DNA from: an uncultured Desulfobacteraceae bacterium
Lineage (GTDB): Bacteria; Desulfobacterota; Desulfobacteria; Desulfobacterales; UBA5852
Direction of reading: 5' to 3'
NCBI GenBank assembly: GCA_913060875.1
Contig: CAJXSL010000015.1
Span: forward strand, 1 to 64,000
Length of the DNA stretch: 64,000 nucleotides
The translations under genes and the position numbers were made by a program. The notes beneath the pieces are model-generated. The model was given only the letters and a program-made list of their open reading frames with translations, ran no database searches and had not been told where the DNA came from. Shown here one piece after another: positions 1-64,000 of this stretch (position 1 is its first letter; every line of letters begins with the position of its first letter).

Positions 1-1
1 T

Positions 2-77
2 TGGAGCGGGAGACGAGGCTCGAACTCGCGACATTCAGCTTGGAAGGCTGAAGCTCTACCAACTGAGCTACTCCCGC
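2..77 (-). tRNA. tRNA-Gly (anticodon TCC)
   Basis: Read on the minus strand this folds as a full cloverleaf. The acceptor stem starts GCGGGAG and closes with CTCCCGC, and the 3' CCA is encoded. The anticodon loop carries TCC between a CAGCC/GGCTG stem, and the T loop has GTTCGAG. It is the last visible member of a Thr-Tyr-Gly cluster, so more genes of the same transcript may lie beyond the left edge. Confidence 0.96.
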
Positions 78-216
78 CTAATTCAACAAGAAACGGCATC
101 ACAATAAGAAAGCGTCCTATTGTTTCACCACGCATTTAACGTTTTGCAGGAAGCCCTGCAGTCCGACTGATTCGCGCCACAAACGCGAATCTCCTGCCAT
201 AGGCCCTCAATCAGGC

Positions 217-301
217 TGGTGGTGGGGGGAGGATTTGAACCTCCGAAGGCATCGCCGACAGATTTACAGTCTGTTCCCTTTGACCACTCGGGAACCCCAC
301 C
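217..301 (-). tRNA. tRNA-Tyr (anticodon GTA)
   Basis: The minus strand gives acceptor arms GGTGGGG and CCCCACC with encoded CCA. The anticodon loop is CTGTAAA (GTA). A long variable arm, typical of bacterial tRNA-Tyr, explains the 85-nt length. It lies 12 bp downstream of the tRNA-Thr gene and is surely co-transcribed with it. Confidence 0.96.
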
Positions 302-313
302 TTGAGATCAAAC

Positions 314-389
314 TGGAGCCAGCGAAGGGACTCGAACCCCCGACCCACTGATTACAAATCAGTAGCTCTACCAACTGAGCTACGCTGGC
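314..389 (-). tRNA. tRNA-Thr (anticodon TGT)
   Basis: The minus strand gives acceptor arms GCCAGCG/CGCTGGC with encoded CCA and anticodon loop TTTGTAA (TGT). It is the first gene of the visible Thr-Tyr-Gly cluster. The order matches thrU-tyrU-glyT of E. coli, where thrT and tufB follow; by analogy a tuf gene may lie just left of the window (inference). Confidence 0.96.
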
Positions 390-817
390 CCACAAAACGC
401 CGTCAAAATGTAATCAACGCGAGCTGGCACCAGCCGCCGATGATTGACCAAAATAAAACAATGTTATTTACCGACCTTTTTTCAAAATTTCAAGAAAAAA
501 ATGAACCTGTTTGAACAAATCTTTTTGCTCCATATCAGTTCGCTTCCAACTAACTATTATAACTCGTATAATTGAAATCTTGGCTTCACGTTTTATTCAT
601 AACGACGGGCCAACTTGACACAGTGACAACATAATCCCCAATTCCGGAGGCGTAAAGCCAAATGGTTCCGATACACCTTAATATAATGTCCTAAAGATAA
701 ATCGTTGACGACCGATATAGAATTCAGCCTCTTCTATCAGAGCTTTGCAATCCTGTCTAACGGAAGGCTTATAGGCCCCACCGGGCCCTAACTGTCAAAT
801 GATTCGTCGATAACCCC
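390..817. other. non-coding gap between tRNA cluster and mltD
   Basis: An AT-rich stretch between divergent transcription units. Apart from the weak tRNA promoter candidate near 480, no coding frame with a ribosome site, no strong hairpin and no repeat is visible. Confidence 0.5.
465..493 (-). promoter_or_regulatory. possible promoter of the tRNA cluster
   Basis: On the minus strand TTGAAA (488-493) is followed after 17 nt by TAAATA (465-470), about 75 nt upstream of the mature tRNA-Thr. The -35 match is good and the -10 match poor, so this is only a candidate. Confidence 0.3.
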
Positions 818-845
818 TTGACAATCTGACGATGCATTGTATAAC
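818..845 (+). promoter_or_regulatory. predicted sigma-70 promoter of mltD
   Basis: TTGACA at 818-823 and TATAAC at 840-845 are separated by 16 nt, about 50 nt before the mltD start. The -35 box is perfect and the -10 box matches 5 of 6 positions. A TG-like base pair lies just before the -10. Confidence 0.6.
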
Positions 846-895
846 AACTCGAAGATACAGTATTTTTCCGCAATAGAATATTCAGCTAAAGTGAG

Positions 896-2731
896 ATGAT
901 TTTGAAACGAAATGAAGTCCTTGCACTCCTTACAGGGTTAGGCTTACTGCTGACAGGCTGCACCACAACGATGATGGGCGTGGCCGCGCCCGACAAATTA
1001 CCCGCGAAGACGCCTGAGATTGTGACGGAGACGGCCCCTCCGAGTTACGTGGGTATCGATGAAAACGTTTACCATAGCATCACCAATGGTGAAACGGCTT
1101 CCGACACAGCCGGTTCGGCCAACCACGATGTGAAAGCTGCCCCAACGAATCTGCCGCTGCCGGAACCCAGCCCCACCAAATCAGCCCAGGAAAAGCTCGA
1201 CGAAGCACTGGAATTTTGCCGCGACTCACAGGATTATTGGCAAAGGGGCGAATTGGAAAAGGCTGTCGACGCTCTGGATCAGGCCTACCTCATGATCCTG
1301 GAGGTCGAACCCGAAGATGATTTCAAACTCATCCAGGAAAAAGAAGATTTGCGTTTCATGATTTCCAAACGCATCCTGGAAATCTACGCTTCGCGCAACA
1401 TTGTGGTCAACGGCAACCACAACGCCATCCCCCTGGATATGAACCGCCATGTCCAGGCCGAAATCAAGCGTTTTACAGTGGGCGTTGAAAAAAATTTCTT
1501 TTTGAGCTCACTCAAACGTTCAGGGCGCTATCGTTCCCAAATCGTAGCGGAACTGAAAGAAGCTGGTCTGCCCGAAGAATTGTCCTGGTTGCCCCTGATC
1601 GAAAGCGGCTTTAAGGTCAAAGCCCTGTCGCGTGCCCGCGCTTTGGGGCTCTGGCAATTCATCCCATCCACCGGGTATAAGTTCGGCCTCAAACGGGACC
1701 GCTATATTGACGAACGAATGGATCCGGACAAAGCCACCCGGGCCGCCATTGCCTACCTGAAAGAGCTCCACAACATCTTTGGCGACTGGACCACGGTGCT
1801 TGCGGCTTACAATTGTGGCGAAGGGCGTGTCCTGCGGGTCATCAAAACCCAAAACGTTAATTACCTCGATAATTTCTGGGATCTATATGAACGTCTGCCA
1901 AGGGAAACGGCACGCTATGTCCCCCGCTTCCTGGCCACACTGCACATTCTCAACACGCCTGAAAAATACGGCATCGACCTTGCCCAGATCGATCCCCCCA
2001 TCACCTATGAAACAGCAACCATCAACCGCCAAATCCATTTACGCGATGCAGCCAAGGTTCTGGGGATAACGGAATCCACATTGCGCGAGATGAATCCGGA
2101 ACTGCGCTACAAAATCCTGCCACCAACATCGTATGATCTGAAAATTCCGACGGGAACCGGCAGTCAACTGTTGGCGGAGATTGAAAGCATTCGCAAAACC
2201 GCGCTTCCTCAACCGGCGTATGTATACCATCGGGTTCGATCCGGGGAAACGCTGTCAACCATCGCACGGCGCTACCGAACCAGCGTGGCACGCATCAAAC
2301 GGGCGAACAATCTACGGAGTTCCCATTTTATCCGTGCCGGCAAACGCTTGAAGATACCCAGCAAGGGATACAGCTACGCCAGCCAGACGAAATCACCTCA
2401 AAAGCACTCCGGGCCGCTGCCGGATTACCATGTTGTACGCCGAGGGGACTCCTTGTGGAATATCGCCCGTAAGTACGGCACAACAACACAAGCCATTCAA
2501 AAGATTAATGGCCTTACCGGCACGCACCTTTACAAGGGCCAGCGACTTAAAATCTCAGCCGCGCCAGCCCCACGGCAGACCGAAGACATGAAAACCTATC
2601 AGGTGCAATCCGGCGACAGTCCATTCAAAATCGCCCAGGCACACCAGATGCCGCTGGACCGCTTCTTGAAGATTAACCGTCTTTCACCACGCAGCACCAT
2701 CTACCCGGGGCAACAGGTTTATGTCGAATAA
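896..2731 (+). CDS. mltD: membrane-bound lytic murein transglycosylase D (SLT + three LysM)
   Basis: A 611-residue lipoprotein that should cleave peptidoglycan glycan strands from the periplasmic side of the envelope. Residues 1-22 form a lipoprotein signal with lipobox LLTGC (Cys22). A linker of about 170 residues precedes the SLT domain (about 205-320), with the catalytic Glu in PLIESGF and the family signatures GLWQFIPSTG and AAYNCGEGRV. Three LysM peptidoglycan-binding repeats follow (about 442-488, 508-552, 565-611), each starting with a YxVxxGDS/GET type motif. The length and order match MltD, although three LysM units is more than the two of E. coli. The ATG is preceded by a weak AAAGTGAG ribosome site and by the promoter at 818-845. 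Confidence 0.93.
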   Translation: MILKRNEVLALLTGLGLLLTGCTTTMMGVAAPDKLPAKTPEIVTETAPPSYVGIDENVYHSITNGETASDTAGSANHDVKAAPTNLPLPEPSPTKSAQEKLDEALEFCRDSQDYWQRGELEKAVDALDQAYLMILEVEPEDDFKLIQEKEDLRFMISKRILEIYASRNIVVNGNHNAIPLDMNRHVQAEIKRFTVGVEKNFFLSSLKRSGRYRSQIVAELKEAGLPEELSWLPLIESGFKVKALSRARALGLWQFIPSTGYKFGLKRDRYIDERMDPDKATRAAIAYLKELHNIFGDWTTVLAAYNCGEGRVLRVIKTQNVNYLDNFWDLYERLPRETARYVPRFLATLHILNTPEKYGIDLAQIDPPITYETATINRQIHLRDAAKVLGITESTLREMNPELRYKILPPTSYDLKIPTGTGSQLLAEIESIRKTALPQPAYVYHRVRSGETLSTIARRYRTSVARIKRANNLRSSHFIRAGKRLKIPSKGYSYASQTKSPQKHSGPLPDYHVVRRGDSLWNIARKYGTTTQAIQKINGLTGTHLYKGQRLKISAAPAPRQTEDMKTYQVQSGDSPFKIAQAHQMPLDRFLKINRLSPRSTIYPGQQVYVE

Positions 2732-2804
2732 CGGTAATAGGTATCTCGGGATAAAGCTTGATGCCGGCGTCGCATCAGAGGGTCGGAAAGATAACTGAAA
2801 ACGA

Positions 2805-2843
2805 CCAGGTGATGGTCATTTTAGGTAGGCGCCCATCACCTGG
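2805..2843. terminator. stem-loop between convergent mltD and the small membrane gene
   Basis: The arms CCAGGTGATG (2805-2814) and CATCACCTGG (2834-2843) are perfectly complementary over 10 bp, with a 19-nt loop. There is no clear T run, so it is a weak bidirectional terminator or an mRNA-end structure rather than a classic terminator. Confidence 0.45.
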
Positions 2844-2862
2844 CAACGGTGGTTTGACCAGA

Positions 2863-3150
2863 TTATTTTCTCCAGAAAACCATTCCCATCACAATCAGCA
2901 ATAACCCCACCGCAAAAAGCAAAATATACAGCGGCATGGTAAACACATAAACCAGCCAATCATAATCAACCGCCCAAAACAGGCGCTCGTCCCCCACAAT
3001 ATCCACGATGGCCAGTTCACTCCAACCGCCGGGAGGCGCCCCCCAATCGCCGCCGCCGCCCTCTTCCATCAGACTGGTAATGGCCTGAAACCCCACAATA
3101 ACCAAACTCACCAACCACGCACACAATCCAACCATCGTAAATTTGTTCAT
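2863..3150 (-). CDS. small membrane protein, unknown function
   Basis: A 95-residue protein that I do not recognise. Two hydrophobic segments are clear: about 5-27, and about 68-92 with a Phe-Met-Pro-Leu/Leu-rich core. They flank a soluble loop rich in Gly, Asp and Trp (GGGGDWGAPPGG), and the C-terminus is WRK. This predicts a two-TM protein with an extracytoplasmic loop. A GGGAGACAGGAAG ribosome site just before the ATG supports translation. It lies 134 bp downstream of comEC on the same strand and may be its own unit. Confidence 0.6.
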   Translation of the reverse strand: MNKFTMVGLCAWLVSLVIVGFQAITSLMEEGGGGDWGAPPGGWSELAIVDIVGDERLFWAVDYDWLVYVFTMPLYILLFAVGLLLIVMGMVFWRK

Positions 3151-3284
3151 CTTCCTGTCTCCCTAGCTTACCATCGTATGGCGCCACACAATGCTTTCGA
3201 ATCATATCTTTTAATTATAGCCTATCGAAATAAGATCTGGAGATCAAGTTCGTATTCCATACGCCGGAAGGGCCATCTGCCAAT

Positions 3285-5753
3285 TTACCGGGTTTCAATC
3301 TGCCATTGGCGACCATCGGTGCGAAGACATACAGCACCATCACGGTCCGTTCGGTAAATCGAAGCCTTCAAACCATGATAGCGTTCAAGGGCGCAGTCAT
3401 GGGGAAAACCGAAACGATTCTGCCAGCCCGCAGAGATAACAATTGTCTCCGGATGAACCGCCGTTAAAAAGTCCATTGAACTGGAATTGCGGCTACCGTG
3501 GTGCGGGGCGACCAAAACATTGCTTCCCAGATCCTCTCTGCAACAGCGAACCAATTGTTCTTCAGCCGGCCTTTCGATATCCCCAGGAAAAAGAATCGCA
3601 CAGGACCCCAGACTCAATTTCAAAACAATCGAATCGTTATTGCTGTCTGTTTCCAACAAGGCAAGATGATGGTTTGATTCTTCTTCTGGTGGGTGCAAGA
3701 TCGTCATTTGAACACCACCGATAACAGTGTCCCGATCAAGTTGGGCAAATACGGGTACCGCGACATCGCTTCCAATAACCGCCGCATAAAAACGTTGAAA
3801 ACTCTCCGTTGAGGCCTGGCGCCCTGTCCAAATCAATCGTTTAGGGTGAAAATGCTTGAGGACATAGACTAAACCGTTCATGTGATCCGTGTCGGTATGA
3901 CTCAGCACAATGGTATCGATCTGTCGAATCCTTCGGTATCTCAGAAAAGGAGCGACGATGCGTTCGCCTACATCGAAAAAACGATTGCTGGTAAACCCGC
4001 CACCATCTATCAACATGGTGTTACCGCCCGGCAATTCTGCAAGAGCGGCACTGCCTTGCCCCACATCCATCACCGTGACACGCAAATCACGGTGCCAAAT
4101 ACGCTCATAACTCCAATAAAAGGCATCAACCGCGATAATGGCCAAAATCAACAATCCCACCCAACGCCATTGGCGCGATCTATGGCGCGCGGCCAGCAAC
4201 CCCAGCAACGTATAATAGCAAAGGATCTCAATCGAAGTGGGGACAAACGTTTCGATGGCAATACCGTCCCAGCCATCAAGATACGCCATTCCGCTAAGCG
4301 CCTGGGACAAAACACTGCCGGCCAGCTGAATACCCCAAACGGCTACAGTTTCATGAAATGGCAGGCTAAATAGAGCGGCCAGGCCAACCGGAAGAACGAA
4401 CATGCCGATCAGAGGGACCAAAAGGCAATTGGTTACCAGCCCCACAAGCGACACTTGCTGAAAATAAAGCATAACCAACGGCAGGGTGCCGGCCGTGGCC
4501 CATACGGTTACCCATAAGAAAGTCTTTATTTTCTCGCCCCTCCGGGAGGGGGAATGTGCCACGCGATTCGGTTCATTCGAACTGGCCTGCAAGCCTAAAA
4601 CGATCCAGGCAACAGCTGCGAAGGATAATTGAAACGAAATCGAGAATAGCGCCGGAGGATACCAGATCAACATCAAGAGCGCTGCGATGGATAGAAAATT
4701 TAATGTATCACCATCCTTGTACACAAAATAGGTCGATAAAACGGCTAAAACCATTATCAACGCCCTTTGGGTAGAAGGGGACAATCCTGCCAGGATGGCA
4801 TATAAGACGACCGGACCGGTGGTCAACAGAGCGGCCCCGCGTCGTCCCCACCCACGATCCAAAATACCATCGAAACGGTTCAACCCCCATTGGCACATCC
4901 ATAATGTCAATCCCGCGATAATGCCGATGTGCAGGCCCGAAATCGCCAAAAGGTGCCCGACCCCGCACCGATTAAACATCTGACGCAACTCCTGGGAAAC
5001 GGCATTTCGTTCCCCGATCAAAAGCGCTCTCATGATCGCCTGGGCATTTTCATCGGGCAATTGCGCAATCATATCCCGGGCATTGGTCCTGTAACGGTCC
5101 AACAAACTCGGTCGTGCCACATCGGTGCCGGGCATGATGCTCAGGCGGTCCGCCACGATAAAGGCCGATCCGAAAACCCGCTGAAAAATCATATAGCGCC
5201 GATAGTCAAAACCGCCGGGGTTGTTAAAATTTCGAATCGAACGGATCCGGCTTCGAAAGGCCAGCCGGGTACCGGGGCTGATGAGGGGCGGCGCATCGGC
5301 AACCGTGAGACGTATGCACCCGGTGACGGACTTTTCATGACCACCGTCCCGCAGTTTGGTGACCTTGATAATCAAGCGGGCCCGGTCGAACCGGCGCGGC
5401 AGGATCCGGGTGACCTCCCCCTGAATGTGCCAATGGTTAGAATCGGTATAGTGAAAGATGTGGTTATCAGGGAATTGAGCTGGTAGCCACGGGGAGATAA
5501 TGGTGTAACCCAAGACAACCAGCAGCATGAGAGGGGCAAAAAGGGAATGACCGCCGCGGCTCCAGGCCAAAAGCATTCCCGCCAATGCCAGAAGACCGGC
5601 AGCGCCTGCAAGCGGCATATATCCGGGCCAATTCCCGCCCAAGAAAATACCACCTGCCAGCGCCAGAACAATCGGAATCAATGGGCGGTGGTAATAATTG
5701 GGGCCGCCAGGCTCGAACGCGCTGATCCATTCCATAGACCAATGGCATCCCAT
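3285..5753 (-). CDS. comEC: DNA internalization/competence protein ComEC/Rec2
   Basis: An 822-residue polytopic membrane protein of the ComEC/Rec2 family, the inner-membrane channel for single-stranded DNA uptake. The N-terminal third holds hydrophobic helices and a soluble OB-like DUF4131 segment. The central Competence domain carries GHLLAISGLHIGII and many membrane helices (about 230-520). The C-terminal 280 residues form a metallo-beta-lactamase domain with LSHTDTDHMNGL and VAPHHGSRNSSS metal-binding motifs. The length is normal for the full three-domain form. An alternative start six codons in (MEWISAF) is possible. Whether the organism is transformable cannot be judged from this gene alone. 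Confidence 0.92.
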   Translation of the reverse strand: MGCHWSMEWISAFEPGGPNYYHRPLIPIVLALAGGIFLGGNWPGYMPLAGAAGLLALAGMLLAWSRGGHSLFAPLMLLVVLGYTIISPWLPAQFPDNHIFHYTDSNHWHIQGEVTRILPRRFDRARLIIKVTKLRDGGHEKSVTGCIRLTVADAPPLISPGTRLAFRSRIRSIRNFNNPGGFDYRRYMIFQRVFGSAFIVADRLSIMPGTDVARPSLLDRYRTNARDMIAQLPDENAQAIMRALLIGERNAVSQELRQMFNRCGVGHLLAISGLHIGIIAGLTLWMCQWGLNRFDGILDRGWGRRGAALLTTGPVVLYAILAGLSPSTQRALIMVLAVLSTYFVYKDGDTLNFLSIAALLMLIWYPPALFSISFQLSFAAVAWIVLGLQASSNEPNRVAHSPSRRGEKIKTFLWVTVWATAGTLPLVMLYFQQVSLVGLVTNCLLVPLIGMFVLPVGLAALFSLPFHETVAVWGIQLAGSVLSQALSGMAYLDGWDGIAIETFVPTSIEILCYYTLLGLLAARHRSRQWRWVGLLILAIIAVDAFYWSYERIWHRDLRVTVMDVGQGSAALAELPGGNTMLIDGGGFTSNRFFDVGERIVAPFLRYRRIRQIDTIVLSHTDTDHMNGLVYVLKHFHPKRLIWTGRQASTESFQRFYAAVIGSDVAVPVFAQLDRDTVIGGVQMTILHPPEEESNHHLALLETDSNNDSIVLKLSLGSCAILFPGDIERPAEEQLVRCCREDLGSNVLVAPHHGSRNSSSMDFLTAVHPETIVISAGWQNRFGFPHDCALERYHGLKASIYRTDRDGAVCLRTDGRQWQIETR

Positions 5754-6023
5754 TCACAGGTCTCCACCCAAAATTCAGCTTTTAAAAGCCGCCCCCTATT
5801 AAAGGGCATTGAGTGTCCCTGATCAACAGTTCGCCGCCTGTTTGTATCCATCGAGCCACCGTAGCGCAACCTCCTGCCGAAAGGATGTTGCGGGGTGGTT
5901 TGGGCCAGCTTCGATCAAGGCCCGCCTTGCCGGGATGTTATCGCCCCCCACCTTGGGGGAAGGACCGGCGTATTCATCAACGCCCAAAACCAGTGGTCAC
6001 CATCATCGGCAGCCAAGCCACCG

Positions 6024-7277
6024 TCAGGCTTTTTCCCTCCGGATCGAAGCACCGATTTGACGCAATTTTTCTTCGATCCTCTCATAGCCGCGATCGATAT
6101 GGTAAACACGGTTGATTTGCGTTACACCCTCAGCCACCAGCCCCGCCAACACAAGCGAAGCGCTGGCCCGCAAATCGGAAGCCATGACCGGCGCCCCCCA
6201 AAGCGCTTTGACACCACGCACCACTGCCGTATCACCCGAAACCGTTATATCGGCACCGAGGCGCCGCAGTTCGCTGACATGAATGAACCGATTTTCAAAA
6301 ATGGTTTCCTTGATGATACTCTGGCCTTGGGCACAGGACATCAATACCATAAATTGCGCCTGCATATCCGTTGGAAACCCCGGGTAGGTCTGGGTACGAA
6401 CATCGACACTCTCGATGGGCCGATCAGCGGTTACCCTCAGGGTCGTCCCCTTCGGATCCAGATTGATGCCCGCTTGTTGCAGCTTGTCACATACGGCGCT
6501 GAGGTGATCCGGCCGGCAGTTGGTCAGCGTTACATCACCGCCGGTAAGGGCCGCGGCCGCCATAAAAGTACCGGCTTCGATACGGTCGGGAATGATCTCC
6601 GCCCGGGTCGGTTTGAGCTGGCTGACGCCCTGGATTGTCACCACCGAAGTCCCGGCACCCTGAATATCGGCCCCCATCTGAACCAATACATCGGCCAGGG
6701 CAACCACTTCCGGTTCCCGTGCGGCATTGCGCAAAACGGTCGTCCCTTCCGCCAACGCCGCCGCCATCATAATGTTTTCCGTTCCGGTAACGGTCACCGT
6801 ATCGAAATAGATATCCGCCCCCTTAAGGCGCGAAGCGCGCGCTTCAACATAGCCGTGACGGATTTCAATGGACGCGCCCAAACGCTCCAGCCCCTTGAGG
6901 TGCAAATTAATCGGCCGGGCACCAATGGCACAGCCTCCGGGAAGCGAAACCCGGGCATAACCGAGCCGGGCCACCAGCGGGCACAACACCAGAATCGAGG
7001 CGCGCATTTTCCGCACGAGGTCATAAGGCGCCTCGCTGGCAGCCAGGTTGGCCGCATCAATGGTTACGGTATTTCCATCGGCGGACGTGGTCGCGCCAAG
7101 ACTTTCCAGGAGCAACAGAATACTCCGAATGTCCTGAAGGTCGGGAACATTCGTATAGGTACACTCTCCTCCCGTCAGCAGTGCCGACGCCAAAATCGGG
7201 AGAGCGGCATTTTTGGCACCACTGATAGCAACCGTGCCCGAAAGGCGCTGGCCGCCTTCTACGACAATAATATCCAT
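6024..7277 (-). CDS. murA: UDP-N-acetylglucosamine 1-carboxyvinyltransferase
   Basis: MurA (417 residues, normal length) catalyses the first committed step of peptidoglycan synthesis, transferring enolpyruvate from PEP to UDP-GlcNAc in the cytoplasm. Lys22 in SGAKNAAL and the active-site Cys116 in [11 protein letters not shown] are present. Cys at this position is the fosfomycin-sensitive form; Asp variants are resistant. Further family motifs are [17 protein letters not shown] and the Arg pair in the C-terminal loop. It stands alone, separated from the Qrc operon by a strong terminator. The 270 bp downstream toward comEC hold no visible gene. Confidence 0.96.
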
Positions 7278-7377
7278 TCAGTCTTTACTTTCTTGTTGAG
7301 CCGATCCGTAACGGCGACAGCCGGTAAAGCAGCGCCCTCGAGATGATTCGATTATTGGGAGGAAAACACCTTTAAAC

Positions 7378-7423
7378 AAAAAAAAACGCTTCTTACCCCT
7401 GATCGCATAGGGGCCAAGAAGCG
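7378..7423 (-). terminator. rho-independent terminator of the qrc operon
   Basis: On the minus strand GCTTCTT pairs with AAGAAGC and an inner CCCCT pairs with AGGGG. The hairpin is followed by nine Ts (7378-7386). It lies 20 bp beyond the stop of the 52-aa gene, so it closes the whole qrcABCD plus small-gene unit and insulates murA. Confidence 0.88.
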
Positions 7424-7441
7424 CATTTTTATCCAAACGGT

Positions 7442-7600
7442 TCAGTGGTGATGTCCACCTTTGCCACTGGCCGTATCCAGGATCGCCTTAATGACACAAA
7501 ACGTCATACCGGCACCCAGAATGCCCAGCGCGTACCACAGCCCCCCCATAAACACCATGTGGGACATATCCCAAACCCACTCAAAATTAAATGGAAACAT
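7442..7600 (-). CDS. 52-aa membrane peptide at the 3' end of the qrc operon
   Basis: A short gene encoding 52 residues. It starts MFPFNFEWVWDMSHMVFMGG, continues with a hydrophobic helix (about 15-41, with LWYALGILGAGMTFCVIKA), and ends in SGKGGHHH. A strong AAGGAGG site lies 7 nt before the ATG, and the gene starts 23 bp after the qrcD stop. The qrc terminator follows directly, so it is the fifth gene of the operon. One TM helix and a His-rich tail suggest a small accessory subunit of the Qrc membrane module, like the tiny subunits of other respiratory complexes (inference). I know no assigned function. Confidence 0.82.
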   Translation of the reverse strand: MFPFNFEWVWDMSHMVFMGGLWYALGILGAGMTFCVIKAILDTASGKGGHHH

Positions 7601-7623
7601 GCCATTGCCTCCTTGAAACCAGT

Positions 7624-8946
7624 TTAAGCCTCAGCCGGGGTCAGTTCCGGATCGGCATCCGCTTCGGTCGCCTCTTGGGAATCCATCTCAGCCGCCACTG
7701 GGGTTTCCGGCTCCAGGGGATTCAATTCGGCCTCCTGTGGAAAAATCGGAAGATAACGGTAGGAAATCATGATCAAAATGACACCGTAAGCCACCGGAAG
7801 AATTGTTGTCGCCACTTCCTGCCAGCTCGGGTAGTACATCACCCAGGTATCAAAGGACATGACCGGAACCGCCATCACCTGCAGGACCATCACCCAACGA
7901 TTCAGGCTGACGCCGATCACGGCCAGCACCGTGGCAAGCGTCAACAGTAAACGGTTGCTCCGAACTTTAGGGATCACCAGCATGACCGCCGGTAAAACAC
8001 CACAAACTACGATCTCGATAAAGAGAATCGAAAACCCGTAAACCGGGTTATTGCTATAGAATTCTTTTAGGGAAAAGCCCAGAGAAGGTGCCGTCGTGGT
8101 CGCCCAATAGATGGTATCGATAATCTTGGCAATGATGTAGGTGAACATCATCCAGCCGGCAATTTTAGCCAACAACTGAATTGTGGCATCCTTGACCAGT
8201 TGTTTGCGGGCGATCTTTTCGGTAATCCGGGTCACCAGCAGAGTGAAGCAGGGACCATAGGCGGCCGCTGACCAGGTAAACAGAAAAAATGTCCACGGCC
8301 AGATAAACAGGTGTTCCCGGTAGGCAAACGGTCGGCCGAAGAGAACGCCGGCAACCCCACCCAGCGAGCCTTGGTGAAAGAAGCTGAGAAAAGCCCCCGT
8401 AGCCGCAAACACCGCCATGTACTCATGCATGCTATGGCTGAGATTATGCACGAAAGGCACCTTGTCCAACTGGCGGTTCTCAAGAATAAGCGGGATGTAT
8501 TCGATCGTTAACACACAGAAATAACAACTCAGACAGAACGCCACCTCCGTCAACATGGAGTGCACGTTGGCATGCCAGAAAATAAACCATGAACGCAGGG
8601 GTTGACCGACATCAATGGCAAGGATCAGCAACGCGCTGCTGTAACAGATGAAACCGATCAAAACGGCATAGTTGATGATATTCTTCAGTTCGTCCTTGCC
8701 AAAGACATATTTCAACAGACCGGTAAAAAAGGCGCCGCCACCCAATGCAATGACGGCCAGGTCCGCCCAGATCCACAGAGCGAACCCATAGTAATCGTTC
8801 ATGTTGGTCTGGTTCAAACCCTTGAACCAGCAAAGGAACATGGCGTAAACGCCCCACAGCAGAACCGCACCCGCAATACCGAGCCCCAGTGCGAATTGCC
8901 AGATCGGGCAACGTTTGACTCCTTTGGGTATCAATGCAGAATCCAT
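7624..8946 (-). CDS. qrcD: menaquinone reductase integral membrane subunit QrcD (NrfD family)
   Basis: A 440-residue polytopic protein of the NrfD/PsrC family, which forms the quinone site of the Qrc complex. About ten hydrophobic helices are visible. Family-like segments include NYAVLIGFICYSSALLIL, SWFIFWHANVHSMLTEVAFC and HSMHEYMAVFAATGAFLSFF. The last 40 residues form an acidic Pro/Glu-rich cytoplasmic-type tail. It follows qrcC by 94 bp. Known biology: in Desulfovibrio, QrcD receives electrons from the Fe-S subunit and reduces menaquinone, linking periplasmic hydrogen or formate oxidation to the pool. Confidence 0.9.
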   Translation of the reverse strand: MDSALIPKGVKRCPIWQFALGLGIAGAVLLWGVYAMFLCWFKGLNQTNMNDYYGFALWIWADLAVIALGGGAFFTGLLKYVFGKDELKNIINYAVLIGFICYSSALLILAIDVGQPLRSWFIFWHANVHSMLTEVAFCLSCYFCVLTIEYIPLILENRQLDKVPFVHNLSHSMHEYMAVFAATGAFLSFFHQGSLGGVAGVLFGRPFAYREHLFIWPWTFFLFTWSAAAYGPCFTLLVTRITEKIARKQLVKDATIQLLAKIAGWMMFTYIIAKIIDTIYWATTTAPSLGFSLKEFYSNNPVYGFSILFIEIVVCGVLPAVMLVIPKVRSNRLLLTLATVLAVIGVSLNRWVMVLQVMAVPVMSFDTWVMYYPSWQEVATTILPVAYGVILIMISYRYLPIFPQEAELNPLEPETPVAAEMDSQEATEADADPELTPAEA

Positions 8947-9040
8947 AAAACCAGTGCTCCTAATAAGGCTGTCGTTTAATGGGTAGGACCGGCTTCCATG
9001 AACCGGTCGCAGTCTCTTCGCCCCAACCCAGGGCGGTCAA

Positions 9041-9859
9041 TCAATGGTGCGCCGTCTTCTGATCCAGCAAGTGTGGCTTGTGACAGGCTTCCTGGACCCA
9101 TTCCCTGCTGGAGAGATAATACACCTTGGGGTTGGTCTCGAGTTCTTCCAAAAGCCGGAAAACCTTAGGATTGCGGGGGCGACCACCTTTGGCGGGATCC
9201 GGCTGGGCAATCTGGTGAACCTTGTGTTCCGGATTGTTCAAATCGCCAAATGTGATGGCACCCGCCGGGCAGGCCTGGGTACAGGCGGTTTGGTATTCAT
9301 CTTCTTCTAGTTCACGCCGGCCTTCCATATGGGCTTTCTCCATCGCTTTTTGATAACGATGGAAACAAAAACTGCATTTTTCGACGATGCCACGCATCCG
9401 GGCCGAAACGTTCGGATTGAGCGCTTTTTCCATCCCCTTCGGCCATACCGGGTCCCACCAGTTAAAATAGCGCGCATGGTAGGGGCAGGCCGCCATGCAA
9501 TAACGGCAACCGAAGCAGCGGGTATAAATCTGGCTTACGATCCCGGTCTCCTGATCATAATCCGTGGCCGTCGCCGGGCAAACCGACACACAGGGGGAAT
9601 GGCCCTCATGCTTGCCGGCACAGTGCTGACAGGGCCGGGGGAGATAACAGACTTCGTTGTCCGGATAGGGTTTTCCGTTGGTCAGCCGGTAAACCCGCAG
9701 CCAGGTGATGCTATCCAGTTTGTTGGATTCGTCCTTTTTGAACGGGACGTTGTTTTCGGCCATGCAGGCCACCATGCATGTGCCGCACCCGGTACACTTA
9801 TCCAGGTCGATGACCATGCCATAACGTTTGGGCTTACCGATATTGCCTGTGTGTTTCAT
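9041..9859 (-). CDS. qrcC: menaquinone reductase iron-sulfur subunit QrcC
   Basis: A 272-residue ferredoxin-like electron-transfer subunit. Four cysteine groups are visible: CTGCGTCMVAC near residue 22, CQHC with SPCVSVCP, CFGCRYCMAACPY, and CSFC with CTQACPAG. This fits up to four [Fe-S] clusters, as in the NrfC/PsrB/DmsB family. No signal peptide is seen; the family travels with a Tat-exported partner, here QrcB. It follows qrcB by 20 bp with a TGAGGT ribosome site. It should carry electrons from the QrcB/QrcA side to QrcD. Confidence 0.92.
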   Translation of the reverse strand: MKHTGNIGKPKRYGMVIDLDKCTGCGTCMVACMAENNVPFKKDESNKLDSITWLRVYRLTNGKPYPDNEVCYLPRPCQHCAGKHEGHSPCVSVCPATATDYDQETGIVSQIYTRCFGCRYCMAACPYHARYFNWWDPVWPKGMEKALNPNVSARMRGIVEKCSFCFHRYQKAMEKAHMEGRRELEEDEYQTACTQACPAGAITFGDLNNPEHKVHQIAQPDPAKGGRPRNPKVFRLLEELETNPKVYYLSSREWVQEACHKPHLLDQKTAHH

Positions 9860-9879
9860 CAGAACCTCATGCAGTTGAA

Positions 9880-12111
9880 TTAGGCTTTCACCAGAGATGC
9901 AAGAATACCCCAGGCAGCGTCAAGGCCGGAGGCCGCGTCTTCAACCGATCCGATCAGATCATTGGCATTGATGCCCTTTTCAGCGAGATAGCCGTCAAAG
10001 GCCGTATGCCCAAGCCCCCGGGGGATGGCCACCAGTCCCGGCATCAGGCCGTCCGACAGATGAACGCGTACGGTGGCGCTTCCCAAAGGGGTTTTCAATA
10101 CGGCATGATCCCCCTCAACGAAACCGGCCGCTTTAGCCGTCTCCGGGTTGACCTCGACGAAAAGATCGTTGCCTTTCAGGACCGTGTCGGAAACAATCTT
10201 GACAAGAAATGGCGGGGATCCCACCGGGCCATTGGGGATCCGGACCGAGTCGTAGGGAATCAGCTTCAAATTGTAGCTGCCATCGTCGCCTTCCGGTTGC
10301 GCAGGCGCGAACAGAGCCTTAAGATCACTGCCGGCAACGCCAAAATCAAATTTCCCCGAAGGCGTCGGAAACGCAAGAGACCAGGTATCCGGCCGATACC
10401 GATTGTCAATCCAGAACCCATCCGCCTCCAGTTGCGACCAACGGGAAGCGAGACCTTCCTGAAGGCAGGCTTTGTAATTTTCCCAGGGCATGGACGCGGC
10501 CATTGTGCCTCCCAAAGCCGCTGCAAGGCGCAGCAAGGCGTCTCCCGTATGCATCGTATCCCTTATGGGTTCAACGACCGGTTGGACCAAACCGATCATC
10601 GGTTGATGGAAGCCAGAGGTATCCGGGACATCTTCCCAGCGCTCCAAGTGCGCGTGATTGGGAAGGATCAAATCCGCCGCCATGGCCGTTTCATCCATAT
10701 GCGAGGCGAAACTGACAATAAAAGGAATCTGATCAAAAGCTTCGCGAACTTTCGCCGCCCCGGGTGTGCTGAACAGGGGATTGGCCTCGTAAACAAACAG
10801 CGCTTTCAGCGGATAGGGACTGCCTGTTGCCAAAGCCTCCGGCACCCGATTGAACAACTGCTCGGCAAAGGGGAAAGCCGCACTGCCGGCACCGTCCAGG
10901 CGAGGCTTGGCGAGTCCGGCCTGGGCCGAGGCATCCAGGGCGGGGGCCGCCCATCCGTCCACTGCGGGTCGGGGCATCGCCCATACACCGCCCGGCCGGT
11001 TGATATTGCCCACCAGGGCATTCAGAGCGTGAACCGCCACGGATTCCCCAAGGCCGCCCGGTACGGTACCCTGACCGCGACCGCATAACGCCATGGGGCG
11101 CCTGGCCCGCGCAAATTCCCGGGCCAGGGTCACGATCGTCGACTGGTCAACGCCGGTCTGCTTGGCGACGTTCCCCGGGCTGTAGCCACTCAAAACAGCA
11201 CTGCGAAATTCCTCGAATCCGGTGGAAAAATTATTGACGAAGTCGTAATCATAAAGAGATTCTTTAATAATGACGTAGGCAATCCCAAGGGCAAGAATGG
11301 CCTCGGTACCCGGGGTGACAGGAATCCACTGGTCGGATTTGGCAGCGGTGTTGGACAAACGCGGCTCGATCTGTTTAACAGTCGCCTTGCGCTCCTTCCA
11401 AACACTGTTAGTATGAATCATATAAGCGGTATTGCCCCAACCTTCGATGAGACCACTGCCGAAACTGAGGACATAGTCCGCGTTTTCCAGATCGAATCCC
11501 ATGCGGCCATCGACACCATGCATGCGCTTCAGGGTCATGTCGTAGGCATCCATCATGGATGGCGTGACCATGAAGTTGGGTGACCCGTAAGCCGTCAGGA
11601 AACGTTTCAGCAGTTCGGCCACGGATCCGTACTTGCGGCTGGAAAGACAGGCCACCGTTTCCGGTTGACCGGCCTGGCGGATCTCCCCCAGTTGTTCGGC
11701 AACCATCGACAGGGCCTCTTCCCAGGATATCCGCGCCCACTGACCGGCACCGCGGTCACCCACGCGCTTGATCGGGTGAGGAATCCGCGTGGGCCCATAC
11801 AGCATTTGCATCCCGGAGGCGCACAGGTTGCACACCCCCCCCTGGTTGGTGGGATAGTCCTCCCGTCCTTCGATTTTGACCACGCGGTCGCCAACCTTGC
11901 GCACGGTGACACCGCAGCCACCTCGGCAAAGCGTACTGACGGTATGGGTGAAGGTATTCTCGCCGTCCAACGGGTCGGGCGTCCACGGCCACATCTGGGT
12001 CCAGATCGCCAGGTCGTCCTGAATTTTCCAGGGCAACGGCGTCAGGGCCGTTCCCACGGTACCGCCGACACTGAGCGCTAAAAAACTTCTTCGGTCTATT
12101 TTCATCGACAT
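9880..12111 (-). CDS. qrcB: menaquinone reductase, molybdopterin-oxidoreductase-like subunit QrcB
   Basis: A 743-residue protein of the molybdopterin oxidoreductase superfamily. A Tat signal is present at the N-terminus (DRRSFLALS, residues 6-14). Cys62, Cys66, Cys94 and Cys97 form the N-terminal Fe-S region; the usual first Cys of CxxCxxxC is replaced (Ser59). The body has the family folds, including an FGSGLIEGWG-type loop and a C-terminal MopB-like domain. In the characterised Qrc complex this subunit carries no molybdenum and acts as scaffold and electron conduit. The start could be Met1 or Met3; an AAGGGG site precedes both. Confidence 0.9.
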   Translation of the reverse strand: MSMKIDRRSFLALSVGGTVGTALTPLPWKIQDDLAIWTQMWPWTPDPLDGENTFTHTVSTLCRGGCGVTVRKVGDRVVKIEGREDYPTNQGGVCNLCASGMQMLYGPTRIPHPIKRVGDRGAGQWARISWEEALSMVAEQLGEIRQAGQPETVACLSSRKYGSVAELLKRFLTAYGSPNFMVTPSMMDAYDMTLKRMHGVDGRMGFDLENADYVLSFGSGLIEGWGNTAYMIHTNSVWKERKATVKQIEPRLSNTAAKSDQWIPVTPGTEAILALGIAYVIIKESLYDYDFVNNFSTGFEEFRSAVLSGYSPGNVAKQTGVDQSTIVTLAREFARARRPMALCGRGQGTVPGGLGESVAVHALNALVGNINRPGGVWAMPRPAVDGWAAPALDASAQAGLAKPRLDGAGSAAFPFAEQLFNRVPEALATGSPYPLKALFVYEANPLFSTPGAAKVREAFDQIPFIVSFASHMDETAMAADLILPNHAHLERWEDVPDTSGFHQPMIGLVQPVVEPIRDTMHTGDALLRLAAALGGTMAASMPWENYKACLQEGLASRWSQLEADGFWIDNRYRPDTWSLAFPTPSGKFDFGVAGSDLKALFAPAQPEGDDGSYNLKLIPYDSVRIPNGPVGSPPFLVKIVSDTVLKGNDLFVEVNPETAKAAGFVEGDHAVLKTPLGSATVRVHLSDGLMPGLVAIPRGLGHTAFDGYLAEKGINANDLIGSVEDAASGLDAAWGILASLVKA

Positions 12112-12156
12112 ACCCCTTGTCTCTTGCTGGAATCTTCTTAAACCATTTGCGGATCG

Positions 12157-12834
12157 TTATTTATGGCAGACGAAACATCCGCCTTTACCCGTCTGGACGC
12201 TGGCCTGGCGAACGCCCTCCTTGACATGGCATTCAGCGCAATCGTCCATCTTCATGCGATCCCAGGTGTTCTTTTTGAAACCGCCGATGTTCTTGCCCCA
12301 GATATTGCGACTGTATAGAGAAATACGATTTTGTTCATATACAGGCAATTCCGTGGATTCACCGATATGGCCGTGACAGGTCACGCAGTCCATGTTGCCC
12401 ATTTTGACATGGGCAACATGCGAGAAATAGACGCATTGAGGCTGTTTCGAATACACCAGCCAGGGGACTTCCCGGTTTTTCTGAACATATTCTTCGACAA
12501 ACCTGATCTCGTTTTCCGTGTCGCTCTGGACCTCTTCATGGCAGTCGATACATTGCGCCAGGGTCGGGGCACCTGAAAAACTGCCGTCGTCGCGGAAAAA
12601 GTGACAGCTCTCACATCCGTCGTCAACCAGTTCCATGTGCTGGACATGATTAAAGTCAATGGGCTGTTTCTTCTGGGAATACAACAGCTTGGGGAAAATA
12701 ACCCACCCCACGACAAGACTGAGAGCCAATCCGATCATAAAAAACAGAATGATCGGGCCGCCGGTCTCGCTGGCGGTCGGCACCTTTTCCTGACCATCCG
12801 CGGCAACATGTTTGGTGTCGTCTACTTTACTCAT
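12157..12834 (-). CDS. qrcA: menaquinone reductase multiheme cytochrome c subunit QrcA
   Basis: A 225-residue cytochrome with one N-terminal membrane anchor (about 28-50, LFFMIGLALSLVVGWVIF) and a periplasmic domain. Five canonical heme sites are visible: CESCH, CIDCH, CVTCH, CAECH and CFVCH. FNHVQH and FSHVAH look like axial-ligand motifs. Known Qrc complexes are described with a hexaheme QrcA, so one site may be missing or non-canonical here. As first gene of the operon it accepts electrons from the periplasmic cytochrome c3 pool (established role). A GGAG site precedes the ATG. Confidence 0.9.
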   Translation of the reverse strand: MSKVDDTKHVAADGQEKVPTASETGGPIILFFMIGLALSLVVGWVIFPKLLYSQKKQPIDFNHVQHMELVDDGCESCHFFRDDGSFSGAPTLAQCIDCHEEVQSDTENEIRFVEEYVQKNREVPWLVYSKQPQCVYFSHVAHVKMGNMDCVTCHGHIGESTELPVYEQNRISLYSRNIWGKNIGGFKKNTWDRMKMDDCAECHVKEGVRQASVQTGKGGCFVCHK

Positions 12835-13195
12835 GGAAACTCCGTCTGGCTGTTGAACAGAAAAAAAATCCCTTCAATCGGCGCACCGATACCGGCATGA
12901 AACGCTTGAATGATACAAGTCAATGGAACCATTCTCAGCATTCCCACCGTCGGTTACCAAAATCAGGGATCCTCCCCACCGTTCTTAAGTTGGTTAACTC
13001 GGGCCAAAACTAATCAGTTGTCTTCGATTTCCGTGTCCCTCATAAAGAAAACCATCCACGCCCGTCGGATGCAACAGGGCGGACGGCTATAATTCCCAAA
13101 TGGCCGTGCTCATAAAGAGGCCATTTTCAATCCATTGATTTACAGTCAAAATTTGTTTTATCTATCCTTCCGGCGGCCAAAATGTCAAGTCAAAA
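12835..13195. other. intergenic region upstream of qrcA with an inverted repeat
   Basis: This gap must hold the qrc promoter. On the minus strand TTGACT and TATCAT lie close together around 12910-12930, but no well-spaced -35/-10 pair is convincing. Inverted arms AAATGGCC (13098-13105) and GGCCATTT (13119-13126) form an 8-bp stem about 70 bp beyond the ccsA stop and may end the ccsA transcript; no T run follows. Confidence 0.4.
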
Positions 13196-14023
13196 TCACT
13201 GTCCCATAGCCCCGTAACTGTGAAGCCCCGGCAGATAGTTGACCCCGAAATAGGTAAATAAAACCGCCAGGAAACCAACGATCGACAGGATCGCAATCCG
13301 ATTGCCGTGCCAGCCGCGCATGAAGCGTGCATGCAGCAGGGTGGCGTAGACAAACCAAGTGACCAACGACCAGGTTTCCTTGGGATCCCACCCCCAGTAA
13401 CGGCCCCAGGCGGAATTGGCCCAAACGGCACCCGTGATAATGCCGGCCGAAAGGAACAGAAACCCGAACATGACCAGTTGATGCGTCAGTTCGTCCATAA
13501 GGCGATCAGAGGGCAGCCGCTCCAAAATCGCCGGACCGCCAAAGCGGCGCAGCAAATAGAGCAGGCTGATACCAAAAGCAATGGCGAAAGAAGCATAGCC
13601 GATGAAACACGTGAACACGTGGGCAATCAGCCAGTTGCTTTTCAGGGCCGGAATAAGCGGTTGAATCTGACTGGGTTTCAGGGACGCGTACGCCAGGGCA
13701 CCCACGGCCAAAAACGAGCCGATAAGGCCGATGATGCGATTCTTGTATTTCCACTCCACAAACAGGTGTAGAAGGACGATGCACCAGGCAAAAAATACGA
13801 GGGATTCATAGAGGTTTGATAACGGGGCATGACCGATTCCCATGCGGTAGGATTCCACCCAGCGCAGAATGATGCCCGCCGTATTGCCGACGAGTCCAAG
13901 GATGGCCACCACCGTTGCCATGCGTCCCGCCGACGGCTTCTTAAATACACACTCAAAAAGATAAAGGAACGCTGCCAATCCGTAAACGAATGTGACAATG
14001 GAGAGTATATGTGAACTGCTCAT
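13196..14023 (-). CDS. ccsA: System II cytochrome c biogenesis protein CcsA (ResC/CcsB type)
   Basis: A 275-residue membrane protein of the heme-handling WWD family. The WWD motif is clear (WGRYWGWDPKETWSL), followed by TWFVYATLLHARF with a conserved His. About eight hydrophobic helices are seen. With ResB it forms the heme export and apocytochrome ligation complex of System II maturation. Nomenclature varies: CcsA, ResC, and CcsB in some databases. It lies 67 bp after resB. Placement next to the qrc genes, which encode a multiheme cytochrome, fits its job. Confidence 0.92.
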   Translation of the reverse strand: MSSSHILSIVTFVYGLAAFLYLFECVFKKPSAGRMATVVAILGLVGNTAGIILRWVESYRMGIGHAPLSNLYESLVFFAWCIVLLHLFVEWKYKNRIIGLIGSFLAVGALAYASLKPSQIQPLIPALKSNWLIAHVFTCFIGYASFAIAFGISLLYLLRRFGGPAILERLPSDRLMDELTHQLVMFGFLFLSAGIITGAVWANSAWGRYWGWDPKETWSLVTWFVYATLLHARFMRGWHGNRIAILSIVGFLAVLFTYFGVNYLPGLHSYGAMGQ

Positions 14024-14090
14024 GGTATATCCTTATTATATTTTAGAGATTAAGACATGACTGTTCCTGGATCCATCCCGCAGCACGACC

Positions 14091-15518
14091 CTAAAGCGAT
14101 TGGAGTCGCACGCTCAACTGCTCGGTTTTTCTCTCCATCCCCAGCTTGTTCCGATCCGCAATACCGGTCACAGCCACATGGGTCTGCCCCCCTTTGGCCG
14201 TCAAGATCACGCACACGGTCTGATGCGACATGAAAAACGTGATGATAAATCCGACAATCATGCTCACGAAACCGGTATACACCACCGGAACCCCCGGGTC
14301 TTTGGTAACCTGGAGACCCGTGTAATAGCGTTCGGCCTCTTCCTCGGGTTTGAAGTCCCGGGTTTTCTGCCCGAGAATGGTAAACAGAAAAGCGCCCCCC
14401 CGCATTTTATCGAAATTGGGGAAATGCAACGGTAAAAGGACCTGCTCCGCCTGGCCTTGGGGTGATGAAATCTCGACCAGCAGGCCGGGCCCCAGATTCT
14501 GGCCACCGAATGTCAGCGCTTCCTGAAATCCGGCAATTTTCACCTGACCGGAACCGCCTGGCAAATCGAATTGCGTTCCGATGGCCACTTTCCGCGTCAG
14601 CGAACGGCCCGTCGCCTTTTCGGTGACTTTCAGTTCCACTTCCTCGGGCGGTTCCACATGCCGGTGCCGGTCCTCAGGTGCCATCTTGCCGTAACTGGAC
14701 TGGAATACGTTAATACCCCGATATCGCAAAGGGTCGTTGACAACGATATCCTTCTGCAACGCCATCTGGCCGTTTTCAAGCACGGTCAGGCTGGATCGGA
14801 ACTCCTTGGGAGCGCCATTGGCGTAAAAACTGACGTCAAAATCATCACATCGTATGGCAAAAGGAAGTTTTAAGGATTGGCCGGTCTGCCGGAGGAATAT
14901 GGTGTCGACGGTTTCATTCTCAGGAATATTGACAAACCCTTCAAAGCCGAAAATCGATCCGACCAGGCTCCCCAGCAGGAGAACGACAATACTGAAATGA
15001 ACGATATAGACACCGATACGGGTCCAGCGCCATTTTTCGGCAAACAAGTAGGTCCCCTCATCGGTGGTTTTCGTTTGGGTATACCCGAATTTCCGCTTCA
15101 GGACCGGCGCATAAAGGTCATGCAGCTTTTCGGGGCTGCGTTCATCATCGAAAGTCCATCGGGTTTTGACTTTTTGGAACCGCCCCGGCCGGAATTGCGG
15201 TTTTTTCACAAACAGGATCTTGCCAATGGAAGCCAGCCGTTCAATGGAACATATGATGATATTCAACACCAGCAGAATGATCAGCAGACGGAACCACCAG
15301 GACCGGTACATATCAAAAAAATCGAGTGCCGACAGCAACCGGTAACCGAACTCGCCGAAAGCCTGCAGGTATTCCATCGGTTGTTTGTTCTGCGGGATAA
15401 ACGTGCCAATAATCGATGTCGCTGCCAGAGAAAGCAGCAATATGATGGTTAACCGTACTGAGGCAAAAAATCCCCAGATGGTATCCCAGATACCAACCGA
15501 GGCGTCCGTCTTACGCAT
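14091..15518 (-). CDS. resB: System II cytochrome c biogenesis protein ResB (Ccs1)
   Basis: A 475-residue ResB-family protein, partner of CcsA in cytochrome c maturation. The N-terminus has three hydrophobic segments: ASVRLTIILLLSLAATSIIG, WWFRLLIILLVLNIIIC and YIVHFSIVVLLLGSLVGSIF. The family motif GTFIPQN follows the first. A large periplasmic domain (about 190-400) precedes a final helix (VVYTGFVSMIVGFIITFF). The order resB then ccsA matches known System II operons. Confidence 0.92.
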   Translation of the reverse strand: MRKTDASVGIWDTIWGFFASVRLTIILLLSLAATSIIGTFIPQNKQPMEYLQAFGEFGYRLLSALDFFDMYRSWWFRLLIILLVLNIIICSIERLASIGKILFVKKPQFRPGRFQKVKTRWTFDDERSPEKLHDLYAPVLKRKFGYTQTKTTDEGTYLFAEKWRWTRIGVYIVHFSIVVLLLGSLVGSIFGFEGFVNIPENETVDTIFLRQTGQSLKLPFAIRCDDFDVSFYANGAPKEFRSSLTVLENGQMALQKDIVVNDPLRYRGINVFQSSYGKMAPEDRHRHVEPPEEVELKVTEKATGRSLTRKVAIGTQFDLPGGSGQVKIAGFQEALTFGGQNLGPGLLVEISSPQGQAEQVLLPLHFPNFDKMRGGAFLFTILGQKTRDFKPEEEAERYYTGLQVTKDPGVPVVYTGFVSMIVGFIITFFMSHQTVCVILTAKGGQTHVAVTGIADRNKLGMERKTEQLSVRLQSL

Positions 15519-15735
15519 GTGGATTCCTTTCCATATAAAGCCATCGCGCCCGACAAACTGACACGCCCTTCAGTCGGCGGCTGCCATGTGATGGCCGCTC
15601 GGTATCTGAACGACGCAGTTTCAGCACCGCCAGAGCATGATTATCGCTGGGACGCGATCCCAATAATGCGGGTTTCCATACCATGACATCATCAGCCAGG
15701 CAACACGCTTTGCCCGCGCCATCGGGCCGGATCAC
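15511..15735 (-). CDS. possible small coupled gene between the M16 peptidase and resB
   Basis: A 74-codon frame begins with GTG overlapping the peptidase stop (GTGA) and ends inside the first codons of resB (ATGCGTAA). Both junctions are the kind seen in translationally coupled genes, and the frame spans the otherwise empty 213 bp exactly. Against it, the product is Arg/Ser-rich with no recognisable domain or TM segment, and no independent ribosome site is visible. It may be chance. Confidence 0.25.
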   Translation of the reverse strand: MIRPDGAGKACCLADDVMVWKPALLGSRPSDNHALAVLKLRRSDTERPSHGSRRLKGVSVCRARWLYMERNPHA

Positions 15736-18668
15736 GGCCCAGCCGTGGCGTGGGCCTGTACAACGGCAACTCTGGAAAGATCAAGATACTGTCGGGCCAT
15801 CTTTTCAATATCCTCCTTGCGAATGCCGGCGTAGTCACTGGCAATTGTCCGGCTCCAATCCAACTGAACCGGGTGATGGGAGGCCCCCACGAGGACCGTT
15901 TGCAGCCAGTATCGATTTTCGCGGAAGCGGTCCTTGATTCCCGTCAAGGTCGGTTCCAATGCGCGCTGCAGTTCTTCGGACGATATGCCGTTCTCCCGAA
16001 GGTCGCGGATCAGCGTCCGAACTTCGGCTTTGATCGTATCCAACGCCCCCGTTTCCAACGGGATATAGACGATAAAGAGACCGTAATCGGGGTAAGCGCG
16101 GCTGGGCCAACTGTAGGCGCCCGGGGAATAGGCCGCCCCCAGATTCTCACGAACCCGAACCCGCAGACGTTCCGACACGATTTCCGACAGGATGTTCAGT
16201 CGCCGCGTGCGTCCGATAGCCCAAACATCATCCGTGGGGAAGGCCATCACCAGCAAGGCCTTGTTGATGCGGCTCAAAACAGGAACATCCATCTGCCGGG
16301 CATCCGGAAAAACCGGCCCCGGCTTAGCAACCACGATCTGATTCTTTGGCGTTCTGTCGGGGAGGCTGCCCAGATAACGTGCCGCCAGCCGAATGACCGT
16401 CTCGCGATCCACGTCTCCGACCACCGACAGTTCCATGGCGCCCCGGCGCAGAGCCTTGCCAAGCCAATCTTCCATATCCCCCGCAGAAAGAGCGTCGAGT
16501 TTGGACGGCGCCGGCATACCGAAACGCGAATCGTTACCGCTCAGGAAATGCCAACCCCAGAGATTCATGCTGCCATCCACCGACTGGCGCATGGCCAGAT
16601 GGGATTGCCGATACCGGCTAAGCGCCAGCTGCCAGGCATCCTCGCGAAAAACAGCATCCGTGACGTGGGCCTGCAGCAGTTGAAACATGATCTCCATTTC
16701 TTCGGGCACGGTACGCCCCTCGAAGCTGAACCGATCGTCGTGCAGCAGGAACTGCAGTTCCGTTTTCTTGCCCGCCATTGCCTGGGCCAGCGCCTCCTTG
16801 TCCAATCGACCGAGCCCGCTTTCGTTCACCACCTCCTCGGCCACAACCGCCAGGGCCGCCTTATGGGGCGGCACACCGGATCGCCCTTGGCCGAAAGAAA
16901 GCACAAACTGCACCTCTCCCGCGGTATAATCCGTCGGCTTGAAATTGACACGGATGTCGTTTTCGAAACGAACCATGGAAACACCGATATCCGCATGCTC
17001 GCTACGCTCGGCAATGCGCCCCGCTTCCTGGGGACGTTCCAGATAGGGGAAAACCACTGCGGGGGCCTCCGCCGGTGGCGAAACCGCTTGGGCCTGCGAC
17101 CGGTGGAAAACAGCGGCGATTTCATCTTCCGGGCCCCCTGACGGCGACCCAATTTCGGCATTGCCGGTAACCATAACCAGGCGATGGTTTTGGTTCCACA
17201 CGTCACGCAGCCGCACCAGTAAATCTTCGCCCGAAACCGCCGTGACAATCGGCTCGGCAAGCCCTTGTTTCTGTTGGGGTGACTGAAAAACTTTATCCGC
17301 CGACACCGCATGGATCAATTCGCGCGCCAGGGTAGCGTTTTCCCGTGTCGACGCCTGATCCACGGCCAACTCAAGTCCGCCGAGATATTCCTTTTTGACC
17401 CGATCAATCTCGTCATCCGTGAAACCGTATTCCAACGCGCGGCGCAGTTCCTGTTCAATCAGCATAAGGGCTTCCGGCCAACGATCGGGCTCGCAGTCCG
17501 CCGCGATATAGCCATAGCGCACCTGCCGCAGGAATACGCCGCTGCCGGCACTGGCGTCCGTGATGGGTGATTCGGCTTGATTGAGTTTGCGGTTCAGGCG
17601 ATTGCGGATGATTTGGTTGGCCAGATACGTTTCGATCTTCTCCTGCCGCAAGGCCGCATTATCTGTCCGGTGCGAAGTATGGTCCAGCACCTGCAAAGTT
17701 ACCGAAGTGCTGCCAAGCTCGGCCTCATGATGATAAAAGGTCTTCATCCCGTCATGGTGGATTTTACCGGTTTCAGGTTGCCTTTTAGCCGGAGCGCGGG
17801 CGGCCATGGCAGCGAACTGTTCTTCGACAAGGCGGCCGGCGAGTACCGGATCAAAATCGCCAACCATGACCAAAACCATGTTTCCGGGCCGGTACCAGGT
17901 GTCATAAAACTGCTTGAACACCGATCGATCCGCAGACCGAATCACCGCTTCGGTTCCAATGGGAAGACGATCAGGGAAAAGGGTCCCGGCCAGTTCAAAG
18001 TTCAGGGTGGCCACATAAGCCCGATAATCGGCCGAGTCCCGGGCACGCTTCTCCGCAAGAATGATCCCGCGTTCACGGTCGATCTCGGAGGCCAGGAGCA
18101 ATGCCCCCTCGGCATAATCTTGCATTACCTGCAGGGCTTCCTGCAAGCTCTGCCGGTCGGATAGCGGTAAGTTGATATCGTAGACCGTTTCGTAAAACCC
18201 CGTATGGGCATTGGCGTCCGGTCCAAACGCCATTCCGATTTTCTGGAAATATTTAATGAGTTCCCCAGGTGGAAAATGCGTTGACCCGTTAAAAAGCATA
18301 TGCTCCAGAAAGTGGGCAATACCGCGCTGTTCATCGGATTCTTGAAGGGATCCGGTGCGAACGACCAAGTGCATACGCGTGCGGTCTTTCGGTTTGCCGT
18401 TGGGCATCAACGCATAACGGAAACCATTGGCCAGCCGCCCAAAGGTCACCTGTGGATCCGGGGTCAGATCGGACGCTTCATGCGCCCAGGATCCGGCGCT
18501 TACCGACGGCGGCATCCTCTGCGCCCCCTGGGTCGATTGATCCTGTGTCGCTTCGAGCTCACTGCTTGCGATTGCATTTACGGGAACGGTCGCCGTAGCG
18601 ACACCCCACACCATCACCAGGATCAATCCCAGTAACCCCTGAACTGCAACATTTTTTCGCCGGTTCAT
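15732..18668 (-). CDS. M16-family zinc metallopeptidase (tandem insulinase-like domains)
   Basis: A 978-residue exported peptidase. A signal peptide (about 1-28, VQGLLGLILVMVWGVATA) precedes two M16 halves. The N-terminal active half carries the inverted zinc motif HFLEH (about residue 122) and the downstream Glu in ERGIILAEKRAR. The second half (about 530-970) is the inactive M16_C type. The length fits periplasmic PqqL-like or pitrilysin-like peptidases. It likely degrades peptides in the periplasm; the substrate is unknown. It is the first gene of a minus-strand unit with resB and ccsA downstream. Confidence 0.88.
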   Translation of the reverse strand: MNRRKNVAVQGLLGLILVMVWGVATATVPVNAIASSELEATQDQSTQGAQRMPPSVSAGSWAHEASDLTPDPQVTFGRLANGFRYALMPNGKPKDRTRMHLVVRTGSLQESDEQRGIAHFLEHMLFNGSTHFPPGELIKYFQKIGMAFGPDANAHTGFYETVYDINLPLSDRQSLQEALQVMQDYAEGALLLASEIDRERGIILAEKRARDSADYRAYVATLNFELAGTLFPDRLPIGTEAVIRSADRSVFKQFYDTWYRPGNMVLVMVGDFDPVLAGRLVEEQFAAMAARAPAKRQPETGKIHHDGMKTFYHHEAELGSTSVTLQVLDHTSHRTDNAALRQEKIETYLANQIIRNRLNRKLNQAESPITDASAGSGVFLRQVRYGYIAADCEPDRWPEALMLIEQELRRALEYGFTDDEIDRVKKEYLGGLELAVDQASTRENATLARELIHAVSADKVFQSPQQKQGLAEPIVTAVSGEDLLVRLRDVWNQNHRLVMVTGNAEIGSPSGGPEDEIAAVFHRSQAQAVSPPAEAPAVVFPYLERPQEAGRIAERSEHADIGVSMVRFENDIRVNFKPTDYTAGEVQFVLSFGQGRSGVPPHKAALAVVAEEVVNESGLGRLDKEALAQAMAGKKTELQFLLHDDRFSFEGRTVPEEMEIMFQLLQAHVTDAVFREDAWQLALSRYRQSHLAMRQSVDGSMNLWGWHFLSGNDSRFGMPAPSKLDALSAGDMEDWLGKALRRGAMELSVVGDVDRETVIRLAARYLGSLPDRTPKNQIVVAKPGPVFPDARQMDVPVLSRINKALLVMAFPTDDVWAIGRTRRLNILSEIVSERLRVRVRENLGAAYSPGAYSWPSRAYPDYGLFIVYIPLETGALDTIKAEVRTLIRDLRENGISSEELQRALEPTLTGIKDRFRENRYWLQTVLVGASHHPVQLDWSRTIASDYAGIRKEDIEKMARQYLDLSRVAVVQAHATAGP

Positions 18669-19164
18669 TCCATTTCCTTCCCATGATCAGATTCACCAAT
18701 GGACACCATTCATCATGTCGCATTGACATCGCTCTCAAGCGGTTCAGTCGCAAGCTACATAATAAGAACGGACAGGCCTATGACAACATGCGGCACGATA
18801 ATTTCGACCGGATAGACGTGGAATATACTTGGCAGTATGAAGAATGCTAACGGTGACTCCGGGCAGGAGCGTGACGCCCATCGTATCTGGGTCTATCGAA
18901 AATACGCGACACGCCCTGTGGACGCCGAAGGCGCGTGTGGAACGACGGGGATAAGCCGGCGGCTCTCAACCGACGTGAGTTTGACTTTGCTACCAAAACA
19001 CCTCAGCCTGTCTTCCAAGTGAAGACAGGCTGAGAAAACAATCGGTCTTGTTTCATGATTAGAGGGAAGACCGTCCGACAATGGCATTTCTGGCTACCCT
19101 GCCCCGTAATTTCTGGGGCTATTCAAAAACGGGACGCGCCCCCCCTTGCAAACAGCGAAACGCG
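18669..19164. other. intergenic region between M16 peptidase and histone-like gene
   Basis: About 500 bp without a credible gene. Short frames on both strands have no ribosome site and run through the perfect hairpin at 19002-19034. The right part holds that hairpin; the left part should contain the promoter of the M16-resB-ccsA unit, but no clear box pair is seen. Confidence 0.45.
19002..19034 (-). terminator. strong hairpin downstream of the histone-like gene
   Basis: The arms CTCAGCCTGTCTTC (19002-19015) and GAAGACAGGCTGAG (19021-19034) are perfectly complementary over 14 bp, with a 5-nt loop. On the minus strand a short GTGTTTT tail follows, so it probably terminates the histone-like transcript 130 bp after its stop. 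Confidence 0.6.
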
Positions 19165-19611
19165 CTATTTTTTAACGTAAAGACCTCGAGATTTAGCCAC
19201 AATCTTTCCCCGCGTGGAAAGCTTGTAGAGGGCATTGCTCAACTGGCGCGGAGAAAGTCCTGTTTTTTGTTTAAGCTGGGCGATGGTGGCACCGTTTCGG
19301 GCTTTCCCAATGACACCGTAAACCGCGTCGAGTACGGTCGGCTTTTTGGCCGCTGCCTTTTTGGGAGCCGCTTTGGCTGTTTTTTTGGCCGCAGGCTTTT
19401 TGGCGGCCGTCTTTTTGGCCACAGGCTTTTTGGCGACTTTTTTGGCAGCCGTTTTCTTGGCGGCAACCTTCTTGGGGGTGGTCTTCTTGGCGGCCTTTTT
19501 AGCTTCCGCCTTCATCAGTTTGTCTACTTTGGCCGTTGCCTTTTCAACCTGTTTGGAAAGCTTAACCAATTCTTTGGACACCGCTTTCAGCTGTTCTTTT
19601 AATTTCTTCAT
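19165..19611 (-). CDS. histone H1-like DNA-binding protein with Lys/Ala-rich tail
   Basis: A 148-residue, extremely basic protein. Residues 1-40 are a Lys/Leu heptad region likely to be coiled coil. About 40-92 is a low-complexity run of AAKK/PKK units like eukaryotic histone H1 tails or AlgP. About 93-148 is a compact winged-helix-like domain with NGATIAQLKQKTGLSPRQLS and a C-terminal GKIVAKSRGLYVKK. It should bind DNA without strong sequence preference and act in nucleoid organisation or regulation (inference). A strong AAGGAGG site precedes the ATG. The repetitive tail may vary in length between strains. Confidence 0.8.
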   Translation of the reverse strand: MKKLKEQLKAVSKELVKLSKQVEKATAKVDKLMKAEAKKAAKKTTPKKVAAKKTAAKKVAKKPVAKKTAAKKPAAKKTAKAAPKKAAAKKPTVLDAVYGVIGKARNGATIAQLKQKTGLSPRQLSNALYKLSTRGKIVAKSRGLYVKK

Positions 19612-20192
19612 CTGACATATCCTCCTTCTTCTATTCGATTAATCGGTGCCTGACAGTGTCGAAACTAATACAAAGAATATATAAAGTCAACTCTATCATC
19701 AATAAAAAAAGCACATTAGGCGAGGTTGTGGCTAACAATTCAGGCACTGTAAGGATTTACTGAATATCTTCTCCATAAAACAATTACAAAACATAACTCA
19801 TTGTAATTTTTATCTTTAATTATAAATCACCCTTTCTATTACTATCCGTAATCTCACACAGGTGTAGATACACAATGCCCCAAAAATATCTCCGAAGAAA
19901 AAATAATTGGTAATCTCTGGGTATGCGATAGAGTAGATCACTTCCCGGCTTGCCCCGGCATACCTCTTTCCGGGATCCCTTTCACAAGCTATGTGACGCC
20001 GCACCCCAGAGCCATATGGACATTGACAAATCCAGGGGCCTGTGGAAGAACACGCAGACATAATCTCAATGCCGGCCATATCGTTCTTTTGGCCCGGCTA
20101 AACATGACTGCCCTCCCGTCCGACGCCATCGCATAGGCCTTGTCTTAAGGTCGTTGACGTGGTCTCAAGCGGGGAAAGATAACGAGAATTTC
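19612..20192. other. AT-rich intergenic region between divergent histone-like and helicase genes
   Basis: About 580 bp. Near 19700 the minus strand has TTGACT followed by TA-rich sequence that could drive the histone-like gene. An 87-codon minus-strand frame at 19816-20079 has no ribosome site and no recognisable product. No hairpin or repeat stands out. Confidence 0.4.
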
Positions 20193-22133
20193 ATGTCACT
20201 AACGCTTAGAAAAAAATTTAGCACAGAGCTCAATGCCGTCCAGTTTGAAGCGGTTTTTCATGATGAGGGGCCTTTGTTGGTTATTGCCGGTGCGGGAAGC
20301 GGAAAGACGCGGACACTCACTTATCGCGCGGCACGCCTGGTACAGGAAGGTCATCAACCGGAATCCATCTTATTGCTGACATTTACACGCAAATCAGCGG
20401 GGGAAATGCTGCAGCGCGCCAGTCGCCTGCTGGATGACCGCTGCCGTCAGATTGCCGGCGGTACGTTTCACTCTTTTGCGAACAGCATGCTCAAACGTTA
20501 TGCGGCGGCATTGGGTTTTCCCAACAGCTTTTCCATTATCGATCGGCCGGATGCGGAAAGCCTTATCGGATTCGTACTCAAGGAAAAGATCGATATTCCC
20601 AAACTCGGCGCCTTCCCCCGCAAGAAAACGCTCGCGGATATTCTCAGCAAAGCCGCCAACAAAGATGCTTCACTGGAAGACGTGGTCGATATGGAGTATC
20701 CGCATTTTTCCCCCTATCTGGATGTTTTGCTTGAAATACAGAACGGCTATGGCGAACTGAAAAAACAGCAGGCCCTGATGGACTACGACGACCTCCTGAA
20801 CAATCTTTGGTGCCTGCTGGACCAGCATCCTGACATTCGCGAGCGTATTTCGGCACGATATCGCCATGTCATGGTGGATGAATACCAGGACACCAATCAC
20901 GTGCAGGCCCGCATTGTTCACCTCCTTGCCGGTGACCACCGCAATATCATGGTTGTCGGCGATGATTCCCAAAGCATTTATTCCTTCCGGGGTGCCAACT
21001 TTCGCAACATCATGGACTTTCCTGTCCTTTTCCCCAACACACGGATCATCACCCTTGAAGAAAACTACCGCAGCGTTGAACCAATCCTGACTTTGACCAA
21101 CCGGCTGATCGACCAAGCCATCGAGAAGTATCCCAAGACGCTATTTTCAAAACGGGCGGGTCGCCATGCCCCCCGCCTGGTGCATACCGGCAGTGAAAAC
21201 AGCCAGTCCCGCTTTGTTGTCGATAAAATCCGGGAATTGTCCGACCGCGGAATACCTCTCAACGATATTGCCGTTCTATTCCGTGCCGGCTTCCATGCGT
21301 TCGACCTGGAAGTGGAATTGACACGCGAGGGAATCGACTATGTCAAATACGGCGGGTTTAAATTCATGGAATCCGCCCATATCAAGGACGTCCTGGCCCA
21401 CCTGCGCATCCTGACCAATCCTTATGACCGCCTGAGTTGGTTCCGCATTTTACTGCTGGTCGACAAGATCGGTCCCAAGTCGGCCCAAAGCCTTTATGAC
21501 CACCTGCGCCATCGGGAGAAAGGGCTGGGTGGTTTTCTGGAAGACGAATCCAAGATGGCGCAGAAACCGGGCATCCGGCAACTCAAAGAACTCATCGCGG
21601 CCGTCGATGACATCACCTTGTCGCCGTCCCAGCAGGGGGAGCAGATCCTGGCCTATTACCAGCCGATCTTAAAGCAACGGTTTGACGATCATCCCAAGCG
21701 CGCCCGGGATCTGGAACAGCTTCTGGCCATTATGGAAACCTATGAGAGCCTGGATGACTTTCTTGAAGATATGACCTTAGAGCCCCCAACGACGACTATT
21801 TCGGGCGCTTTCGGTACTGCCGACACCGCGGAGGATCATCTGGTCCTTTCAACCGTACACTCGGCCAAGGGGCTCGAGTGGCATACCGTTTTCATCCTCT
21901 GGGCCCTGGACGGCCGTTTCCCTTCGCTGATGGCCACGGAAAACGAGGGACAACTCGACGAAGAACTGCGGCTGATGTATGTCGCCTCGACCCGTGCCCG
22001 GGAACAACTTTATTTCATGTGCCCGGGCCAGGTGTATGATCGTATGTCCGGCATGCTCTTAAGCCAGCCATCCCGCTTCCTTGCCGAACTCCCGGAAACC
22101 ATCCTGGAACGCCAATCCGGATCGCTCTGGTAA
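20193..22133 (+). CDS. UvrD/Rep/PcrA-family ATP-dependent DNA helicase
   Basis: A superfamily 1A 3'-5' helicase of 646 residues from the chosen ATG (MSLTLRKKFS). Motifs in order are: Q-motif region LNAVQFEAV, Walker A AGAGSGKT, Ia TFTRKSA, DEYQDTN (motif II), VGDDSQSIYSFRGA (III), LEENYRS (IV), STVHSAKGLEW (V) and MYVASTRAREQLYF (VI). It is slightly shorter than Rep or UvrD and has no C-terminal Tudor-like tail. A longer frame begins 39 bp upstream with GTG, but its first 13 residues do not look conserved. It probably acts in repair or restart of replication forks. It stands alone. Confidence 0.93.
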   Translation: MSLTLRKKFSTELNAVQFEAVFHDEGPLLVIAGAGSGKTRTLTYRAARLVQEGHQPESILLLTFTRKSAGEMLQRASRLLDDRCRQIAGGTFHSFANSMLKRYAAALGFPNSFSIIDRPDAESLIGFVLKEKIDIPKLGAFPRKKTLADILSKAANKDASLEDVVDMEYPHFSPYLDVLLEIQNGYGELKKQQALMDYDDLLNNLWCLLDQHPDIRERISARYRHVMVDEYQDTNHVQARIVHLLAGDHRNIMVVGDDSQSIYSFRGANFRNIMDFPVLFPNTRIITLEENYRSVEPILTLTNRLIDQAIEKYPKTLFSKRAGRHAPRLVHTGSENSQSRFVVDKIRELSDRGIPLNDIAVLFRAGFHAFDLEVELTREGIDYVKYGGFKFMESAHIKDVLAHLRILTNPYDRLSWFRILLLVDKIGPKSAQSLYDHLRHREKGLGGFLEDESKMAQKPGIRQLKELIAAVDDITLSPSQQGEQILAYYQPILKQRFDDHPKRARDLEQLLAIMETYESLDDFLEDMTLEPPTTTISGAFGTADTAEDHLVLSTVHSAKGLEWHTVFILWALDGRFPSLMATENEGQLDEELRLMYVASTRAREQLYFMCPGQVYDRMSGMLLSQPSRFLAELPETILERQSGSLW

Positions 22134-22206
22134 CCGGCCAAACACCCCATCTTTCGCTGGGGCAGCATCTGATCAGCCACGTTCGCCCTTCCATTTGTTA
22201 GGATTT

Positions 22207-22232
22207 GATTAGCATCCCAAGGCATGCTAATC
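22207..22232. repeat. inverted repeat between helicase and pit genes
   Basis: Arms GATTAGCAT (22207-22215) and ATGCTAATC (22224-22232) form a perfect 9-bp stem with an 8-nt loop. It lies 47 bp before the pit start. It may be the helicase transcript end or an operator for pit; no T run follows, and it does not resemble a Pho box. Confidence 0.45.
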
Positions 22233-22278
22233 ACAAAGCACAGGGGACAGGGATAAACCGACGGGAAATCTTCAGCGC

Positions 22279-23502
22279 ATGCTATCCGAATCACTGGTTC
22301 TGATATTCGGTTATATTGTCGGATTTTACATGTCGTGGAATATTGGCGCCAATGACGTGGCCAATTCCATGGCGTCGGCCGTGGGTGCCAAAGCCATCAC
22401 CATCCGCCAGGCGGTCTTCATTGCCGGTATTCTGAACTGCGTAGGGGCGACCGTGATTGGCGCCCATGTCACCAACACCATACGCAAAGGCATTGTTTCA
22501 ACGGATATTCTTACCGATCCGCACTTGGCCTTGATCGGCGCATTTTCAGCCCTTCTGGCGGCCGCGTTGTGGGTCAGTTTTGCCACCTGGAAATCGCTCC
22601 CGGTATCGACCACCCATTCCATCGTTGGCGCCATGATCGGATTCGGCATCATGGCCGGCGGTGTTTCGGTCGTCAACTGGGGCAAGTTGGGGGCCGTCGT
22701 CGCCAGTTGGATCATTTCCCCGGTCTTCAGCCTCATTATCGGCTGGAGCATGTTTAAAATCATCGTCAAATTGATCCTTCGAAAACGCGATGCCTTTCGC
22801 TGGGCGTTGAGGCTTGCGCCCGCCTTTATCGGGCTGGCGGTATTTGTGGTGGTGCTGTCGTTCCTGTTCAAAACACCCCTGGGTAAAACCCTGACAGTGG
22901 ATACGCCCCAGGCCCTTCTGCTGGGGGTCGTCCTTGCGGCCCTGGTGGGATTTAGCGGACAGGGCCTGCTCAGGCGCTTCGTGCAACCCGATGATAACGG
23001 CACCGAAGAAATATTCCGCAAGATTCAAATCGGCACCTCGTGTTATGTCGCCCTGGCCCAGGGGGCCAACGATGTCGCCAACGCCATTGGGCCGCTGGCC
23101 GTTATCTATTTCCTTGTAAAAACCGGCACCGTTGGCGACACCGTGCCGGTTCCCATCGTGCTCCTGCTCTTTGGCGGCATCGGCATCGCCTGCGGCATCG
23201 GCATGGCCGGCCACCGTGTCATGGATACGATCGGCACCAAAATAACGACACTGACCAATACGCGCGGTTTCTGCGTCGATTTCGCTGCCGCCACGACGGT
23301 TCTGATGGCATCGAAAATGGGTTTACCCGTATCCACCACCCATGCGGCGGTGGGCGGTGTTTTAGGTGTGGGGTTGGCCCGGGGCATCGAGGCCGTCAAC
23401 TTTCGCATCATGTATCAGATTGTTTTTTACTGGGTATTAACCGTTCCCGCCGCAGCCCTGACCAGCATGGTCGTGTTCAAACTATTGGAACACCTCATGT
23501 AA
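22279..23502 (+). CDS. pit: PiT-family inorganic phosphate transporter
   Basis: A 407-residue membrane protein with about ten helices. The two family signatures are present in each half: NIGANDVANSMASAVGAKA near residue 22 and AQGANDVANAIGPLAV near 258. SLPVSTTHSIVGA and GLPVSTTHAAVGG are the matching second motifs. It should import phosphate with a cation across the inner membrane. The gene is followed after 30 bp by a DUF47 protein, the usual partner, so the pair is an operon. No clear ribosome site is visible at the chosen ATG. Confidence 0.95.
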   Translation: MLSESLVLIFGYIVGFYMSWNIGANDVANSMASAVGAKAITIRQAVFIAGILNCVGATVIGAHVTNTIRKGIVSTDILTDPHLALIGAFSALLAAALWVSFATWKSLPVSTTHSIVGAMIGFGIMAGGVSVVNWGKLGAVVASWIISPVFSLIIGWSMFKIIVKLILRKRDAFRWALRLAPAFIGLAVFVVVLSFLFKTPLGKTLTVDTPQALLLGVVLAALVGFSGQGLLRRFVQPDDNGTEEIFRKIQIGTSCYVALAQGANDVANAIGPLAVIYFLVKTGTVGDTVPVPIVLLLFGGIGIACGIGMAGHRVMDTIGTKITTLTNTRGFCVDFAAATTVLMASKMGLPVSTTHAAVGGVLGVGLARGIEAVNFRIMYQIVFYWVLTVPAAALTSMVVFKLLEHLM

Positions 23503-23532
23503 ATCGGGGACGATTGTCAAAAGGAGAGCATC

Positions 23533-24201
23533 ATGCGTATTCCCTTTTTATCCTCGTTTGTCACCTCGCCCTTCGAGGGTCTGCTGGAACACGCCGAAAA
23601 GGTCAAAGAATGCGCCTGGGCCTTCCAACAGGCCATCGAATGTCACATCTCCGACCGCTGCGGCCAGTTCGAGGAACTCCGCAGGGAGGTCAGTCAACTG
23701 GAAAACCAGGCGGACAGCATCAAACGCCGCATTCGCGGGCATCTGCCCATCGGCACATTGATGCCGGTCAGCAAATTCCAGCTCTTCCGTTATCTGCGCG
23801 AGCAGGACCAGGTCCTCGATGCCGTCAAAGATTCCTTGAACTGGATATCCTACCGGACCGAACCCGGCATTCCGGAAGAAGTGCATAAAGATATTTTTTT
23901 ACTGGTGGATGCCGTTATCGACCCGCTGGAAGAATTGAGTCGTATGGTGGCGGGCGCCAAACGCTATTTTGAGACCTACTCGGAAAAACAACGGGTGGCG
24001 GTCAAGGAAATCATCCGCAAGGTCAGATCCCAGGAGCACGAGGCGGACAAGGCGGAAGCCGCGATTAAGCAACGCGTGTTCAACATGGCCATTGATCCGG
24101 TCACCGTATTCCACATGATCAGGCTGGCCGAAACCATCGGTTCCATCGCCGACCATGCGGAAAACGCCGGCGACATGATGCGGGCCATGCTTTCCCGCTG
24201 A
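23533..24201 (+). CDS. DUF47/TIGR00153 family PhoU-like phosphate transport regulator
   Basis: A 222-residue, all-helical cytoplasmic protein of the DUF47 (PhoU_div) family. Conserved acidic segments include CHISDRCGQFEELRREVSQLENQADSIKR and REQDQVLDAVKDSLNWIS in shape if not in every residue; the C-terminal AETIGSIADHAENAGDMMR matches the PhoU-type ExxxDxxxxN metal-binding pattern. It lies 30 bp after pit with an AAAGGAG ribosome site. It probably controls Pit activity or assembly (inference from constant pairing). Confidence 0.92.
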   Translation: MRIPFLSSFVTSPFEGLLEHAEKVKECAWAFQQAIECHISDRCGQFEELRREVSQLENQADSIKRRIRGHLPIGTLMPVSKFQLFRYLREQDQVLDAVKDSLNWISYRTEPGIPEEVHKDIFLLVDAVIDPLEELSRMVAGAKRYFETYSEKQRVAVKEIIRKVRSQEHEADKAEAAIKQRVFNMAIDPVTVFHMIRLAETIGSIADHAENAGDMMRAMLSR

Positions 24202-24215
24202 AAACAGTTGTCGGG

Positions 24216-24273
24216 ACGAGGGGTACAAACCCGAGGCGGCAAAACAGCCCCCCCTTCGGAGTGCGCCCCTCGT
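24216..24273. terminator. branched stem-loop between convergent DUF47 and zinc-ribbon genes
   Basis: Arms ACGAGGGG (24216-24223) and CCCCTCGT (24266-24273) enclose a smaller GC-rich hairpin. It sits between two converging genes and could stop transcription from both sides; no T run is visible. Confidence 0.35.
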
Positions 24274-24303
24274 GTCTGGCTGGGCCTAACGATAAACACA
24301 CCG

Positions 24304-24540
24304 CTACCGCATGAAGGCCCACCAGAAATACACCAGAAAAAGGGTCACCGCCGCCGCCGCGGTAATATAGGCTTTCCAGTCCACCGTCTTTTTGGCCCAC
24401 CCCGAAGATTCCACCGGTCCAACCCGCTTGCCGCAACGATCACAGCGATTGGCATTGACCGTCAGGTGGCTGTAGCAGTAGGGGCATTTCTTGACGGTAA
24501 ATGTTTTCAGGTCAACTTTGGGTTTCTTTTTTTTGGCCAT
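24304..24540 (-). CDS. small zinc-ribbon membrane protein
   Basis: A 78-residue protein with a basic N-terminus (MAKKKKPK), a zinc ribbon formed by CPYC and CDRC 15 residues later (about 19-36), and one C-terminal helix (about 55-76, YITAAAAVTLFLVYFWWAF). This is a tail-anchored zinc-ribbon layout of unknown function. It lies 41 bp downstream of the PpiD-like gene on the same strand and may be co-transcribed, which would place it near membrane protein quality control (inference). Confidence 0.7.
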   Translation of the reverse strand: MAKKKKPKVDLKTFTVKKCPYCYSHLTVNANRCDRCGKRVGPVESSGWAKKTVDWKAYITAAAAVTLFLVYFWWAFMR

Positions 24541-24581
24541 GGAAAGTTCTCCGAAAAGGTGAATGCAACCGGCCTGCCCCC

Positions 24582-26480
24582 CTATTTCAGCAATTCATGG
24601 TCAATCTCAACTTCAGCCTGGTTGCGGGCTTCTGCCATCCAGTTTCCGTAAATTTCCCGCTGTTTGCGCTGGCGCAGCTGCTTCCTGATATCATCCAGTT
24701 CCGCATCATCGCCGGAGATTTCCGGGATATGCCGATCAACGAACCGAAAAACGACAACACCCTTCTGGACACGCACCGCCTTGTCGGGAAAAGGATTATC
24801 CACGGAAAGCTTCATGGCGGCTGCCGTCAGGTCCGGCTCGAATCCAATCTCCGGCACAGCATCTCCTCTTTTAAACCAGCCGCTGGTCTGGACACTCATA
24901 TTATTCGATGCGCCAATCTCCGCCAAGGGGCTTCCCTCACGCAGGGCGTCGAGCAGGCCATCCGCTTCGGTCTGGGCTTTGTCCCACTGCCTGGCGGCCG
25001 TCAGATCCTGCTTTACGCGCGCCTGGACCTCTTCGAAAGCGGGGATTTGAGCGGGAAGTTTTTCGAGCGTCTGGAGGATATAAAACCCATCCCCCAAATC
25101 CTGGACTTCGCCCACGGCCATCGCGTCCAAGCGAAAGCCCGTTTCGGCAAATTGGCCGGAATTGGCCACCCCGGGTATGGTATCATTGCGGGCAAACAGG
25201 CCGGTGGTTTGCACCGTTACACCGTAGCGTTCGGCCGCCGCCAGGAGATCGTCACCGCCATAGGACATGTCATAGGCGGATTCGGCATCTTCCAACGCCA
25301 GCGCCCGGGCTTTTTTGTCGCTCAACTGACCGCGGATCTTGTCCTCGGACGCTTCAAAGGACTGGGTCTCGGCCGCATGATGGTTTTCCACCTTAATGAT
25401 ATGCCATCCAAAATCGGTCCTGACCGGTTCGCTCATCTCACCCGTTTGCAGGGCAAAGGCCGCGTCTTCAAAGGGTTTCACCATGCGGCCACGGCCAAAG
25501 GTGCCCAAGTAGCCCCCCTGGTCTTTGGAAGGTCCTTCCGACAGCTGCTTGGCCAGTTCAGCGAAATCCTCACCCTTCAAAAGACGCGTATGGATTTCGG
25601 AAGTGCGCAGGCGGCCCGCCTCAACAGCCGCATCATCGGCATCTTTGTCCACTTTGATGAGAATATGGCGGGCTTCGACGGATTCAGGCGAAAAGAACTC
25701 CTTCGGATTTTCATCATAATAGGCCTTGACTTCATCATCCTCCAACACAACGCGGGATTTATAGTCTGCCGGCCGGAATACCACATAGCGGACTTTTGCC
25801 TTGGGCGCGGTTTTGTATTGGGCTTCATTCGACCGAAAATGGGATCGGAGTTCCTCCTCGTTCAGGTCAATATCCGTATAACGTGCCGGCTCAACAATTA
25901 AGTATTCGATATCGACCGTTGTGTTTTGCCACTGATGCCACGCCGCCGCCTCATCCTCGGAAACGTTTACCGTGCGGGTGATAAAGTCACTCACTTTTTG
26001 AATGAGCAGATCTTCCCGGTGGGAGGCTTCAAAAGCTTCCGGTGTCAAACCAAGCCGGCTCAACACCTGTTGGTAAGCCTGGGAGTTGAAGCCCCCATTG
26101 GCCTGAAAGGCCGGGATGGCTCTGATCGCCGCGCTCAGTTCTTCGTCCGTGACCCTGAAGCCCATCTCCGCCGCGGCATTGCGAATAATACGGCGGTCCA
26201 CCAACTCTTTGACGGCCTGCTCTTTCAAATTGAGCGCTTTGATCATGTCTTCATCGACATTGCCGCCAAATTGCCGCCGGACGTTTTCCATCAAATTCTG
26301 GTAGGTCCGGCTGAATTCCATATACCCGATGGGCTCCCCATCCACCGTCGCAACGGTTGTATTGGAGTTTTTCTGTTCGGGCCCCACCCCCCACAGTACA
26401 AAAACGACGACGATCGCGCCAAGCAGTATTTTGATAATCCAACTGCCGACATTTTCCCGCATCTGAGTGAGCATAGCCAT
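24582..26480 (-). CDS. ppiD: PpiD/SurA-type periplasmic peptidyl-prolyl isomerase
   Basis: An inner-membrane-anchored foldase. The ATG at 26480 ([17 protein letters not shown]) has a GGAGAAAGG site directly before it; a longer frame starting at 26579 adds 33 unlikely residues. Domains: N-terminal helix (about 13-31), SurA_N-like chaperone region (about 40-200), parvulin rotamase (about 235-340) with [28 protein letters not shown] and [11 protein letters not shown], then a degenerate second parvulin-like region. The length (632) is close to E. coli PpiD (623). It helps outer-membrane and secreted proteins fold as they leave the Sec channel. Confidence 0.9.
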
Positions 26481-26745
26481 CCTTTCTCCGTGATCCGACT
26501 GCGGTTTCAAACCGGACCCGCTCGCTGCCGCATCCTTATTCGCAGGCCTTATCGATCCTTTCCATAAAACGGAATCCATGCGATTCCATGTCGATAGGCC
26601 GAACTGTTGTTCCCCAAAACGACAAACGCATTAGATAGATTTATCGATCATTTTTGTCAATAGAGGACCCGGACCGGCCAAAAGCCGTTCCGATCGGACA
26701 TCTTCCTCACGACACCGTGACCGGAACATGGTCCAAAAATATATA

Positions 26746-26774
26746 TTGACAGCCACCTGATAGTCTGTTAGCTT
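26746..26774 (+). promoter_or_regulatory. predicted promoter of tRNA-Ala
   Basis: TTGACA (26746-26751) is a perfect -35 box. After 17 nt comes TAGCTT (26769-26774), a weak -10. The mature tRNA starts 16 bp further on. Confidence 0.5.
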
Positions 26775-26790
26775 CCGCGCTTACGAAAAC

Positions 26791-26866
26791 GGGGCTGTAG
26801 CTCAGCTGGGAGAGCGCATGACTGGCAGTCATGAGGCCAGGGGTTCAAGTCCCCTCAGCTCCACCA
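26791..26866 (+). tRNA. tRNA-Ala (anticodon GGC)
   Basis: Acceptor arms GGGGCTG and CAGCTCC pair with one G-U, and CCA is encoded. The D arm is AGCTCAGCTGGGAGAGC, the anticodon loop CTGGCAG and the T loop GGTTCAAGTCC. It is a single gene with its own promoter and terminator. Confidence 0.97.
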
Positions 26867-26875
26867 TTTGACCTC

Positions 26876-26906
26876 AAGGGGCGGCAATGCCGCCCCTTTT
26901 GTGTTT
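26876..26906 (+). terminator. rho-independent terminator of tRNA-Ala
   Basis: GGGGCGGC (26878-26885) and GCCGCCCC (26889-26896) form an 8-bp GC stem with a 3-nt loop, followed by TTTTGTGTTT. It starts 12 bp after the tRNA. It also faces the end of the histidine kinase gene from the other side. Confidence 0.88.
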
Positions 26907-26953
26907 GGCAGACCCAATGGTATCCGCCGCTCCCTCCCATTAGCCGCTCCGCC

Positions 26954-29900
26954 TTAGGTTCCCATAATCTCCCGGATGTTGCGGTGCAACTGATCCAGTT
27001 GAAACGGTTTCTGGATAAAGCCGTCACAACCCCGCCGCATGATTTCCGCGGCCTGGTCCTCGATGCTGTAGCCACTGGAAAGCAGGACCTTGACCTCGGA
27101 GTTCATATCCAGAAGCCGGTCAAATACCTCACCGCCACTCAAATCGGGCATAATGATATCAAGAATAACAAGATCAATCTCGGACTGATGCTTGCGGTAG
27201 ACATCCAGTGCTTCCTGGCCGCCCCGGGCCACCATGACGTCGTAGCCCAGCTTCTTGAGCATGGACGCACAGGCCTCCAGGATACTGTTTTCATCGTCCA
27301 CCAGCAAAATGGTCTCCGTTCCCGGCACCAGTTCGATAACCTTTTTTTCAGCGACGGTAATCATGGCTTCCGTAGCCGGCAGGTAAATCGTGAAAATCGC
27401 CCCGTGGCCCGGACTGCTCTTCACATCGATATACCCACTGTGACTCTTGACGATTCCAAACGCCGATGCCAGGCCGAGCCCCGTCCCGGTTCCGATTTCC
27501 TTGGTTGTGAAAAAGGGCTCAAAAATACGCTGCATGGTAATGTCGTCCATGCCCTCACCGGTATCTTTGATGGATATCCTGACATATTTTCCGGGCACCG
27601 TATGGAAGAATTTGCCCCGCTGGCCATCCAGAACGACATTTTCAGTCCGTAAATACAATTCGCCACCGTCGGGCATGGCCTGCCAGGCATTGATATAGAT
27701 GTTCAGGAGAACCTGTTCGATCTGCTTCTGGTCCACGTTGACGGCCCAGATATCGTCTTCATAATTTTCAAAGATGACGATTTCCTTGCGCGTCCGGCCG
27801 AACAGCTGGGATGTTGACCGTACGATGCTGTTGAGATCCGTCGGTTCCACCACGTATTTCCCGCCACGGGCGAACCCCAGCAACTGCTGGGTCAGTTTGG
27901 CCCCGCTTTCCACACATTGCTGGATGCTCTGGAGATTCTCGTACAACTCCGAATCCGGCGGACAATCCAAAAGAAGCACCGACACATTGCCCTGGATCCC
28001 CATGAGCAGGTTGTTAAAATCATGGGCTACGCCTCCCGCCAGGGTTCCCAGGCCTTTAAGCCGCTGCACCTGCTGAAATTTCACTTCCATTCGCCGGCGC
28101 TCGCGTTCTGCCTGCAAACGCTCCGTAACATCGCGAACCAAACCACGATGGCCTGAAGGATTGCCATGTCGATCGCTGATCAGGGAAGCCGAGATTTCCA
28201 TGGTGCGATGCGCCCGATCACGTCGAAAAACTTCCAGATTGGTCACTTTGACCACATGACCTTCAGCGGTAATATCCCGAAAACGCTTGCTAATTTTGTG
28301 TGCCGATTCCTCCGACATGAAGTGGCGCCCGTCCATGCCCTGCAATTCAGCGCGGCTGAATCCCATGATACGGCACAGGGGATCGTTGAAAAATGTCAAC
28401 CGGCCTTGCAGATCACATTCGAAATACCCTTCTTCGATGTCTTCCAGGATAGTGCGGTAACGCCCCTCGCTCTTACGCAGTGCTTCCTCGGTGGTCTTAC
28501 GCTGTTCAATCTCCTGGATAAGCTTTTGATTGGTCGCTTCCAGATCCGCCGTGCGCACATGAACGAGGCTTTCGAGTTCACGCCGGTATTTTTCCAGTTC
28601 CTGTTCCGCCTGCTTGCGATCGTTGATGATCCTCAGCGAGCCCACCATTCTTTCCGGCGTATCATCGGCTTTGCGCAGCAGGCGCGCACTGATGGAGCAA
28701 TGCAGCAGGGTGTCGTCCTTGTCTTTGAGGTCGATTTCGAAATCGGACACTTGCCCTTTATCGAAAAAAACTTCTAAAAGGGCCTCCCGTTGCGAGGGGT
28801 CCTGGTAAAGGCGATAAACAGACTCCCCGATCAGTTCTTCACGGGTGTAACGGGTTTGTTTCTCCACCGAGGGACTGATTTCCAGGAGGGTTCCGGTCAT
28901 ATCGCTTTCGTAATAAATGTCCTGGATATTGTCATAGATACTGCGGTATTTCTCCCGACTTTGCCGCAGTGCTGTTTTTAATGCGGCCAGAGAATCGGCG
29001 GTCGCCTGAATCTCGCGATAGATGGAATCGGTGGACACCGGAAACTCGAAATCTTTTTTCCGGATCGCCCGGGCCTGTTCGGCCATGCCGGCCACCGGAC
29101 GAATGATCCCGCTGGCCAACCAAAGGCCAAAAATGGTGGCCGCCACCGAACAGATGAGGGTGATGACGATATTGTCCCGGCGGTTGTCCTTGATTGCACC
29201 GATATAATCGTCCTCGGGGATGTAAACCCCGATCACCCAGGGCCACTGCTGCTCAAGAAACGGCGTGAACATGGTGTGGTAAATTTGCCCGGCATGTTCG
29301 AATTTTCCAAACCGGGGGGAATCCAGTTTGAAGCGGCGGTTCTGATCGTACACCAGGCCCATGGCGTCAAAAGCCTTACGGCTGAGCACATCATCCACCT
29401 CATCGATTTTGGCCAGGCGATAGGCCTGCCCTCCGGCGGGGTCTTTGTATTTCAATTTGGCCAAATCCGGGAAGGCCACCACATCCCCGTTGCGGTTGAG
29501 CATGAAGGCGCGGCCGTTTTTGCCGATGCGCAGCTTGCTGATGAACAGGGAGAGTTCGTCGATTTCGATATCGACCCCGACGATACCTTTGAGATGGCCT
29601 TTCGGGGTCAGGACGGGGCCGGCGATGGTAATGCCAGGCTTCTGGGAGGTATAAAAGATATAGGGGTCTGTCCAGACGATATCTTGGGCCTCCATGGCTT
29701 TGATAAACCAGGGACGCTTGCGGGGGTCATAGCCATCATTCGCAACGTCCTGGCGGTGAACAACCTGATGCGCACGGTTGCGCCAAATCAGACGCGTCTC
29801 CTTGCCAACCTTGGTATGAATCGAAATCTTGGTGCGCGTGCCGTCCGTACCGTGGGTTGCGTCCCGTCGGACATCAAAAAAATCGCCGTTGGGCTCCCCG

Positions 29901-30220
29901 AGATAAATCCCCGCAAAATGAGGATAGACCTCCAACTGGTCATGAAAGTAACGTTCCAGATCCGTCATGCGGTCCCGCGCACGGCTGACCACATTGGATG
30001 TCAACAGCCGCTTGGTAAGGTGAGCGGCCGATTCGGCATGAATCAGGTGGCTTTCCGCCTGCTCCATGGCCAGGTCGGCAATATTGCGCATGATATCCTG
30101 GGCATGGTCCAGCAGGACGCGCTGGGAGGAGACATAGCTGGAGGAGATCGTGATAATCTGGGTGACCCATATCATGGCCAGAAACCCCAGTATCAGGACC
30201 CACCTTATGGATAGTTTCAT
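26954..30220 (-). CDS. hybrid sensor histidine kinase (dCache, HAMP, two PAS, HisKA/HATPase, REC)
   Basis: A 1088-residue membrane sensor. A helix at about 8-28 and another at about 350-372 (TLICSVAATIFGLWLASGII) flank a periplasmic double-Cache domain with a typical PYIFYTSQKPGITIAGPV stretch. HAMP follows, then two PAS domains (about 435-560 and 610-735) and the kinase core with phospho-His in GGVAHDFNNLL, the N box, and GTGTGLGLASAFGIV as G2. The C-terminal receiver (about 965-1085) has VDDE, the acceptor Asp in LVILDIIMPD, and QKPF Lys. The ligand is unknown; dCache domains usually bind small metabolites. It lies 15 bp after a phosphatase gene in one operon. Confidence 0.93.
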   Translation of the reverse strand: MKLSIRWVLILGFLAMIWVTQIITISSSYVSSQRVLLDHAQDIMRNIADLAMEQAESHLIHAESAAHLTKRLLTSNVVSRARDRMTDLERYFHDQLEVYPHFAGIYLGEPNGDFFDVRRDATHGTDGTRTKISIHTKVGKETRLIWRNRAHQVVHRQDVANDGYDPRKRPWFIKAMEAQDIVWTDPYIFYTSQKPGITIAGPVLTPKGHLKGIVGVDIEIDELSLFISKLRIGKNGRAFMLNRNGDVVAFPDLAKLKYKDPAGGQAYRLAKIDEVDDVLSRKAFDAMGLVYDQNRRFKLDSPRFGKFEHAGQIYHTMFTPFLEQQWPWVIGVYIPEDDYIGAIKDNRRDNIVITLICSVAATIFGLWLASGIIRPVAGMAEQARAIRKKDFEFPVSTDSIYREIQATADSLAALKTALRQSREKYRSIYDNIQDIYYESDMTGTLLEISPSVEKQTRYTREELIGESVYRLYQDPSQREALLEVFFDKGQVSDFEIDLKDKDDTLLHCSISARLLRKADDTPERMVGSLRIINDRKQAEQELEKYRRELESLVHVRTADLEATNQKLIQEIEQRKTTEEALRKSEGRYRTILEDIEEGYFECDLQGRLTFFNDPLCRIMGFSRAELQGMDGRHFMSEESAHKISKRFRDITAEGHVVKVTNLEVFRRDRAHRTMEISASLISDRHGNPSGHRGLVRDVTERLQAERERRRMEVKFQQVQRLKGLGTLAGGVAHDFNNLLMGIQGNVSVLLLDCPPDSELYENLQSIQQCVESGAKLTQQLLGFARGGKYVVEPTDLNSIVRSTSQLFGRTRKEIVIFENYEDDIWAVNVDQKQIEQVLLNIYINAWQAMPDGGELYLRTENVVLDGQRGKFFHTVPGKYVRISIKDTGEGMDDITMQRIFEPFFTTKEIGTGTGLGLASAFGIVKSHSGYIDVKSSPGHGAIFTIYLPATEAMITVAEKKVIELVPGTETILLVDDENSILEACASMLKKLGYDVMVARGGQEALDVYRKHQSEIDLVILDIIMPDLSGGEVFDRLLDMNSEVKVLLSSGYSIEDQAAEIMRRGCDGFIQKPFQLDQLHRNIREIMGT

Positions 30221-30235
30221 TGGTTGCGATCCTTG

Positions 30236-30721
30236 TTATGATGAAGAACCAGGACGAAGTTGCCGCTCGGATGCCAGGTGGCGAACAACCCCCTCCAGGC
30301 ATTGCCGAATCCGCCTCGCGCAAATCCGGTAATCTTCCAGAGGACGATGATAGGGGTCATCGATGGTATCCGACTGCCGGGGACGCTCAAAATCGGCCAG
30401 CAGCCGGATCCGGCGGTTTTCCTCAGGGGGCACCGCCCGGGTCACGATCTCCCGGTGGAAGGGTTCCATCACCAGAATAAGATGCGCCCCGGAGACCATT
30501 TCGGGGTCCAGGGAACGCGCCCTGTGTCCGGAAATATCGACGCCCATTTCCGCCGCCGCCTGGATGGCGAAATCCGAGGCCGGCGCACTGTCCAGGCCAT
30601 GGGTACCCGCCGAACGAACCCGGATATCCGCCTCCAGTCTATCGGGCAGCATATGCCGCAACAGCCCTTCCGCCATCGGGCTGCGGCAGATATTGCCGGT
30701 ACAGACCATCAGGACTTCCAT
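30236..30721 (-). CDS. low-molecular-weight protein tyrosine (or arginine) phosphatase
   Basis: A 161-residue cytoplasmic phosphatase from the ATG at 30721 (MEVLMVCTGNICRSPMAEG). A TCCTGGGAG-type site lies just before it; an upstream frame adds 11 residues. The P-loop CTGNICRS and the general-acid motif DPYHRP mark the LMW-PTP family. Members dephosphorylate tyrosine kinases of exopolysaccharide systems or, in YwlE-like cases, phospho-arginine. No kinase or polysaccharide genes are nearby; instead the hybrid histidine kinase follows 15 bp later, which is an unusual pairing. Confidence 0.92.
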   Translation of the reverse strand: MEVLMVCTGNICRSPMAEGLLRHMLPDRLEADIRVRSAGTHGLDSAPASDFAIQAAAEMGVDISGHRARSLDPEMVSGAHLILVMEPFHREIVTRAVPPEENRRIRLLADFERPRQSDTIDDPYHRPLEDYRICARRIRQCLEGVVRHLASERQLRPGSSS

Positions 30722-30959
30722 ATTTTTTTCTCCTGGGCACCGCTCTTTCGTCATCCGGTTCCCCGTGGTGGTCTTATGCGATTCAAGGGCCTGAAAACTG
30801 CGACAGCCCTTGTCAATACATCACCAAGCCTGATAATTATATGAAAACAGGCGGCAAGTGCAAGGAACGGTTTAGGGCCGGGCCGATCACCCCCCCCAAA
30901 AAAAATGGATCAGGCCCCTTTCTTTCGAAAAACCTGAGCAGCCTGGAGGCGTGATCATC

Positions 30960-33230
30960 ATGGCATCCCTGGCACCATCCGATGTTGAGGCCGTCGACCG
31001 GATACTCGCACAAGCCTGGCTTGAAGACCGCGAGACCCTTTTCGAGCATGAAGTTTATCGGATCCTGAACCTGCTCGGAATGGAAACGCCAACCGTCGCA
31101 TTCGTCCGGCATGCGGCGGAAATCACCCCGCAAATTCTGGATCGTTTTTCACACGATACCCTGGTGATGAAAATCGTATCACCGGCCGTGGCCCACAAGA
31201 TGGCGGTCAGCGGCGTTCGCACCGTTCACCGGGATCTCGATTTTTTACAATTCAGCTGTGATCGCATGATCAGCGACGTCGCGTCGCAACACTGCCCTGT
31301 AGCCGGTGTTCTTCTGGTTGACCATATCCACTACACCAAAGATCTCGGCAATGAAGTCCTGCTTGGTTTCAGGGAAAGCGATGCCTTCGGCCCCGTCATT
31401 TCCTTCAGCAAGGGGGGCACCGACGCCGAGCACTTCGCCGAACATTTCTCCCCCCCGAACCTCATCCTGGCACCGATTGACGAAGCCTGGGCACGGGCCC
31501 TGTTGCAGTCCACGAAAATCTACCAAAAATATCTTCAGGAAGCCCGCAGTGACCATGTCGACCAGATCGTTCGGGCCGGCGTGCAACTGAGCCGCCTGGC
31601 CACTGATTTTTCCAATTTTATCCCCCGGACATCGCGCTTCATCCTGAAAGAATTGGAGATCAACCCGTTTGTTTTCGACCCCCACGGCCGGTTTGTGGCG
31701 CTGGACGGCTTTGCCACCATCGCTAAACGGACCGGGATCCGGCCCACGACGCCAATGGAGCCTTTCGACCAGTTGGCCCCTTTTTTCGAGCCCCGGGGCA
31801 TTGCCGTCATCGGCATCAGCCATACGGACAGCACCAAACCGGGCAATATCATCCTGGAAAATCTCCTGCGCCTGAAACGGCGGGATGTTTACGGGGTCAG
31901 CATCAAGGGCGGCCGCATCGAACTCGCCGGCCGGACCCAACCACTTTTCCTCTCCGTGCGGGATATCACCGAGCCCGTCGATCTGGCCGTGGTGGCCGTA
32001 CCGGCCGACCAGAGTGTTGCCGTCATCGAGGCCTGCGCCCACAAGGGGGTACGTGCCATAATCCTCATCCCCGGCGGGTTCAGTGAAACGCGCAAGGATA
32101 TACGGCTGGAGGAAGAAATCCGGGACCTCATCCGTCGTCATGGCATGCGGCTCATCGGCCCCAACTGCCTGGGGATCTTTTACAGCGGTGACGAGCGGGC
32201 TCCGGGCATCAACACGTTCTTCGTGCCGGAAGAAAAATTCCACGTTGATCTCCAAAAGAACAACAACGTGGCCATTCTGAGCCAAAGCGGCGCCCTGGGC
32301 ATTACCGAAATCTACAACCTGCGCAATGCCATTTCTCCCAAAGTCATCGTCAGTTACGGCAATCAGCTGGATGTGGATCCAGCCGACCTGGTGGCCTATT
32401 TCGACCGGGACCCCGAAGTGGATGTCATCGGCTGCTATATCGAGGGTTTCAAGGCCGGCGGCGGTAGGAAATTTTTCGACACCGCCCGGCAGACGCATAC
32501 GCCCATCGTGGTTTATAAGGCCGGGCGCACCGAGGCCGGAAAACAAGCCACGGAATCCCATACGGCCAGCATCGCCGGTGAATACGCAGTCGCCAAGGCC
32601 GCCATGAAGCAAGCGGGCCTCATTGTGGCGGAAACCATGATCGACCATGGCGATTTCATCAAAACGTTCGCCCTGCTGAAGGATTGCGACATCCGGGGCA
32701 ACCGCGTGGCCCTGGTCGCCAATGCCGGCTATGAAAAAACCTACGCCGCCGACAACCTCGGCCGTCTGCAGGTCGCCCCGCTGGATCCCCCCACACACGA
32801 AACGCTGGGAGGACTGCTCCCCTCCTATGTCAACGTCGATTCATTGCTGGACCTGACTCCCATGGCCGGAGATGCCCTGTATGGCGACTGCATCCGTGCC
32901 ATGCTGCAATGCGCTACGGTGGATGCCCTGATCATCTCCATCGTCCCCCACAGCATCCTCCTGCACACCACGGATGATGAAATCGCGCGAACTGAAGATC
33001 ACCTGGCCAACCGCATCGTCCGACTGGCGCATGAATTCAAAAAACCCATCGTGGTATCCGTCAACGTGGCCTTTGGGGCCGGCGCCGTCTATAACCGCTT
33101 CGGCCAGATCCTGGAGGCCGGCGGCGTACCGACCTTTCTCACCGCCAACCGGGCCATGATCTGCCTAAATGCCTTCGTGCACTATCACCTGACACGTCGC
33201 CAGGAAAAGCGGGACGCCTGGCTGGCATGA
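30960..33230 (+). CDS. acyl-CoA/acetyl-CoA synthetase (ADP-forming), fused beta-alpha form
   Basis: A 756-residue NDP-forming acyl-CoA synthetase. The ATP-grasp_5 part is at the N-terminus (about 10-250, LVMKIVSPAVAHKMAVSGV). It is followed by the CoA-binding Rossmann domain (about 265-400, PRGIAVIGIS, VPADQSVAVIEAC, LIGPNCLGIFY) and the succinyl-CoA-ligase-like domain with phospho-His in ESHTASIAGE. So the subunit order is beta then alpha, reversed from many alpha-beta fusions. It interconverts acyl-CoA, ADP and phosphate with acid, ATP and CoA, and so could make ATP from acetyl-CoA or activate organic acids. The ATG at 30960 follows TGGAGG; a GTG nine bases earlier is less likely. Confidence 0.88.
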   Translation: MASLAPSDVEAVDRILAQAWLEDRETLFEHEVYRILNLLGMETPTVAFVRHAAEITPQILDRFSHDTLVMKIVSPAVAHKMAVSGVRTVHRDLDFLQFSCDRMISDVASQHCPVAGVLLVDHIHYTKDLGNEVLLGFRESDAFGPVISFSKGGTDAEHFAEHFSPPNLILAPIDEAWARALLQSTKIYQKYLQEARSDHVDQIVRAGVQLSRLATDFSNFIPRTSRFILKELEINPFVFDPHGRFVALDGFATIAKRTGIRPTTPMEPFDQLAPFFEPRGIAVIGISHTDSTKPGNIILENLLRLKRRDVYGVSIKGGRIELAGRTQPLFLSVRDITEPVDLAVVAVPADQSVAVIEACAHKGVRAIILIPGGFSETRKDIRLEEEIRDLIRRHGMRLIGPNCLGIFYSGDERAPGINTFFVPEEKFHVDLQKNNNVAILSQSGALGITEIYNLRNAISPKVIVSYGNQLDVDPADLVAYFDRDPEVDVIGCYIEGFKAGGGRKFFDTARQTHTPIVVYKAGRTEAGKQATESHTASIAGEYAVAKAAMKQAGLIVAETMIDHGDFIKTFALLKDCDIRGNRVALVANAGYEKTYAADNLGRLQVAPLDPPTHETLGGLLPSYVNVDSLLDLTPMAGDALYGDCIRAMLQCATVDALIISIVPHSILLHTTDDEIARTEDHLANRIVRLAHEFKKPIVVSVNVAFGAGAVYNRFGQILEAGGVPTFLTANRAMICLNAFVHYHLTRRQEKRDAWLA

Positions 33231-33267
33231 GAACCGCACGGCGAAAACTATTCTCTTTCTGATAAAC

Positions 33268-33783
33268 CTATCCGGTGGGCCCTTTGACATAGTGCCGGGC
33301 CAGTTCGCAATAGATGCCGGCATCGTGGCGAATGGTTTCCGGCATGGTGGCCGGCAGCTGTTTACGAACCCGGGCGGGAAGACCGGCGGCCAGTTCCTGG
33401 GGGCCGATGGCCTGGTTTTCCAGCACCACGGCCCCGGCCGCCACCACGGACCCCCTTCGGATGTGGGCCCCGTTTAAAACCACCGCATTGATGCCGATCA
33501 GGCATTCGTCCTCGAGGGTACATCCGTGAATGACCGCGTTATGGCCGACCACCACCGAGGCGCCGATAACGGCCGGGCAGCCGGCATCCACATGGATGGT
33601 GCAGTTGTCCTGGATATTGGTGTCCCGGCCGATACGAATCGACGCCAGATCACCCCGGATGACGGCATTGAACCAGATGCTGGCGCCGTCGGCGATGTCG
33701 ACATCCCCGATCACAACGGCCGTAGGTGCGATAAAGACCCGGTTGCCGATGGTAGGGGTCCTCCCCTTGTAAGGCACAATCAT
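33268..33783 (-). CDS. gamma carbonic anhydrase family hexapeptide-repeat protein
   Basis: A 171-residue left-handed beta-helix protein. Hexapeptide repeats run through about 10-130 (IGDVDIADGASIWFNAVIRGD, IGRDTNIQDNC in pattern). The zinc ligands of the gamma class are present: His in CTIHVD and the pair in VVGHNAVIHGC. It belongs to the YrdA/PaaY group, for which weak carbonic anhydrase or thioesterase-associated roles are proposed. It converges with the acyl-CoA synthetase gene at 37 bp. Confidence 0.88.
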   Translation of the reverse strand: MIVPYKGRTPTIGNRVFIAPTAVVIGDVDIADGASIWFNAVIRGDLASIRIGRDTNIQDNCTIHVDAGCPAVIGASVVVGHNAVIHGCTLEDECLIGINAVVLNGAHIRRGSVVAAGAVVLENQAIGPQELAAGLPARVRKQLPATMPETIRHDAGIYCELARHYVKGPTG

Positions 33784-33877
33784 AAATAAACCACCTTTCC
33801 GTATTGCCGGGTGGTGCGATTCCGGTCAATCCGACATTAATTGGTTCCGACAGACAGCGGCGATGGCCTTTTCGGCA

Positions 33878-35131
33878 TCACGCCGCTACCCGGTTGCGCC
33901 CCGCTTTCTTGGCTTTATAGAGTGCCTTGTCAGCCGCGGCCAGCACGTCGGAAGGTTTTTTGCGGCCCTTTTGCGGCAGCGCCAGGCCAATGCTGACCGT
34001 GATTTTGACCTGCTGCCGCGATGATGTCCGGGCGGTTCGGGAACCGCGCCTTTTTTTTGAGGTTCGCGGTACACGGCGAATGACAAAAGGCGTCTGCGCC
34101 AAGGCTTCCCGGAAGGCTTCCATCCGGTCGGCCGCCCGCCGCGCCGCCCGCCCCCTGAAAATGACGGCAAACTCCTCCCCGCCGTAGCGAAACGCTCGCC
34201 CGCCCGAAATCCGCTGCATCCGGGCGGCAATCATTTTCAACACATCGTCCCCCGTACGATGCCCATAACGATCGTTGAAGCGCTTGAAATGGTCCACGTC
34301 CAGCATGGCAATGGCAAAGCGACGCCCCAGTTGCGGGAGCATGTCGTTCAGGGCGCGGCGACCAGGCAGACCCGTAAGCCCGTCCCGGTAGGCCCGATCG
34401 AACATGGATTCCAGGATGCCCACCAGCATCACCAGGACGGCGGCAGCCGCGACGATCGCCAGGGAAAGACCGTTCAGGGATCGAACAACCGGCGGCAGCA
34501 GCATCACAAGACTGGCGCCCAAACCGGCACAGACGGGATCATGCCGACGGATGGCACGGGCCATCAGATAAAGCGCCACGCTCAGAGGCGGTAAAGCGCC
34601 GTCCCACAGCGCCAGCATTGCAGACAAATCGACCGGCAGGGTTTCCGCCCAACCGAAGGCCCGCTTGAGGATGGCCTCCCCCCGGCCGGTGCACCCAACA
34701 GCATATACCCAGCCCGTCCAGAACAGGCCCCCCGCCAGAGCGATCAGGCCGCGTCGGGATCGCCAGGAATGCCCCAGGCACCAGCGGCCCAAAAGGTAAT
34801 TCACCGGCAGCAGCCAAACCCAGACCGTTGGCATCGCGCGTTGATTCCCAGCCAAGGGATAATTGAAAAAGCCACCGGGATTCAGCCCGTCTGTTACGAC
34901 ACCGGCGGTCAGCATGATCATCACGACACCAGCGCTGCCCATGCGCAGACCGATCACCACCCCTGTGGCCGCGAGCACCAGGGGAAGGTGGAAAATCATC
35001 CCCCGCCAGGCATCGGGCAATCGCCCGCCCCAAAGGGTATCGAGAATCAAAGGCTGGTAGTGAACCAGAAGGAGCGTCACCAGGATCAAAAAAAGCGGCG
35101 GCGCCCCCACAGCAGCATAGCGACGGATCAT
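33878..35131 (-). CDS. membrane diguanylate cyclase (GGDEF)
   Basis: A 417-residue protein. About eight hydrophobic helices fill residues 1-230, with no recognised sensory family. The GGDEF domain (about 245-415) has MLDVDHFKRFNDRYGH and the active site RYGGEEF, so it should make cyclic di-GMP. The usual RxxD inhibitory site before the active loop is absent (IS-G-G at that place). A highly basic insertion (RTSKKRRGSRTARTSSR) sits late in the domain, before the conserved ITVSIGLA. That insertion is unusual and could be a regulatory or nucleic-acid-binding loop. Confidence 0.88.
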   Translation of the reverse strand: MIRRYAAVGAPPLFLILVTLLLVHYQPLILDTLWGGRLPDAWRGMIFHLPLVLAATGVVIGLRMGSAGVVMIMLTAGVVTDGLNPGGFFNYPLAGNQRAMPTVWVWLLPVNYLLGRWCLGHSWRSRRGLIALAGGLFWTGWVYAVGCTGRGEAILKRAFGWAETLPVDLSAMLALWDGALPPLSVALYLMARAIRRHDPVCAGLGASLVMLLPPVVRSLNGLSLAIVAAAAVLVMLVGILESMFDRAYRDGLTGLPGRRALNDMLPQLGRRFAIAMLDVDHFKRFNDRYGHRTGDDVLKMIAARMQRISGGRAFRYGGEEFAVIFRGRAARRAADRMEAFREALAQTPFVIRRVPRTSKKRRGSRTARTSSRQQVKITVSIGLALPQKGRKKPSDVLAAADKALYKAKKAGRNRVAA

Positions 35132-35226
35132 GCCAACTCCATTTAAGGCGTCTACCGGTTGACGGTCGGCCCTTTTTCTTTTAACGTCTTTTGCGTATAG
35201 CCGAATAACTCCAAAGGATCAAACCC

Positions 35227-36729
35227 ATGACACACATCGAAAACAATCATTACGATTTATGCGTCATTGGCTGCGGACCCGGCGGCTTTGCGGCGGCCAT
35301 GCGGGCACTTGATCTGGGCAAACACGTCTGCATCGTCGAGGGGCGTGAAATCGGCGGGGCCGGCGTCATGTGGGGGGCCCTGGCCTCGAAGACCATGTGG
35401 GAACTGGCCAAGGACTTTTCCATCGCCGCCCAAACCCTGCGGGGCTACCGGGCCTCCGGTCTGCAAATGGACTACCAGGCCATGCGGAATTCGGTGCTCC
35501 AGGCCGTGGGGGAAAAGCAATACCAGATGCTCTCGCAAATCGAAACGTTTTCGCCCCGGCGCTGGCAGGGACCCGGATCGGTAACCCTGAAAAAAGGCTG
35601 GGCGTCCTTCGTGAACGATCATGTGGTGACCGTCGCCCTCCCCGGCGGGGAAAAAGAGGACGTCCAGGCGGACTATTTCATTATCGCCACCGGATCCCGC
35701 CCGCGGGCCTTTCCCGGCATCGTCACCGATGGTGAGCGCGTGGTCGACTCCGATACGATCCTCAATCTCAAGGCGTTCCCCAAACGCCTGGTCATCGTCG
35801 GCGCCGGTGTCATCGGCTGCGAATATGCCACCATCTTCTCCAATTTCGGCCAGACCCAGGTTTACCTGGTGGACTATGCCGAGCGCATCATTCCCTACGA
35901 AGATGACGATGTGAGCGATTTTATCAGTTCCAATTTAACCAGCAACGGCGTGCAAATTCTGCATTCCGCCATTTTGCGGGACATCCGCCATTTTGACGAT
36001 TACCTGCAGGTCATTCTGGACTACGACGACGGCCATTCGGAAGTACTGGAGGTCGACGCCGCTCTCATATCCATTGGCCGCCAGGCGAATTTCGATTGTC
36101 TGAAGCTGGAAAACGCCGGTCTTGCGCCCGACCCCGACGGCTATCTGGCCACCTCGGAAGATTGCCAGGTCAAAGGCCATATCTATGCCGCCGGCGACGT
36201 CACCCATCGGCCCGCCCTGGTCAACCTGGCCGAAATGGAAGGCCGTTTCGCCGTCAAGCATATGTACGAGACCAACCGCTGGCCCCTCAACTATCGCAAC
36301 ATGTCCACCGTCATGTTTTTCAAACCGGCCGTGGCCGCCGTCGGCCTCAACGAAAAAGCCTGCCAGAAAAAGAAGCTGCCCTACCGGGTGGCTTACTATG
36401 CCAACGCATTGCTCCCGCGGGCCATTGCCATGCGGGCCACCCAGGGATTTCTCAAAATCATCGTCAGCGACGACGCGGAACAAAAAGTGGTGGGCATGCG
36501 CGCGGCCGGACCCCAGGCGTCCAATACGATCATGTCCATCGCTTTTTTGATGGATCAGGACAAGGGTATCCGGGATGCCCTAAAATCAGTGCACCCTCAC
36601 CCCACCATGTCGGAGGGCATCCAGGACTGTTTGCGGGTCCTCCTGGACAAATCCGTTTTTAAACCGCATGCCTTTCCCAACCACATCAAGATCAAACGAT
36701 GGCATCCGGACAAGGGCTATATCAGCTGA
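35227..36729 (+). CDS. FAD-dependent pyridine nucleotide-disulfide oxidoreductase homologue without redox cysteines
   Basis: A 500-residue flavoprotein with the full fold of dihydrolipoamide dehydrogenase, mercuric reductase and transhydrogenase. The FAD site is CVIGCGPGGFAA (residues 12-23), the NAD(P) site VIVGAGVIGCEYA, the second FAD motif GHIYAAGDVTHRP, and the C-terminal dimer domain has HPHPTMSE. The redox motif GGxCxxxGCxPSK reads GGAGVMWGALASK: Cys46 is Gly and Cys51 is Ala. The disulfide is therefore gone, further than in SthA, which keeps one Cys. A hydride-transfer or transhydrogenase-like reaction is more likely than lipoamide chemistry (inference). A weak TTGACG/TAACGT promoter lies at 35159-35187. 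Confidence 0.85.
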   Translation: MTHIENNHYDLCVIGCGPGGFAAAMRALDLGKHVCIVEGREIGGAGVMWGALASKTMWELAKDFSIAAQTLRGYRASGLQMDYQAMRNSVLQAVGEKQYQMLSQIETFSPRRWQGPGSVTLKKGWASFVNDHVVTVALPGGEKEDVQADYFIIATGSRPRAFPGIVTDGERVVDSDTILNLKAFPKRLVIVGAGVIGCEYATIFSNFGQTQVYLVDYAERIIPYEDDDVSDFISSNLTSNGVQILHSAILRDIRHFDDYLQVILDYDDGHSEVLEVDAALISIGRQANFDCLKLENAGLAPDPDGYLATSEDCQVKGHIYAAGDVTHRPALVNLAEMEGRFAVKHMYETNRWPLNYRNMSTVMFFKPAVAAVGLNEKACQKKKLPYRVAYYANALLPRAIAMRATQGFLKIIVSDDAEQKVVGMRAAGPQASNTIMSIAFLMDQDKGIRDALKSVHPHPTMSEGIQDCLRVLLDKSVFKPHAFPNHIKIKRWHPDKGYIS

Positions 36730-36794
36730 GACCGGGCAACGAAGTGAACAAGGACCATTCGTGGGCGTATCTGCAAAAAAGCCGGGCAATGCGA

Positions 36795-37256
36795 TCAGGG
36801 AATCACCAATTCGGACATTTTTTGCGTGATGCTTCGACCCTGGGCGTCCAGGCGCGCCTGCCATGCCGGCTGACCGCGGAGATAAAGCGTGGCCTGATCG
36901 TGAAAAACCTTCGCCTGGGGAGCGTTCTCCTTCTTCAGCCATGATGCCGCCAGATAATAATAGCCGGGACCGAAATGCGGCGACTGGGCCAGGGCCTGCT
37001 CGAAAAATCGGATGGCCGAATCCACCTGCCCCTCCGCCAGAAGGGCGCGCCCCCGCTCGGTCAATGCGGCCGCCACACCTTCCCGGCGATGGAGTTCATT
37101 CCGGACAGCTTCCGGCGATGCGCTTTCCTCAGGCACTTCCTGCACGGCAGGGGGAGGCGGTTCTGATGCCGGCGGCGGTGGCATCACCATGGGTCGGCAG
37201 GCAAAAACCATCATAAAAAAAACCGTCGCCAGGCACCGTCGAGCCTTAAAAGTCAT
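36795..37256 (-). CDS. TPR-containing lipoprotein
   Basis: A 153-residue lipoprotein with lipobox VFAC (Cys20), a Pro/Glu-rich linker (about 24-50) and one to two TPR units (about 60-130, LLAEGQVDSAIRFFEQALAQSPHFGPGYYYLA). It starts inside the last codons of the PBP1b-like gene (11-bp overlap), so the two are translationally coupled. By position it may be a lipoprotein partner or activator of the synthase, like LpoB for PBP1b, although no LpoB homology is visible (inference). Confidence 0.8.
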   Translation of the reverse strand: MTFKARRCLATVFFMMVFACRPMVMPPPPASEPPPPAVQEVPEESASPEAVRNELHRREGVAAALTERGRALLAEGQVDSAIRFFEQALAQSPHFGPGYYYLAASWLKKENAPQAKVFHDQATLYLRGQPAWQARLDAQGRSITQKMSELVIP

Positions 37257-39564
37257 CAGACCTTCCTTTGATTTTCTGCATCAACCGCTCCAGCACCGCG
37301 TCCGGATGATGCAGGGTGGCTGAATCCTCCGGCACGTTTCCGGCTAAAAACCATTCGGTCGTGGTTTCCCCACAGTCCTCGCCATAGGATGGAAAACCAT
37401 CCCGGGAGCAGATAACCCGTTGCTCGACACCGGGGGGCACCGCAAAGTCGCCTCCGGTGATCTGATGGGGAATGGCGCGGGCCAGCTCCGCCCAGATGGG
37501 CAGCGCCGCCGTGGCGCCCGAGGCATGAATCGAGGCCCCGCTGTCATACCCTACCCATACCAGGATCAGAATATCGGGCGTATACCCCACAAACCAGGCA
37601 TCCCGGGAATTGTTGGTGGTGCCGGTTTTGCCGGCCACCGGAAAATGAATACCATGGCCTGCCAGCCCCCGTGCGGTCCCCTCCCTGACCACACTGCGCA
37701 AAAGCGTGGTCATCAAAAAAGCCCGCTCCGGATCAATGACACGCCGGGCTCGCATATGGCGTCTTTCCAGAGGTTGGCCCACGTCGTTGTAGACATCCCG
37801 CAGGCCGACGGGGTTGGGCAGCAGGCCGGCGGCAGAAAAAACGCAATAGGCCCTTGCGAGTTCCATCGGCGCCACGTCAACGGCCCCCAAAGCCAGGGAG
37901 GGATAAGGTTTTAAAGGGGTTGAAAAATCAAACCGGGCGGCGGTTTGAACGACCTGATCCAGGCCCACTTTCATGGCCAGGTCCACGGTGGCCCGATTGA
38001 CCGACCGGGCCAGGGCTTCCCGCAGGCTGATGACCGGTCTGGCAAAATTACCGGCGTTGCGCGGCTGCCAGAGCTTGCCATCCACTTCATAGGTCCGTTC
38101 CTCATTGGAGAGAACCGAAACAGGGGTGTACGTATCCAGGGCGGCCAGATACGTAAACACTTTGAAGGTGCTCCCGGCCTGGCGACGGGCCTGCGTGATC
38201 CGGTTGAACTGGCTGAGGTGATAATCCCGCCCGCCCACCATGGCCAGCACAGCCCCGGTTTGGGGCTTCATCACAACAATGGCACCCTGGAGCGGCTCGG
38301 CAACGACGGTTTTCTCCCCACCGCCGGGCAATGTCGCTTCGATACGGGCCAGGCCATTGGTCAGGGCGGCTTCGGCCGCAGCCTGGACCTGGGTGTCAAG
38401 CGTCGTGTAGATGACGAGTCCCAGGGAGGTGAGATCCTCCGGTGCGTAGAGTTCGGAAAGCTGGCGGCCTAAATAATCGACAAAATAGGCGGCCGCACGC
38501 TGATGGGGTCGGATGCCGACCGGTTGAACTGCCGTTTGAAGGGCTTCGGCGTAAGCTTCAGGTGTGATCCAGCCATGGTCCTGCATGGCGCGCAAAACGG
38601 TATCCCGACGTTGCCGGCAACGCTCCGGGTCCGCGTACGGCGAGTAGGTATTGGGGCTCTTGATCAGGCCGGCCAGTGTGGCGGCTTCAGCAACCGTGAG
38701 ATCCCGGGCGGGTTTGCCGAAATAAAAGCGGCTCGCTTCACTGATCCCGTTGATGGACACCGATTGGTTCTGCCCGAGATAAATTTCATTGAGGTACATT
38801 TCGAGAATGGTTGGCTTGTCATAACGCCACTCGATCACAAGTGCCAGAACCATTTCCTTGACTTTGCGCCCTAGCGTTCGCTCGGGGGTCAAAAAGTAAT
38901 TCTTGGCCAGCTGCTGTGTTATGGTGGAACCGCCCTGGCGAATGCTGCCGGAGCGTAAATTGGCGAGCAAGGCTCTCCCGATGCCGCGCCAGTCAAGACC
39001 GATATGGTCGTAAAAGCGGCTGTCTTCCGCTGCGCGAACGGCATCCGCCAGGTGCTTCGGCACGTGGTCGATGGCGATCAGCTCCCGCCTTTCTCTTTCC
39101 GGGCCGAAGAAGAACCCCACTTTTTCGGGTTCCAGGGTCACCATTGCCAGGGGTGGACCGGGCGGCAGGCGTTCCAGGGATTCAATGAACGGCCCGTCGG
39201 TCGTCAGCCGTACGCCAAAACCCGGACGGGTGAGGCCCGGGTGGCGGCGGTCGTGAAGAAACAGTTCCAGGGTCTTGCCGATCGCCCGCATTTCCCCCTT
39301 GGCCCGGGGCGTGTGGCGAACGGGACGGTAATCCAGACGGTAAAGCTTTTCCAAAAGCAGGGATCGGTTGATCCGCATGCCGGGAAACAAAAGGGTGACG
39401 TCTGAGTAGATCCGCGAAGGGATCTGCCAGCGGCGGCCGGAAAACCGCTGCTCGACGTCCTGGTAAAGATGCCATCCATAGGCCCCCAGCAGCGATACGC
39501 CGGCCACCAGGACGACCAGAAAGCCGGTTAAAAGCAGGCGGTATTTGCGTGACGGCATTTTCAT
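37246..39564 (-). CDS. mrcB: penicillin-binding protein 1B-like bifunctional peptidoglycan synthase
   Basis: A class A PBP of 772 residues from the chosen ATG (MKMPSRKYRLLLTGF). A single TM anchor (about 9-31) precedes a UB2H-like regulatory domain, typical of PBP1b. The glycosyltransferase domain (about 165-330) has AAEDSRFYDHIGLD, GGSTITQQLAKN and EWRYDKPTILEMYLNEIYLG. The transpeptidase has the active Ser in GSTFKVF (SxxK), SVN and GKTGTTN. It polymerises and cross-links peptidoglycan at the inner membrane. A longer frame from 39663 adds 33 residues unlike a PBP start. The TPR lipoprotein overlaps its 3' end. Confidence 0.93.
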   Translation of the reverse strand: MKMPSRKYRLLLTGFLVVLVAGVSLLGAYGWHLYQDVEQRFSGRRWQIPSRIYSDVTLLFPGMRINRSLLLEKLYRLDYRPVRHTPRAKGEMRAIGKTLELFLHDRRHPGLTRPGFGVRLTTDGPFIESLERLPPGPPLAMVTLEPEKVGFFFGPERERRELIAIDHVPKHLADAVRAAEDSRFYDHIGLDWRGIGRALLANLRSGSIRQGGSTITQQLAKNYFLTPERTLGRKVKEMVLALVIEWRYDKPTILEMYLNEIYLGQNQSVSINGISEASRFYFGKPARDLTVAEAATLAGLIKSPNTYSPYADPERCRQRRDTVLRAMQDHGWITPEAYAEALQTAVQPVGIRPHQRAAAYFVDYLGRQLSELYAPEDLTSLGLVIYTTLDTQVQAAAEAALTNGLARIEATLPGGGEKTVVAEPLQGAIVVMKPQTGAVLAMVGGRDYHLSQFNRITQARRQAGSTFKVFTYLAALDTYTPVSVLSNEERTYEVDGKLWQPRNAGNFARPVISLREALARSVNRATVDLAMKVGLDQVVQTAARFDFSTPLKPYPSLALGAVDVAPMELARAYCVFSAAGLLPNPVGLRDVYNDVGQPLERRHMRARRVIDPERAFLMTTLLRSVVREGTARGLAGHGIHFPVAGKTGTTNNSRDAWFVGYTPDILILVWVGYDSGASIHASGATAALPIWAELARAIPHQITGGDFAVPPGVEQRVICSRDGFPSYGEDCGETTTEWFLAGNVPEDSATLHHPDAVLERLMQKIKGRSDDF

Positions 39565-39791
39565 GGATTGCGTTGAAGCCTTGTGATGCGGTTGCCGGGG
39601 CCTTCCCGGGAGAAAATGTATCGCCCGATCCCGTAGAAAGCAATCGCTAAGGGTGGTTGACAATCTGGATTGGCAAAGCTTATGGCTTGTCTATCGTATC
39701 CGTAGGACCGCTCCGGGGCCTCCATCAATGGTTGCGGGTTTAGATCAGAACTTGAAAAACAGCGCGCGACGACAGTGCAAAGGTATTTTGC

Positions 39792-41144
39792 ATGGCAGTC
39801 AACCACAAGCGAAAAGCCATATGGGGCTGGGCTTTTTACGATTGGGCCAATTCGGCGTTTGCCACCACCGTGATGGCCGGATTCTTTCCGGTTTTTTTCA
39901 CCCAATTCTGGAGCGCCGGCGCCGATCCCAATATCACCAATGCCCGCCTTGGCTTTGGTAATGCCGCCGCCAGCCTTCTGGTGGCCGCGTTCGCCCCGTT
40001 TCTGGGGGCCATGGCCGACAGCGGCGGTTCCCGCAAGCGATTTCTGGCGCTGTTTACCACCGTGGGGGTTGCCGCCACGGCGACCCTTTTCTGGTTGCCC
40101 CAGGGGCAATGGGCCGGGGCCATCATGATTTACGGCTTGGGCATCATCGGGTTTTCGGGCGCTATCATTTTTTACGATGCCCTCCTGCCCCTCGTGGCCC
40201 GACGGGAGGATCTGGACCGGGTTTCCGCATTGGGCTATGCCGCCGGTTATCTTGGGGGCGGCCTCCTTTTCCTGTTGAATGTCATCATGACCCAGAAGCC
40301 CCACTGGTTCGGGCTGGCCAATGCCGCCGCAGCCGTGCAGTGGTCTTTCCTGACCGTTGCCGTTTGGTGGGGCCTTTTCAGTCTGGCGACTTTTGGATGG
40401 GTATCCGAGCCGGCGGTACCGCCCTTGACGGGTGCCGGGCATACCTGGCGCCGGGCCTGGCGGCAACTCCTAACCACCCTGCGCCATGTTCGGGATCGCA
40501 AACCGGTGTTTCTTTTTCTGCTGGCTTACTGGTTCTACATCGACGGGGTGGATACCATCATTCGTATGGCCGTGGCCTACGGATTGTCCCTCGGCTTTGC
40601 CGCTGCCGATCTCATCACCGCTTTACTTCTCGTGCAATTCGTGGGGTTTCCGGCCGCGCTGCTTTTCGGACGCCTGGGCCAGCGCTGGGGGGTCAAGCGC
40701 AGCCTGTTCCTGGCCCTTGGGGTCTATATGGGGATCACAGTCTGGGGCACCGTCATGCACGCGCGCTGGGAATTTTTCGGTATTGCGCTGGCCGTGGCCA
40801 TGGTGCAGGGCGGTATTCAGGCCCTCAGCCGTTCTTACTACGCCCGCCTCATCCCCGAAGGCCATTCGGCCGAGTTTTTCGGTCTCTACAATATGATGGG
40901 GAAATTTGCGGCCATCATCGGGCCGGCCCTGATGGGGACGGTGGGGCTGGCCGCCAAGCATATTCTAGCCACGCACGCCCCCTCACCGGAAGCAGCGCCG
41001 GGCATTGCCAACCTCGCCTCCCGCATCAGCATCGCTTCCGTGATGCTGCTCTTCATCATTGGCGCAGCCCTGCTCGCACGTGTCAAACCCCAGGCCTCTG
41101 CACCAGCGATACCGCCGGAAGGCAATGCGGCAAGAGAAGAATAA
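39792..41144 (+). CDS. UMF1/Atg22-type MFS transporter
   Basis: A 450-residue, 12-helix major facilitator. The N-terminus carries the UMF1-family signature AFYDWANSAFATTVMAGFFP, shared with fungal vacuole effluxer Atg22. Later motifs are GAMADSGGSRKRFL (loop 2-3) and GGIQALSRSYYARLIPEG (loop near helix 10). The substrate of bacterial members is unknown. An AAGGT site lies 7 nt before the ATG. It diverges from the PBP1b-like gene. Confidence 0.88.
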   Translation: MAVNHKRKAIWGWAFYDWANSAFATTVMAGFFPVFFTQFWSAGADPNITNARLGFGNAAASLLVAAFAPFLGAMADSGGSRKRFLALFTTVGVAATATLFWLPQGQWAGAIMIYGLGIIGFSGAIIFYDALLPLVARREDLDRVSALGYAAGYLGGGLLFLLNVIMTQKPHWFGLANAAAAVQWSFLTVAVWWGLFSLATFGWVSEPAVPPLTGAGHTWRRAWRQLLTTLRHVRDRKPVFLFLLAYWFYIDGVDTIIRMAVAYGLSLGFAAADLITALLLVQFVGFPAALLFGRLGQRWGVKRSLFLALGVYMGITVWGTVMHARWEFFGIALAVAMVQGGIQALSRSYYARLIPEGHSAEFFGLYNMMGKFAAIIGPALMGTVGLAAKHILATHAPSPEAAPGIANLASRISIASVMLLFIIGAALLARVKPQASAPAIPPEGNAAREE

Positions 41145-41169
41145 GGCCTATACCGCGAAATCCCCGCTT

Positions 41170-42003
41170 TCAGCTTGACGCTTTGAGCTTGGCTCTTTTT
41201 TCTATCCGAGCCGCCTGGTTCACCAATCGCTGAAGCACCAGTGCCCGGTCGGAAAACAGCCAATCGATCCCCCGGCCCACCTCGCGATACAGGCAGCTCG
41301 GGGAATTGATGTAGCCGGTGCCGATGCGCCCCCCCCGGCGACGGATCATCTGGATATCTTCACGCCGGATGAGCGCATAGTGCCCGGCCATGCCCCCCCA
41401 GGCACTGGCTTTGAACGCCTGTTTGACCTTGTGGAGATTCATCTGGGCGATGGGCAGACAGGCCCGGGCCGGAGAAAACCGAAGGCGGTGCAGCAGATGT
41501 GGGTCCAGACTGAGAATGTGGTAGTCACGCCCGGGGGTGAGGTTTTGGAGGTGGCGCTGCAAAATCCTGGCCTGGCGGCTCGCACCATCAGACGACAGGG
41601 CTTTGACTTCAATCATCAGGTGTAGACGACCGCCGAATTGCGCGACGACCTTTTCCAGCGTCGGCACCAACGGCAGAAGGCGCTGCAAGGTCTCAAGATC
41701 CATACCTGCAATCGGACGATCAAGGCCGAACAACCGTCGCCCATCCGGGTCATGGGAAACCACCGGCACCTCATCCCGGGTCCAGCGGACATCCAGTTCA
41801 ACCCCCCAACCACAGGCCTCGTGAAACAGTTCGAACGCCGCAAGGGTGTTTTCAAAAACCTGAGAATTGTCGTAAATCCCACGATGGGCCACGACACGGG
41901 CGGCAGCCAGCCGTCGCGCCGGTGGAGGGGTCGGCCGAAGACGCGCAACCCAGCGGTCGGCGGACTTGAGAAGGCATTTCTCCAACCAGGCCTGCAGCTG
42001 CAT
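41170..42003 (-). CDS. glycerophosphodiester phosphodiesterase
   Basis: A 277-residue GDPD-family enzyme. It carries the catalytic and metal motifs VVAHRGIYDN (His-Arg), GVELDVRWT (Glu-Asp) and VSHDPDGRRLFG (His). No signal peptide is visible, suggesting a cytoplasmic enzyme that hydrolyses glycerophosphodiesters to glycerol-3-phosphate and an alcohol. The N-terminal 30 residues (LEKCLLKSADRWVARLR) look amphipathic and may touch the membrane. It converges with the UMF1 gene at 25 bp. Confidence 0.88.
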   Translation of the reverse strand: MQLQAWLEKCLLKSADRWVARLRPTPPPARRLAAARVVAHRGIYDNSQVFENTLAAFELFHEACGWGVELDVRWTRDEVPVVSHDPDGRRLFGLDRPIAGMDLETLQRLLPLVPTLEKVVAQFGGRLHLMIEVKALSSDGASRQARILQRHLQNLTPGRDYHILSLDPHLLHRLRFSPARACLPIAQMNLHKVKQAFKASAWGGMAGHYALIRREDIQMIRRRGGRIGTGYINSPSCLYREVGRGIDWLFSDRALVLQRLVNQAARIEKRAKLKASS

Positions 42004-42150
42004 ATCCGATTCATTCCCGTCGACGATTACCGGTCAGCCGCCGCCGTTTAGCCGCCGTGGCTTACCCTGTCGAAACGGCCCGAAGCGGGGCACAAGTAAA
42101 GACTGTGAAGACATCGAAAAGCCTTCCCGTTCCTGAACGCGAATGGCATG

Positions 42151-42621
42151 TTAATGGACGATGAGAACCGAAATATTTTTGGCCAGCTGGAGCACTTTCT
42201 GCGAAATGCTGCCCAGGAAAAAATCACGAATGCCGCTCACACCGCGTTTGCCGATGACGATCAGATCATAGCCCTGTGAGGCCTCCTGGATGATGTCGCG
42301 TGCGATGCCTTTGCGTTTGGGTTCAATTTTGGTGTTGACATAGGCCGGATCCCATCCGGCTGCGCACAAAGTCGCTTTGCTTTTGTCGCATGCCTCACTG
42401 ACCAGGCTGCGTTTCTTGTCTTCCAACTGACAGAAGCTCGACTGCTGCGATTTGAAAAGAGGTGTCAATTCCGGACTGTTCATATCACACAAGCTGGCGG
42501 TATCCGAAAGAACGCTGAACAGGGTTACAGTGGCGTGATTCTGGAAATTCGCGGCCACATAATTTACGGCACGCGCGGCGTTTTCCGAATCGTCCAGTGC
42601 GATCAAGATTTTCTGGGCCAT
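42151..42621 (-). CDS. universal stress protein (UspA family)
   Basis: A 156-residue single-domain Usp. ILIALDDSENAARAV starts the Rossmann-like fold. The ATP-binding motif appears as GKRGVSGIRDFFLGSISQKVL (G-2x-G-9x-G-S). Cys residues cluster in the middle region (LCDM, SFCQL, EACDKS, LCAAGW). GGGAGG lies 8 nt upstream of the ATG. A MITE-like element fills most of its upstream region. Confidence 0.9.
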   Translation of the reverse strand: MAQKILIALDDSENAARAVNYVAANFQNHATVTLFSVLSDTASLCDMNSPELTPLFKSQQSSFCQLEDKKRSLVSEACDKSKATLCAAGWDPAYVNTKIEPKRKGIARDIIQEASQGYDLIVIGKRGVSGIRDFFLGSISQKVLQLAKNISVLIVH

Positions 42622-42694
42622 GGCTCATTCCTCCCTGGCAGGCGATGCCCATATCAACTCCGGACACGCGATTCATCATAAACAACCCGTATCC

Positions 42695-42907
42695 TAGCTT
42701 TCGTCCAGAGATGGGCGATTTTGGTCCCGAGCAAGGTCTGAGCGTTTTTTCCCGCTACACGGGATATTATCCCGTTAGACGGGACCTCCCGTCGGACCTA
42801 TTCTCTGCAGCAGGTGGGAATCGCAGGAATAGTGGCCTATTTCGAGGATTTCAAAAGAGCGAAAACGCCGCTCGGGGCCCAAAGATGCCATTTATGGACG
42901 AATACTA
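42695..42907. mobile_element. MITE-like inverted-repeat element, copy 1
   Basis: A 213-bp non-coding element with about 38-bp imperfect terminal inverted repeats: the left end starts TAGCTTTCGTCCAGAGATGG, and the right end reads CCATTTATGGACGAATACTA. Both ends finish in TA, as with Tc1/mariner-type TA target duplication. The right half (42820-42900) is nearly identical to copy 2 at 55841-55987. Compared with copy 2 it has about 70 extra bases in the middle. It fills the gap upstream of the usp gene. Confidence 0.8.
42750..42796. repeat. tandem CCCG/CGGG palindromes inside MITE copy 1
   Basis: Two 13-bp hairpin units, CCCGCTACACGGG (42751-42763) and CCCGTTAGACGGG (42771-42783), plus a third half-unit CCCGTCGG from 42788. 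The spacer between the first two is itself palindromic (ACGGGAT/ATCCCGT). This array is absent from copy 2. It could be repeated protein-binding sites upstream of usp or a nested repeat. Confidence 0.6.
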
Positions 42908-42990
42908 TTTAATATGGTTCTGATCCCGCTCGTTGGCAAGGCGGCACCATTGGCAAAGGTCCCGTGCCCCCATCCTGAAAGGCAATGCGA

Positions 42991-45180
42991 TCAATAAAGT
43001 CCGTAGCGCTTCATCTTGCGTTGCAGGGTTCTCCGATTGATCCCCAGGGAGGCCGCCGTTCGGCTGACATGCCAGCGCATCTGCTGCAGTTGTTCAAGCA
43101 GAAAGGCCTTTTCAAATTGTGCGATGGCCTGGTCGAGCTGGTCGGTTTCGCCGATGGCAGGCCCGCTGGCATTAATCGCACTGCCACGATCCATGGCGCC
43201 CGCGCTGACATCTTCCAGAACCAGCCGGCCAAGGGTGACATACCGGTGCAGCACATTTTGCAGTTCGCGGACATTGCCCGGCCAGTGATAACCGATCAGC
43301 TGGTCCATGATATTCCCCGGCAGGGGATGACATTTGCGGCCTTCATCACCGTAAGAGCCCAGGAAATGCTCGACCAGCAGCGGGATATCCTCACGGCGAT
43401 CCCGCAGCGATGGGAGGTGGATGGGAATGATATGAATACGATAATAAAAATCTTCACGCATCTTGCCGTCGCGCACCATTTTCAACATGTCACGGTTGGT
43501 GGCCGCAATGATGCGAATATCCGTCTTGTGGACATGCTTGCCGCCCACCGGGGTATAGCCGCCCCCCTCGATAGCCCGCAACAGTTTGACCTGCATGGAC
43601 ACATCGATCTCGCCGATTTCGTCCAGGAAAAGGGTCCCGCCGTGGGCCAGCTCGAGAAACCCGCTTTTATCCCGTTCAGCCCCTGTGAAGGCGCCTTTTT
43701 TATAACCAAAAAACTCGCTCTCCAGCAGGTTTTCCGGAATGGCACCGCAGTTGACCGGAACGAAGCTCTGCTTCCGGCGGTCACTGAAATCATGAATGGC
43801 CCGCGAGACGAGTTCCTTGCCGGTACCGGACTCCCCGTAGACGATCACATTCGCGTGGGACGCCGCCGCCCTGAGAATCATTTCGTAGACCTGCTGCATG
43901 GGCGCACTGCGCCCGAGAATCTGTCCGAAGCGGAACCGGTCCTTGATACTGGAACGCAGGCGCTGGTTTTCCTTGTTAAGCTCCAGTTCGGCTTGTTTGC
44001 TGGTGTCGATATCGGTTACCAGGCCTTCCAGTCTCAGCAACCGCCCCTGGTCATCATAGACGCCGGCACCGCGATTCCGGACCCATTTGTACTCACCGGA
44101 GGCCATTTTAAGGCGAAAAACCGATTCGAAAGGTTGCCCGGCCTCGACGGCCGCATCGACCGTTTGCCGTACTTCTTCGGCATCCTCAGGGTGAATATTG
44201 TTTTCGAAATGGTCCTCAAACTTACTGCCCACCAGCTCATCCGCATCGAATCCCGTGAAGGCCAGCGCCCCACGGCTGACCATGGAAATGGTTTTCTGGT
44301 CATCATCCTCAATGCTGTAGGCCATGCCCGGCATGTTGTCCAGCAGGCGTTTCATGCGCGCCTGGCTTTCCTGCAAGGCCTTTTCGGCGTGTTTGCGCAG
44401 GGAGACGTCCATCAGGGATACGATGGTGCGGGTGGTGCCCGGAATGACATCCGCTTTCAGGGCGACGAATTTGCGCCCCCCCCGGCGCGTGACCAGTTGC
44501 CCCTCGTATTCCGATGGGGATACGCCGCCTGCCAGGCGGGTTTTATGATAGGCCACCAGCCGCTCGTAATCATCATCAGGAACCAGTTCACGGAAAACCC
44601 GCTTCTGGCGGAACTCTTCGGCCGGGATGCCCGTCAGGCGAACAAATTCACCGTTGAAGCTGTGAATGATCAAATCCTGTTCGAGAATGACCATCGCCGT
44701 GCCGGTATTTTCAAAGAGGGTGCGGTACCAGCGCTCCATTTCGTCCGGATGGGGCTTGGCAACCGAGGGGTCTTCCTCAAAGGAACCGGGGCATTCATCC
44801 GGTCCGTGGCAATGGCTGATATCCGCTGCCATGACAATGGTTCCGCAACGGTGCCCTTCGGCATCCAGCCATTCGCTGGCCGTCCAGGACAGCCAGCGGG
44901 GCATGCCATCCGGATCATGGTGACGGCCCACAACAGGACCGGCATCTTGCGGCTGCCGCAGCAACTGATCCCAATCGGCCTTCATCCAAGGCCGCCAGTC
45001 GATCTCCAGAGGGGCAACCAGTGTTTCGACAGACTGGTTACGTACGGATTCCGGGTCGATATGCAGCAAACGCCCACCACACGGATTAAGATGAACAATC
45101 CGGCGTTGGGCATCCAAAAGCGCTATAAGACCACTGGCCTGATTCACAGTTTCCTGGAACATGGGGCTGCCGTTCTCCAT
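42991..45180 (-). CDS. PAS-domain sigma-54-dependent transcriptional activator (Fis family)
   Basis: A 729-residue cytoplasmic regulator. Three PAS/PAC regions precede the AAA+ domain (about 10-130, 150-275, 285-400). The AAA+ core has GESGTGKE (Walker A), the sigma-54 contact loop [17 protein letters not shown] (Walker B) and the Arg finger region FYYRI. A Fis-type HTH ends the protein ([20 protein letters not shown]). No receiver domain is present, so PAS ligands or redox state should control it. No matching -24/-12 promoter is obvious nearby. An alternative start is Met7. Confidence 0.93.
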
Positions 45181-45322
45181 TAACCTTATCGCTAAAGCAA
45201 CGTGTCATGTTGCCGGTCAGAGAAATTTAAGAGTTTACTCTAATCGTGAATCAGAGGGATGGCAATCATTTTCAGATCAGGGGCAGTGGGGCCGGGAGGG
45301 GACGGTTGGCGGATATGGAGAT

Positions 45323-45357
45323 GGCCTCCAGGCCGGCCCGGGAGCCGTCTGGAGGCC
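45323..45357. repeat. inverted repeat downstream of the pseudo-receiver/lipoprotein pair
   Basis: Arms GGCCTCCAG (45323-45331) and CTGGAGGCC (45349-45357) form a 9-bp stem 12 bp past the lipoprotein stop on the minus strand. It probably marks the transcript end; no T run follows. Confidence 0.45.
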
Positions 45358-45368
45358 GCGCATTGGCA

Positions 45369-45662
45369 TTACATCTCTTTCCAGCACTGTTTGACCACCT
45401 GGTCGTTTTTGATCTGGTAGACCATGGCCGATTTCGCATCGCTGGGCGGAAATGTCCGGATATAAATCAGCTCCTGCATGCCGTCATCGTGGGAAACGAC
45501 TTTGGTCGGAGCCCCCAGACGGGCGATAACGCTTTCCTTGGTCGTGGGATGATCGCTGTACCATTGTTCATCCCAGGTGCCGTAGCTTCCAGCGCAGCCC
45601 ACCAGGAAAGCGGCCACCACCGCCCAGACAACCATCAGCAGTACAATGTTACCCTTTTTCAT
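45369..45662 (-). CDS. small lipoprotein (BamE/SmpA-like size and layout)
   Basis: A 97-residue lipoprotein with lipobox LVGC (Cys23). The mature part, about 75 residues, carries TTKESVIARLGAPTKVVSHDDGMQELIY, the pattern of small BamE/OmlA-like folds (TKxxVxxxLGxPT). The family is not certain. Its ATG overlaps the stop of the pseudo-receiver gene (ATGA), so the two are co-translated, a curious mix of an envelope lipoprotein and a cytoplasmic signalling domain. Confidence 0.72.
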   Translation of the reverse strand: MKKGNIVLLMVVWAVVAAFLVGCAGSYGTWDEQWYSDHPTTKESVIARLGAPTKVVSHDDGMQELIYIRTFPPSDAKSAMVYQIKNDQVVKQCWKEM

Positions 45663-46105
45663 GATAGCTCCTTTCGGTTGGATAGGTTTCGTCCTTCAGA
45701 CGCCAAGATCTTTGGCTCTTCTCCATGAACACCTTGGCGGTTGAAACAATTCGCTTCGAAATGCTGCATAAGAATTTTCAAGCGCGGTAAATCGCTGGCT
45801 TTTTGCAGGTAGAAATCGACCCCTTGGGTTCTCACCCGGCGTTCGAAATCAGGCTGATCCAAGTCACCGATCACGATCAGCAAGGCATCGGGCCATGAAC
45901 GCCGCATGCGGGGAATCCACTCCACACCTTCCAGCGACAATTTTTCCTCACCGACGAAGATCAGGTGCCAAGTCTCCTGCGGAGAATGGACCAGGGCTTT
46001 TGCGCAGCTTGATTCGACCGCCACCGAATGTCCCCAGTCCTCAAGCATATCCCGGATGAGAGAGCTTTGTTCCGGTAGGGAATCGATCATCAAGACCTTG
46101 AGCAT
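45659..46105 (-). CDS. degenerate (pseudo-)receiver domain protein
   Basis: A 148-residue single-domain CheY-like protein from the ATG at 46105 (MLKVLMIDSLPEQ), which has an AGAGGT site 7 nt upstream; the longer frame to 46159 lacks one. The receiver fold is visible: VLMID for the acidic end, LLIVIGD at strand 4, and DFYLQKAS keeping the conserved Lys. The phospho-acceptor position reads HLIFVGEEK, with Gly52 where Asp is expected, and one of the paired acidic residues is Ser9. It likely works without phosphorylation. Its last codons overlap the lipoprotein start. Confidence 0.75.
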   Translation of the reverse strand: MLKVLMIDSLPEQSSLIRDMLEDWGHSVAVESSCAKALVHSPQETWHLIFVGEEKLSLEGVEWIPRMRRSWPDALLIVIGDLDQPDFERRVRTQGVDFYLQKASDLPRLKILMQHFEANCFNRQGVHGEEPKILASEGRNLSNRKELS

Positions 46106-46525
46106 AAGCACCTCTTTCGCTTGAATGAACGTGGTCTTGTCAACCGTATAGAGCAACAATGATGCCGAATCGTTAAAAAATTTTAACTATTTGTATTTAT
46201 TATAATTTTCTGTATCTAAAACATCCTCTCCAACAAAACAATTGCGGCGTAATTGCCGCATTTTTCATCCATCCTACCTATCTGCCCGATATTCATCGAA
46301 AAAAATATGAATCAAAACTACGCACATTGCGACATTTTTACCGCATCACGCCAAAGCGCCCCAAAAGATCCGATAGCAAAGAAACGAATCCATTTTGACA
46401 GGCCTCAACTGTAGAAGGTGTCACCACTGGAGAGAGGGGATGAGGGTAAGGAAGGCCCCGGATGCCGACTGATCATCAGCGGCATCCAGGGGATGGTCTT
46501 GAGCGGAAAAAGACGCCGGGCCTGG
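46106..46525. other. AT-rich intergenic region upstream of the pseudo-receiver gene
   Basis: About 420 bp between ferritin and the pseudo-receiver, both on the minus strand. The right half (46270-46525) has no visible gene. The stretch 46150-46215 is very AT-rich and probably holds the promoter, although no well-spaced box pair is convincing; TTGACA occurs on the minus strand near 46138. Confidence 0.4.
46243..46265. terminator. hairpin with T-rich flanks between ferritin and pseudo-receiver
   Basis: TGCGGC (46243-46248) and GCCGCA (46255-46260) form a 6-bp stem. The plus strand continues with TTTTT, and the minus strand with AATTGTTTTGTT. On the minus strand it could end the ferritin transcript 265 bp after its stop. 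Confidence 0.5.
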
Positions 46526-47062
46526 TCAGGCCTCGCCGGCGGAAACCCCCTTGCTGAAATCGAGGGGAACGGTGGCCGCCCGCTGGCCCAGTTCACGATC
46601 CAGCATCATCAATCCCTGGGGATTGTCTTTGATCAGTTTCAGCTGATCGATGATGTCGTTGTCGTTTTCCTCTTCTTCTACCTGCTCCGTGACATACCAC
46701 TGGAGAAAAATCCGCGTAGCGTGGTCTTTTTCTTCAATGGCGATCTCCATGAGGTCGTTGATGGACCGGGTCACCATCTGTTCATGGGCCAGAGTTTTGG
46801 TGAACATATCCAGCGGCCCCTCAAAAGACTCCGGCGGTTCATCGATGGCTTTAAGGGCAACGCTGCCGGACTGGCTGTGAATGTATTCATAAAGCTTCAT
46901 GGCATGGAACATTTCCTCATGGTATTGCACCATGAACCAATTGGCGAAACCTTTGAGCCCGATGGCGTTACTGTAGGAAGACATGGCCATGTACAAATAA
47001 GCGGAATACATTTCTTTGGTGACCTGCTCATTCAGGGCCGCATTCATTTTCTCGCTGATCAT
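46526..47062 (-). CDS. ftnA: ferritin (non-heme iron storage)
   Basis: A 178-residue ferritin that oxidises Fe(II) and stores iron in a 24-mer shell. Ferroxidase residues fit the bacterial pattern: Glu in NEQVTKEMYSAYLY, QYHEEMFHAMK (ExxH), and TEQVEEEENDND. No heme-ligand Met of bacterioferritin is placed as expected. The C-terminal tail (about 160-178) is a little longer than in E. coli FtnA. It likely lowers free iron and oxygen damage in an anaerobe. Confidence 0.93.
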   Translation of the reverse strand: MISEKMNAALNEQVTKEMYSAYLYMAMSSYSNAIGLKGFANWFMVQYHEEMFHAMKLYEYIHSQSGSVALKAIDEPPESFEGPLDMFTKTLAHEQMVTRSINDLMEIAIEEKDHATRIFLQWYVTEQVEEEENDNDIIDQLKLIKDNPQGLMMLDRELGQRAATVPLDFSKGVSAGEA

Positions 47063-47198
47063 TTAAGGTTCCTCCCTAAACAGATTCGATGGTTGAAGCC
47101 TCGATAGGCTTGGCACAATGAATATTGACACCAAAATGGGCATTGCCGGATGACAAGTCAAATCTTCTGGAAGTGTGTTGGAGGGCAGGGAAAGACGG

Positions 47199-48221
47199 TT
47201 AAAGAATCAGGGGCTCAGGCTCCAGCCGAATGCCGAACGTCTCTTCAACAGAGGCCTGAACCGCCTCGGCCAAAATAAGGATATCCCGGCCGCTGGCGCC
47301 GCCATAATTGACCAGGACCAGTGCCTGGTGAGGATAGACGCCGCAGGCCCCGAGGGTGCGGCCCTTCCAGCCGCAGTATTCGATCATCCAGCCGGCCGCG
47401 ATTTTAACCCGCTGGTCATCCAGCGGGTAAACGGGCAATTCCGGGAACCGACCGACCAGTTCATCGCAGTGCTGACGGGAAATGACTGGATTTTTAAAAA
47501 AACTGCCGGCATTGGCAAGCTTCTCCGGATCCGGCAGTTTGCGCCGGCGGATGGCACAAATGGTGTCGCTCAACCCTTGCGGGGTCAGGGTGGTTTCTTT
47601 CCGTTCCGCCAGGGCATGACGGACATCGGCGTAGGCGGTGATCAGTTGCGGCTGTTTACTCAGTTTAAAAATAACGGCCGTAATAAAAAACCGGCCCCGA
47701 AAACGATCCTTGAATAGGCTGCGGCGATAGGCAAAGTCACATGCGTCGGCCTTGAACCGGCATGGTTCACCGCTCTGGAGATCAATGGCCTCCACCGTTT
47801 CGATGCGGTCGCCGACTTCTACGCCGTAGGCCCCGATATTCTGAACCGGTGCCGCGCCGACGGTGCCCGGGATCAGGGACAGGTTCTCCAGGCCGTAGAA
47901 CCCCCTGCGGAGACACCACTGGACAAAGGTATGCCAGTCCTCACCGCCACCGGCACGCACGCGAACGCTACGATCGTCCTTCGCCAAAACATCAATGCCA
48001 AGGATATCGTTTTTCAGTACAAGCCCCTCAAAATCCCGGGTAAAGAGAATATTGCTGCCGCCACCAAGAACCAGGATGGGGACATCCTGCCCCTGACCGC
48101 CGAGAAGGGCGACCAGTGCCTCCGTCGTCGCCACCGAAAGAAAACAACGGGCCGTGGCCTCTACGCCGAAAGTGTTGTAAGGCTGCAGCGAGATATTTTC
48201 GAGAATCGACGACAACGCCAT
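47199..48221 (-). CDS. murB: UDP-N-acetylenolpyruvoylglucosamine reductase
   Basis: MurB (340 residues) reduces the MurA product with NADPH to give UDP-MurNAc. FAD and substrate motifs are YNTFGVEA near the start, LVLGGGSNILF, GLENLSLIPGTVGAAPVQNIGAYGVE, and NAGSFFKNP with the proton-donor Ser. The C-terminal TFGIRLEPE holds the catalytic Glu. The long-loop layout is that of type I (E. coli-like) MurB. It lies away from any mur cluster; a radical SAM gene precedes it by 36 bp on the same strand. Confidence 0.95.
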   Translation of the reverse strand: MALSSILENISLQPYNTFGVEATARCFLSVATTEALVALLGGQGQDVPILVLGGGSNILFTRDFEGLVLKNDILGIDVLAKDDRSVRVRAGGGEDWHTFVQWCLRRGFYGLENLSLIPGTVGAAPVQNIGAYGVEVGDRIETVEAIDLQSGEPCRFKADACDFAYRRSLFKDRFRGRFFITAVIFKLSKQPQLITAYADVRHALAERKETTLTPQGLSDTICAIRRRKLPDPEKLANAGSFFKNPVISRQHCDELVGRFPELPVYPLDDQRVKIAAGWMIEYCGWKGRTLGACGVYPHQALVLVNYGGASGRDILILAEAVQASVEETFGIRLEPEPLIL

Positions 48222-48257
48222 GTCAACGCCTCAAACCGAATGGAAGCATCGGGCACA

Positions 48258-49955
48258 TCACGACGCCATGGCCTCCCGGCACCTGGCGATCCACTGCCGG
48301 GTCTGAGGGGTTTCATCCATATGCTGTAACCGGCGCAGGGCCTCATCATGTGCTCCCTGGTTCATATCGTTGACCGCCATGCAGGTCTGCAGCGATTCAT
48401 CTCCCGGAAAATGCGCGATGCCTTTTTCCAGGATTTCCGCGGCTGCCGCAAAATCCCGGCCTTGCTGACAAAGCATGCCCAGGCCCAGGAAGGCCCGCGC
48501 ATCGGGACCGTAGCCCAGGGCACGGCGGTAGAGCCCTTCGGCGGTCTTGCGTTTGTCCGGGATGGCCTCAATGCGGGCGAAATCCCCCTGGTGAAACGTC
48601 ATGGCCAGCCGGGAGAGAAAATCCGCATGTAATGGGTAGAAATCAGGATCGCCTACCAGGTCGATATCGGCGGCAAACGTTGGCAACATATGGTAAAAGC
48701 CGTTCCGCAGCATGTGCCCGTAGGACTGGACCGCCTCCTGATCCATGGCCGGGTCGGTTTCGAAATAGAGAATGTCCTCGATCCGTTCCAGCCAGATATC
48801 GTCCGTTTGGCCGGAACGCTTCAAGTAGGATGCATAGAGTTGTGTTCCCGGAAAAAGGTCCAGGATGTAGAAAATGGCCCCCAGCGGTTTGATATCCGCG
48901 ATAAGCTCGAGGTTCTCCTGCATGGTCGCAGGGCTGTCGCCCGGACAGCCATAGATAAAGTAGGCCCGCGGCAGAATGCCGAAACGGCGTGTGGCCGCAA
49001 AAGCCGCGCGGGCGTCTTTCAGGCTGATGCGCTTGTCCAGATAACGCCGTATCGCCCTGTTGGCGCTTTCAACACCATAACTGATCTGAATACATCCGGC
49101 CCGACGCATCCAGCTTAAAGTGTCGTCATCCACCGTGTCGACCCGGGAAATGGCCGACCAGCGGATATCGAGCCCGCGTGCGATGATGTCGCGGCAAACC
49201 GCCAGCACCGTTTTTTTGCGCAAGGTAAACGTGTCGTCGGAAACATAGAAAAACGACACGCCCCCGGCGGCCAAACGTTGCATCTGGTCTACAAAATAAG
49301 TGGGGGAATGAAACCGCACCTGGCGCCCCCAGAGCCCGGGCGAACCGCAAAATCGGCAATTGGCCGGACACCCGCGGGTCAGGGCGAGATGCTGATAGGT
49401 GAAATGGTGGGAGGGATCCGGCAGGCTATCCAAGTCCTCGACAAAGGGATCACATGCGTTTCGAACCGGTTGGCCGCCCCGGCGGAAGGCGATGCCGCCG
49501 ATCCCGTCGATATCCCGGCCGCTGCCCCGTTCGAGGCTTTGGACGAGACGGAGAAAAGGCCGTTCCCCCTCGCCGATGACGATATAATCGATCTCCGGGA
49601 AATGGGTCAAAAAATGCTCCCAGAGCGTGCTGGCCCCCGCCCCGCCAAAAACAGTGATCACGCTCGGAAAACGGGTTTTGACCTGCCGGGCGATGTCAAT
49701 CCCCCCCCAGCGGTTGGCATTCAGGATCGAAAACCCGATCATATCCGGCTGAAATTGCGCGATGACGCCCATCACCTGATCCGGCAACTGCTCGTCCTGG
49801 TTGAGATTGAGGACCGCGACCACATGGCCTTCCGCTTTGACAACGGCGGCGATATGGTACAGTCCGATCGGCACAGCCCGGATTTCCTCTTCGTGGATAC
49901 GCGCTTCCAAAAATGGCGGGTAGATCAATAGGATGCGACGTTGCTGCGATTTCAT
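48258..49955 (-). CDS. B12-binding radical SAM protein with C-terminal TPR-like tail
   Basis: A 565-residue protein of the class B / BchE-like layout. The N-terminal cobalamin-binding Rossmann domain (about 1-140) has PIGLYHIAAVVKAEGHVV and VFGGAGAS. The radical SAM core (about 185-400) has the cluster motif CPANCRFC, followed by SDDTFTLRK, GVESANRAI and YGCPGDSPATM. The last 120 residues form two to three TPR-like repeats (GLYRRALGYGPDARAFLGLG, AAAEILEKGIAHFPGDESLQ). The substrate is unknown. Such enzymes methylate or rearrange unactivated carbons in lipids or natural products. It sits 36 bp upstream of murB. Confidence 0.88.
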   Translation of the reverse strand: MKSQQRRILLIYPPFLEARIHEEEIRAVPIGLYHIAAVVKAEGHVVAVLNLNQDEQLPDQVMGVIAQFQPDMIGFSILNANRWGGIDIARQVKTRFPSVITVFGGAGASTLWEHFLTHFPEIDYIVIGEGERPFLRLVQSLERGSGRDIDGIGGIAFRRGGQPVRNACDPFVEDLDSLPDPSHHFTYQHLALTRGCPANCRFCGSPGLWGRQVRFHSPTYFVDQMQRLAAGGVSFFYVSDDTFTLRKKTVLAVCRDIIARGLDIRWSAISRVDTVDDDTLSWMRRAGCIQISYGVESANRAIRRYLDKRISLKDARAAFAATRRFGILPRAYFIYGCPGDSPATMQENLELIADIKPLGAIFYILDLFPGTQLYASYLKRSGQTDDIWLERIEDILYFETDPAMDQEAVQSYGHMLRNGFYHMLPTFAADIDLVGDPDFYPLHADFLSRLAMTFHQGDFARIEAIPDKRKTAEGLYRRALGYGPDARAFLGLGMLCQQGRDFAAAAEILEKGIAHFPGDESLQTCMAVNDMNQGAHDEALRRLQHMDETPQTRQWIARCREAMAS

Positions 49956-50112
49956 GCCGCTGTCCCCCCATGGCTCCCCGCTGGGGAGTCATCCTCACGC
50001 CGTAACGGTTTTTGTAAATGGATCATTTCCGACTCCGGGCTCAAGACATCGTGCCAGCCGATGAAGGCTTACCATACCATCATTGCAGGAAAGCGCAATC
50101 CGTCAATCGGTT

Positions 50113-50128
50113 GAACAAAATTTTGTTC
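50113..50128. promoter_or_regulatory. perfect 16-bp palindrome upstream of the Lrp-type gene
   Basis: GAACAAAATTTTGTTC is a perfect palindrome centred at 50120, about 45 bp upstream of the promoter candidate. Its A/T core resembles Lrp-family operators, so autoregulation is likely (inference). Confidence 0.6.
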
Positions 50129-50147
50129 TGTAATTTACACATATAAC

Positions 50148-50160
50148 AGAATATAATTCT
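50148..50160. promoter_or_regulatory. second operator-like palindrome upstream of the Lrp-type gene
   Basis: AGAATATAATTCT has arms AGAAT/ATTCT around a 3-bp centre. Its extension CAGAATATAATTCTTG is close to the known E. coli Lrp site pattern. It abuts the -35 box. Confidence 0.55.
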
Positions 50161-50186
50161 TGACTTTACTAATTTTTAAATATAAC
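50160..50186 (+). promoter_or_regulatory. possible promoter of the lrp-lysA-like operon
   Basis: TTGACT (50160-50165) and TATAAC (50181-50186) are spaced 15 nt, shorter than ideal, and sit 27 bp before the ATG. The operator-like palindrome touches the -35 box. Confidence 0.45.
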
Positions 50187-50212
50187 GTTCTTAAAAAATA
50201 GGAATTATAAAA

Positions 50213-50662
50213 ATGATTGACGACATCAGCCATCGAATTCTCCAAATCTTACAGCGCAAAGCCCGCATCCCCAACGTGGAAGTGGCCCGGCAAGTCAACA
50301 TGGCCCCTTCCGCCGTCCTGGAGCGTATTCGCAAACTGGAGAACCAAGGTTATATTGACGGATATGAAGTGCGCCTGAACCCCCAGCGTTTCAACCGGGC
50401 CATGGTGGCCTTCATATTTGTCGAGGTCCGGGGGCCCTCCCACCGGGAATCGGTGGCCCAGGCCCTGGCCGGGTTAGCAGCAGTCCAGGAGCTTCATTTC
50501 ATTGCCGGCCCGGATCGCTTTCTGGTCAAGCTTCGTATTGCCGGCACAGCAGAATTGAACCATCTGCTGCAGGAGGATATCGGTCACATCGAAGGTGTCA
50601 GCGGCACCTGTACCCACGTGGTGCTCGACACCGTCAAGGAAACCGCCAACATACCGATTTAA
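50213..50662 (+). CDS. Lrp/AsnC-family transcriptional regulator
   Basis: A 149-residue regulator. The N-terminal HTH (about 4-50) has LQRKARIPNVEVARQVNMAPSAVLERIRKLE. The C-terminal RAM ligand domain (about 65-145) has VAFIFVEVRG, GPDRFLVKLRI and THVVLDTVKE. It probably senses an amino acid, with lysine or diaminopimelate the natural guess because a lysA-like gene follows 20 bp downstream (inference). Two palindromes and a promoter lie just upstream. AGGAA serves as ribosome site. Confidence 0.92.
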   Translation: MIDDISHRILQILQRKARIPNVEVARQVNMAPSAVLERIRKLENQGYIDGYEVRLNPQRFNRAMVAFIFVEVRGPSHRESVAQALAGLAAVQELHFIAGPDRFLVKLRIAGTAELNHLLQEDIGHIEGVSGTCTHVVLDTVKETANIPI

Positions 50663-50682
50663 AATAAGAAAGGTCACCCGTC

Positions 50683-51963
50683 ATGCCCATGTCGTCCCCC
50701 TTTCAGGGCCGTCTTTATCCAGCCCTGAACGAAATAGCCGAGCACTTCGGAACACCATTTCATATTTATGATGAAACCGGTATCCGGGAAACCGGCCGCC
50801 AGTTGCTTGAAGCCTTCCGGCACCTCGAGCCTTTCCGTGAATACTATGCCGTCAAAGCCCTTCCCAATCTGCGCATCCTGGAGATCATGCAGGACCTGGG
50901 GTTTGGATTCGACTGCAGTTCCATCCCCGAACTGGTTCTCGCCCGCATGGCCGGCGGACGGGGAGAGGCCATCATGTTCACCTCCAATAACACAACGCCG
51001 GAGGAATTCGCCGCCGCCCAGACCGAAGGCGGCAGCATTATCAACCTGGACGATATTTCCCTGGTGGACAAGCTGGCACCCTTTCCGGAGCTTGTTTCCT
51101 TTCGCTACAACCCCGGCCCCCGGCGCACGGGCAATGCCATTATCGGCAATCCGGTGGAATCCAAATATGGGGTCAGCCACGATCAGATCGTTGCGGCCTA
51201 CCAGATGGCCATCGAACGCGGCGCCCGCCGCTTCGGCCTCCACACCATGATTGCCTCCAATGAACTGGACCACCGCAACATCGTCGAAACCACCCGCATG
51301 ATCCTGGATATCGCCGCCTGGGTGGGACGCAGCACCGGTATTCAATTCGAATTCGTCAACATCGGCGGCGGCATCGGCATCCCCTACCAGCCGGAGCAGC
51401 CGGCCTTCAATTTAGGGGCCCTGGCCGATGAGGTCGAAGGCCTTTTCCGGGATTTTCGGGCGGCCAACGGTTACCAGCCCGGCCTCTCCATGGAATGCGG
51501 CCGCTTCATGACCGGCCCCCACGGGGTCCTCGTCACCCGGGCCATCAACCACAAGTCCATCTACCGGGAGTACATCGGGGTGGACGCCTGCATGTCGGCC
51601 CTCATGCGGCCGGCAATGTATGGCGCCTATCACCACATTACGGTCCCCGGTCGCAACAACGGGACCCCGCACCACACCGTCGATGTTGTCGGCGCGCTTT
51701 GCGAAAACAATGACAAATTTGCCGTGCAGCGCACCCTCCCGCAAATCCGGGAAAGCGATCTTGTGGTGATCCATGATACCGGCGCCCACGGTCATGCCAT
51801 GGGGTTCAACTATAACGGCCGGCTGCAACCCAAAGAGTTGTTGCTGAAAACCGATGGCACCGTCGAATTGATTCGTCGCGAGCAAGACCTGGAGGACTAT
51901 CTGGCCACCCAGACCTTCGACCCGGATCAGATGCGTCCGCAGCGATTGTCGGCCGGGGCCTGA
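50683..51963 (+). CDS. lysA: diaminopimelate decarboxylase-like PLP enzyme
   Basis: A 426-residue fold-type III decarboxylase. The PLP Lys58 lies in YYAVKALPN. FVNIGGGIGIPY is the phosphate-binding glycine loop, followed by MECGRFMTGPHG and GALCENNDKF, the latter near the CESGD motif of LysA. The region TGAHGHAMGFNYNGR matches the LysA pattern AGAYGxxMxxNYN, but with His in place of the usual Tyr. The likely reaction is meso-diaminopimelate to lysine. The His change leaves room for a related substrate. It forms an operon with the Lrp-type regulator. Confidence 0.78.
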   Translation: MPMSSPFQGRLYPALNEIAEHFGTPFHIYDETGIRETGRQLLEAFRHLEPFREYYAVKALPNLRILEIMQDLGFGFDCSSIPELVLARMAGGRGEAIMFTSNNTTPEEFAAAQTEGGSIINLDDISLVDKLAPFPELVSFRYNPGPRRTGNAIIGNPVESKYGVSHDQIVAAYQMAIERGARRFGLHTMIASNELDHRNIVETTRMILDIAAWVGRSTGIQFEFVNIGGGIGIPYQPEQPAFNLGALADEVEGLFRDFRAANGYQPGLSMECGRFMTGPHGVLVTRAINHKSIYREYIGVDACMSALMRPAMYGAYHHITVPGRNNGTPHHTVDVVGALCENNDKFAVQRTLPQIRESDLVVIHDTGAHGHAMGFNYNGRLQPKELLLKTDGTVELIRREQDLEDYLATQTFDPDQMRPQRLSAGA

Positions 51964-52094
51964 ATACGCTTGACAGATGCTGCAGTCGTCACTACAACGG
52001 CCTTCGCCTCCCGCTGTCGTCAGATGGACAGTGCGGATCGGATGAACAGCCGCTCCCGCCGGCGGCCGGGAGACAGGACGCGACAGGCAAACCC

Positions 52095-53705
52095 ATGCAA
52101 GCATATAAAATCAAAGCGGTTCTCTTCGATTTCGACGGCACCCTGACCCAACCGGGTGCCCTCGACTTCCAGACGGTAAAATCCGCTATCGGCTGTCCCC
52201 CGGACCAGCCCATTCTGGAATTCATTGCGAGCCTCCGCGACGATGCCCGTCAGGCCGAGGCGCATGCCATCCTGCACGCGATGGAACTGAAAGCGGCCCG
52301 CCAATCCCGCCCCAACGGCGGGGTCGACGATCTCTTGCGCTATTTGAAACGCCATCGTCTGCCCATCGGCATGCTGACCCGCAACAGCCTGGAATCAGTA
52401 ATGACGGCCCTGCAACAGTTTTCCCACTTGTCCATCGATGATTTCGATGTGGTGATTACCCGGGACGATCCGGTGCGGCCCAAACCACACCCCGACGGGG
52501 TGCTTCTGGCCGCCGAACGTTTCCATGTCGAACCGCGCGAAATCCTGCTGGTGGGCGATTTCCATTTCGATATCGAAGCCGGCCGGCGGGCGGGCGCGTT
52601 GACCGCCTTCCTGGAAGGGGGCCATGGCGATCCGGGCGATAACCTCGTCTGCGATTTCCGGGCGCGTTCGTTGGCCGACATCATCCAAATCGTGCGCTGC
52701 GGCCTGCCCCTGCCCAACGGGAAATTCCCCAGCGACCTGCTGGAAGGCTTTTTCGGGCATTTAGAGCACGACGATGAACGCTTCCTGATCAAGCCGGGCA
52801 TTGGCGAGGACACGGCCGCCATCGACATGCACGACCATGACACCCTGGTGGTCACCTCGGATCCCATCACGTTCGTCACGGACAGGATCGGCTATTATAC
52901 AGTCCTGATCAACGCCAATGACATTGCCACCTCCGGCGCCACCCCCCAGTGGCTGATGACGACCCTATTGTTCCCGTCCGGCGCGACACCTTCGGAAATC
53001 TTTCAGGTCATGACGGACATCAATGATGCCTGCCAGCAATGGGGCGTCACCCTCTGCGGGGGCCACACAGAAATTACCGATGCGGTTCAGCGTCCGGTGG
53101 TGGTGGGAACCCTGGGAGCGGCTTTGCAGCGGCAGGACCTCATCGACAAACGCAACATGCAGCCGGGCGATCGTATCCTGCTGACCAAAGGCGTGGCCAT
53201 CGAAGGGACGGCCATCATCGCCAACGAGTTTACCGATCGCCTTCAAAACCTGGGTATGACCGCCGCGGCCATAGACGACTGCCGCCGCCTGGTTGACCAG
53301 ATCAGCATCCTGCCCGAGGCCGCCATCGCGGTCCAGTCACAGGGTGTGACCGCCATGCACGATGTGACCGAAGGGGGCTTGGCCACGGCTGTTTCCGAAT
53401 TAAGTTCTGCCGGTGGACACCAGCTTGAAGTCTACTGGGACGCCATCCCGGTTTTGGAGCAGACGGAGCAGGTTTGCCGGTGCCTCGATATTGATCCCAT
53501 GGGGCTGATCGGTTCCGGAAGTCTTTTGATCGTCTGTCGGGCGGAAGTGAGCGACAACCTGATGCAGGCCATCGGTGAGGCCGGCGTTGCCGTGGCGTGT
53601 ATTGGGGAAGTAAAACAACCCGGCCAAGGGGTCGCAGCGCTACGCGAGGGCGTCGCCGTTCCTTGGCCGGAATTCGAAGTAGATGAAATTACAAATCTTT
53701 TTTAA
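52095..53705 (+). CDS. HAD phosphatase fused to AIR-synthase/HypE-like domain
   Basis: A 536-residue fusion. Residues 1-205 are a HAD-like hydrolase: DFDGTLT (Asp12, Asp14), MLTRNS, RPKPHP with the Lys, and GDFHFD. Residues about 215-520 belong to the AIR synthase superfamily (PurM, HypE, ThiL, SelD): GIGEDTAAIDM, SDPITFVT, GGHTEITDAVQRPVV and AMHDVTEGGLATAVSE. HypE-like members bind ATP and activate a substrate. The pairing suggests phosphorylation and dephosphorylation or activation of one metabolite, not known to me. It lies 131 bp after the lysA-like gene and converges with the TetR gene. Confidence 0.82.
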   Translation: MQAYKIKAVLFDFDGTLTQPGALDFQTVKSAIGCPPDQPILEFIASLRDDARQAEAHAILHAMELKAARQSRPNGGVDDLLRYLKRHRLPIGMLTRNSLESVMTALQQFSHLSIDDFDVVITRDDPVRPKPHPDGVLLAAERFHVEPREILLVGDFHFDIEAGRRAGALTAFLEGGHGDPGDNLVCDFRARSLADIIQIVRCGLPLPNGKFPSDLLEGFFGHLEHDDERFLIKPGIGEDTAAIDMHDHDTLVVTSDPITFVTDRIGYYTVLINANDIATSGATPQWLMTTLLFPSGATPSEIFQVMTDINDACQQWGVTLCGGHTEITDAVQRPVVVGTLGAALQRQDLIDKRNMQPGDRILLTKGVAIEGTAIIANEFTDRLQNLGMTAAAIDDCRRLVDQISILPEAAIAVQSQGVTAMHDVTEGGLATAVSELSSAGGHQLEVYWDAIPVLEQTEQVCRCLDIDPMGLIGSGSLLIVCRAEVSDNLMQAIGEAGVAVACIGEVKQPGQGVAALREGVAVPWPEFEVDEITNLF

Positions 53706-53754
53706 AAAGGGATAAGCCCATAGGCCTTGCAGGCGAGAGTTGCCTGACAACGCA

Positions 53755-54387
53755 TTACCCTTTGAGCAGCCCGCGATAAAAGATCTCGAAAGCGACCTCG
53801 AGGGTCTTTTTGAGATAATCCTTCTGCTCATCGATGATTTTCTTACTGGCCTCCCAGAGGACCACGCCGGAAAACAAGGACCAGAAGATGTCGGCCAGTG
53901 CCACGGGGTGGTGATCGATAAATTTCCCGGCCTTGATGCCCTGTTCAAATATTTTGGCAATGGCCGATATGGATTTTTGCGACAGGGTCTTGATTTCGGA
54001 CATGAGTTGAGGAGATAAATTTTTAAGGGTTTCACTGGATTGCAGGTGAAACATGTTTATAATAATCAGTGGATCGAATTCATAAACGTCATACATGGCA
54101 TTCATGAGGGCTTTGACTTTTTCCTCGGGACCGGCAACGTCCTCGGTATCCACATGTTCGACGCGAATCAGCAGGTATTGTAAAATGCGCAAGGACAGGG
54201 ACGCATACAATTCTTCTTTATTTTTAAAATACAAATACAGCGTCCCCGGACTCAACTCGGCCTCGTGGGCGATGTCCTCCATCGTGGCCTTGTTGAAGCC
54301 TTTTTCGGAAAAAACACGTTTGGCAGCCACCATGATCTGTTGCCGGCGTCGCTCCTTCTCCCGCTCCTTGCGCTCCTGAATTCCCAT
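53755..54387 (-). CDS. TetR/AcrR-family transcriptional regulator
   Basis: A 210-residue regulator from the ATG at 54387 (MGIQERKEREKERR), preceded by CAGGAGAAAG. The HTH is IAHEAELSPGTLYLYFKNKEEL. The C-terminal half (about 75-205) is a helical ligand domain of the KstR2/YcdC type without clear ligand hints. A longer frame to 54429 lacks a ribosome site. Its own upstream region has a good promoter, and selD ends further upstream on the same strand; no obvious target gene is adjacent. Confidence 0.9.
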   Translation of the reverse strand: MGIQERKEREKERRRQQIMVAAKRVFSEKGFNKATMEDIAHEAELSPGTLYLYFKNKEELYASLSLRILQYLLIRVEHVDTEDVAGPEEKVKALMNAMYDVYEFDPLIIINMFHLQSSETLKNLSPQLMSEIKTLSQKSISAIAKIFEQGIKAGKFIDHHPVALADIFWSLFSGVVLWEASKKIIDEQKDYLKKTLEVAFEIFYRGLLKG

Positions 54388-54429
54388 AGTATACTTTCTC
54401 CTGAATCTTATTTTTTTTTTGATGTTCAC

Positions 54430-54458
54430 TACATAATTTAAACGCTATATTTGGTCAA
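54430..54458 (-). promoter_or_regulatory. predicted promoter of the TetR gene
   Basis: On the minus strand TTGACC (54453-54458) and TATGTA (54430-54435) are 17 nt apart, 43 bp before the start codon. Confidence 0.45.
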
Positions 54459-54746
54459 GAAAAAAACACCCTTTCCCGAACCGGACAACCGCGATCCCAT
54501 GACGTTTGAGCGATTATCCTGAAAAAATATCGACACGAGACCAGCCCCCCCATCAAACCAGGCCTGCAAACCACCCCGCGACGGCATCGGATGAACAGAT
54601 TCTGACGATCTCCTACCCGAACAAACAGGTGTAACGGCATGATGATGGCAGGCTTCGGAAGTTGTAACGGTCAGGTGGGGATAATGAAGCGATGCAAGGG
54701 GATCCACAACCCACTGAAACGAACGACAGGGCCAAACGACAGGCCG
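54459..54746. other. gap between selD and the TetR promoter
   Basis: With the leader this makes about 360 bp without a gene. A minus-strand frame through 54438-54707 has no ribosome site or recognisable product. No repeat or strong hairpin is visible. Confidence 0.4.
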
Positions 54747-55805
54747 TCAGACAATCCGCAATTGGATATCGCCATCCGTTGGCAGCGTTAATATCTCGCC
54801 CACCCGGCAGGCTGCATGCACGCCGGATGCCCGCAGGGCATCGACAAGGGCATCCGCCGTCTCCCGCTCCACGGCGGCCAGCAGACCACCACTGGTCTGG
54901 GGGTCAAAAAGAATCTCCTGGTGCCGGGATGGCCAGTCGCCGTCCATCCTCAAATAATCCTGCACCATGCGCCGATTGTGGGGATTGACCCCCGTATTGA
55001 CGCCCCGCCGATACATTTCAAGGGCGTCCCTCATCACCGGCAGACGGTCCATATGAAGCACGATCGACACCTGGGAAGCCTGCGCCATTTCAAACGCATG
55101 CCCCGCCAGACCGAACCCGGTGACATCCGTGACCGCGTGCACCTCGAAACGTTGCAGCGTTTCACAAGCCACACGATTCAACGTGGTCAGGTGGGCGATA
55201 CATTCGGTCAGCGCTTCGCCGGATACCCACCCCTTGATATTGGCATTGAAAAGGACCCCGCTGCCGACGGGTTTGGTCAATACCAGCACGTCACCGCCGC
55301 GCGCCCCGGCATTGGTCCAGATCCTGTCCGGATGGACAATGCCGTTGACCGCCAGTCCGAACTTGGGTTCCTCGTCTTCGATGGTGTGTCCGCCCACCAG
55401 CACTGCTCCGGCTTCGGTAATTTTGGCCACGGCCCCGGCCACGATACCATGCAGAATTTCGGGTGCCAGTTTCTTGGAGGGAAAGGCCACCAGGTTTAAA
55501 CAGGTAAGCGGGCGCCCCCCCATGGCATAAATGTCACTGATGGCGTTGGCAGCGGCAATCTGGCCATAGGTGAACGGATCGTTGACCGGCGGGGTAATGA
55601 AATCCGCCGTGGCCACAAGCGCCATGTCATCCGATAGCCGGTAGACGCCGGCATCATCACTGGTATGGAAACCCACCAGGAGATTGGGGTCTGCAACCTG
55701 AGGAAGTTGCCGGAGTAAGTCGCCGAGCCCGACCGGGTCGATTTTGGCCGCTCACCCGCAGGTTTTGGAAAGACTCATCAAGGTCGGTTTCTGAAACAGT
55801 TTCAT
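54747..55805 (-). CDS. selD: selenide, water dikinase SelD, selenocysteine-containing (TGA recoded)
   Basis: SelD makes selenophosphate from selenide and ATP, the selenium donor for selenocysteine and selenouridine. The gene starts at ATG 55805 and runs 352 residues, the usual length, only if TGA at 55752-55754 is read as selenocysteine 18. The N-terminus then reads MKLFQKPTLMSLSKTCG, Sec, AAKIDP. Sec18 and Lys21 sit exactly where E. coli has Cys17 and Lys20. The rest is intact: GFHTSDDAGVYRL, ATADFITPPVNDPF, GGHTIEDEEPKFG, DVTGFGLAGHAFEM and FDPQTSGGLL. A plain stop-to-stop reading begins at the GTG at 55676 and loses the catalytic part. A SECIS hairpin follows the TGA. The product helps make itself. 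Confidence 0.93.
55719..55754 (-). promoter_or_regulatory. bacterial SECIS element in selD
   Basis: Seventeen nucleotides after the UGA (55752-55754), CCC and GGG close a tetraloop GGUC (55734-55731 on the minus strand). A lower stem UCG/CGA (55741-55739 with 55722-55720) extends it. A G at the loop start and this distance fit bacterial SECIS rules. The GGUC loop is the same as I recall for E. coli fdhF, which binds SelB. Confidence 0.8.
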
Positions 55806-55840
55806 GGCGATTCCCGTTTTCCTGAATTCTGGGCACTAGA

Positions 55841-55987
55841 TAGTGTTCGTCCAGAGATGGTAGATTTGGGTTCCGAGCAAGGCCTGAGCGATTTGGAAAC
55901 CGCAGGAATAGTGGACTATTTCGAGGATTTCAAAAGAGCGAAAACGCCGCTCGGGACCAAAAGATGCCATTTATGGATGGGCACTAA
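55841..55987. mobile_element. MITE-like inverted-repeat element, copy 2
   Basis: A 147-bp element with about 38-bp imperfect terminal inverted repeats: left end TAGTGTTCGTCCAGAGATGG, right end CCATTTATGGATGGGCACTA. It matches copy 1 (42695-42907) along both ends and the right half but lacks the central insertion. It starts 36 bp before selD and ends one base beyond the stop codon of the C_GCAxxG gene, so it separates two genes that probably form a unit. TA at each end suggests TA target duplication. Confidence 0.82.
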
Positions 55988-56542
55988 CTAACGCCCGAAT
56001 GTGCCGAACAGTTTCCTTATTTCAGCGGTTACGCGGTGATCGTTCTGCTGCAGATAGGCCCAATTCGCACTTTCCAACATCTCCGGCTTGCGGTCAAGCA
56101 CAATGGCGGCCGCCATTTGTGCGGCCTGGCCCGTCAGTTGGGCGCAGTGCTGAAAATGCGAACGCGATCCGTAAACCAGCGCCTTGGTCAACACGCGGCA
56201 GCAGGTTGCTTTGTAGGCCGCTTTGAACTGGTCGTGCAGTTCCGCTGCGGCCTGGCGTACGAGTTCACCGTTGCGATACCCGGGGCCCTGGCGCCCCAGA
56301 AACAAACCCAGCGCCAAAGCGCCGCCATTCAGGGCGCCGCACAGGCAGCCCCGCCGACCGAGGCCTTCCGGCAGGGCCGAAGCCAGCCTGATGGCCATGT
56401 CGGGCGCCAGCTCACCACCGAGGCCCTGGTTCAAAACCGTTAGCACGGCTTCGGCACACTGAAGTTGCCGGGTCATGAACAGGTTCTCGGCGCGACGTTG
56501 GATATCATCCAAAAGCGACCTTGTTTTCGAGCATTCGTTCAT
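55988..56542 (-). CDS. C_GCAxxG_C_C family redox protein
   Basis: A small cysteine-rich protein (184 residues from MNECSKTRSLLDD; frames to 56581 and 56593 are also open and no ribosome site decides). The family pattern is clear: QCAEAVLTVL with the first Cys, RGCLCGALNGGALALG for the GCxxG part, and ATCCRVL for the paired Cys. Later Cys lies in HCAQ. In other genomes a selenocysteine can replace one of these cysteines; here all are Cys. The function is unproven, probably redox or metal related. The neighbour selD makes a selenium link plausible (inference). Confidence 0.8.
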   Translation of the reverse strand: MNECSKTRSLLDDIQRRAENLFMTRQLQCAEAVLTVLNQGLGGELAPDMAIRLASALPEGLGRRGCLCGALNGGALALGLFLGRQGPGYRNGELVRQAAAELHDQFKAAYKATCCRVLTKALVYGSRSHFQHCAQLTGQAAQMAAAIVLDRKPEMLESANWAYLQQNDHRVTAEIRKLFGTFGR

Positions 56543-56777
56543 CGGTATGATCCGTGCTTTGGAATTCTTTCTAGGATTCATCGTTAGTCCCATGATGCCA
56601 AGTTATATAGGGTCCGTTCATAAATAGTAGAATACGCGCTGATAGGCCAATCCATTATATTAATCACACTTGAGGCGATAAAAAGCTTTTTTCAATACAA
56701 CAAACTTGCCGGGCGCAAAAACCGTCCCCCAGGGATGATGAAGGATAATTTCTCACGCCCCCACCCATAGACAAACA

Positions 56778-56806
56778 TTTACGGATGCCGGTGTTTTTAG
56801 TATGGT
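56778..56806 (+). promoter_or_regulatory. predicted promoter of the double-HTH gene
   Basis: TTTACG (56778-56783) and TATGGT (56801-56806) are 17 nt apart, each matching consensus at 4 of 6 bases. The rest of the 56594-56920 gap shows no gene. Confidence 0.45.
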
Positions 56807-56813
56807 GCCTCCA

Positions 56814-56855
56814 GTCCGGGACAAGACTGCGGCCATAAAAAACGACGTCCCGGAC
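56814..56855. repeat. inverted repeat GTCCGGGAC / GTCCCGGAC downstream of that promoter
   Basis: Perfect 9-bp arms at 56814-56822 and 56847-56855 with a 24-nt spacer, lying in the predicted 5' leader of the double-HTH gene. It could be an operator pair or an mRNA hairpin for control of that gene. Confidence 0.5.
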
Positions 56856-56920
56856 ATCGACCGACATGGAAAGGGGGCCGTCCGCCCTGAAACGACATCT
56901 ATCCTGAAAGGACAAACCCC

Positions 56921-57319
56921 ATGGGACAGCAAGACAACCTTCTCACCGCCAAGGAGTTTGCAGCGCAATCCGGTTTGACCGTTAACCAGGTGACCAAAAT
57001 GCTGCGCGCCGAAAAGATTAAAGGACAAAAGCAGTCCGGAAAATGGATGATCCCTGCCAGCGAGTTGACATCCAGTGACAGCCAGCCGCCCGCGGCCAAG
57101 CCCGCGCAAGCGCCCGCCCCGAAACCGGCCCCATCGCCCGGTGCGTCGCAGACCTACTCGGTGCCTGAATTCAGCGCCAAGACCTATCTGACGGAAACCG
57201 GCGTACTCCGATGGCTGAAGCAGGGACGCCTGCAGGGGAACCAAACTTCCGACGGCCAATGGCAGGTGGATGCCGCCAGCCTGGAACTGCCCGCTGTTCA
57301 GCATCTCCTGCGATCCTGA
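56921..57319 (+). CDS. double excisionase-like HTH protein with Pro/Ala linker
   Basis: A 132-residue protein with two copies of a MerR/excisionase-like winged helix: residues 7-49 (LLTAKEFAAQSGLTVNQVTKML, then KWMIPASEL) and about 84-128 (YSVPEFSAKTYLTETGVLRWL, then QWQVDAASLEL). A Pro/Ala/Lys linker (about 54-80, PKPAPSPGAS) joins them. Single domains of this type bind DNA in excision or as regulators; two on one chain suggest binding to paired sites. No prophage or integrase lies nearby. AAGGA lies 8 nt before the ATG. Confidence 0.78.
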   Translation: MGQQDNLLTAKEFAAQSGLTVNQVTKMLRAEKIKGQKQSGKWMIPASELTSSDSQPPAAKPAQAPAPKPAPSPGASQTYSVPEFSAKTYLTETGVLRWLKQGRLQGNQTSDGQWQVDAASLELPAVQHLLRS

Positions 57320-57336
57320 AAAGCGACCCTAAGGCC

Positions 57337-58635
57337 ATGGATACCCCCATGAACGGCAAGGATATTGGCGCCTATCTGCGGCCCCGCGTGCTCGAACGCT
57401 TTCTGCGATATGTCCAGGTGGACACCAGTGCCGACCCGGATTCCGGGCAACACCCTTCCTCTCCGGGGCAACTGGAACTGGGGACCCGTCTGGCCGCCGA
57501 ATTGCGGTCCCTGGGCCTCCGGGACGTCGAACAGGATGCCTACGGCTATGTCTATGCGGTCCTGCCGGGCCGCCGATCCCGGTCCCCGATGGCCCTGACC
57601 TTCTGTGCCCATTTGGACACCTCGCCATCGGTTTCAGGCACCCATGTCCGACCGATCGTCCACCAGGGCTATGACGGCGGCGCGATAGGCTTTGAAGATG
57701 ATCCGAATCTGTATCTCACCCCCGGGGATTCGCCCGAACTGCTCAAATTCAAGGGAGATGACATCATTACCGCAGCCGGGAGGACATTGCTGGGCGCCGA
57801 TGACAAAGCCGGCCTGGCCGCCATCATGACCGCTCTGGAAGCCCTTGTCCACTGGACGGAGTGGCCGCACCCGGAATTGCGGATTGTGTTCACCCCCGAC
57901 GAAGAGATTGGTCAGGGAACCGACCTTATCCAACGCGGTCGACTGGGCGACATCGGCTACACCATCGACGGCGGGGAGATGGGGGAGTTGGAAACCGAAT
58001 GTTTTCATGCCCTCAAAGCGGTTCTGGTGTTTCATGGGATGAACGTCCACCCGGGCTATGCCAAAAACCGGATGATCAACGCGGCGGCCATGGCCGCCCG
58101 GTTCGTGGCGGCCCTACCCGCTGCGGAAACACCCGAACACACCGAAAAACGCGAGGGTTTTTTCCATCTCACGGCCTTGGACGGCAACGAGAGCCGGGCC
58201 ACGGCCGAAATGATTCTGCGGGATTTCGATGCGGATCGCAATCACCGGCGGACGGACCTGTTGCGGCAGTTGGGGACCGCTTTTCAAACCGCCAACCCCG
58301 GCCTGGGCATCGATATCAACGTCTCCGAACAGTACCGCAACATGAAAGAGGTTCTGGACCGCTATCCCGATGTGGTTGGCAAAGGGCAGGAAGCCATCCG
58401 GGCGGCGGGATTGGCGGTCATCACCAAGGCCATCCGGGGGGGTACGGACGGCGCCCAACTCTGTTTCATGGGAGTGCCGACCCCGAATCTTTTTGCCGGC
58501 GGTTTGCTTTTCCACAGTCGCAAGGAATGGATCCCGGTAACGGCGCTCACCAAGAGCGCCCAGGTGATCATGGAACTCTGCCGCCTGTGGGCCGCCGATT
58601 CAGGACGGGCCGGAACGACGCCGGGAAAGGACTAG
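57337..58635 (+). CDS. pepT: peptidase T (tripeptide aminopeptidase, M20B)
   Basis: A 432-residue cytoplasmic zinc aminopeptidase from the ATG at 57337 (MDTPMNGKDIG). Zinc and catalytic motifs of the M20 family are present: FCAHLDTSPS, LLGADDKAGLA, FTPDEEIGQG, and the Asp in YTIDGGEMGE. The C-terminal GGTDGAQL completes the site. It removes N-terminal residues from tripeptides. A longer frame starting inside the double-HTH gene is unlikely. The gene is 17 bp after that HTH gene and just before an ammonia-lyase, suggesting peptide and amino-acid catabolism. Confidence 0.93.
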   Translation: MDTPMNGKDIGAYLRPRVLERFLRYVQVDTSADPDSGQHPSSPGQLELGTRLAAELRSLGLRDVEQDAYGYVYAVLPGRRSRSPMALTFCAHLDTSPSVSGTHVRPIVHQGYDGGAIGFEDDPNLYLTPGDSPELLKFKGDDIITAAGRTLLGADDKAGLAAIMTALEALVHWTEWPHPELRIVFTPDEEIGQGTDLIQRGRLGDIGYTIDGGEMGELETECFHALKAVLVFHGMNVHPGYAKNRMINAAAMAARFVAALPAAETPEHTEKREGFFHLTALDGNESRATAEMILRDFDADRNHRRTDLLRQLGTAFQTANPGLGIDINVSEQYRNMKEVLDRYPDVVGKGQEAIRAAGLAVITKAIRGGTDGAQLCFMGVPTPNLFAGGLLFHSRKEWIPVTALTKSAQVIMELCRLWAADSGRAGTTPGKD

Positions 58636-58636
58636 C

Positions 58637-59860
58637 GTGAAGCCGTTACCCGGACGGATGAAATGGTTCACCAATTCCCGCGCCCGGGAAACGTCCGCCA
58701 ACGCCCCGGACACGCCTTGGGCATCACCGGAAGCGGTGGCAAGGGTGGGCCGGTTTCATCGCAGCATGCCCGTTTACCAGCCGACCCCGCTGGTTTCTCT
58801 CAACACGCTGGCCCGCAGGATGGGCCTCGGCGGTATCTGGGTGAAGGACGAATCCCAACGCTTCGGGCTGAAGGCCTTCAAAGCGCTGGGCGCATCCTAC
58901 GCTGTCTGCGCGACACTGGCCGCGCGCCTGGAAATGCCGCCGCCGCTGAATTTCATGGATTTCATACGACCGGATCTTCATCCACGCCTGTCGGCATACA
59001 CCCTTGTCGCGGCTTCCGACGGCAACCATGGTGCCGCCGTGGCCTGGATGGCGGCCCGACTTGGCTGCAGTTGCCGGGTCTTTCTGCCCGGCGGCACAAC
59101 CATTGGCCGGTTGGAGGCCATTCGTGATTTCGGCGGAGATGCGGTGGTCATCGACGGCAATTACGACGATGCCGTACGAAAGGCCGCCCGGGATGCCCAT
59201 GACCGGGGCGGCATCCTCGTTCAGGACACGGCCTGGGAAGGCTACACGGATATTCCCAGACGCGTCATGCAGGGTTATCTGACCCTGTTTGACGAAGCAT
59301 TGGCCCAGATGGCACCGGTCATGCCCACCCATATTTTCGTGCCGTGCGGGGTGGGGGCCCTGGCCGCCTCTCTCCAGGCCTATCTGGTGGAACGTTTTGG
59401 CCGCGACCGGCCGGTCCTGGTGGCGGTCGAGGCCGCTGCGGCCGATTGCTATTATCGCTCTATGGTGGCCGGCGGTCGCCGGATCATTCCCGTCGAGGGC
59501 AAGCTGGCCACCTGCATGGCCGGATTGGCCTGCGGCGAACCCACGCAACCGGGCTGGACAATCTTGCGCCACTACGCCGATGGATTTGCTAGCTGCGACG
59601 ACGCTTTGGCCCGCCACGGCATGTTGCGGCTGGCCTTTCCGCTGCCGCCCGACCCGCCCATCGAATCCGGTGAATGCGGTGCCGTCGCCCTGGGGTGCCT
59701 GTGTTATCTGATGGAAAGCGAAGATGCCCGGGACTGGCAGAAGCAAATCGGGCTGCAGGCCGCCTCCCGTATCCTGCTGTTTTCGACGGAGGGGGCCACG
59801 GATCCCGCATCCTACCGAAAACTCCTCCATCAGGCCGCCGACATCCCCCTTGGAGCGTGA
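58637..59860 (+). CDS. dpaL: diaminopropionate ammonia-lyase
   Basis: A 407-residue fold-type II PLP enzyme. The lysine lies in RFGLKAFKALGASYAV, then ASDGNHGAAVAWMAARLG, VQDTAWEGYTDIPRRVMQGY and the PLP phosphate loop PCGVGALAASL. These are the hallmarks of the DpaL/YgeX group, which splits 2,3-diaminopropionate into pyruvate and ammonia. The GTG start at 58637 has GGAAAGGA upstream and begins one base after the pepT stop; Met8 is an alternative start. Coupling to pepT suggests use of peptide-derived amino acids. Confidence 0.88.
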   Translation: MKPLPGRMKWFTNSRARETSANAPDTPWASPEAVARVGRFHRSMPVYQPTPLVSLNTLARRMGLGGIWVKDESQRFGLKAFKALGASYAVCATLAARLEMPPPLNFMDFIRPDLHPRLSAYTLVAASDGNHGAAVAWMAARLGCSCRVFLPGGTTIGRLEAIRDFGGDAVVIDGNYDDAVRKAARDAHDRGGILVQDTAWEGYTDIPRRVMQGYLTLFDEALAQMAPVMPTHIFVPCGVGALAASLQAYLVERFGRDRPVLVAVEAAAADCYYRSMVAGGRRIIPVEGKLATCMAGLACGEPTQPGWTILRHYADGFASCDDALARHGMLRLAFPLPPDPPIESGECGAVALGCLCYLMESEDARDWQKQIGLQAASRILLFSTEGATDPASYRKLLHQAADIPLGA

Positions 59861-59922
59861 TGCCGGCCAAACGACCGTCAACCTTTTAGGATCGCCCATC
59901 AGGGAGGGCACGCCTTGCGGCC

Positions 59923-61281
59923 ATGACCACCCAATCCCCCCCATCACCGTTTGCCATTCCCGATGTGCGGCGCTTCATTGCCTTTCGGGTATGCTTCAAT
60001 GCCCGTTTCTACTATCCGGTCTTTGCCGTCCTTTTTCTCGATTTCGGCCTGACATTGGAACAATTTGCCGTACTGAATGCCGTCTGGGCCGCTACCATCG
60101 TATTACTGGAGGTGCCCTCCGGCGCCCTGGCGGATCTTATCGGTCGACGCAATCTGCTGGTCGTCGCCGGTCTGCTGATGGTCGTTGAAATCACCCTGTT
60201 GTGCCTGGCCCCCCGGGGACCGGGCCCGTTCCTCTTTGCCATTTTCCTGGCCAACCGGGTATTGAGCGGCATGGCCGAGGCCGCTGCCAGCGGTGCGGAC
60301 GAAGCCCTGGCCTATGATGCCTTGAAACGCCACGGGTGCGCCGAGAGTTGGGGACGCGTGCTCGAACGGCAAATGCGCTACCAGTCCCTGGGCTATGTCA
60401 TGGCCATGAGTGTCGGGGCCGCCGTTTATGATCCTGATTGGCTCAATCGCATCATGAACGCCATAGGGCTGAGCGCGCGATTCACACCGGAGGTCACCCT
60501 GCGGTTGCCACTGGTCCTGACCTTGGTCATGGCCTTAGCCGCCTTCATTCAAACCCTGGGGATGAAGGACATCGAATTCGAAACCCAAAGGACCGAAAAC
60601 CGGCTGGACGGCCGTCCCCCCTCCCTCGCCCAGGCCTTCCGTCTGACACTTCAGGCCGGCCGCTGGATCATGCAAACGCCCATGGCCCTGTGCGTCATTC
60701 TGGCCGGCATGCTCTTCGACCATGTCATCCGGGTGGTGATAACCCTGAACAGCCAGTACCTGCGCGCCATCCAATATCCGGAAGCCAGTTTCGGCCTGAT
60801 CGGCTCGGGGCTGGCCCTGATGGGTGTCTTCATTCCCAAAATCGCCGAAAAGATGGATGCCCGCTTCCAACCGGTATCCAATTTTCTGGGAGTGGCTCTT
60901 TTGGCGATTCTAGGCCTGACCGGTATTGCTTTCTTCTGGCCCTATTGGGGCCTTTTGCCGGTGGCGATGCTTTCCGGGGTCATGATGTTGACGCATTTTT
61001 TCTCCAGCCGCTATCTCAACCGGATAACCGCTTCCGAACAGCGGGCCACCGTGCTGAGCTTCAAGGGCCTGTCCTACAACCTGGCCTACGGGATTGCGGG
61101 TCTGCTCTACGCCCTGCTGCTGGCCCTGCTCCGCCGGCAGCCGGCCGTCGTGGGCGCCGCAGGGGGCAATGACCTGGAAGCCGTCGTTTTCGAACGCTCT
61201 TTCCTCTGCCTGCCGGGGTATTTTCTTCTGATGCTGGCTGTGTTAATTATATTTGCATGGCGCCAGGCTAAACATCATTAG
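59923..61281 (+). CDS. MFS transporter
   Basis: A 452-residue, 12-helix major facilitator. The loop 2-3 motif is GALADLIGRRNLLVVAG, and the central loop (about 195-225) is basic and soluble. The family is close to the DHA-like group with unknown substrates. It follows dpaL by 62 bp and could export or import an amino-acid-related compound (inference from position only). Confidence 0.85.
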   Translation: MTTQSPPSPFAIPDVRRFIAFRVCFNARFYYPVFAVLFLDFGLTLEQFAVLNAVWAATIVLLEVPSGALADLIGRRNLLVVAGLLMVVEITLLCLAPRGPGPFLFAIFLANRVLSGMAEAAASGADEALAYDALKRHGCAESWGRVLERQMRYQSLGYVMAMSVGAAVYDPDWLNRIMNAIGLSARFTPEVTLRLPLVLTLVMALAAFIQTLGMKDIEFETQRTENRLDGRPPSLAQAFRLTLQAGRWIMQTPMALCVILAGMLFDHVIRVVITLNSQYLRAIQYPEASFGLIGSGLALMGVFIPKIAEKMDARFQPVSNFLGVALLAILGLTGIAFFWPYWGLLPVAMLSGVMMLTHFFSSRYLNRITASEQRATVLSFKGLSYNLAYGIAGLLYALLLALLRRQPAVVGAAGGNDLEAVVFERSFLCLPGYFLLMLAVLIIFAWRQAKHH

Positions 61282-61308
61282 CAACCACGAATCTATGGGA
61301 CATGAGCC

Positions 61309-61512
61309 ATGAAACCGATACAGGTAAAAATCTTCTATGACGGTGGTCACATTCCTTCCGAACGTTTCGAGTCGATTATCACCAACCTCTCCAACAAGGT
61401 CAACGACTGGATGCAGAACCATCCCGACATTGAAATCCAGCAAATTCTCCAGTCCGAGTCCCAGGGCTCGGAAAATGCCTGGAACCTCACCCTGTCGATT
61501 TTCTATCGTTGA
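61309..61512 (+). CDS. small conserved-looking protein, unknown function
   Basis: A 67-residue soluble protein (MKPIQVKIFYDGGHIPSERF) that I do not recognise. It has an alternating pattern suggesting beta-alpha-beta: IQVKIFYD, a helix ESIITNLSNKVNDWMQNH, then IEIQQIL and NLTLSIFYR at the end. No Cys or catalytic motif stands out. It lies 27 bp after the MFS gene, with GGGACATGAG as weak ribosome site, and 8 bp before the next gene. It is probably part of one operon running to the PBP gene. Confidence 0.65.
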   Translation: MKPIQVKIFYDGGHIPSERFESIITNLSNKVNDWMQNHPDIEIQQILQSESQGSENAWNLTLSIFYR

Positions 61513-61520
61513 ATGGCATT

Positions 61521-62411
61521 ATGGACAGTTGGACCAACCCGCAAACGTTTAATGATTGGTTGAAACGCGTCTTCACGCTGCGGCCCGTCGCCCTGGTGCT
61601 GCTGCTCAGCCTTGCGGTGATCGCGGAGTTGCGGTTTGACTGGGCCGAACAAATTATCGGCCGCTATCTGGTCACCACCAATCAGTTTCGCCCCGAATCC
61701 GGCGCCATCTGGGAAAAAGGCCATCGCACCGAAGACGCCCGCCAGATACTCGAAAAAATCGTCACCGACAAACAGGCCGTGCAGCGGGAGGCCCGGGAAG
61801 CCCAAAATTTTACCCAGGTCGCCCAAACCCTCTCCCGGGGCATCGAGTTGATCATATCGGCGGACCATTTCCGCCAGCTTTACAACGAACTCCCCCCGGA
61901 ACTGGCGGCCGAACTGCTCTCCCCTTATGCCCTGGTCCGCATTGTCAGCGAGAATGAATGGGATCGCGCCTTTTTCGAACCTGAAGCCGGTGGCTTCAAC
62001 ATTTACTTCCTGAACAAAGACAACCGTGTCCTCAAACAATTGACCGTATCCGGGGACATGCTGGCCCGCATCGAACATGGCGAAACGCCGCGTGCCGATA
62101 CCCTGGGAAACCTGCCGCAGTTTGCCAACCGCATCTATCCTGCGGATCGCTTTTTCAGAGCCCTGGAAGCCGTTTCGGAAGACGTCCGTCGCCAGGGCGT
62201 TCCCTGGCCGGAAAATCTTTTGAAATCCCCGGGGCGGGTGGCGCGCGTGGCCATATCCGATGAGGTTCTATCAGGATATATCGAAATGGGGTTTGAAATC
62301 CAGGAAGCCGGCCGCACCCGGGTCATTCTTTTCCAGGGACGTGATTGGGCGGTGGCCCGCATACGCTCGGTTTTGGAAGGGGAAACCTTTGAAAAGCAGA
62401 TTACGTTTTGA
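61521..62411 (+). CDS. membrane-anchored protein of unknown function, upstream of a PBP1A gene
   Basis: A 296-residue protein from ATG 61521 (MDSWTNPQTFNDWLKR); a TTG start 12 bases earlier is less likely. One N-terminal TM helix (about 22-38, VALVLLLSLAVIAELRF) is followed by a coiled-coil region (about 70-105) and an alpha/beta domain (about 115-290) with NIYFLNKDNRVLKQLTVS, which resembles a sensor-like fold. No family is recognised. The gene lies 36 bp before a class A PBP, so a role in peptidoglycan synthesis control is a reasonable guess. Confidence 0.7.
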   Translation: MDSWTNPQTFNDWLKRVFTLRPVALVLLLSLAVIAELRFDWAEQIIGRYLVTTNQFRPESGAIWEKGHRTEDARQILEKIVTDKQAVQREAREAQNFTQVAQTLSRGIELIISADHFRQLYNELPPELAAELLSPYALVRIVSENEWDRAFFEPEAGGFNIYFLNKDNRVLKQLTVSGDMLARIEHGETPRADTLGNLPQFANRIYPADRFFRALEAVSEDVRRQGVPWPENLLKSPGRVARVAISDEVLSGYIEMGFEIQEAGRTRVILFQGRDWAVARIRSVLEGETFEKQITF

Positions 62412-62447
62412 TGATATGAGCAGCCTTAACCTGGTGGTGATAACGGC

Positions 62448-64000
62448 ATGATCCGCTTTTTACGAACCTTTTTCTATACGGTGCTGATTGCCGGCGGCCT
62501 GACCGTCCTGGGCGTCATGGCCTTCCTCTTCGTTGTGGTGCAGGATCTCCCCCGTGTTCCCGATCCGCTGAGTCGCATCATCGAAACACCGCCCACGGAA
62601 ATATTTGCCGCCACGGGCGAACGCCTCATGGTGATCGGCGGCCGGGAGGCCATTCCCATCAGCCGAATCTCCAAAGACTTCATCAACGCGGTTGTCGCCA
62701 CGGAAGACCACCGGTTCTGGGGCCACCACGGTGTCGATAAACTGCGCACACTGAAAGCCTTGTGGATCACGCTTTTTGAACCCGGCAGAATTCAGGGAGC
62801 ATCCACGATTACCCAGCAGCTGGCCAAGAATCTCTTCTTTTCCTTCGAACGCAGCTACCTGCGCAAATTTCGCGAAATGCTGGTGGCCCTCCAGATTGAA
62901 TCCCGCTACGACAAAGAAGATATTCTGGAGGCCTACCTCAACCAGATTGCCTTCGGCCCACGGGCCCACGGCATCGAACAGGCAGCCCGGTCTTTTTTCG
63001 CCAAAACCGCATCGGAACTTAATCTAGCCGAAGCCGCCATGCTGGCCGGCCTGCCCAAATCGCCGACGCGCTACAACCCTTACCGGCATATGGACCGCGC
63101 CCAAAAACGTCAACGCATCGTCCTGTCACGCATGGTGGCTACAGGATACATCACCCGCAGCCAGGCCGAGGACGCTTTTCAGACACCCCTCCACCTGGCA
63201 TCCTCATCGCGCAAGTCACGCACCGGCAGTTATTTTCTGGACATGGTCATCCGACACCTGGAAGATCAGTATGGCCCGGATGTAGTTCATCACGGCGGCC
63301 TCAAGGTGGCGACCACCATTGATCCCCACCTGCAAACTCTGGCCGAAGAGGCCATGACCGACGGTCTTGACAACCTCGCGGAAATAACCGGAACCGTCCC
63401 TGCGCCTGGTAATGAGGAAACCCCGCGTCCCCAGGGGGCCCTGGTGGCGGTGGCAACCCAGTCCGGCGCCGTCAAAGCGCTGGTGGGCGGGTATCGTTAT
63501 GCGGAAACCGCTTACAATCGCGCCATCCAGAACCATCGCCAGGCCGGTTCGGGATTCAAGCCGTTTACCTACTACACGGCCCTCGAAACCCTCGGTTTTT
63601 CCCCGGCCACGGTCCTGGTGGACCGCCCCCTGACCATTGCGGTCCGCGGCGCCGCTGACTGGCAGCCCCGCAATTTCAGCCGGACCTTCCTCGGCCCCAT
63701 CATTCTAAAAAAAGCGCTGATGCAATCCGTCAACACCATCGCCGCCCAATTGATTGAACGCAGCGGGCCGGCGGCCGTCGTGCAAACGGCCCACCGCTGC
63801 GGCATCGAAAGTTCTCTGCAACCGGTCTACTCCCTGGCGCTGGGGACATCTGGAGTCAGTCCTCTGGAAATGGCCAGTGCGTTTGCGACCTTTGCCACCG
63901 AAGGCATCCGCCACAGACCTTTCTGGATTGAAAGGATCGAGGATGCCCAGGGCCGCATCCTCGAAGAGCATCTGGTCAGCGGCGAGCGGGTCCTCAACCC
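62448..64000 (+). CDS. penicillin-binding protein 1A-family synthase (3' end beyond window)
   Basis: An open frame from ATG 62448 to the window end, 517 codons seen. Domains: TM anchor (about 9-31), glycosyltransferase (about 55-225) with ATEDHRFWGHHGVD, GASTITQQLAKN and YLNQIAFGPRAHGIEQAA, then transpeptidase with the active Ser in QAGSGFKPFTYY (SxxK) and SVNTIAAQ (SxN). The KTG motif should lie past the edge. It has no PBP1b-type UB2H domain, so it is PBP1A or PbpC-like. This is the second class A PBP of the window and the last gene of the 57-64 kb plus-strand block. Confidence 0.92.
   Translation, partial: MIRFLRTFFYTVLIAGGLTVLGVMAFLFVVVQDLPRVPDPLSRIIETPPTEIFAATGERLMVIGGREAIPISRISKDFINAVVATEDHRFWGHHGVDKLRTLKALWITLFEPGRIQGASTITQQLAKNLFFSFERSYLRKFREMLVALQIESRYDKEDILEAYLNQIAFGPRAHGIEQAARSFFAKTASELNLAEAAMLAGLPKSPTRYNPYRHMDRAQKRQRIVLSRMVATGYITRSQAEDAFQTPLHLASSSRKSRTGSYFLDMVIRHLEDQYGPDVVHHGGLKVATTIDPHLQTLAEEAMTDGLDNLAEITGTVPAPGNEETPRPQGALVAVATQSGAVKALVGGYRYAETAYNRAIQNHRQAGSGFKPFTYYTALETLGFSPATVLVDRPLTIAVRGAADWQPRNFSRTFLGPIILKKALMQSVNTIAAQLIERSGPAAVVQTAHRCGIESSLQPVYSLALGTSGVSPLEMASAFATFATEGIRHRPFWIERIEDAQGRILEEHLVSGERVLN

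Follow-up and report, generated by a model that had tools for sequence, protein, structure and literature searches.

Introduction

Selenide, water dikinases (SelD) that contain selenocysteine (Sec) are well known in bacteria. Gursinsky et al. reportedly described a selDABC cluster in Eubacterium acidaminophilum in 2000, and this bacterium is said to harbor a second selD. As far as the accessible text of each source goes, Sec was present in 19% of the prokaryotic SelD proteins detected in a reference set (PMC4561486), SelD was named among deltaproteobacterial selenoproteins (PMC1794560), and Sec-SelD was the second most expansive family (PMC13188914). Two selD genes were described in 2005 for Photobacterium profundum, one of the Sec type and one of the Cys type, the latter next to ybbB (PMC1273633), and another Photobacterium carries selD_1 and selD2 (PMC9642325). 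A selenium cluster of YedE, YedF and DUF3343 has also been described (PMC5322559). For a Desulfobacterium with 31 selenoproteins, the accessible text names selD once and leaves its copy number unstated (PMC2702500). No statement of two Sec-SelDs in one bacterium was found in the literature searched, which was taken without supplements and most subscription papers, and we claim no priority.

We analyzed a stretch of 64,000 nucleotides (the window; contig CAJXSL010000015.1 of assembly GCA_913060875.1, positions 1 to 64,000) from an uncultured Desulfobacteraceae bacterium. A preliminary description had claimed that its selD is itself a selenoprotein gene with an in-frame TGA at 55752-55754, and the reading frame, the relatives, the Sec machinery and the SECIS element all support this claim. 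We put the probability that the gene encodes a genuine Sec-containing selenophosphate synthetase, the activity being putative, at about 0.96.

Reading frame and product of selD

The selD gene lies on the minus strand at 54747..55805. It starts with the ATG at 55805-55803, contains an in-frame TGA as codon 18 at 55754-55752 in the context KTCG-TGA-AAKI and, with readthrough, extends over 352 residues to a terminal TGA, ending at 54747. A full-length SelD is encoded from 55805 to 54747 only if the TGA at 55752-55754 is read through. The ORF obtained without readthrough starts at GTG 55676, has 309 aa and lacks the catalytic segment with the catalytic residue and the lysine.

The NCBIfam selD model TIGR00476 matched the readthrough product with 373.7 bits (cut-off 125) over residues 9-316; because the match begins at residue 9, the readthrough N-terminus lies within it. 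NF002098 was also passed (325.1 bits, cut-off 299). The best match among solved structures was E. coli SelD (PDB 3u0o, 216.2 bits), and in this alignment residue 18 fell on Cys17 and Lys21 on Lys20, so that the UGA at 55752..55754 occupies the place of the catalytic Cys. The coordinates and length in the preliminary description, which had extended the frame to ATG 55805 through one TGA, were exact. It had noted that the frame from 55676 lacks the catalytic N-terminus, and the 309-aa ORF excludes both residue 18 and Lys21. Its pairing of Sec18 and Lys21 with the E. coli residues was borne out on 3u0o, and the extra N-terminal residues, which it had proposed to compare with SelD families, align with TIGR00476 and 3u0o. 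An ordinary gene caller would lose the catalytic residue of this protein.

Conservation of the in-frame TGA

We searched 146 genomes of the order, the window genome included, with the window SelD protein, and 140 of them gave some match; the counts of listed matches refer to the stronger ones, with weaker matches lying outside. Among the matches listed, a TGA was present inside every SelD row that reached the N-terminus. The three rows without a stop among these matches (G003, G016 and G085) all begin past the TGA position, and one (G113) contains a TAG besides the TGA. In clade A, the group to which the window protein belongs, the context is LSKTCG-TGA-AAK with small variation, and the TGA was the catalytic codon wherever the sequence was read. 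Relatives at 60-71% identity retain both the TGA and the surrounding residues, which argues against chance. Many relatives have their TGA at this same codon, so a sequencing error here is very unlikely.

Cys-type SelD proteins were found outside clade A in Bacteroidales, other Bacteroidetes, Oscillospiraceae, Agathobaculum and Lentibacillus. Selenoprotein genes are recognized by a UGA that is kept in relatives or replaced by Cys, and here the TGA is found in relatives and Cys in more distant SelDs. One wider scan of genome contigs, which yielded 52 loci, revealed clade A TGA genes also in bins labelled Verrucomicrobia, Gemmatimonadetes, KSB1 and Bacteroidetes, although these labels may be wrong. 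At four loci in Verrucomicrobia-labelled bins (L067, L068, L073 and L109), a clade A Sec-SelD shares its SECIS core with the window gene, by transfer or mis-binning.

If the TGA ended translation or had arisen by a sequencing error, selD would be a pseudogene or would start at GTG 55676, from where the frame is indeed open for 309 aa. However, a protein started there would have neither the catalytic residue nor the lysine, relatives carry a TGA at this very codon, and selection acts on the hairpin that follows it, as described below. We therefore regard this explanation as highly improbable, and the reading as a Sec codon is preferred.

SECIS element

The SECIS hairpin of the window selD, placed on comparative evidence at 55724..55740 (minus strand), carries its apical GGUC loop (55731-55734) on a stem of 3+3 bp with one bulge. 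This loop starts 17 nt past the UGA and opens with GG, which fits the bSECIS model as far as the accessible text presents it (PMC13188914). The hairpin core in clade A is CCC-GGUC-GGG. The synonymous sites of codons 4 to 8 downstream of the UGA were nearly invariant among 47 distinct clade A sequences: Ile was encoded by ATC in 29/30 cases, Asp by GAC in 23/23, Pro by CCG in 46/47, Val by GTC in 44/46 and Gly by GGG in 43/46. At flanking positions, the fractions of the same codons were 0.50, 0.44, 0.46, 0.18 and 0.12, respectively.

Folding was compared with a null in which codons were redrawn under the same protein, using the 38 representatives that remained of 51 sequences after thinning at 90% protein identity. 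Codons 4-10 had a mean MFE of -8.93 versus -4.12 kcal/mol in the null (z -13.1, 0/500). For the wider stretch of codons 1-13, z was -9.5, and it ranged from -2.6 to +2.2 in six other stretches. The rows are related and not independent, and the sets for both the fold null and stem covariation were thinned at 90% protein identity. Ten rows (L043, L044, L087, L092, L104, L106, L111, L112, L116 and L137), in which the search pattern missed the site or hit an incorrect one, are absent from the codon counts, the fold null, the first tree and the stem covariation.

The outer stem occurs in two forms, which pair with one bulged C in 18/38 representatives (with an Asp codon) and without a bulge in 16/38 (with a Ser or Asn codon). 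Because pairing was one of the criteria for choosing the no-bulge set, the pair table of that set is biased towards the stem; in this set, T-A replaces C-G in two rows and A-T replaces G-C in one, and the next pair outwards is broken in 5/16. The outer three pairs were complete in 31/34 rows, against a shuffled mean of 18.9 and maximum of 28 (0/2000), after four ill-fitting rows of the 38 (L037, L047, L048 and L055) had been set aside beforehand. Two of these, L037 and L048, can form the stem with a five-base loop.

Folded as a single sequence, the window hairpin was not more stable than shuffles in four segments (z -0.87 to +0.82), and the minimum-energy structure of a 40-nt fold was in another register. 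RNAalifold found almost no consensus structure in the ungapped set, apparently because the two stem registers, with and without the bulge, alternate; counting the registers separately resolved this. With E values up to 1 allowed, Rfam showed no family in the vicinity of the UGA, and across the window only tRNAs reached gathering scores. Thus the SECIS hairpin that had been predicted at the expected distance stands on comparative grounds, namely synonymous constraint and covariation, with an insignificant single-sequence fold.

Selenocysteine machinery of the genome

The window genome comprises 5.88 Mb in 30 contigs, with completeness 99.73 and contamination 1.36. One tRNA-Sec exceeded the gathering score (75.6 bits against 47), and ARAGORN reported a tRNA-SeC with anticodon tca. 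There was one match to selA (616.4 bits) and one to selB over the cut-off (355.6 bits). The preliminary description had suggested looking for selA, selB and selC and had held that their absence would speak against it; all three are present. Three of 20 Fdh-alpha rows were over the cut-off for FdhA (formate dehydrogenase), and each of these genes has one in-frame TGA followed at 18 nt by a GGUCU-loop hairpin. These loops are close to the GGUC loop of selD at 17 nt, so that the same SelB would encounter similar loops in both. Seven relatives (G018, G021, G022, G028, G053, G086 and G137) each list two selB matches that exceed the cut-off and are nearly full-length.

Near-cognate readthrough of UGA occurs to some degree in bacteria, and an ordinary tRNA might thus place Cys or Trp instead of Sec at residue 18. 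Against this stand the complete Sec machinery and the selected hairpin, which shares its GGUC core with the FdhA elements of the genome; moreover, keeping a stop codon would be needless if Cys were wanted. We give reading by an ordinary tRNA hardly any chance, and insertion of Sec remains the preferred reading.

Neighborhood of selD

A C_GCAxxG_C_C redox protein is encoded directly upstream of selD at 55988..56593 (minus strand), with no TGA in frame. NCBIfam labels this family a (seleno)protein, and C_GCAxxG_C_C is among the selenoprotein families listed in the accessible text of two studies (PMC9312934, PMC13188914). The protein may be a partner of SelD that feeds selenium to it. Direct tblastn detected C_GCAxxG_C_C within 0.9 kb upstream of selD on the same strand in 9/29 clade A genomes (G000, G002, G004, G005, G006, G034, G036, G087 and G123, with five family codes); it was absent there in 20/29. 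Clustering of neighbors by longest ORF had yielded 6 genomes, with antisense ORFs masking real genes. By named clade A loci, the gene was upstream in 5/22; of these five, two are repeats of G002 and G123, and two are weak or cut.

The arrangement differed among genomes. G019 carries C_GCAxxG_C_C 7 kb from the clade A selD on the other strand, together with MauE-like and rhodanese-like genes, and in G123 a MauE/DoxX-like gene and a rhodanese-domain gene are followed by C_GCAxxG_C_C. On one strand of G006, the order is Se/S carrier, kinase-like protein, clade B SelD, YedF-like protein, C_GCAxxG_C_C and clade A selD.

At 52095-53705 on the plus strand, the window also encodes a HAD hydrolase fused to an AIRS/AIRS_C protein, which is below the cut-offs for both hypE (117.9 against 251.6) and selD (85.5 against 125). 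A gene like this fusion occurs near the clade A selD in G002, G004 and G005 (family F8). A codon-usage scan of the window for further TGA genes gave two hits, at 52397, opposite the HAD-AIRS gene, and at 32843. The scan missed selD itself, which indicates that it is insensitive.

A second Sec-SelD and the two clades

The window genome (G000) encodes a second SelD at C7:188718-189755 (L056:8716-9756), which is 48% identical to the window SelD, contains a single in-frame TGA at the corresponding position and matches TIGR00476 with 380.6 bits. Its cluster contains yedF (TIGR03527, 211.3 bits), a Carb_kinase-like protein, an Se/S carrier (PF11823), a TusA-domain ORF and yedE (TIGR04112, 484.6 bits). 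Its hairpin, CCAGG-GGA-CCUGG at 20 nt after the UGA, is unlike the clade A SECIS and is likewise strongly constrained in its group, clade B (z -13.3, 0/500 in the codon-randomised null); the clade B sets of 30 rows each used for the codon counts and the fold null include L090 and L101, which are outside clade B in the tree.

In a quick maximum-likelihood tree of 36/38 clade A representatives and 12/28 clade B rows, clades A and B each formed one side of a branch with SH-aLRT 100 and 100. A second tree with 38 clade A and 12 clade B rows gave 97 and 100, and L055 branched first within A. Both trees were quick, with long-branch warnings among other rows (L102, L110).

Among the matches listed, 31/146 genomes had a clade A row at at least 59% identity, and 13 others had one at 50-56%; from this second group, L055 (G063) alone has a position in a tree. 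With clade B defined by at least 66% identity to the C7 protein, both clades were present in 13/146 genomes by a strict bound (G000, G003, G006, G007, G015, G019, G030, G038, G048, G059, G075, G093 and G107) and in 16/146 by a loose bound that adds G063, G130 and G135. G059 and G107 have an incomplete clade A piece, that of G003 is split between contigs, and contamination is 7-9 in G003, G019 and G063. The window genome is the firm case of both clades, with the copies on 145- and 274-kb contigs. Two bins, which may be mixed, have three TGA SelD genes or pieces: two of clade B and one of clade A in G030 (C7, C37, C26), and two clade A-like and one of clade B in G063 (C310, C154, C63).

Alternatively, the C7 SelD could do the work, and the window selD could be a redundant transferred paralogue that is being lost. 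In favor of this, the C7 copy sits in the selenium cluster, and clade A shows the scattered distribution of transferred genes: within the order, 31 to 44 of 146 genomes have it among the matches listed, and bins with the labels of other phyla contain it too. However, the frame, catalytic residues and SECIS of the window copy are intact, and the SECIS is selected across the clade. Furthermore, G005, G013, G045 and G058, for example, list clade A with no clade B row, which suggests that clade A can apparently serve alone. We consider loss of the window copy unlikely and retain the reading of a functional Sec-SelD.

A known selenium trait was considered as the basis of a division of labor between the two SelDs and found no support: selenouridine synthase (ybbB) had none over the cut-off in the window genome, with one piece of 25.6 bits against 219.75, and yqeB had no match there.

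Discussion

The reading frame, homology, UGA conservation, SECIS selection, complete machinery and second copy were observed for the window selD; the insertion of Sec, the activity of the enzyme and a possible division of labor are what we infer. In the proposed mechanism, ribosomes would start at ATG 55805 and reach the UGA at codon 18, where SelB with Sec-tRNA-Sec would bind the GGUC-loop hairpin just downstream, resulting in insertion of selenocysteine. The Sec, in place of the catalytic Cys17, would act with Lys21 to convert selenide and ATP to selenophosphate, which would feed SelA. Because Sec is needed in SelD itself, such an enzyme would depend on its own product. With two Sec-SelDs, the clade A protein of the window and the clade B protein of C7, either could supply selenium for the making of the other.

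The evidence supports the interpretation, which is of an ordinary kind, and the paired Sec-SelDs are the part worth following. Some Desulfobacterales-like genomes may keep two long-separate Sec-SelDs for one known use, the Sec pathway, with clade B fed via YedE, YedF and the Se carrier, and clade A fed via a C_GCAxxG_C_C route and, in some genomes, rhodanese and a MauE/DoxX-like protein. We offer this as a tentative suggestion, with the odds still against it. If true, two Sec enzymes that supply each other's selenium would form a mutual start-up loop. Two Sec-type SelDs without yqeB or a selenouridine synthase over the cut-off raise the question of why there are two activating enzymes, and whether they have different selenium donors. 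The donor question is testable, as the two copies have different SECIS elements and one selB is over the cut-off.

The window gene shares with bacterial SPS2-Sec the Sec at the catalytic position, the hairpin after the UGA and the presence of selA, selB and selC in the genome. It differs in belonging to a separate clade with the signature TCG-U-AAK and its own SECIS, and in having a second Sec-SelD beside it in the genome. As far as the accessible accounts go, Photobacterium profundum likewise has two selD genes with different neighbors in one genome; however, its pair consists of a Sec gene and a Cys gene with ybbB, whereas the window genome has a TGA in each of its two genes and no ybbB over the cut-off. 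The YedE/YedF/DUF3343 cluster, as described in the accessible text, has its counterpart around the clade B copy of the window genome, whereas the window copy lies outside such a cluster and has C_GCAxxG_C_C as its neighbor instead.
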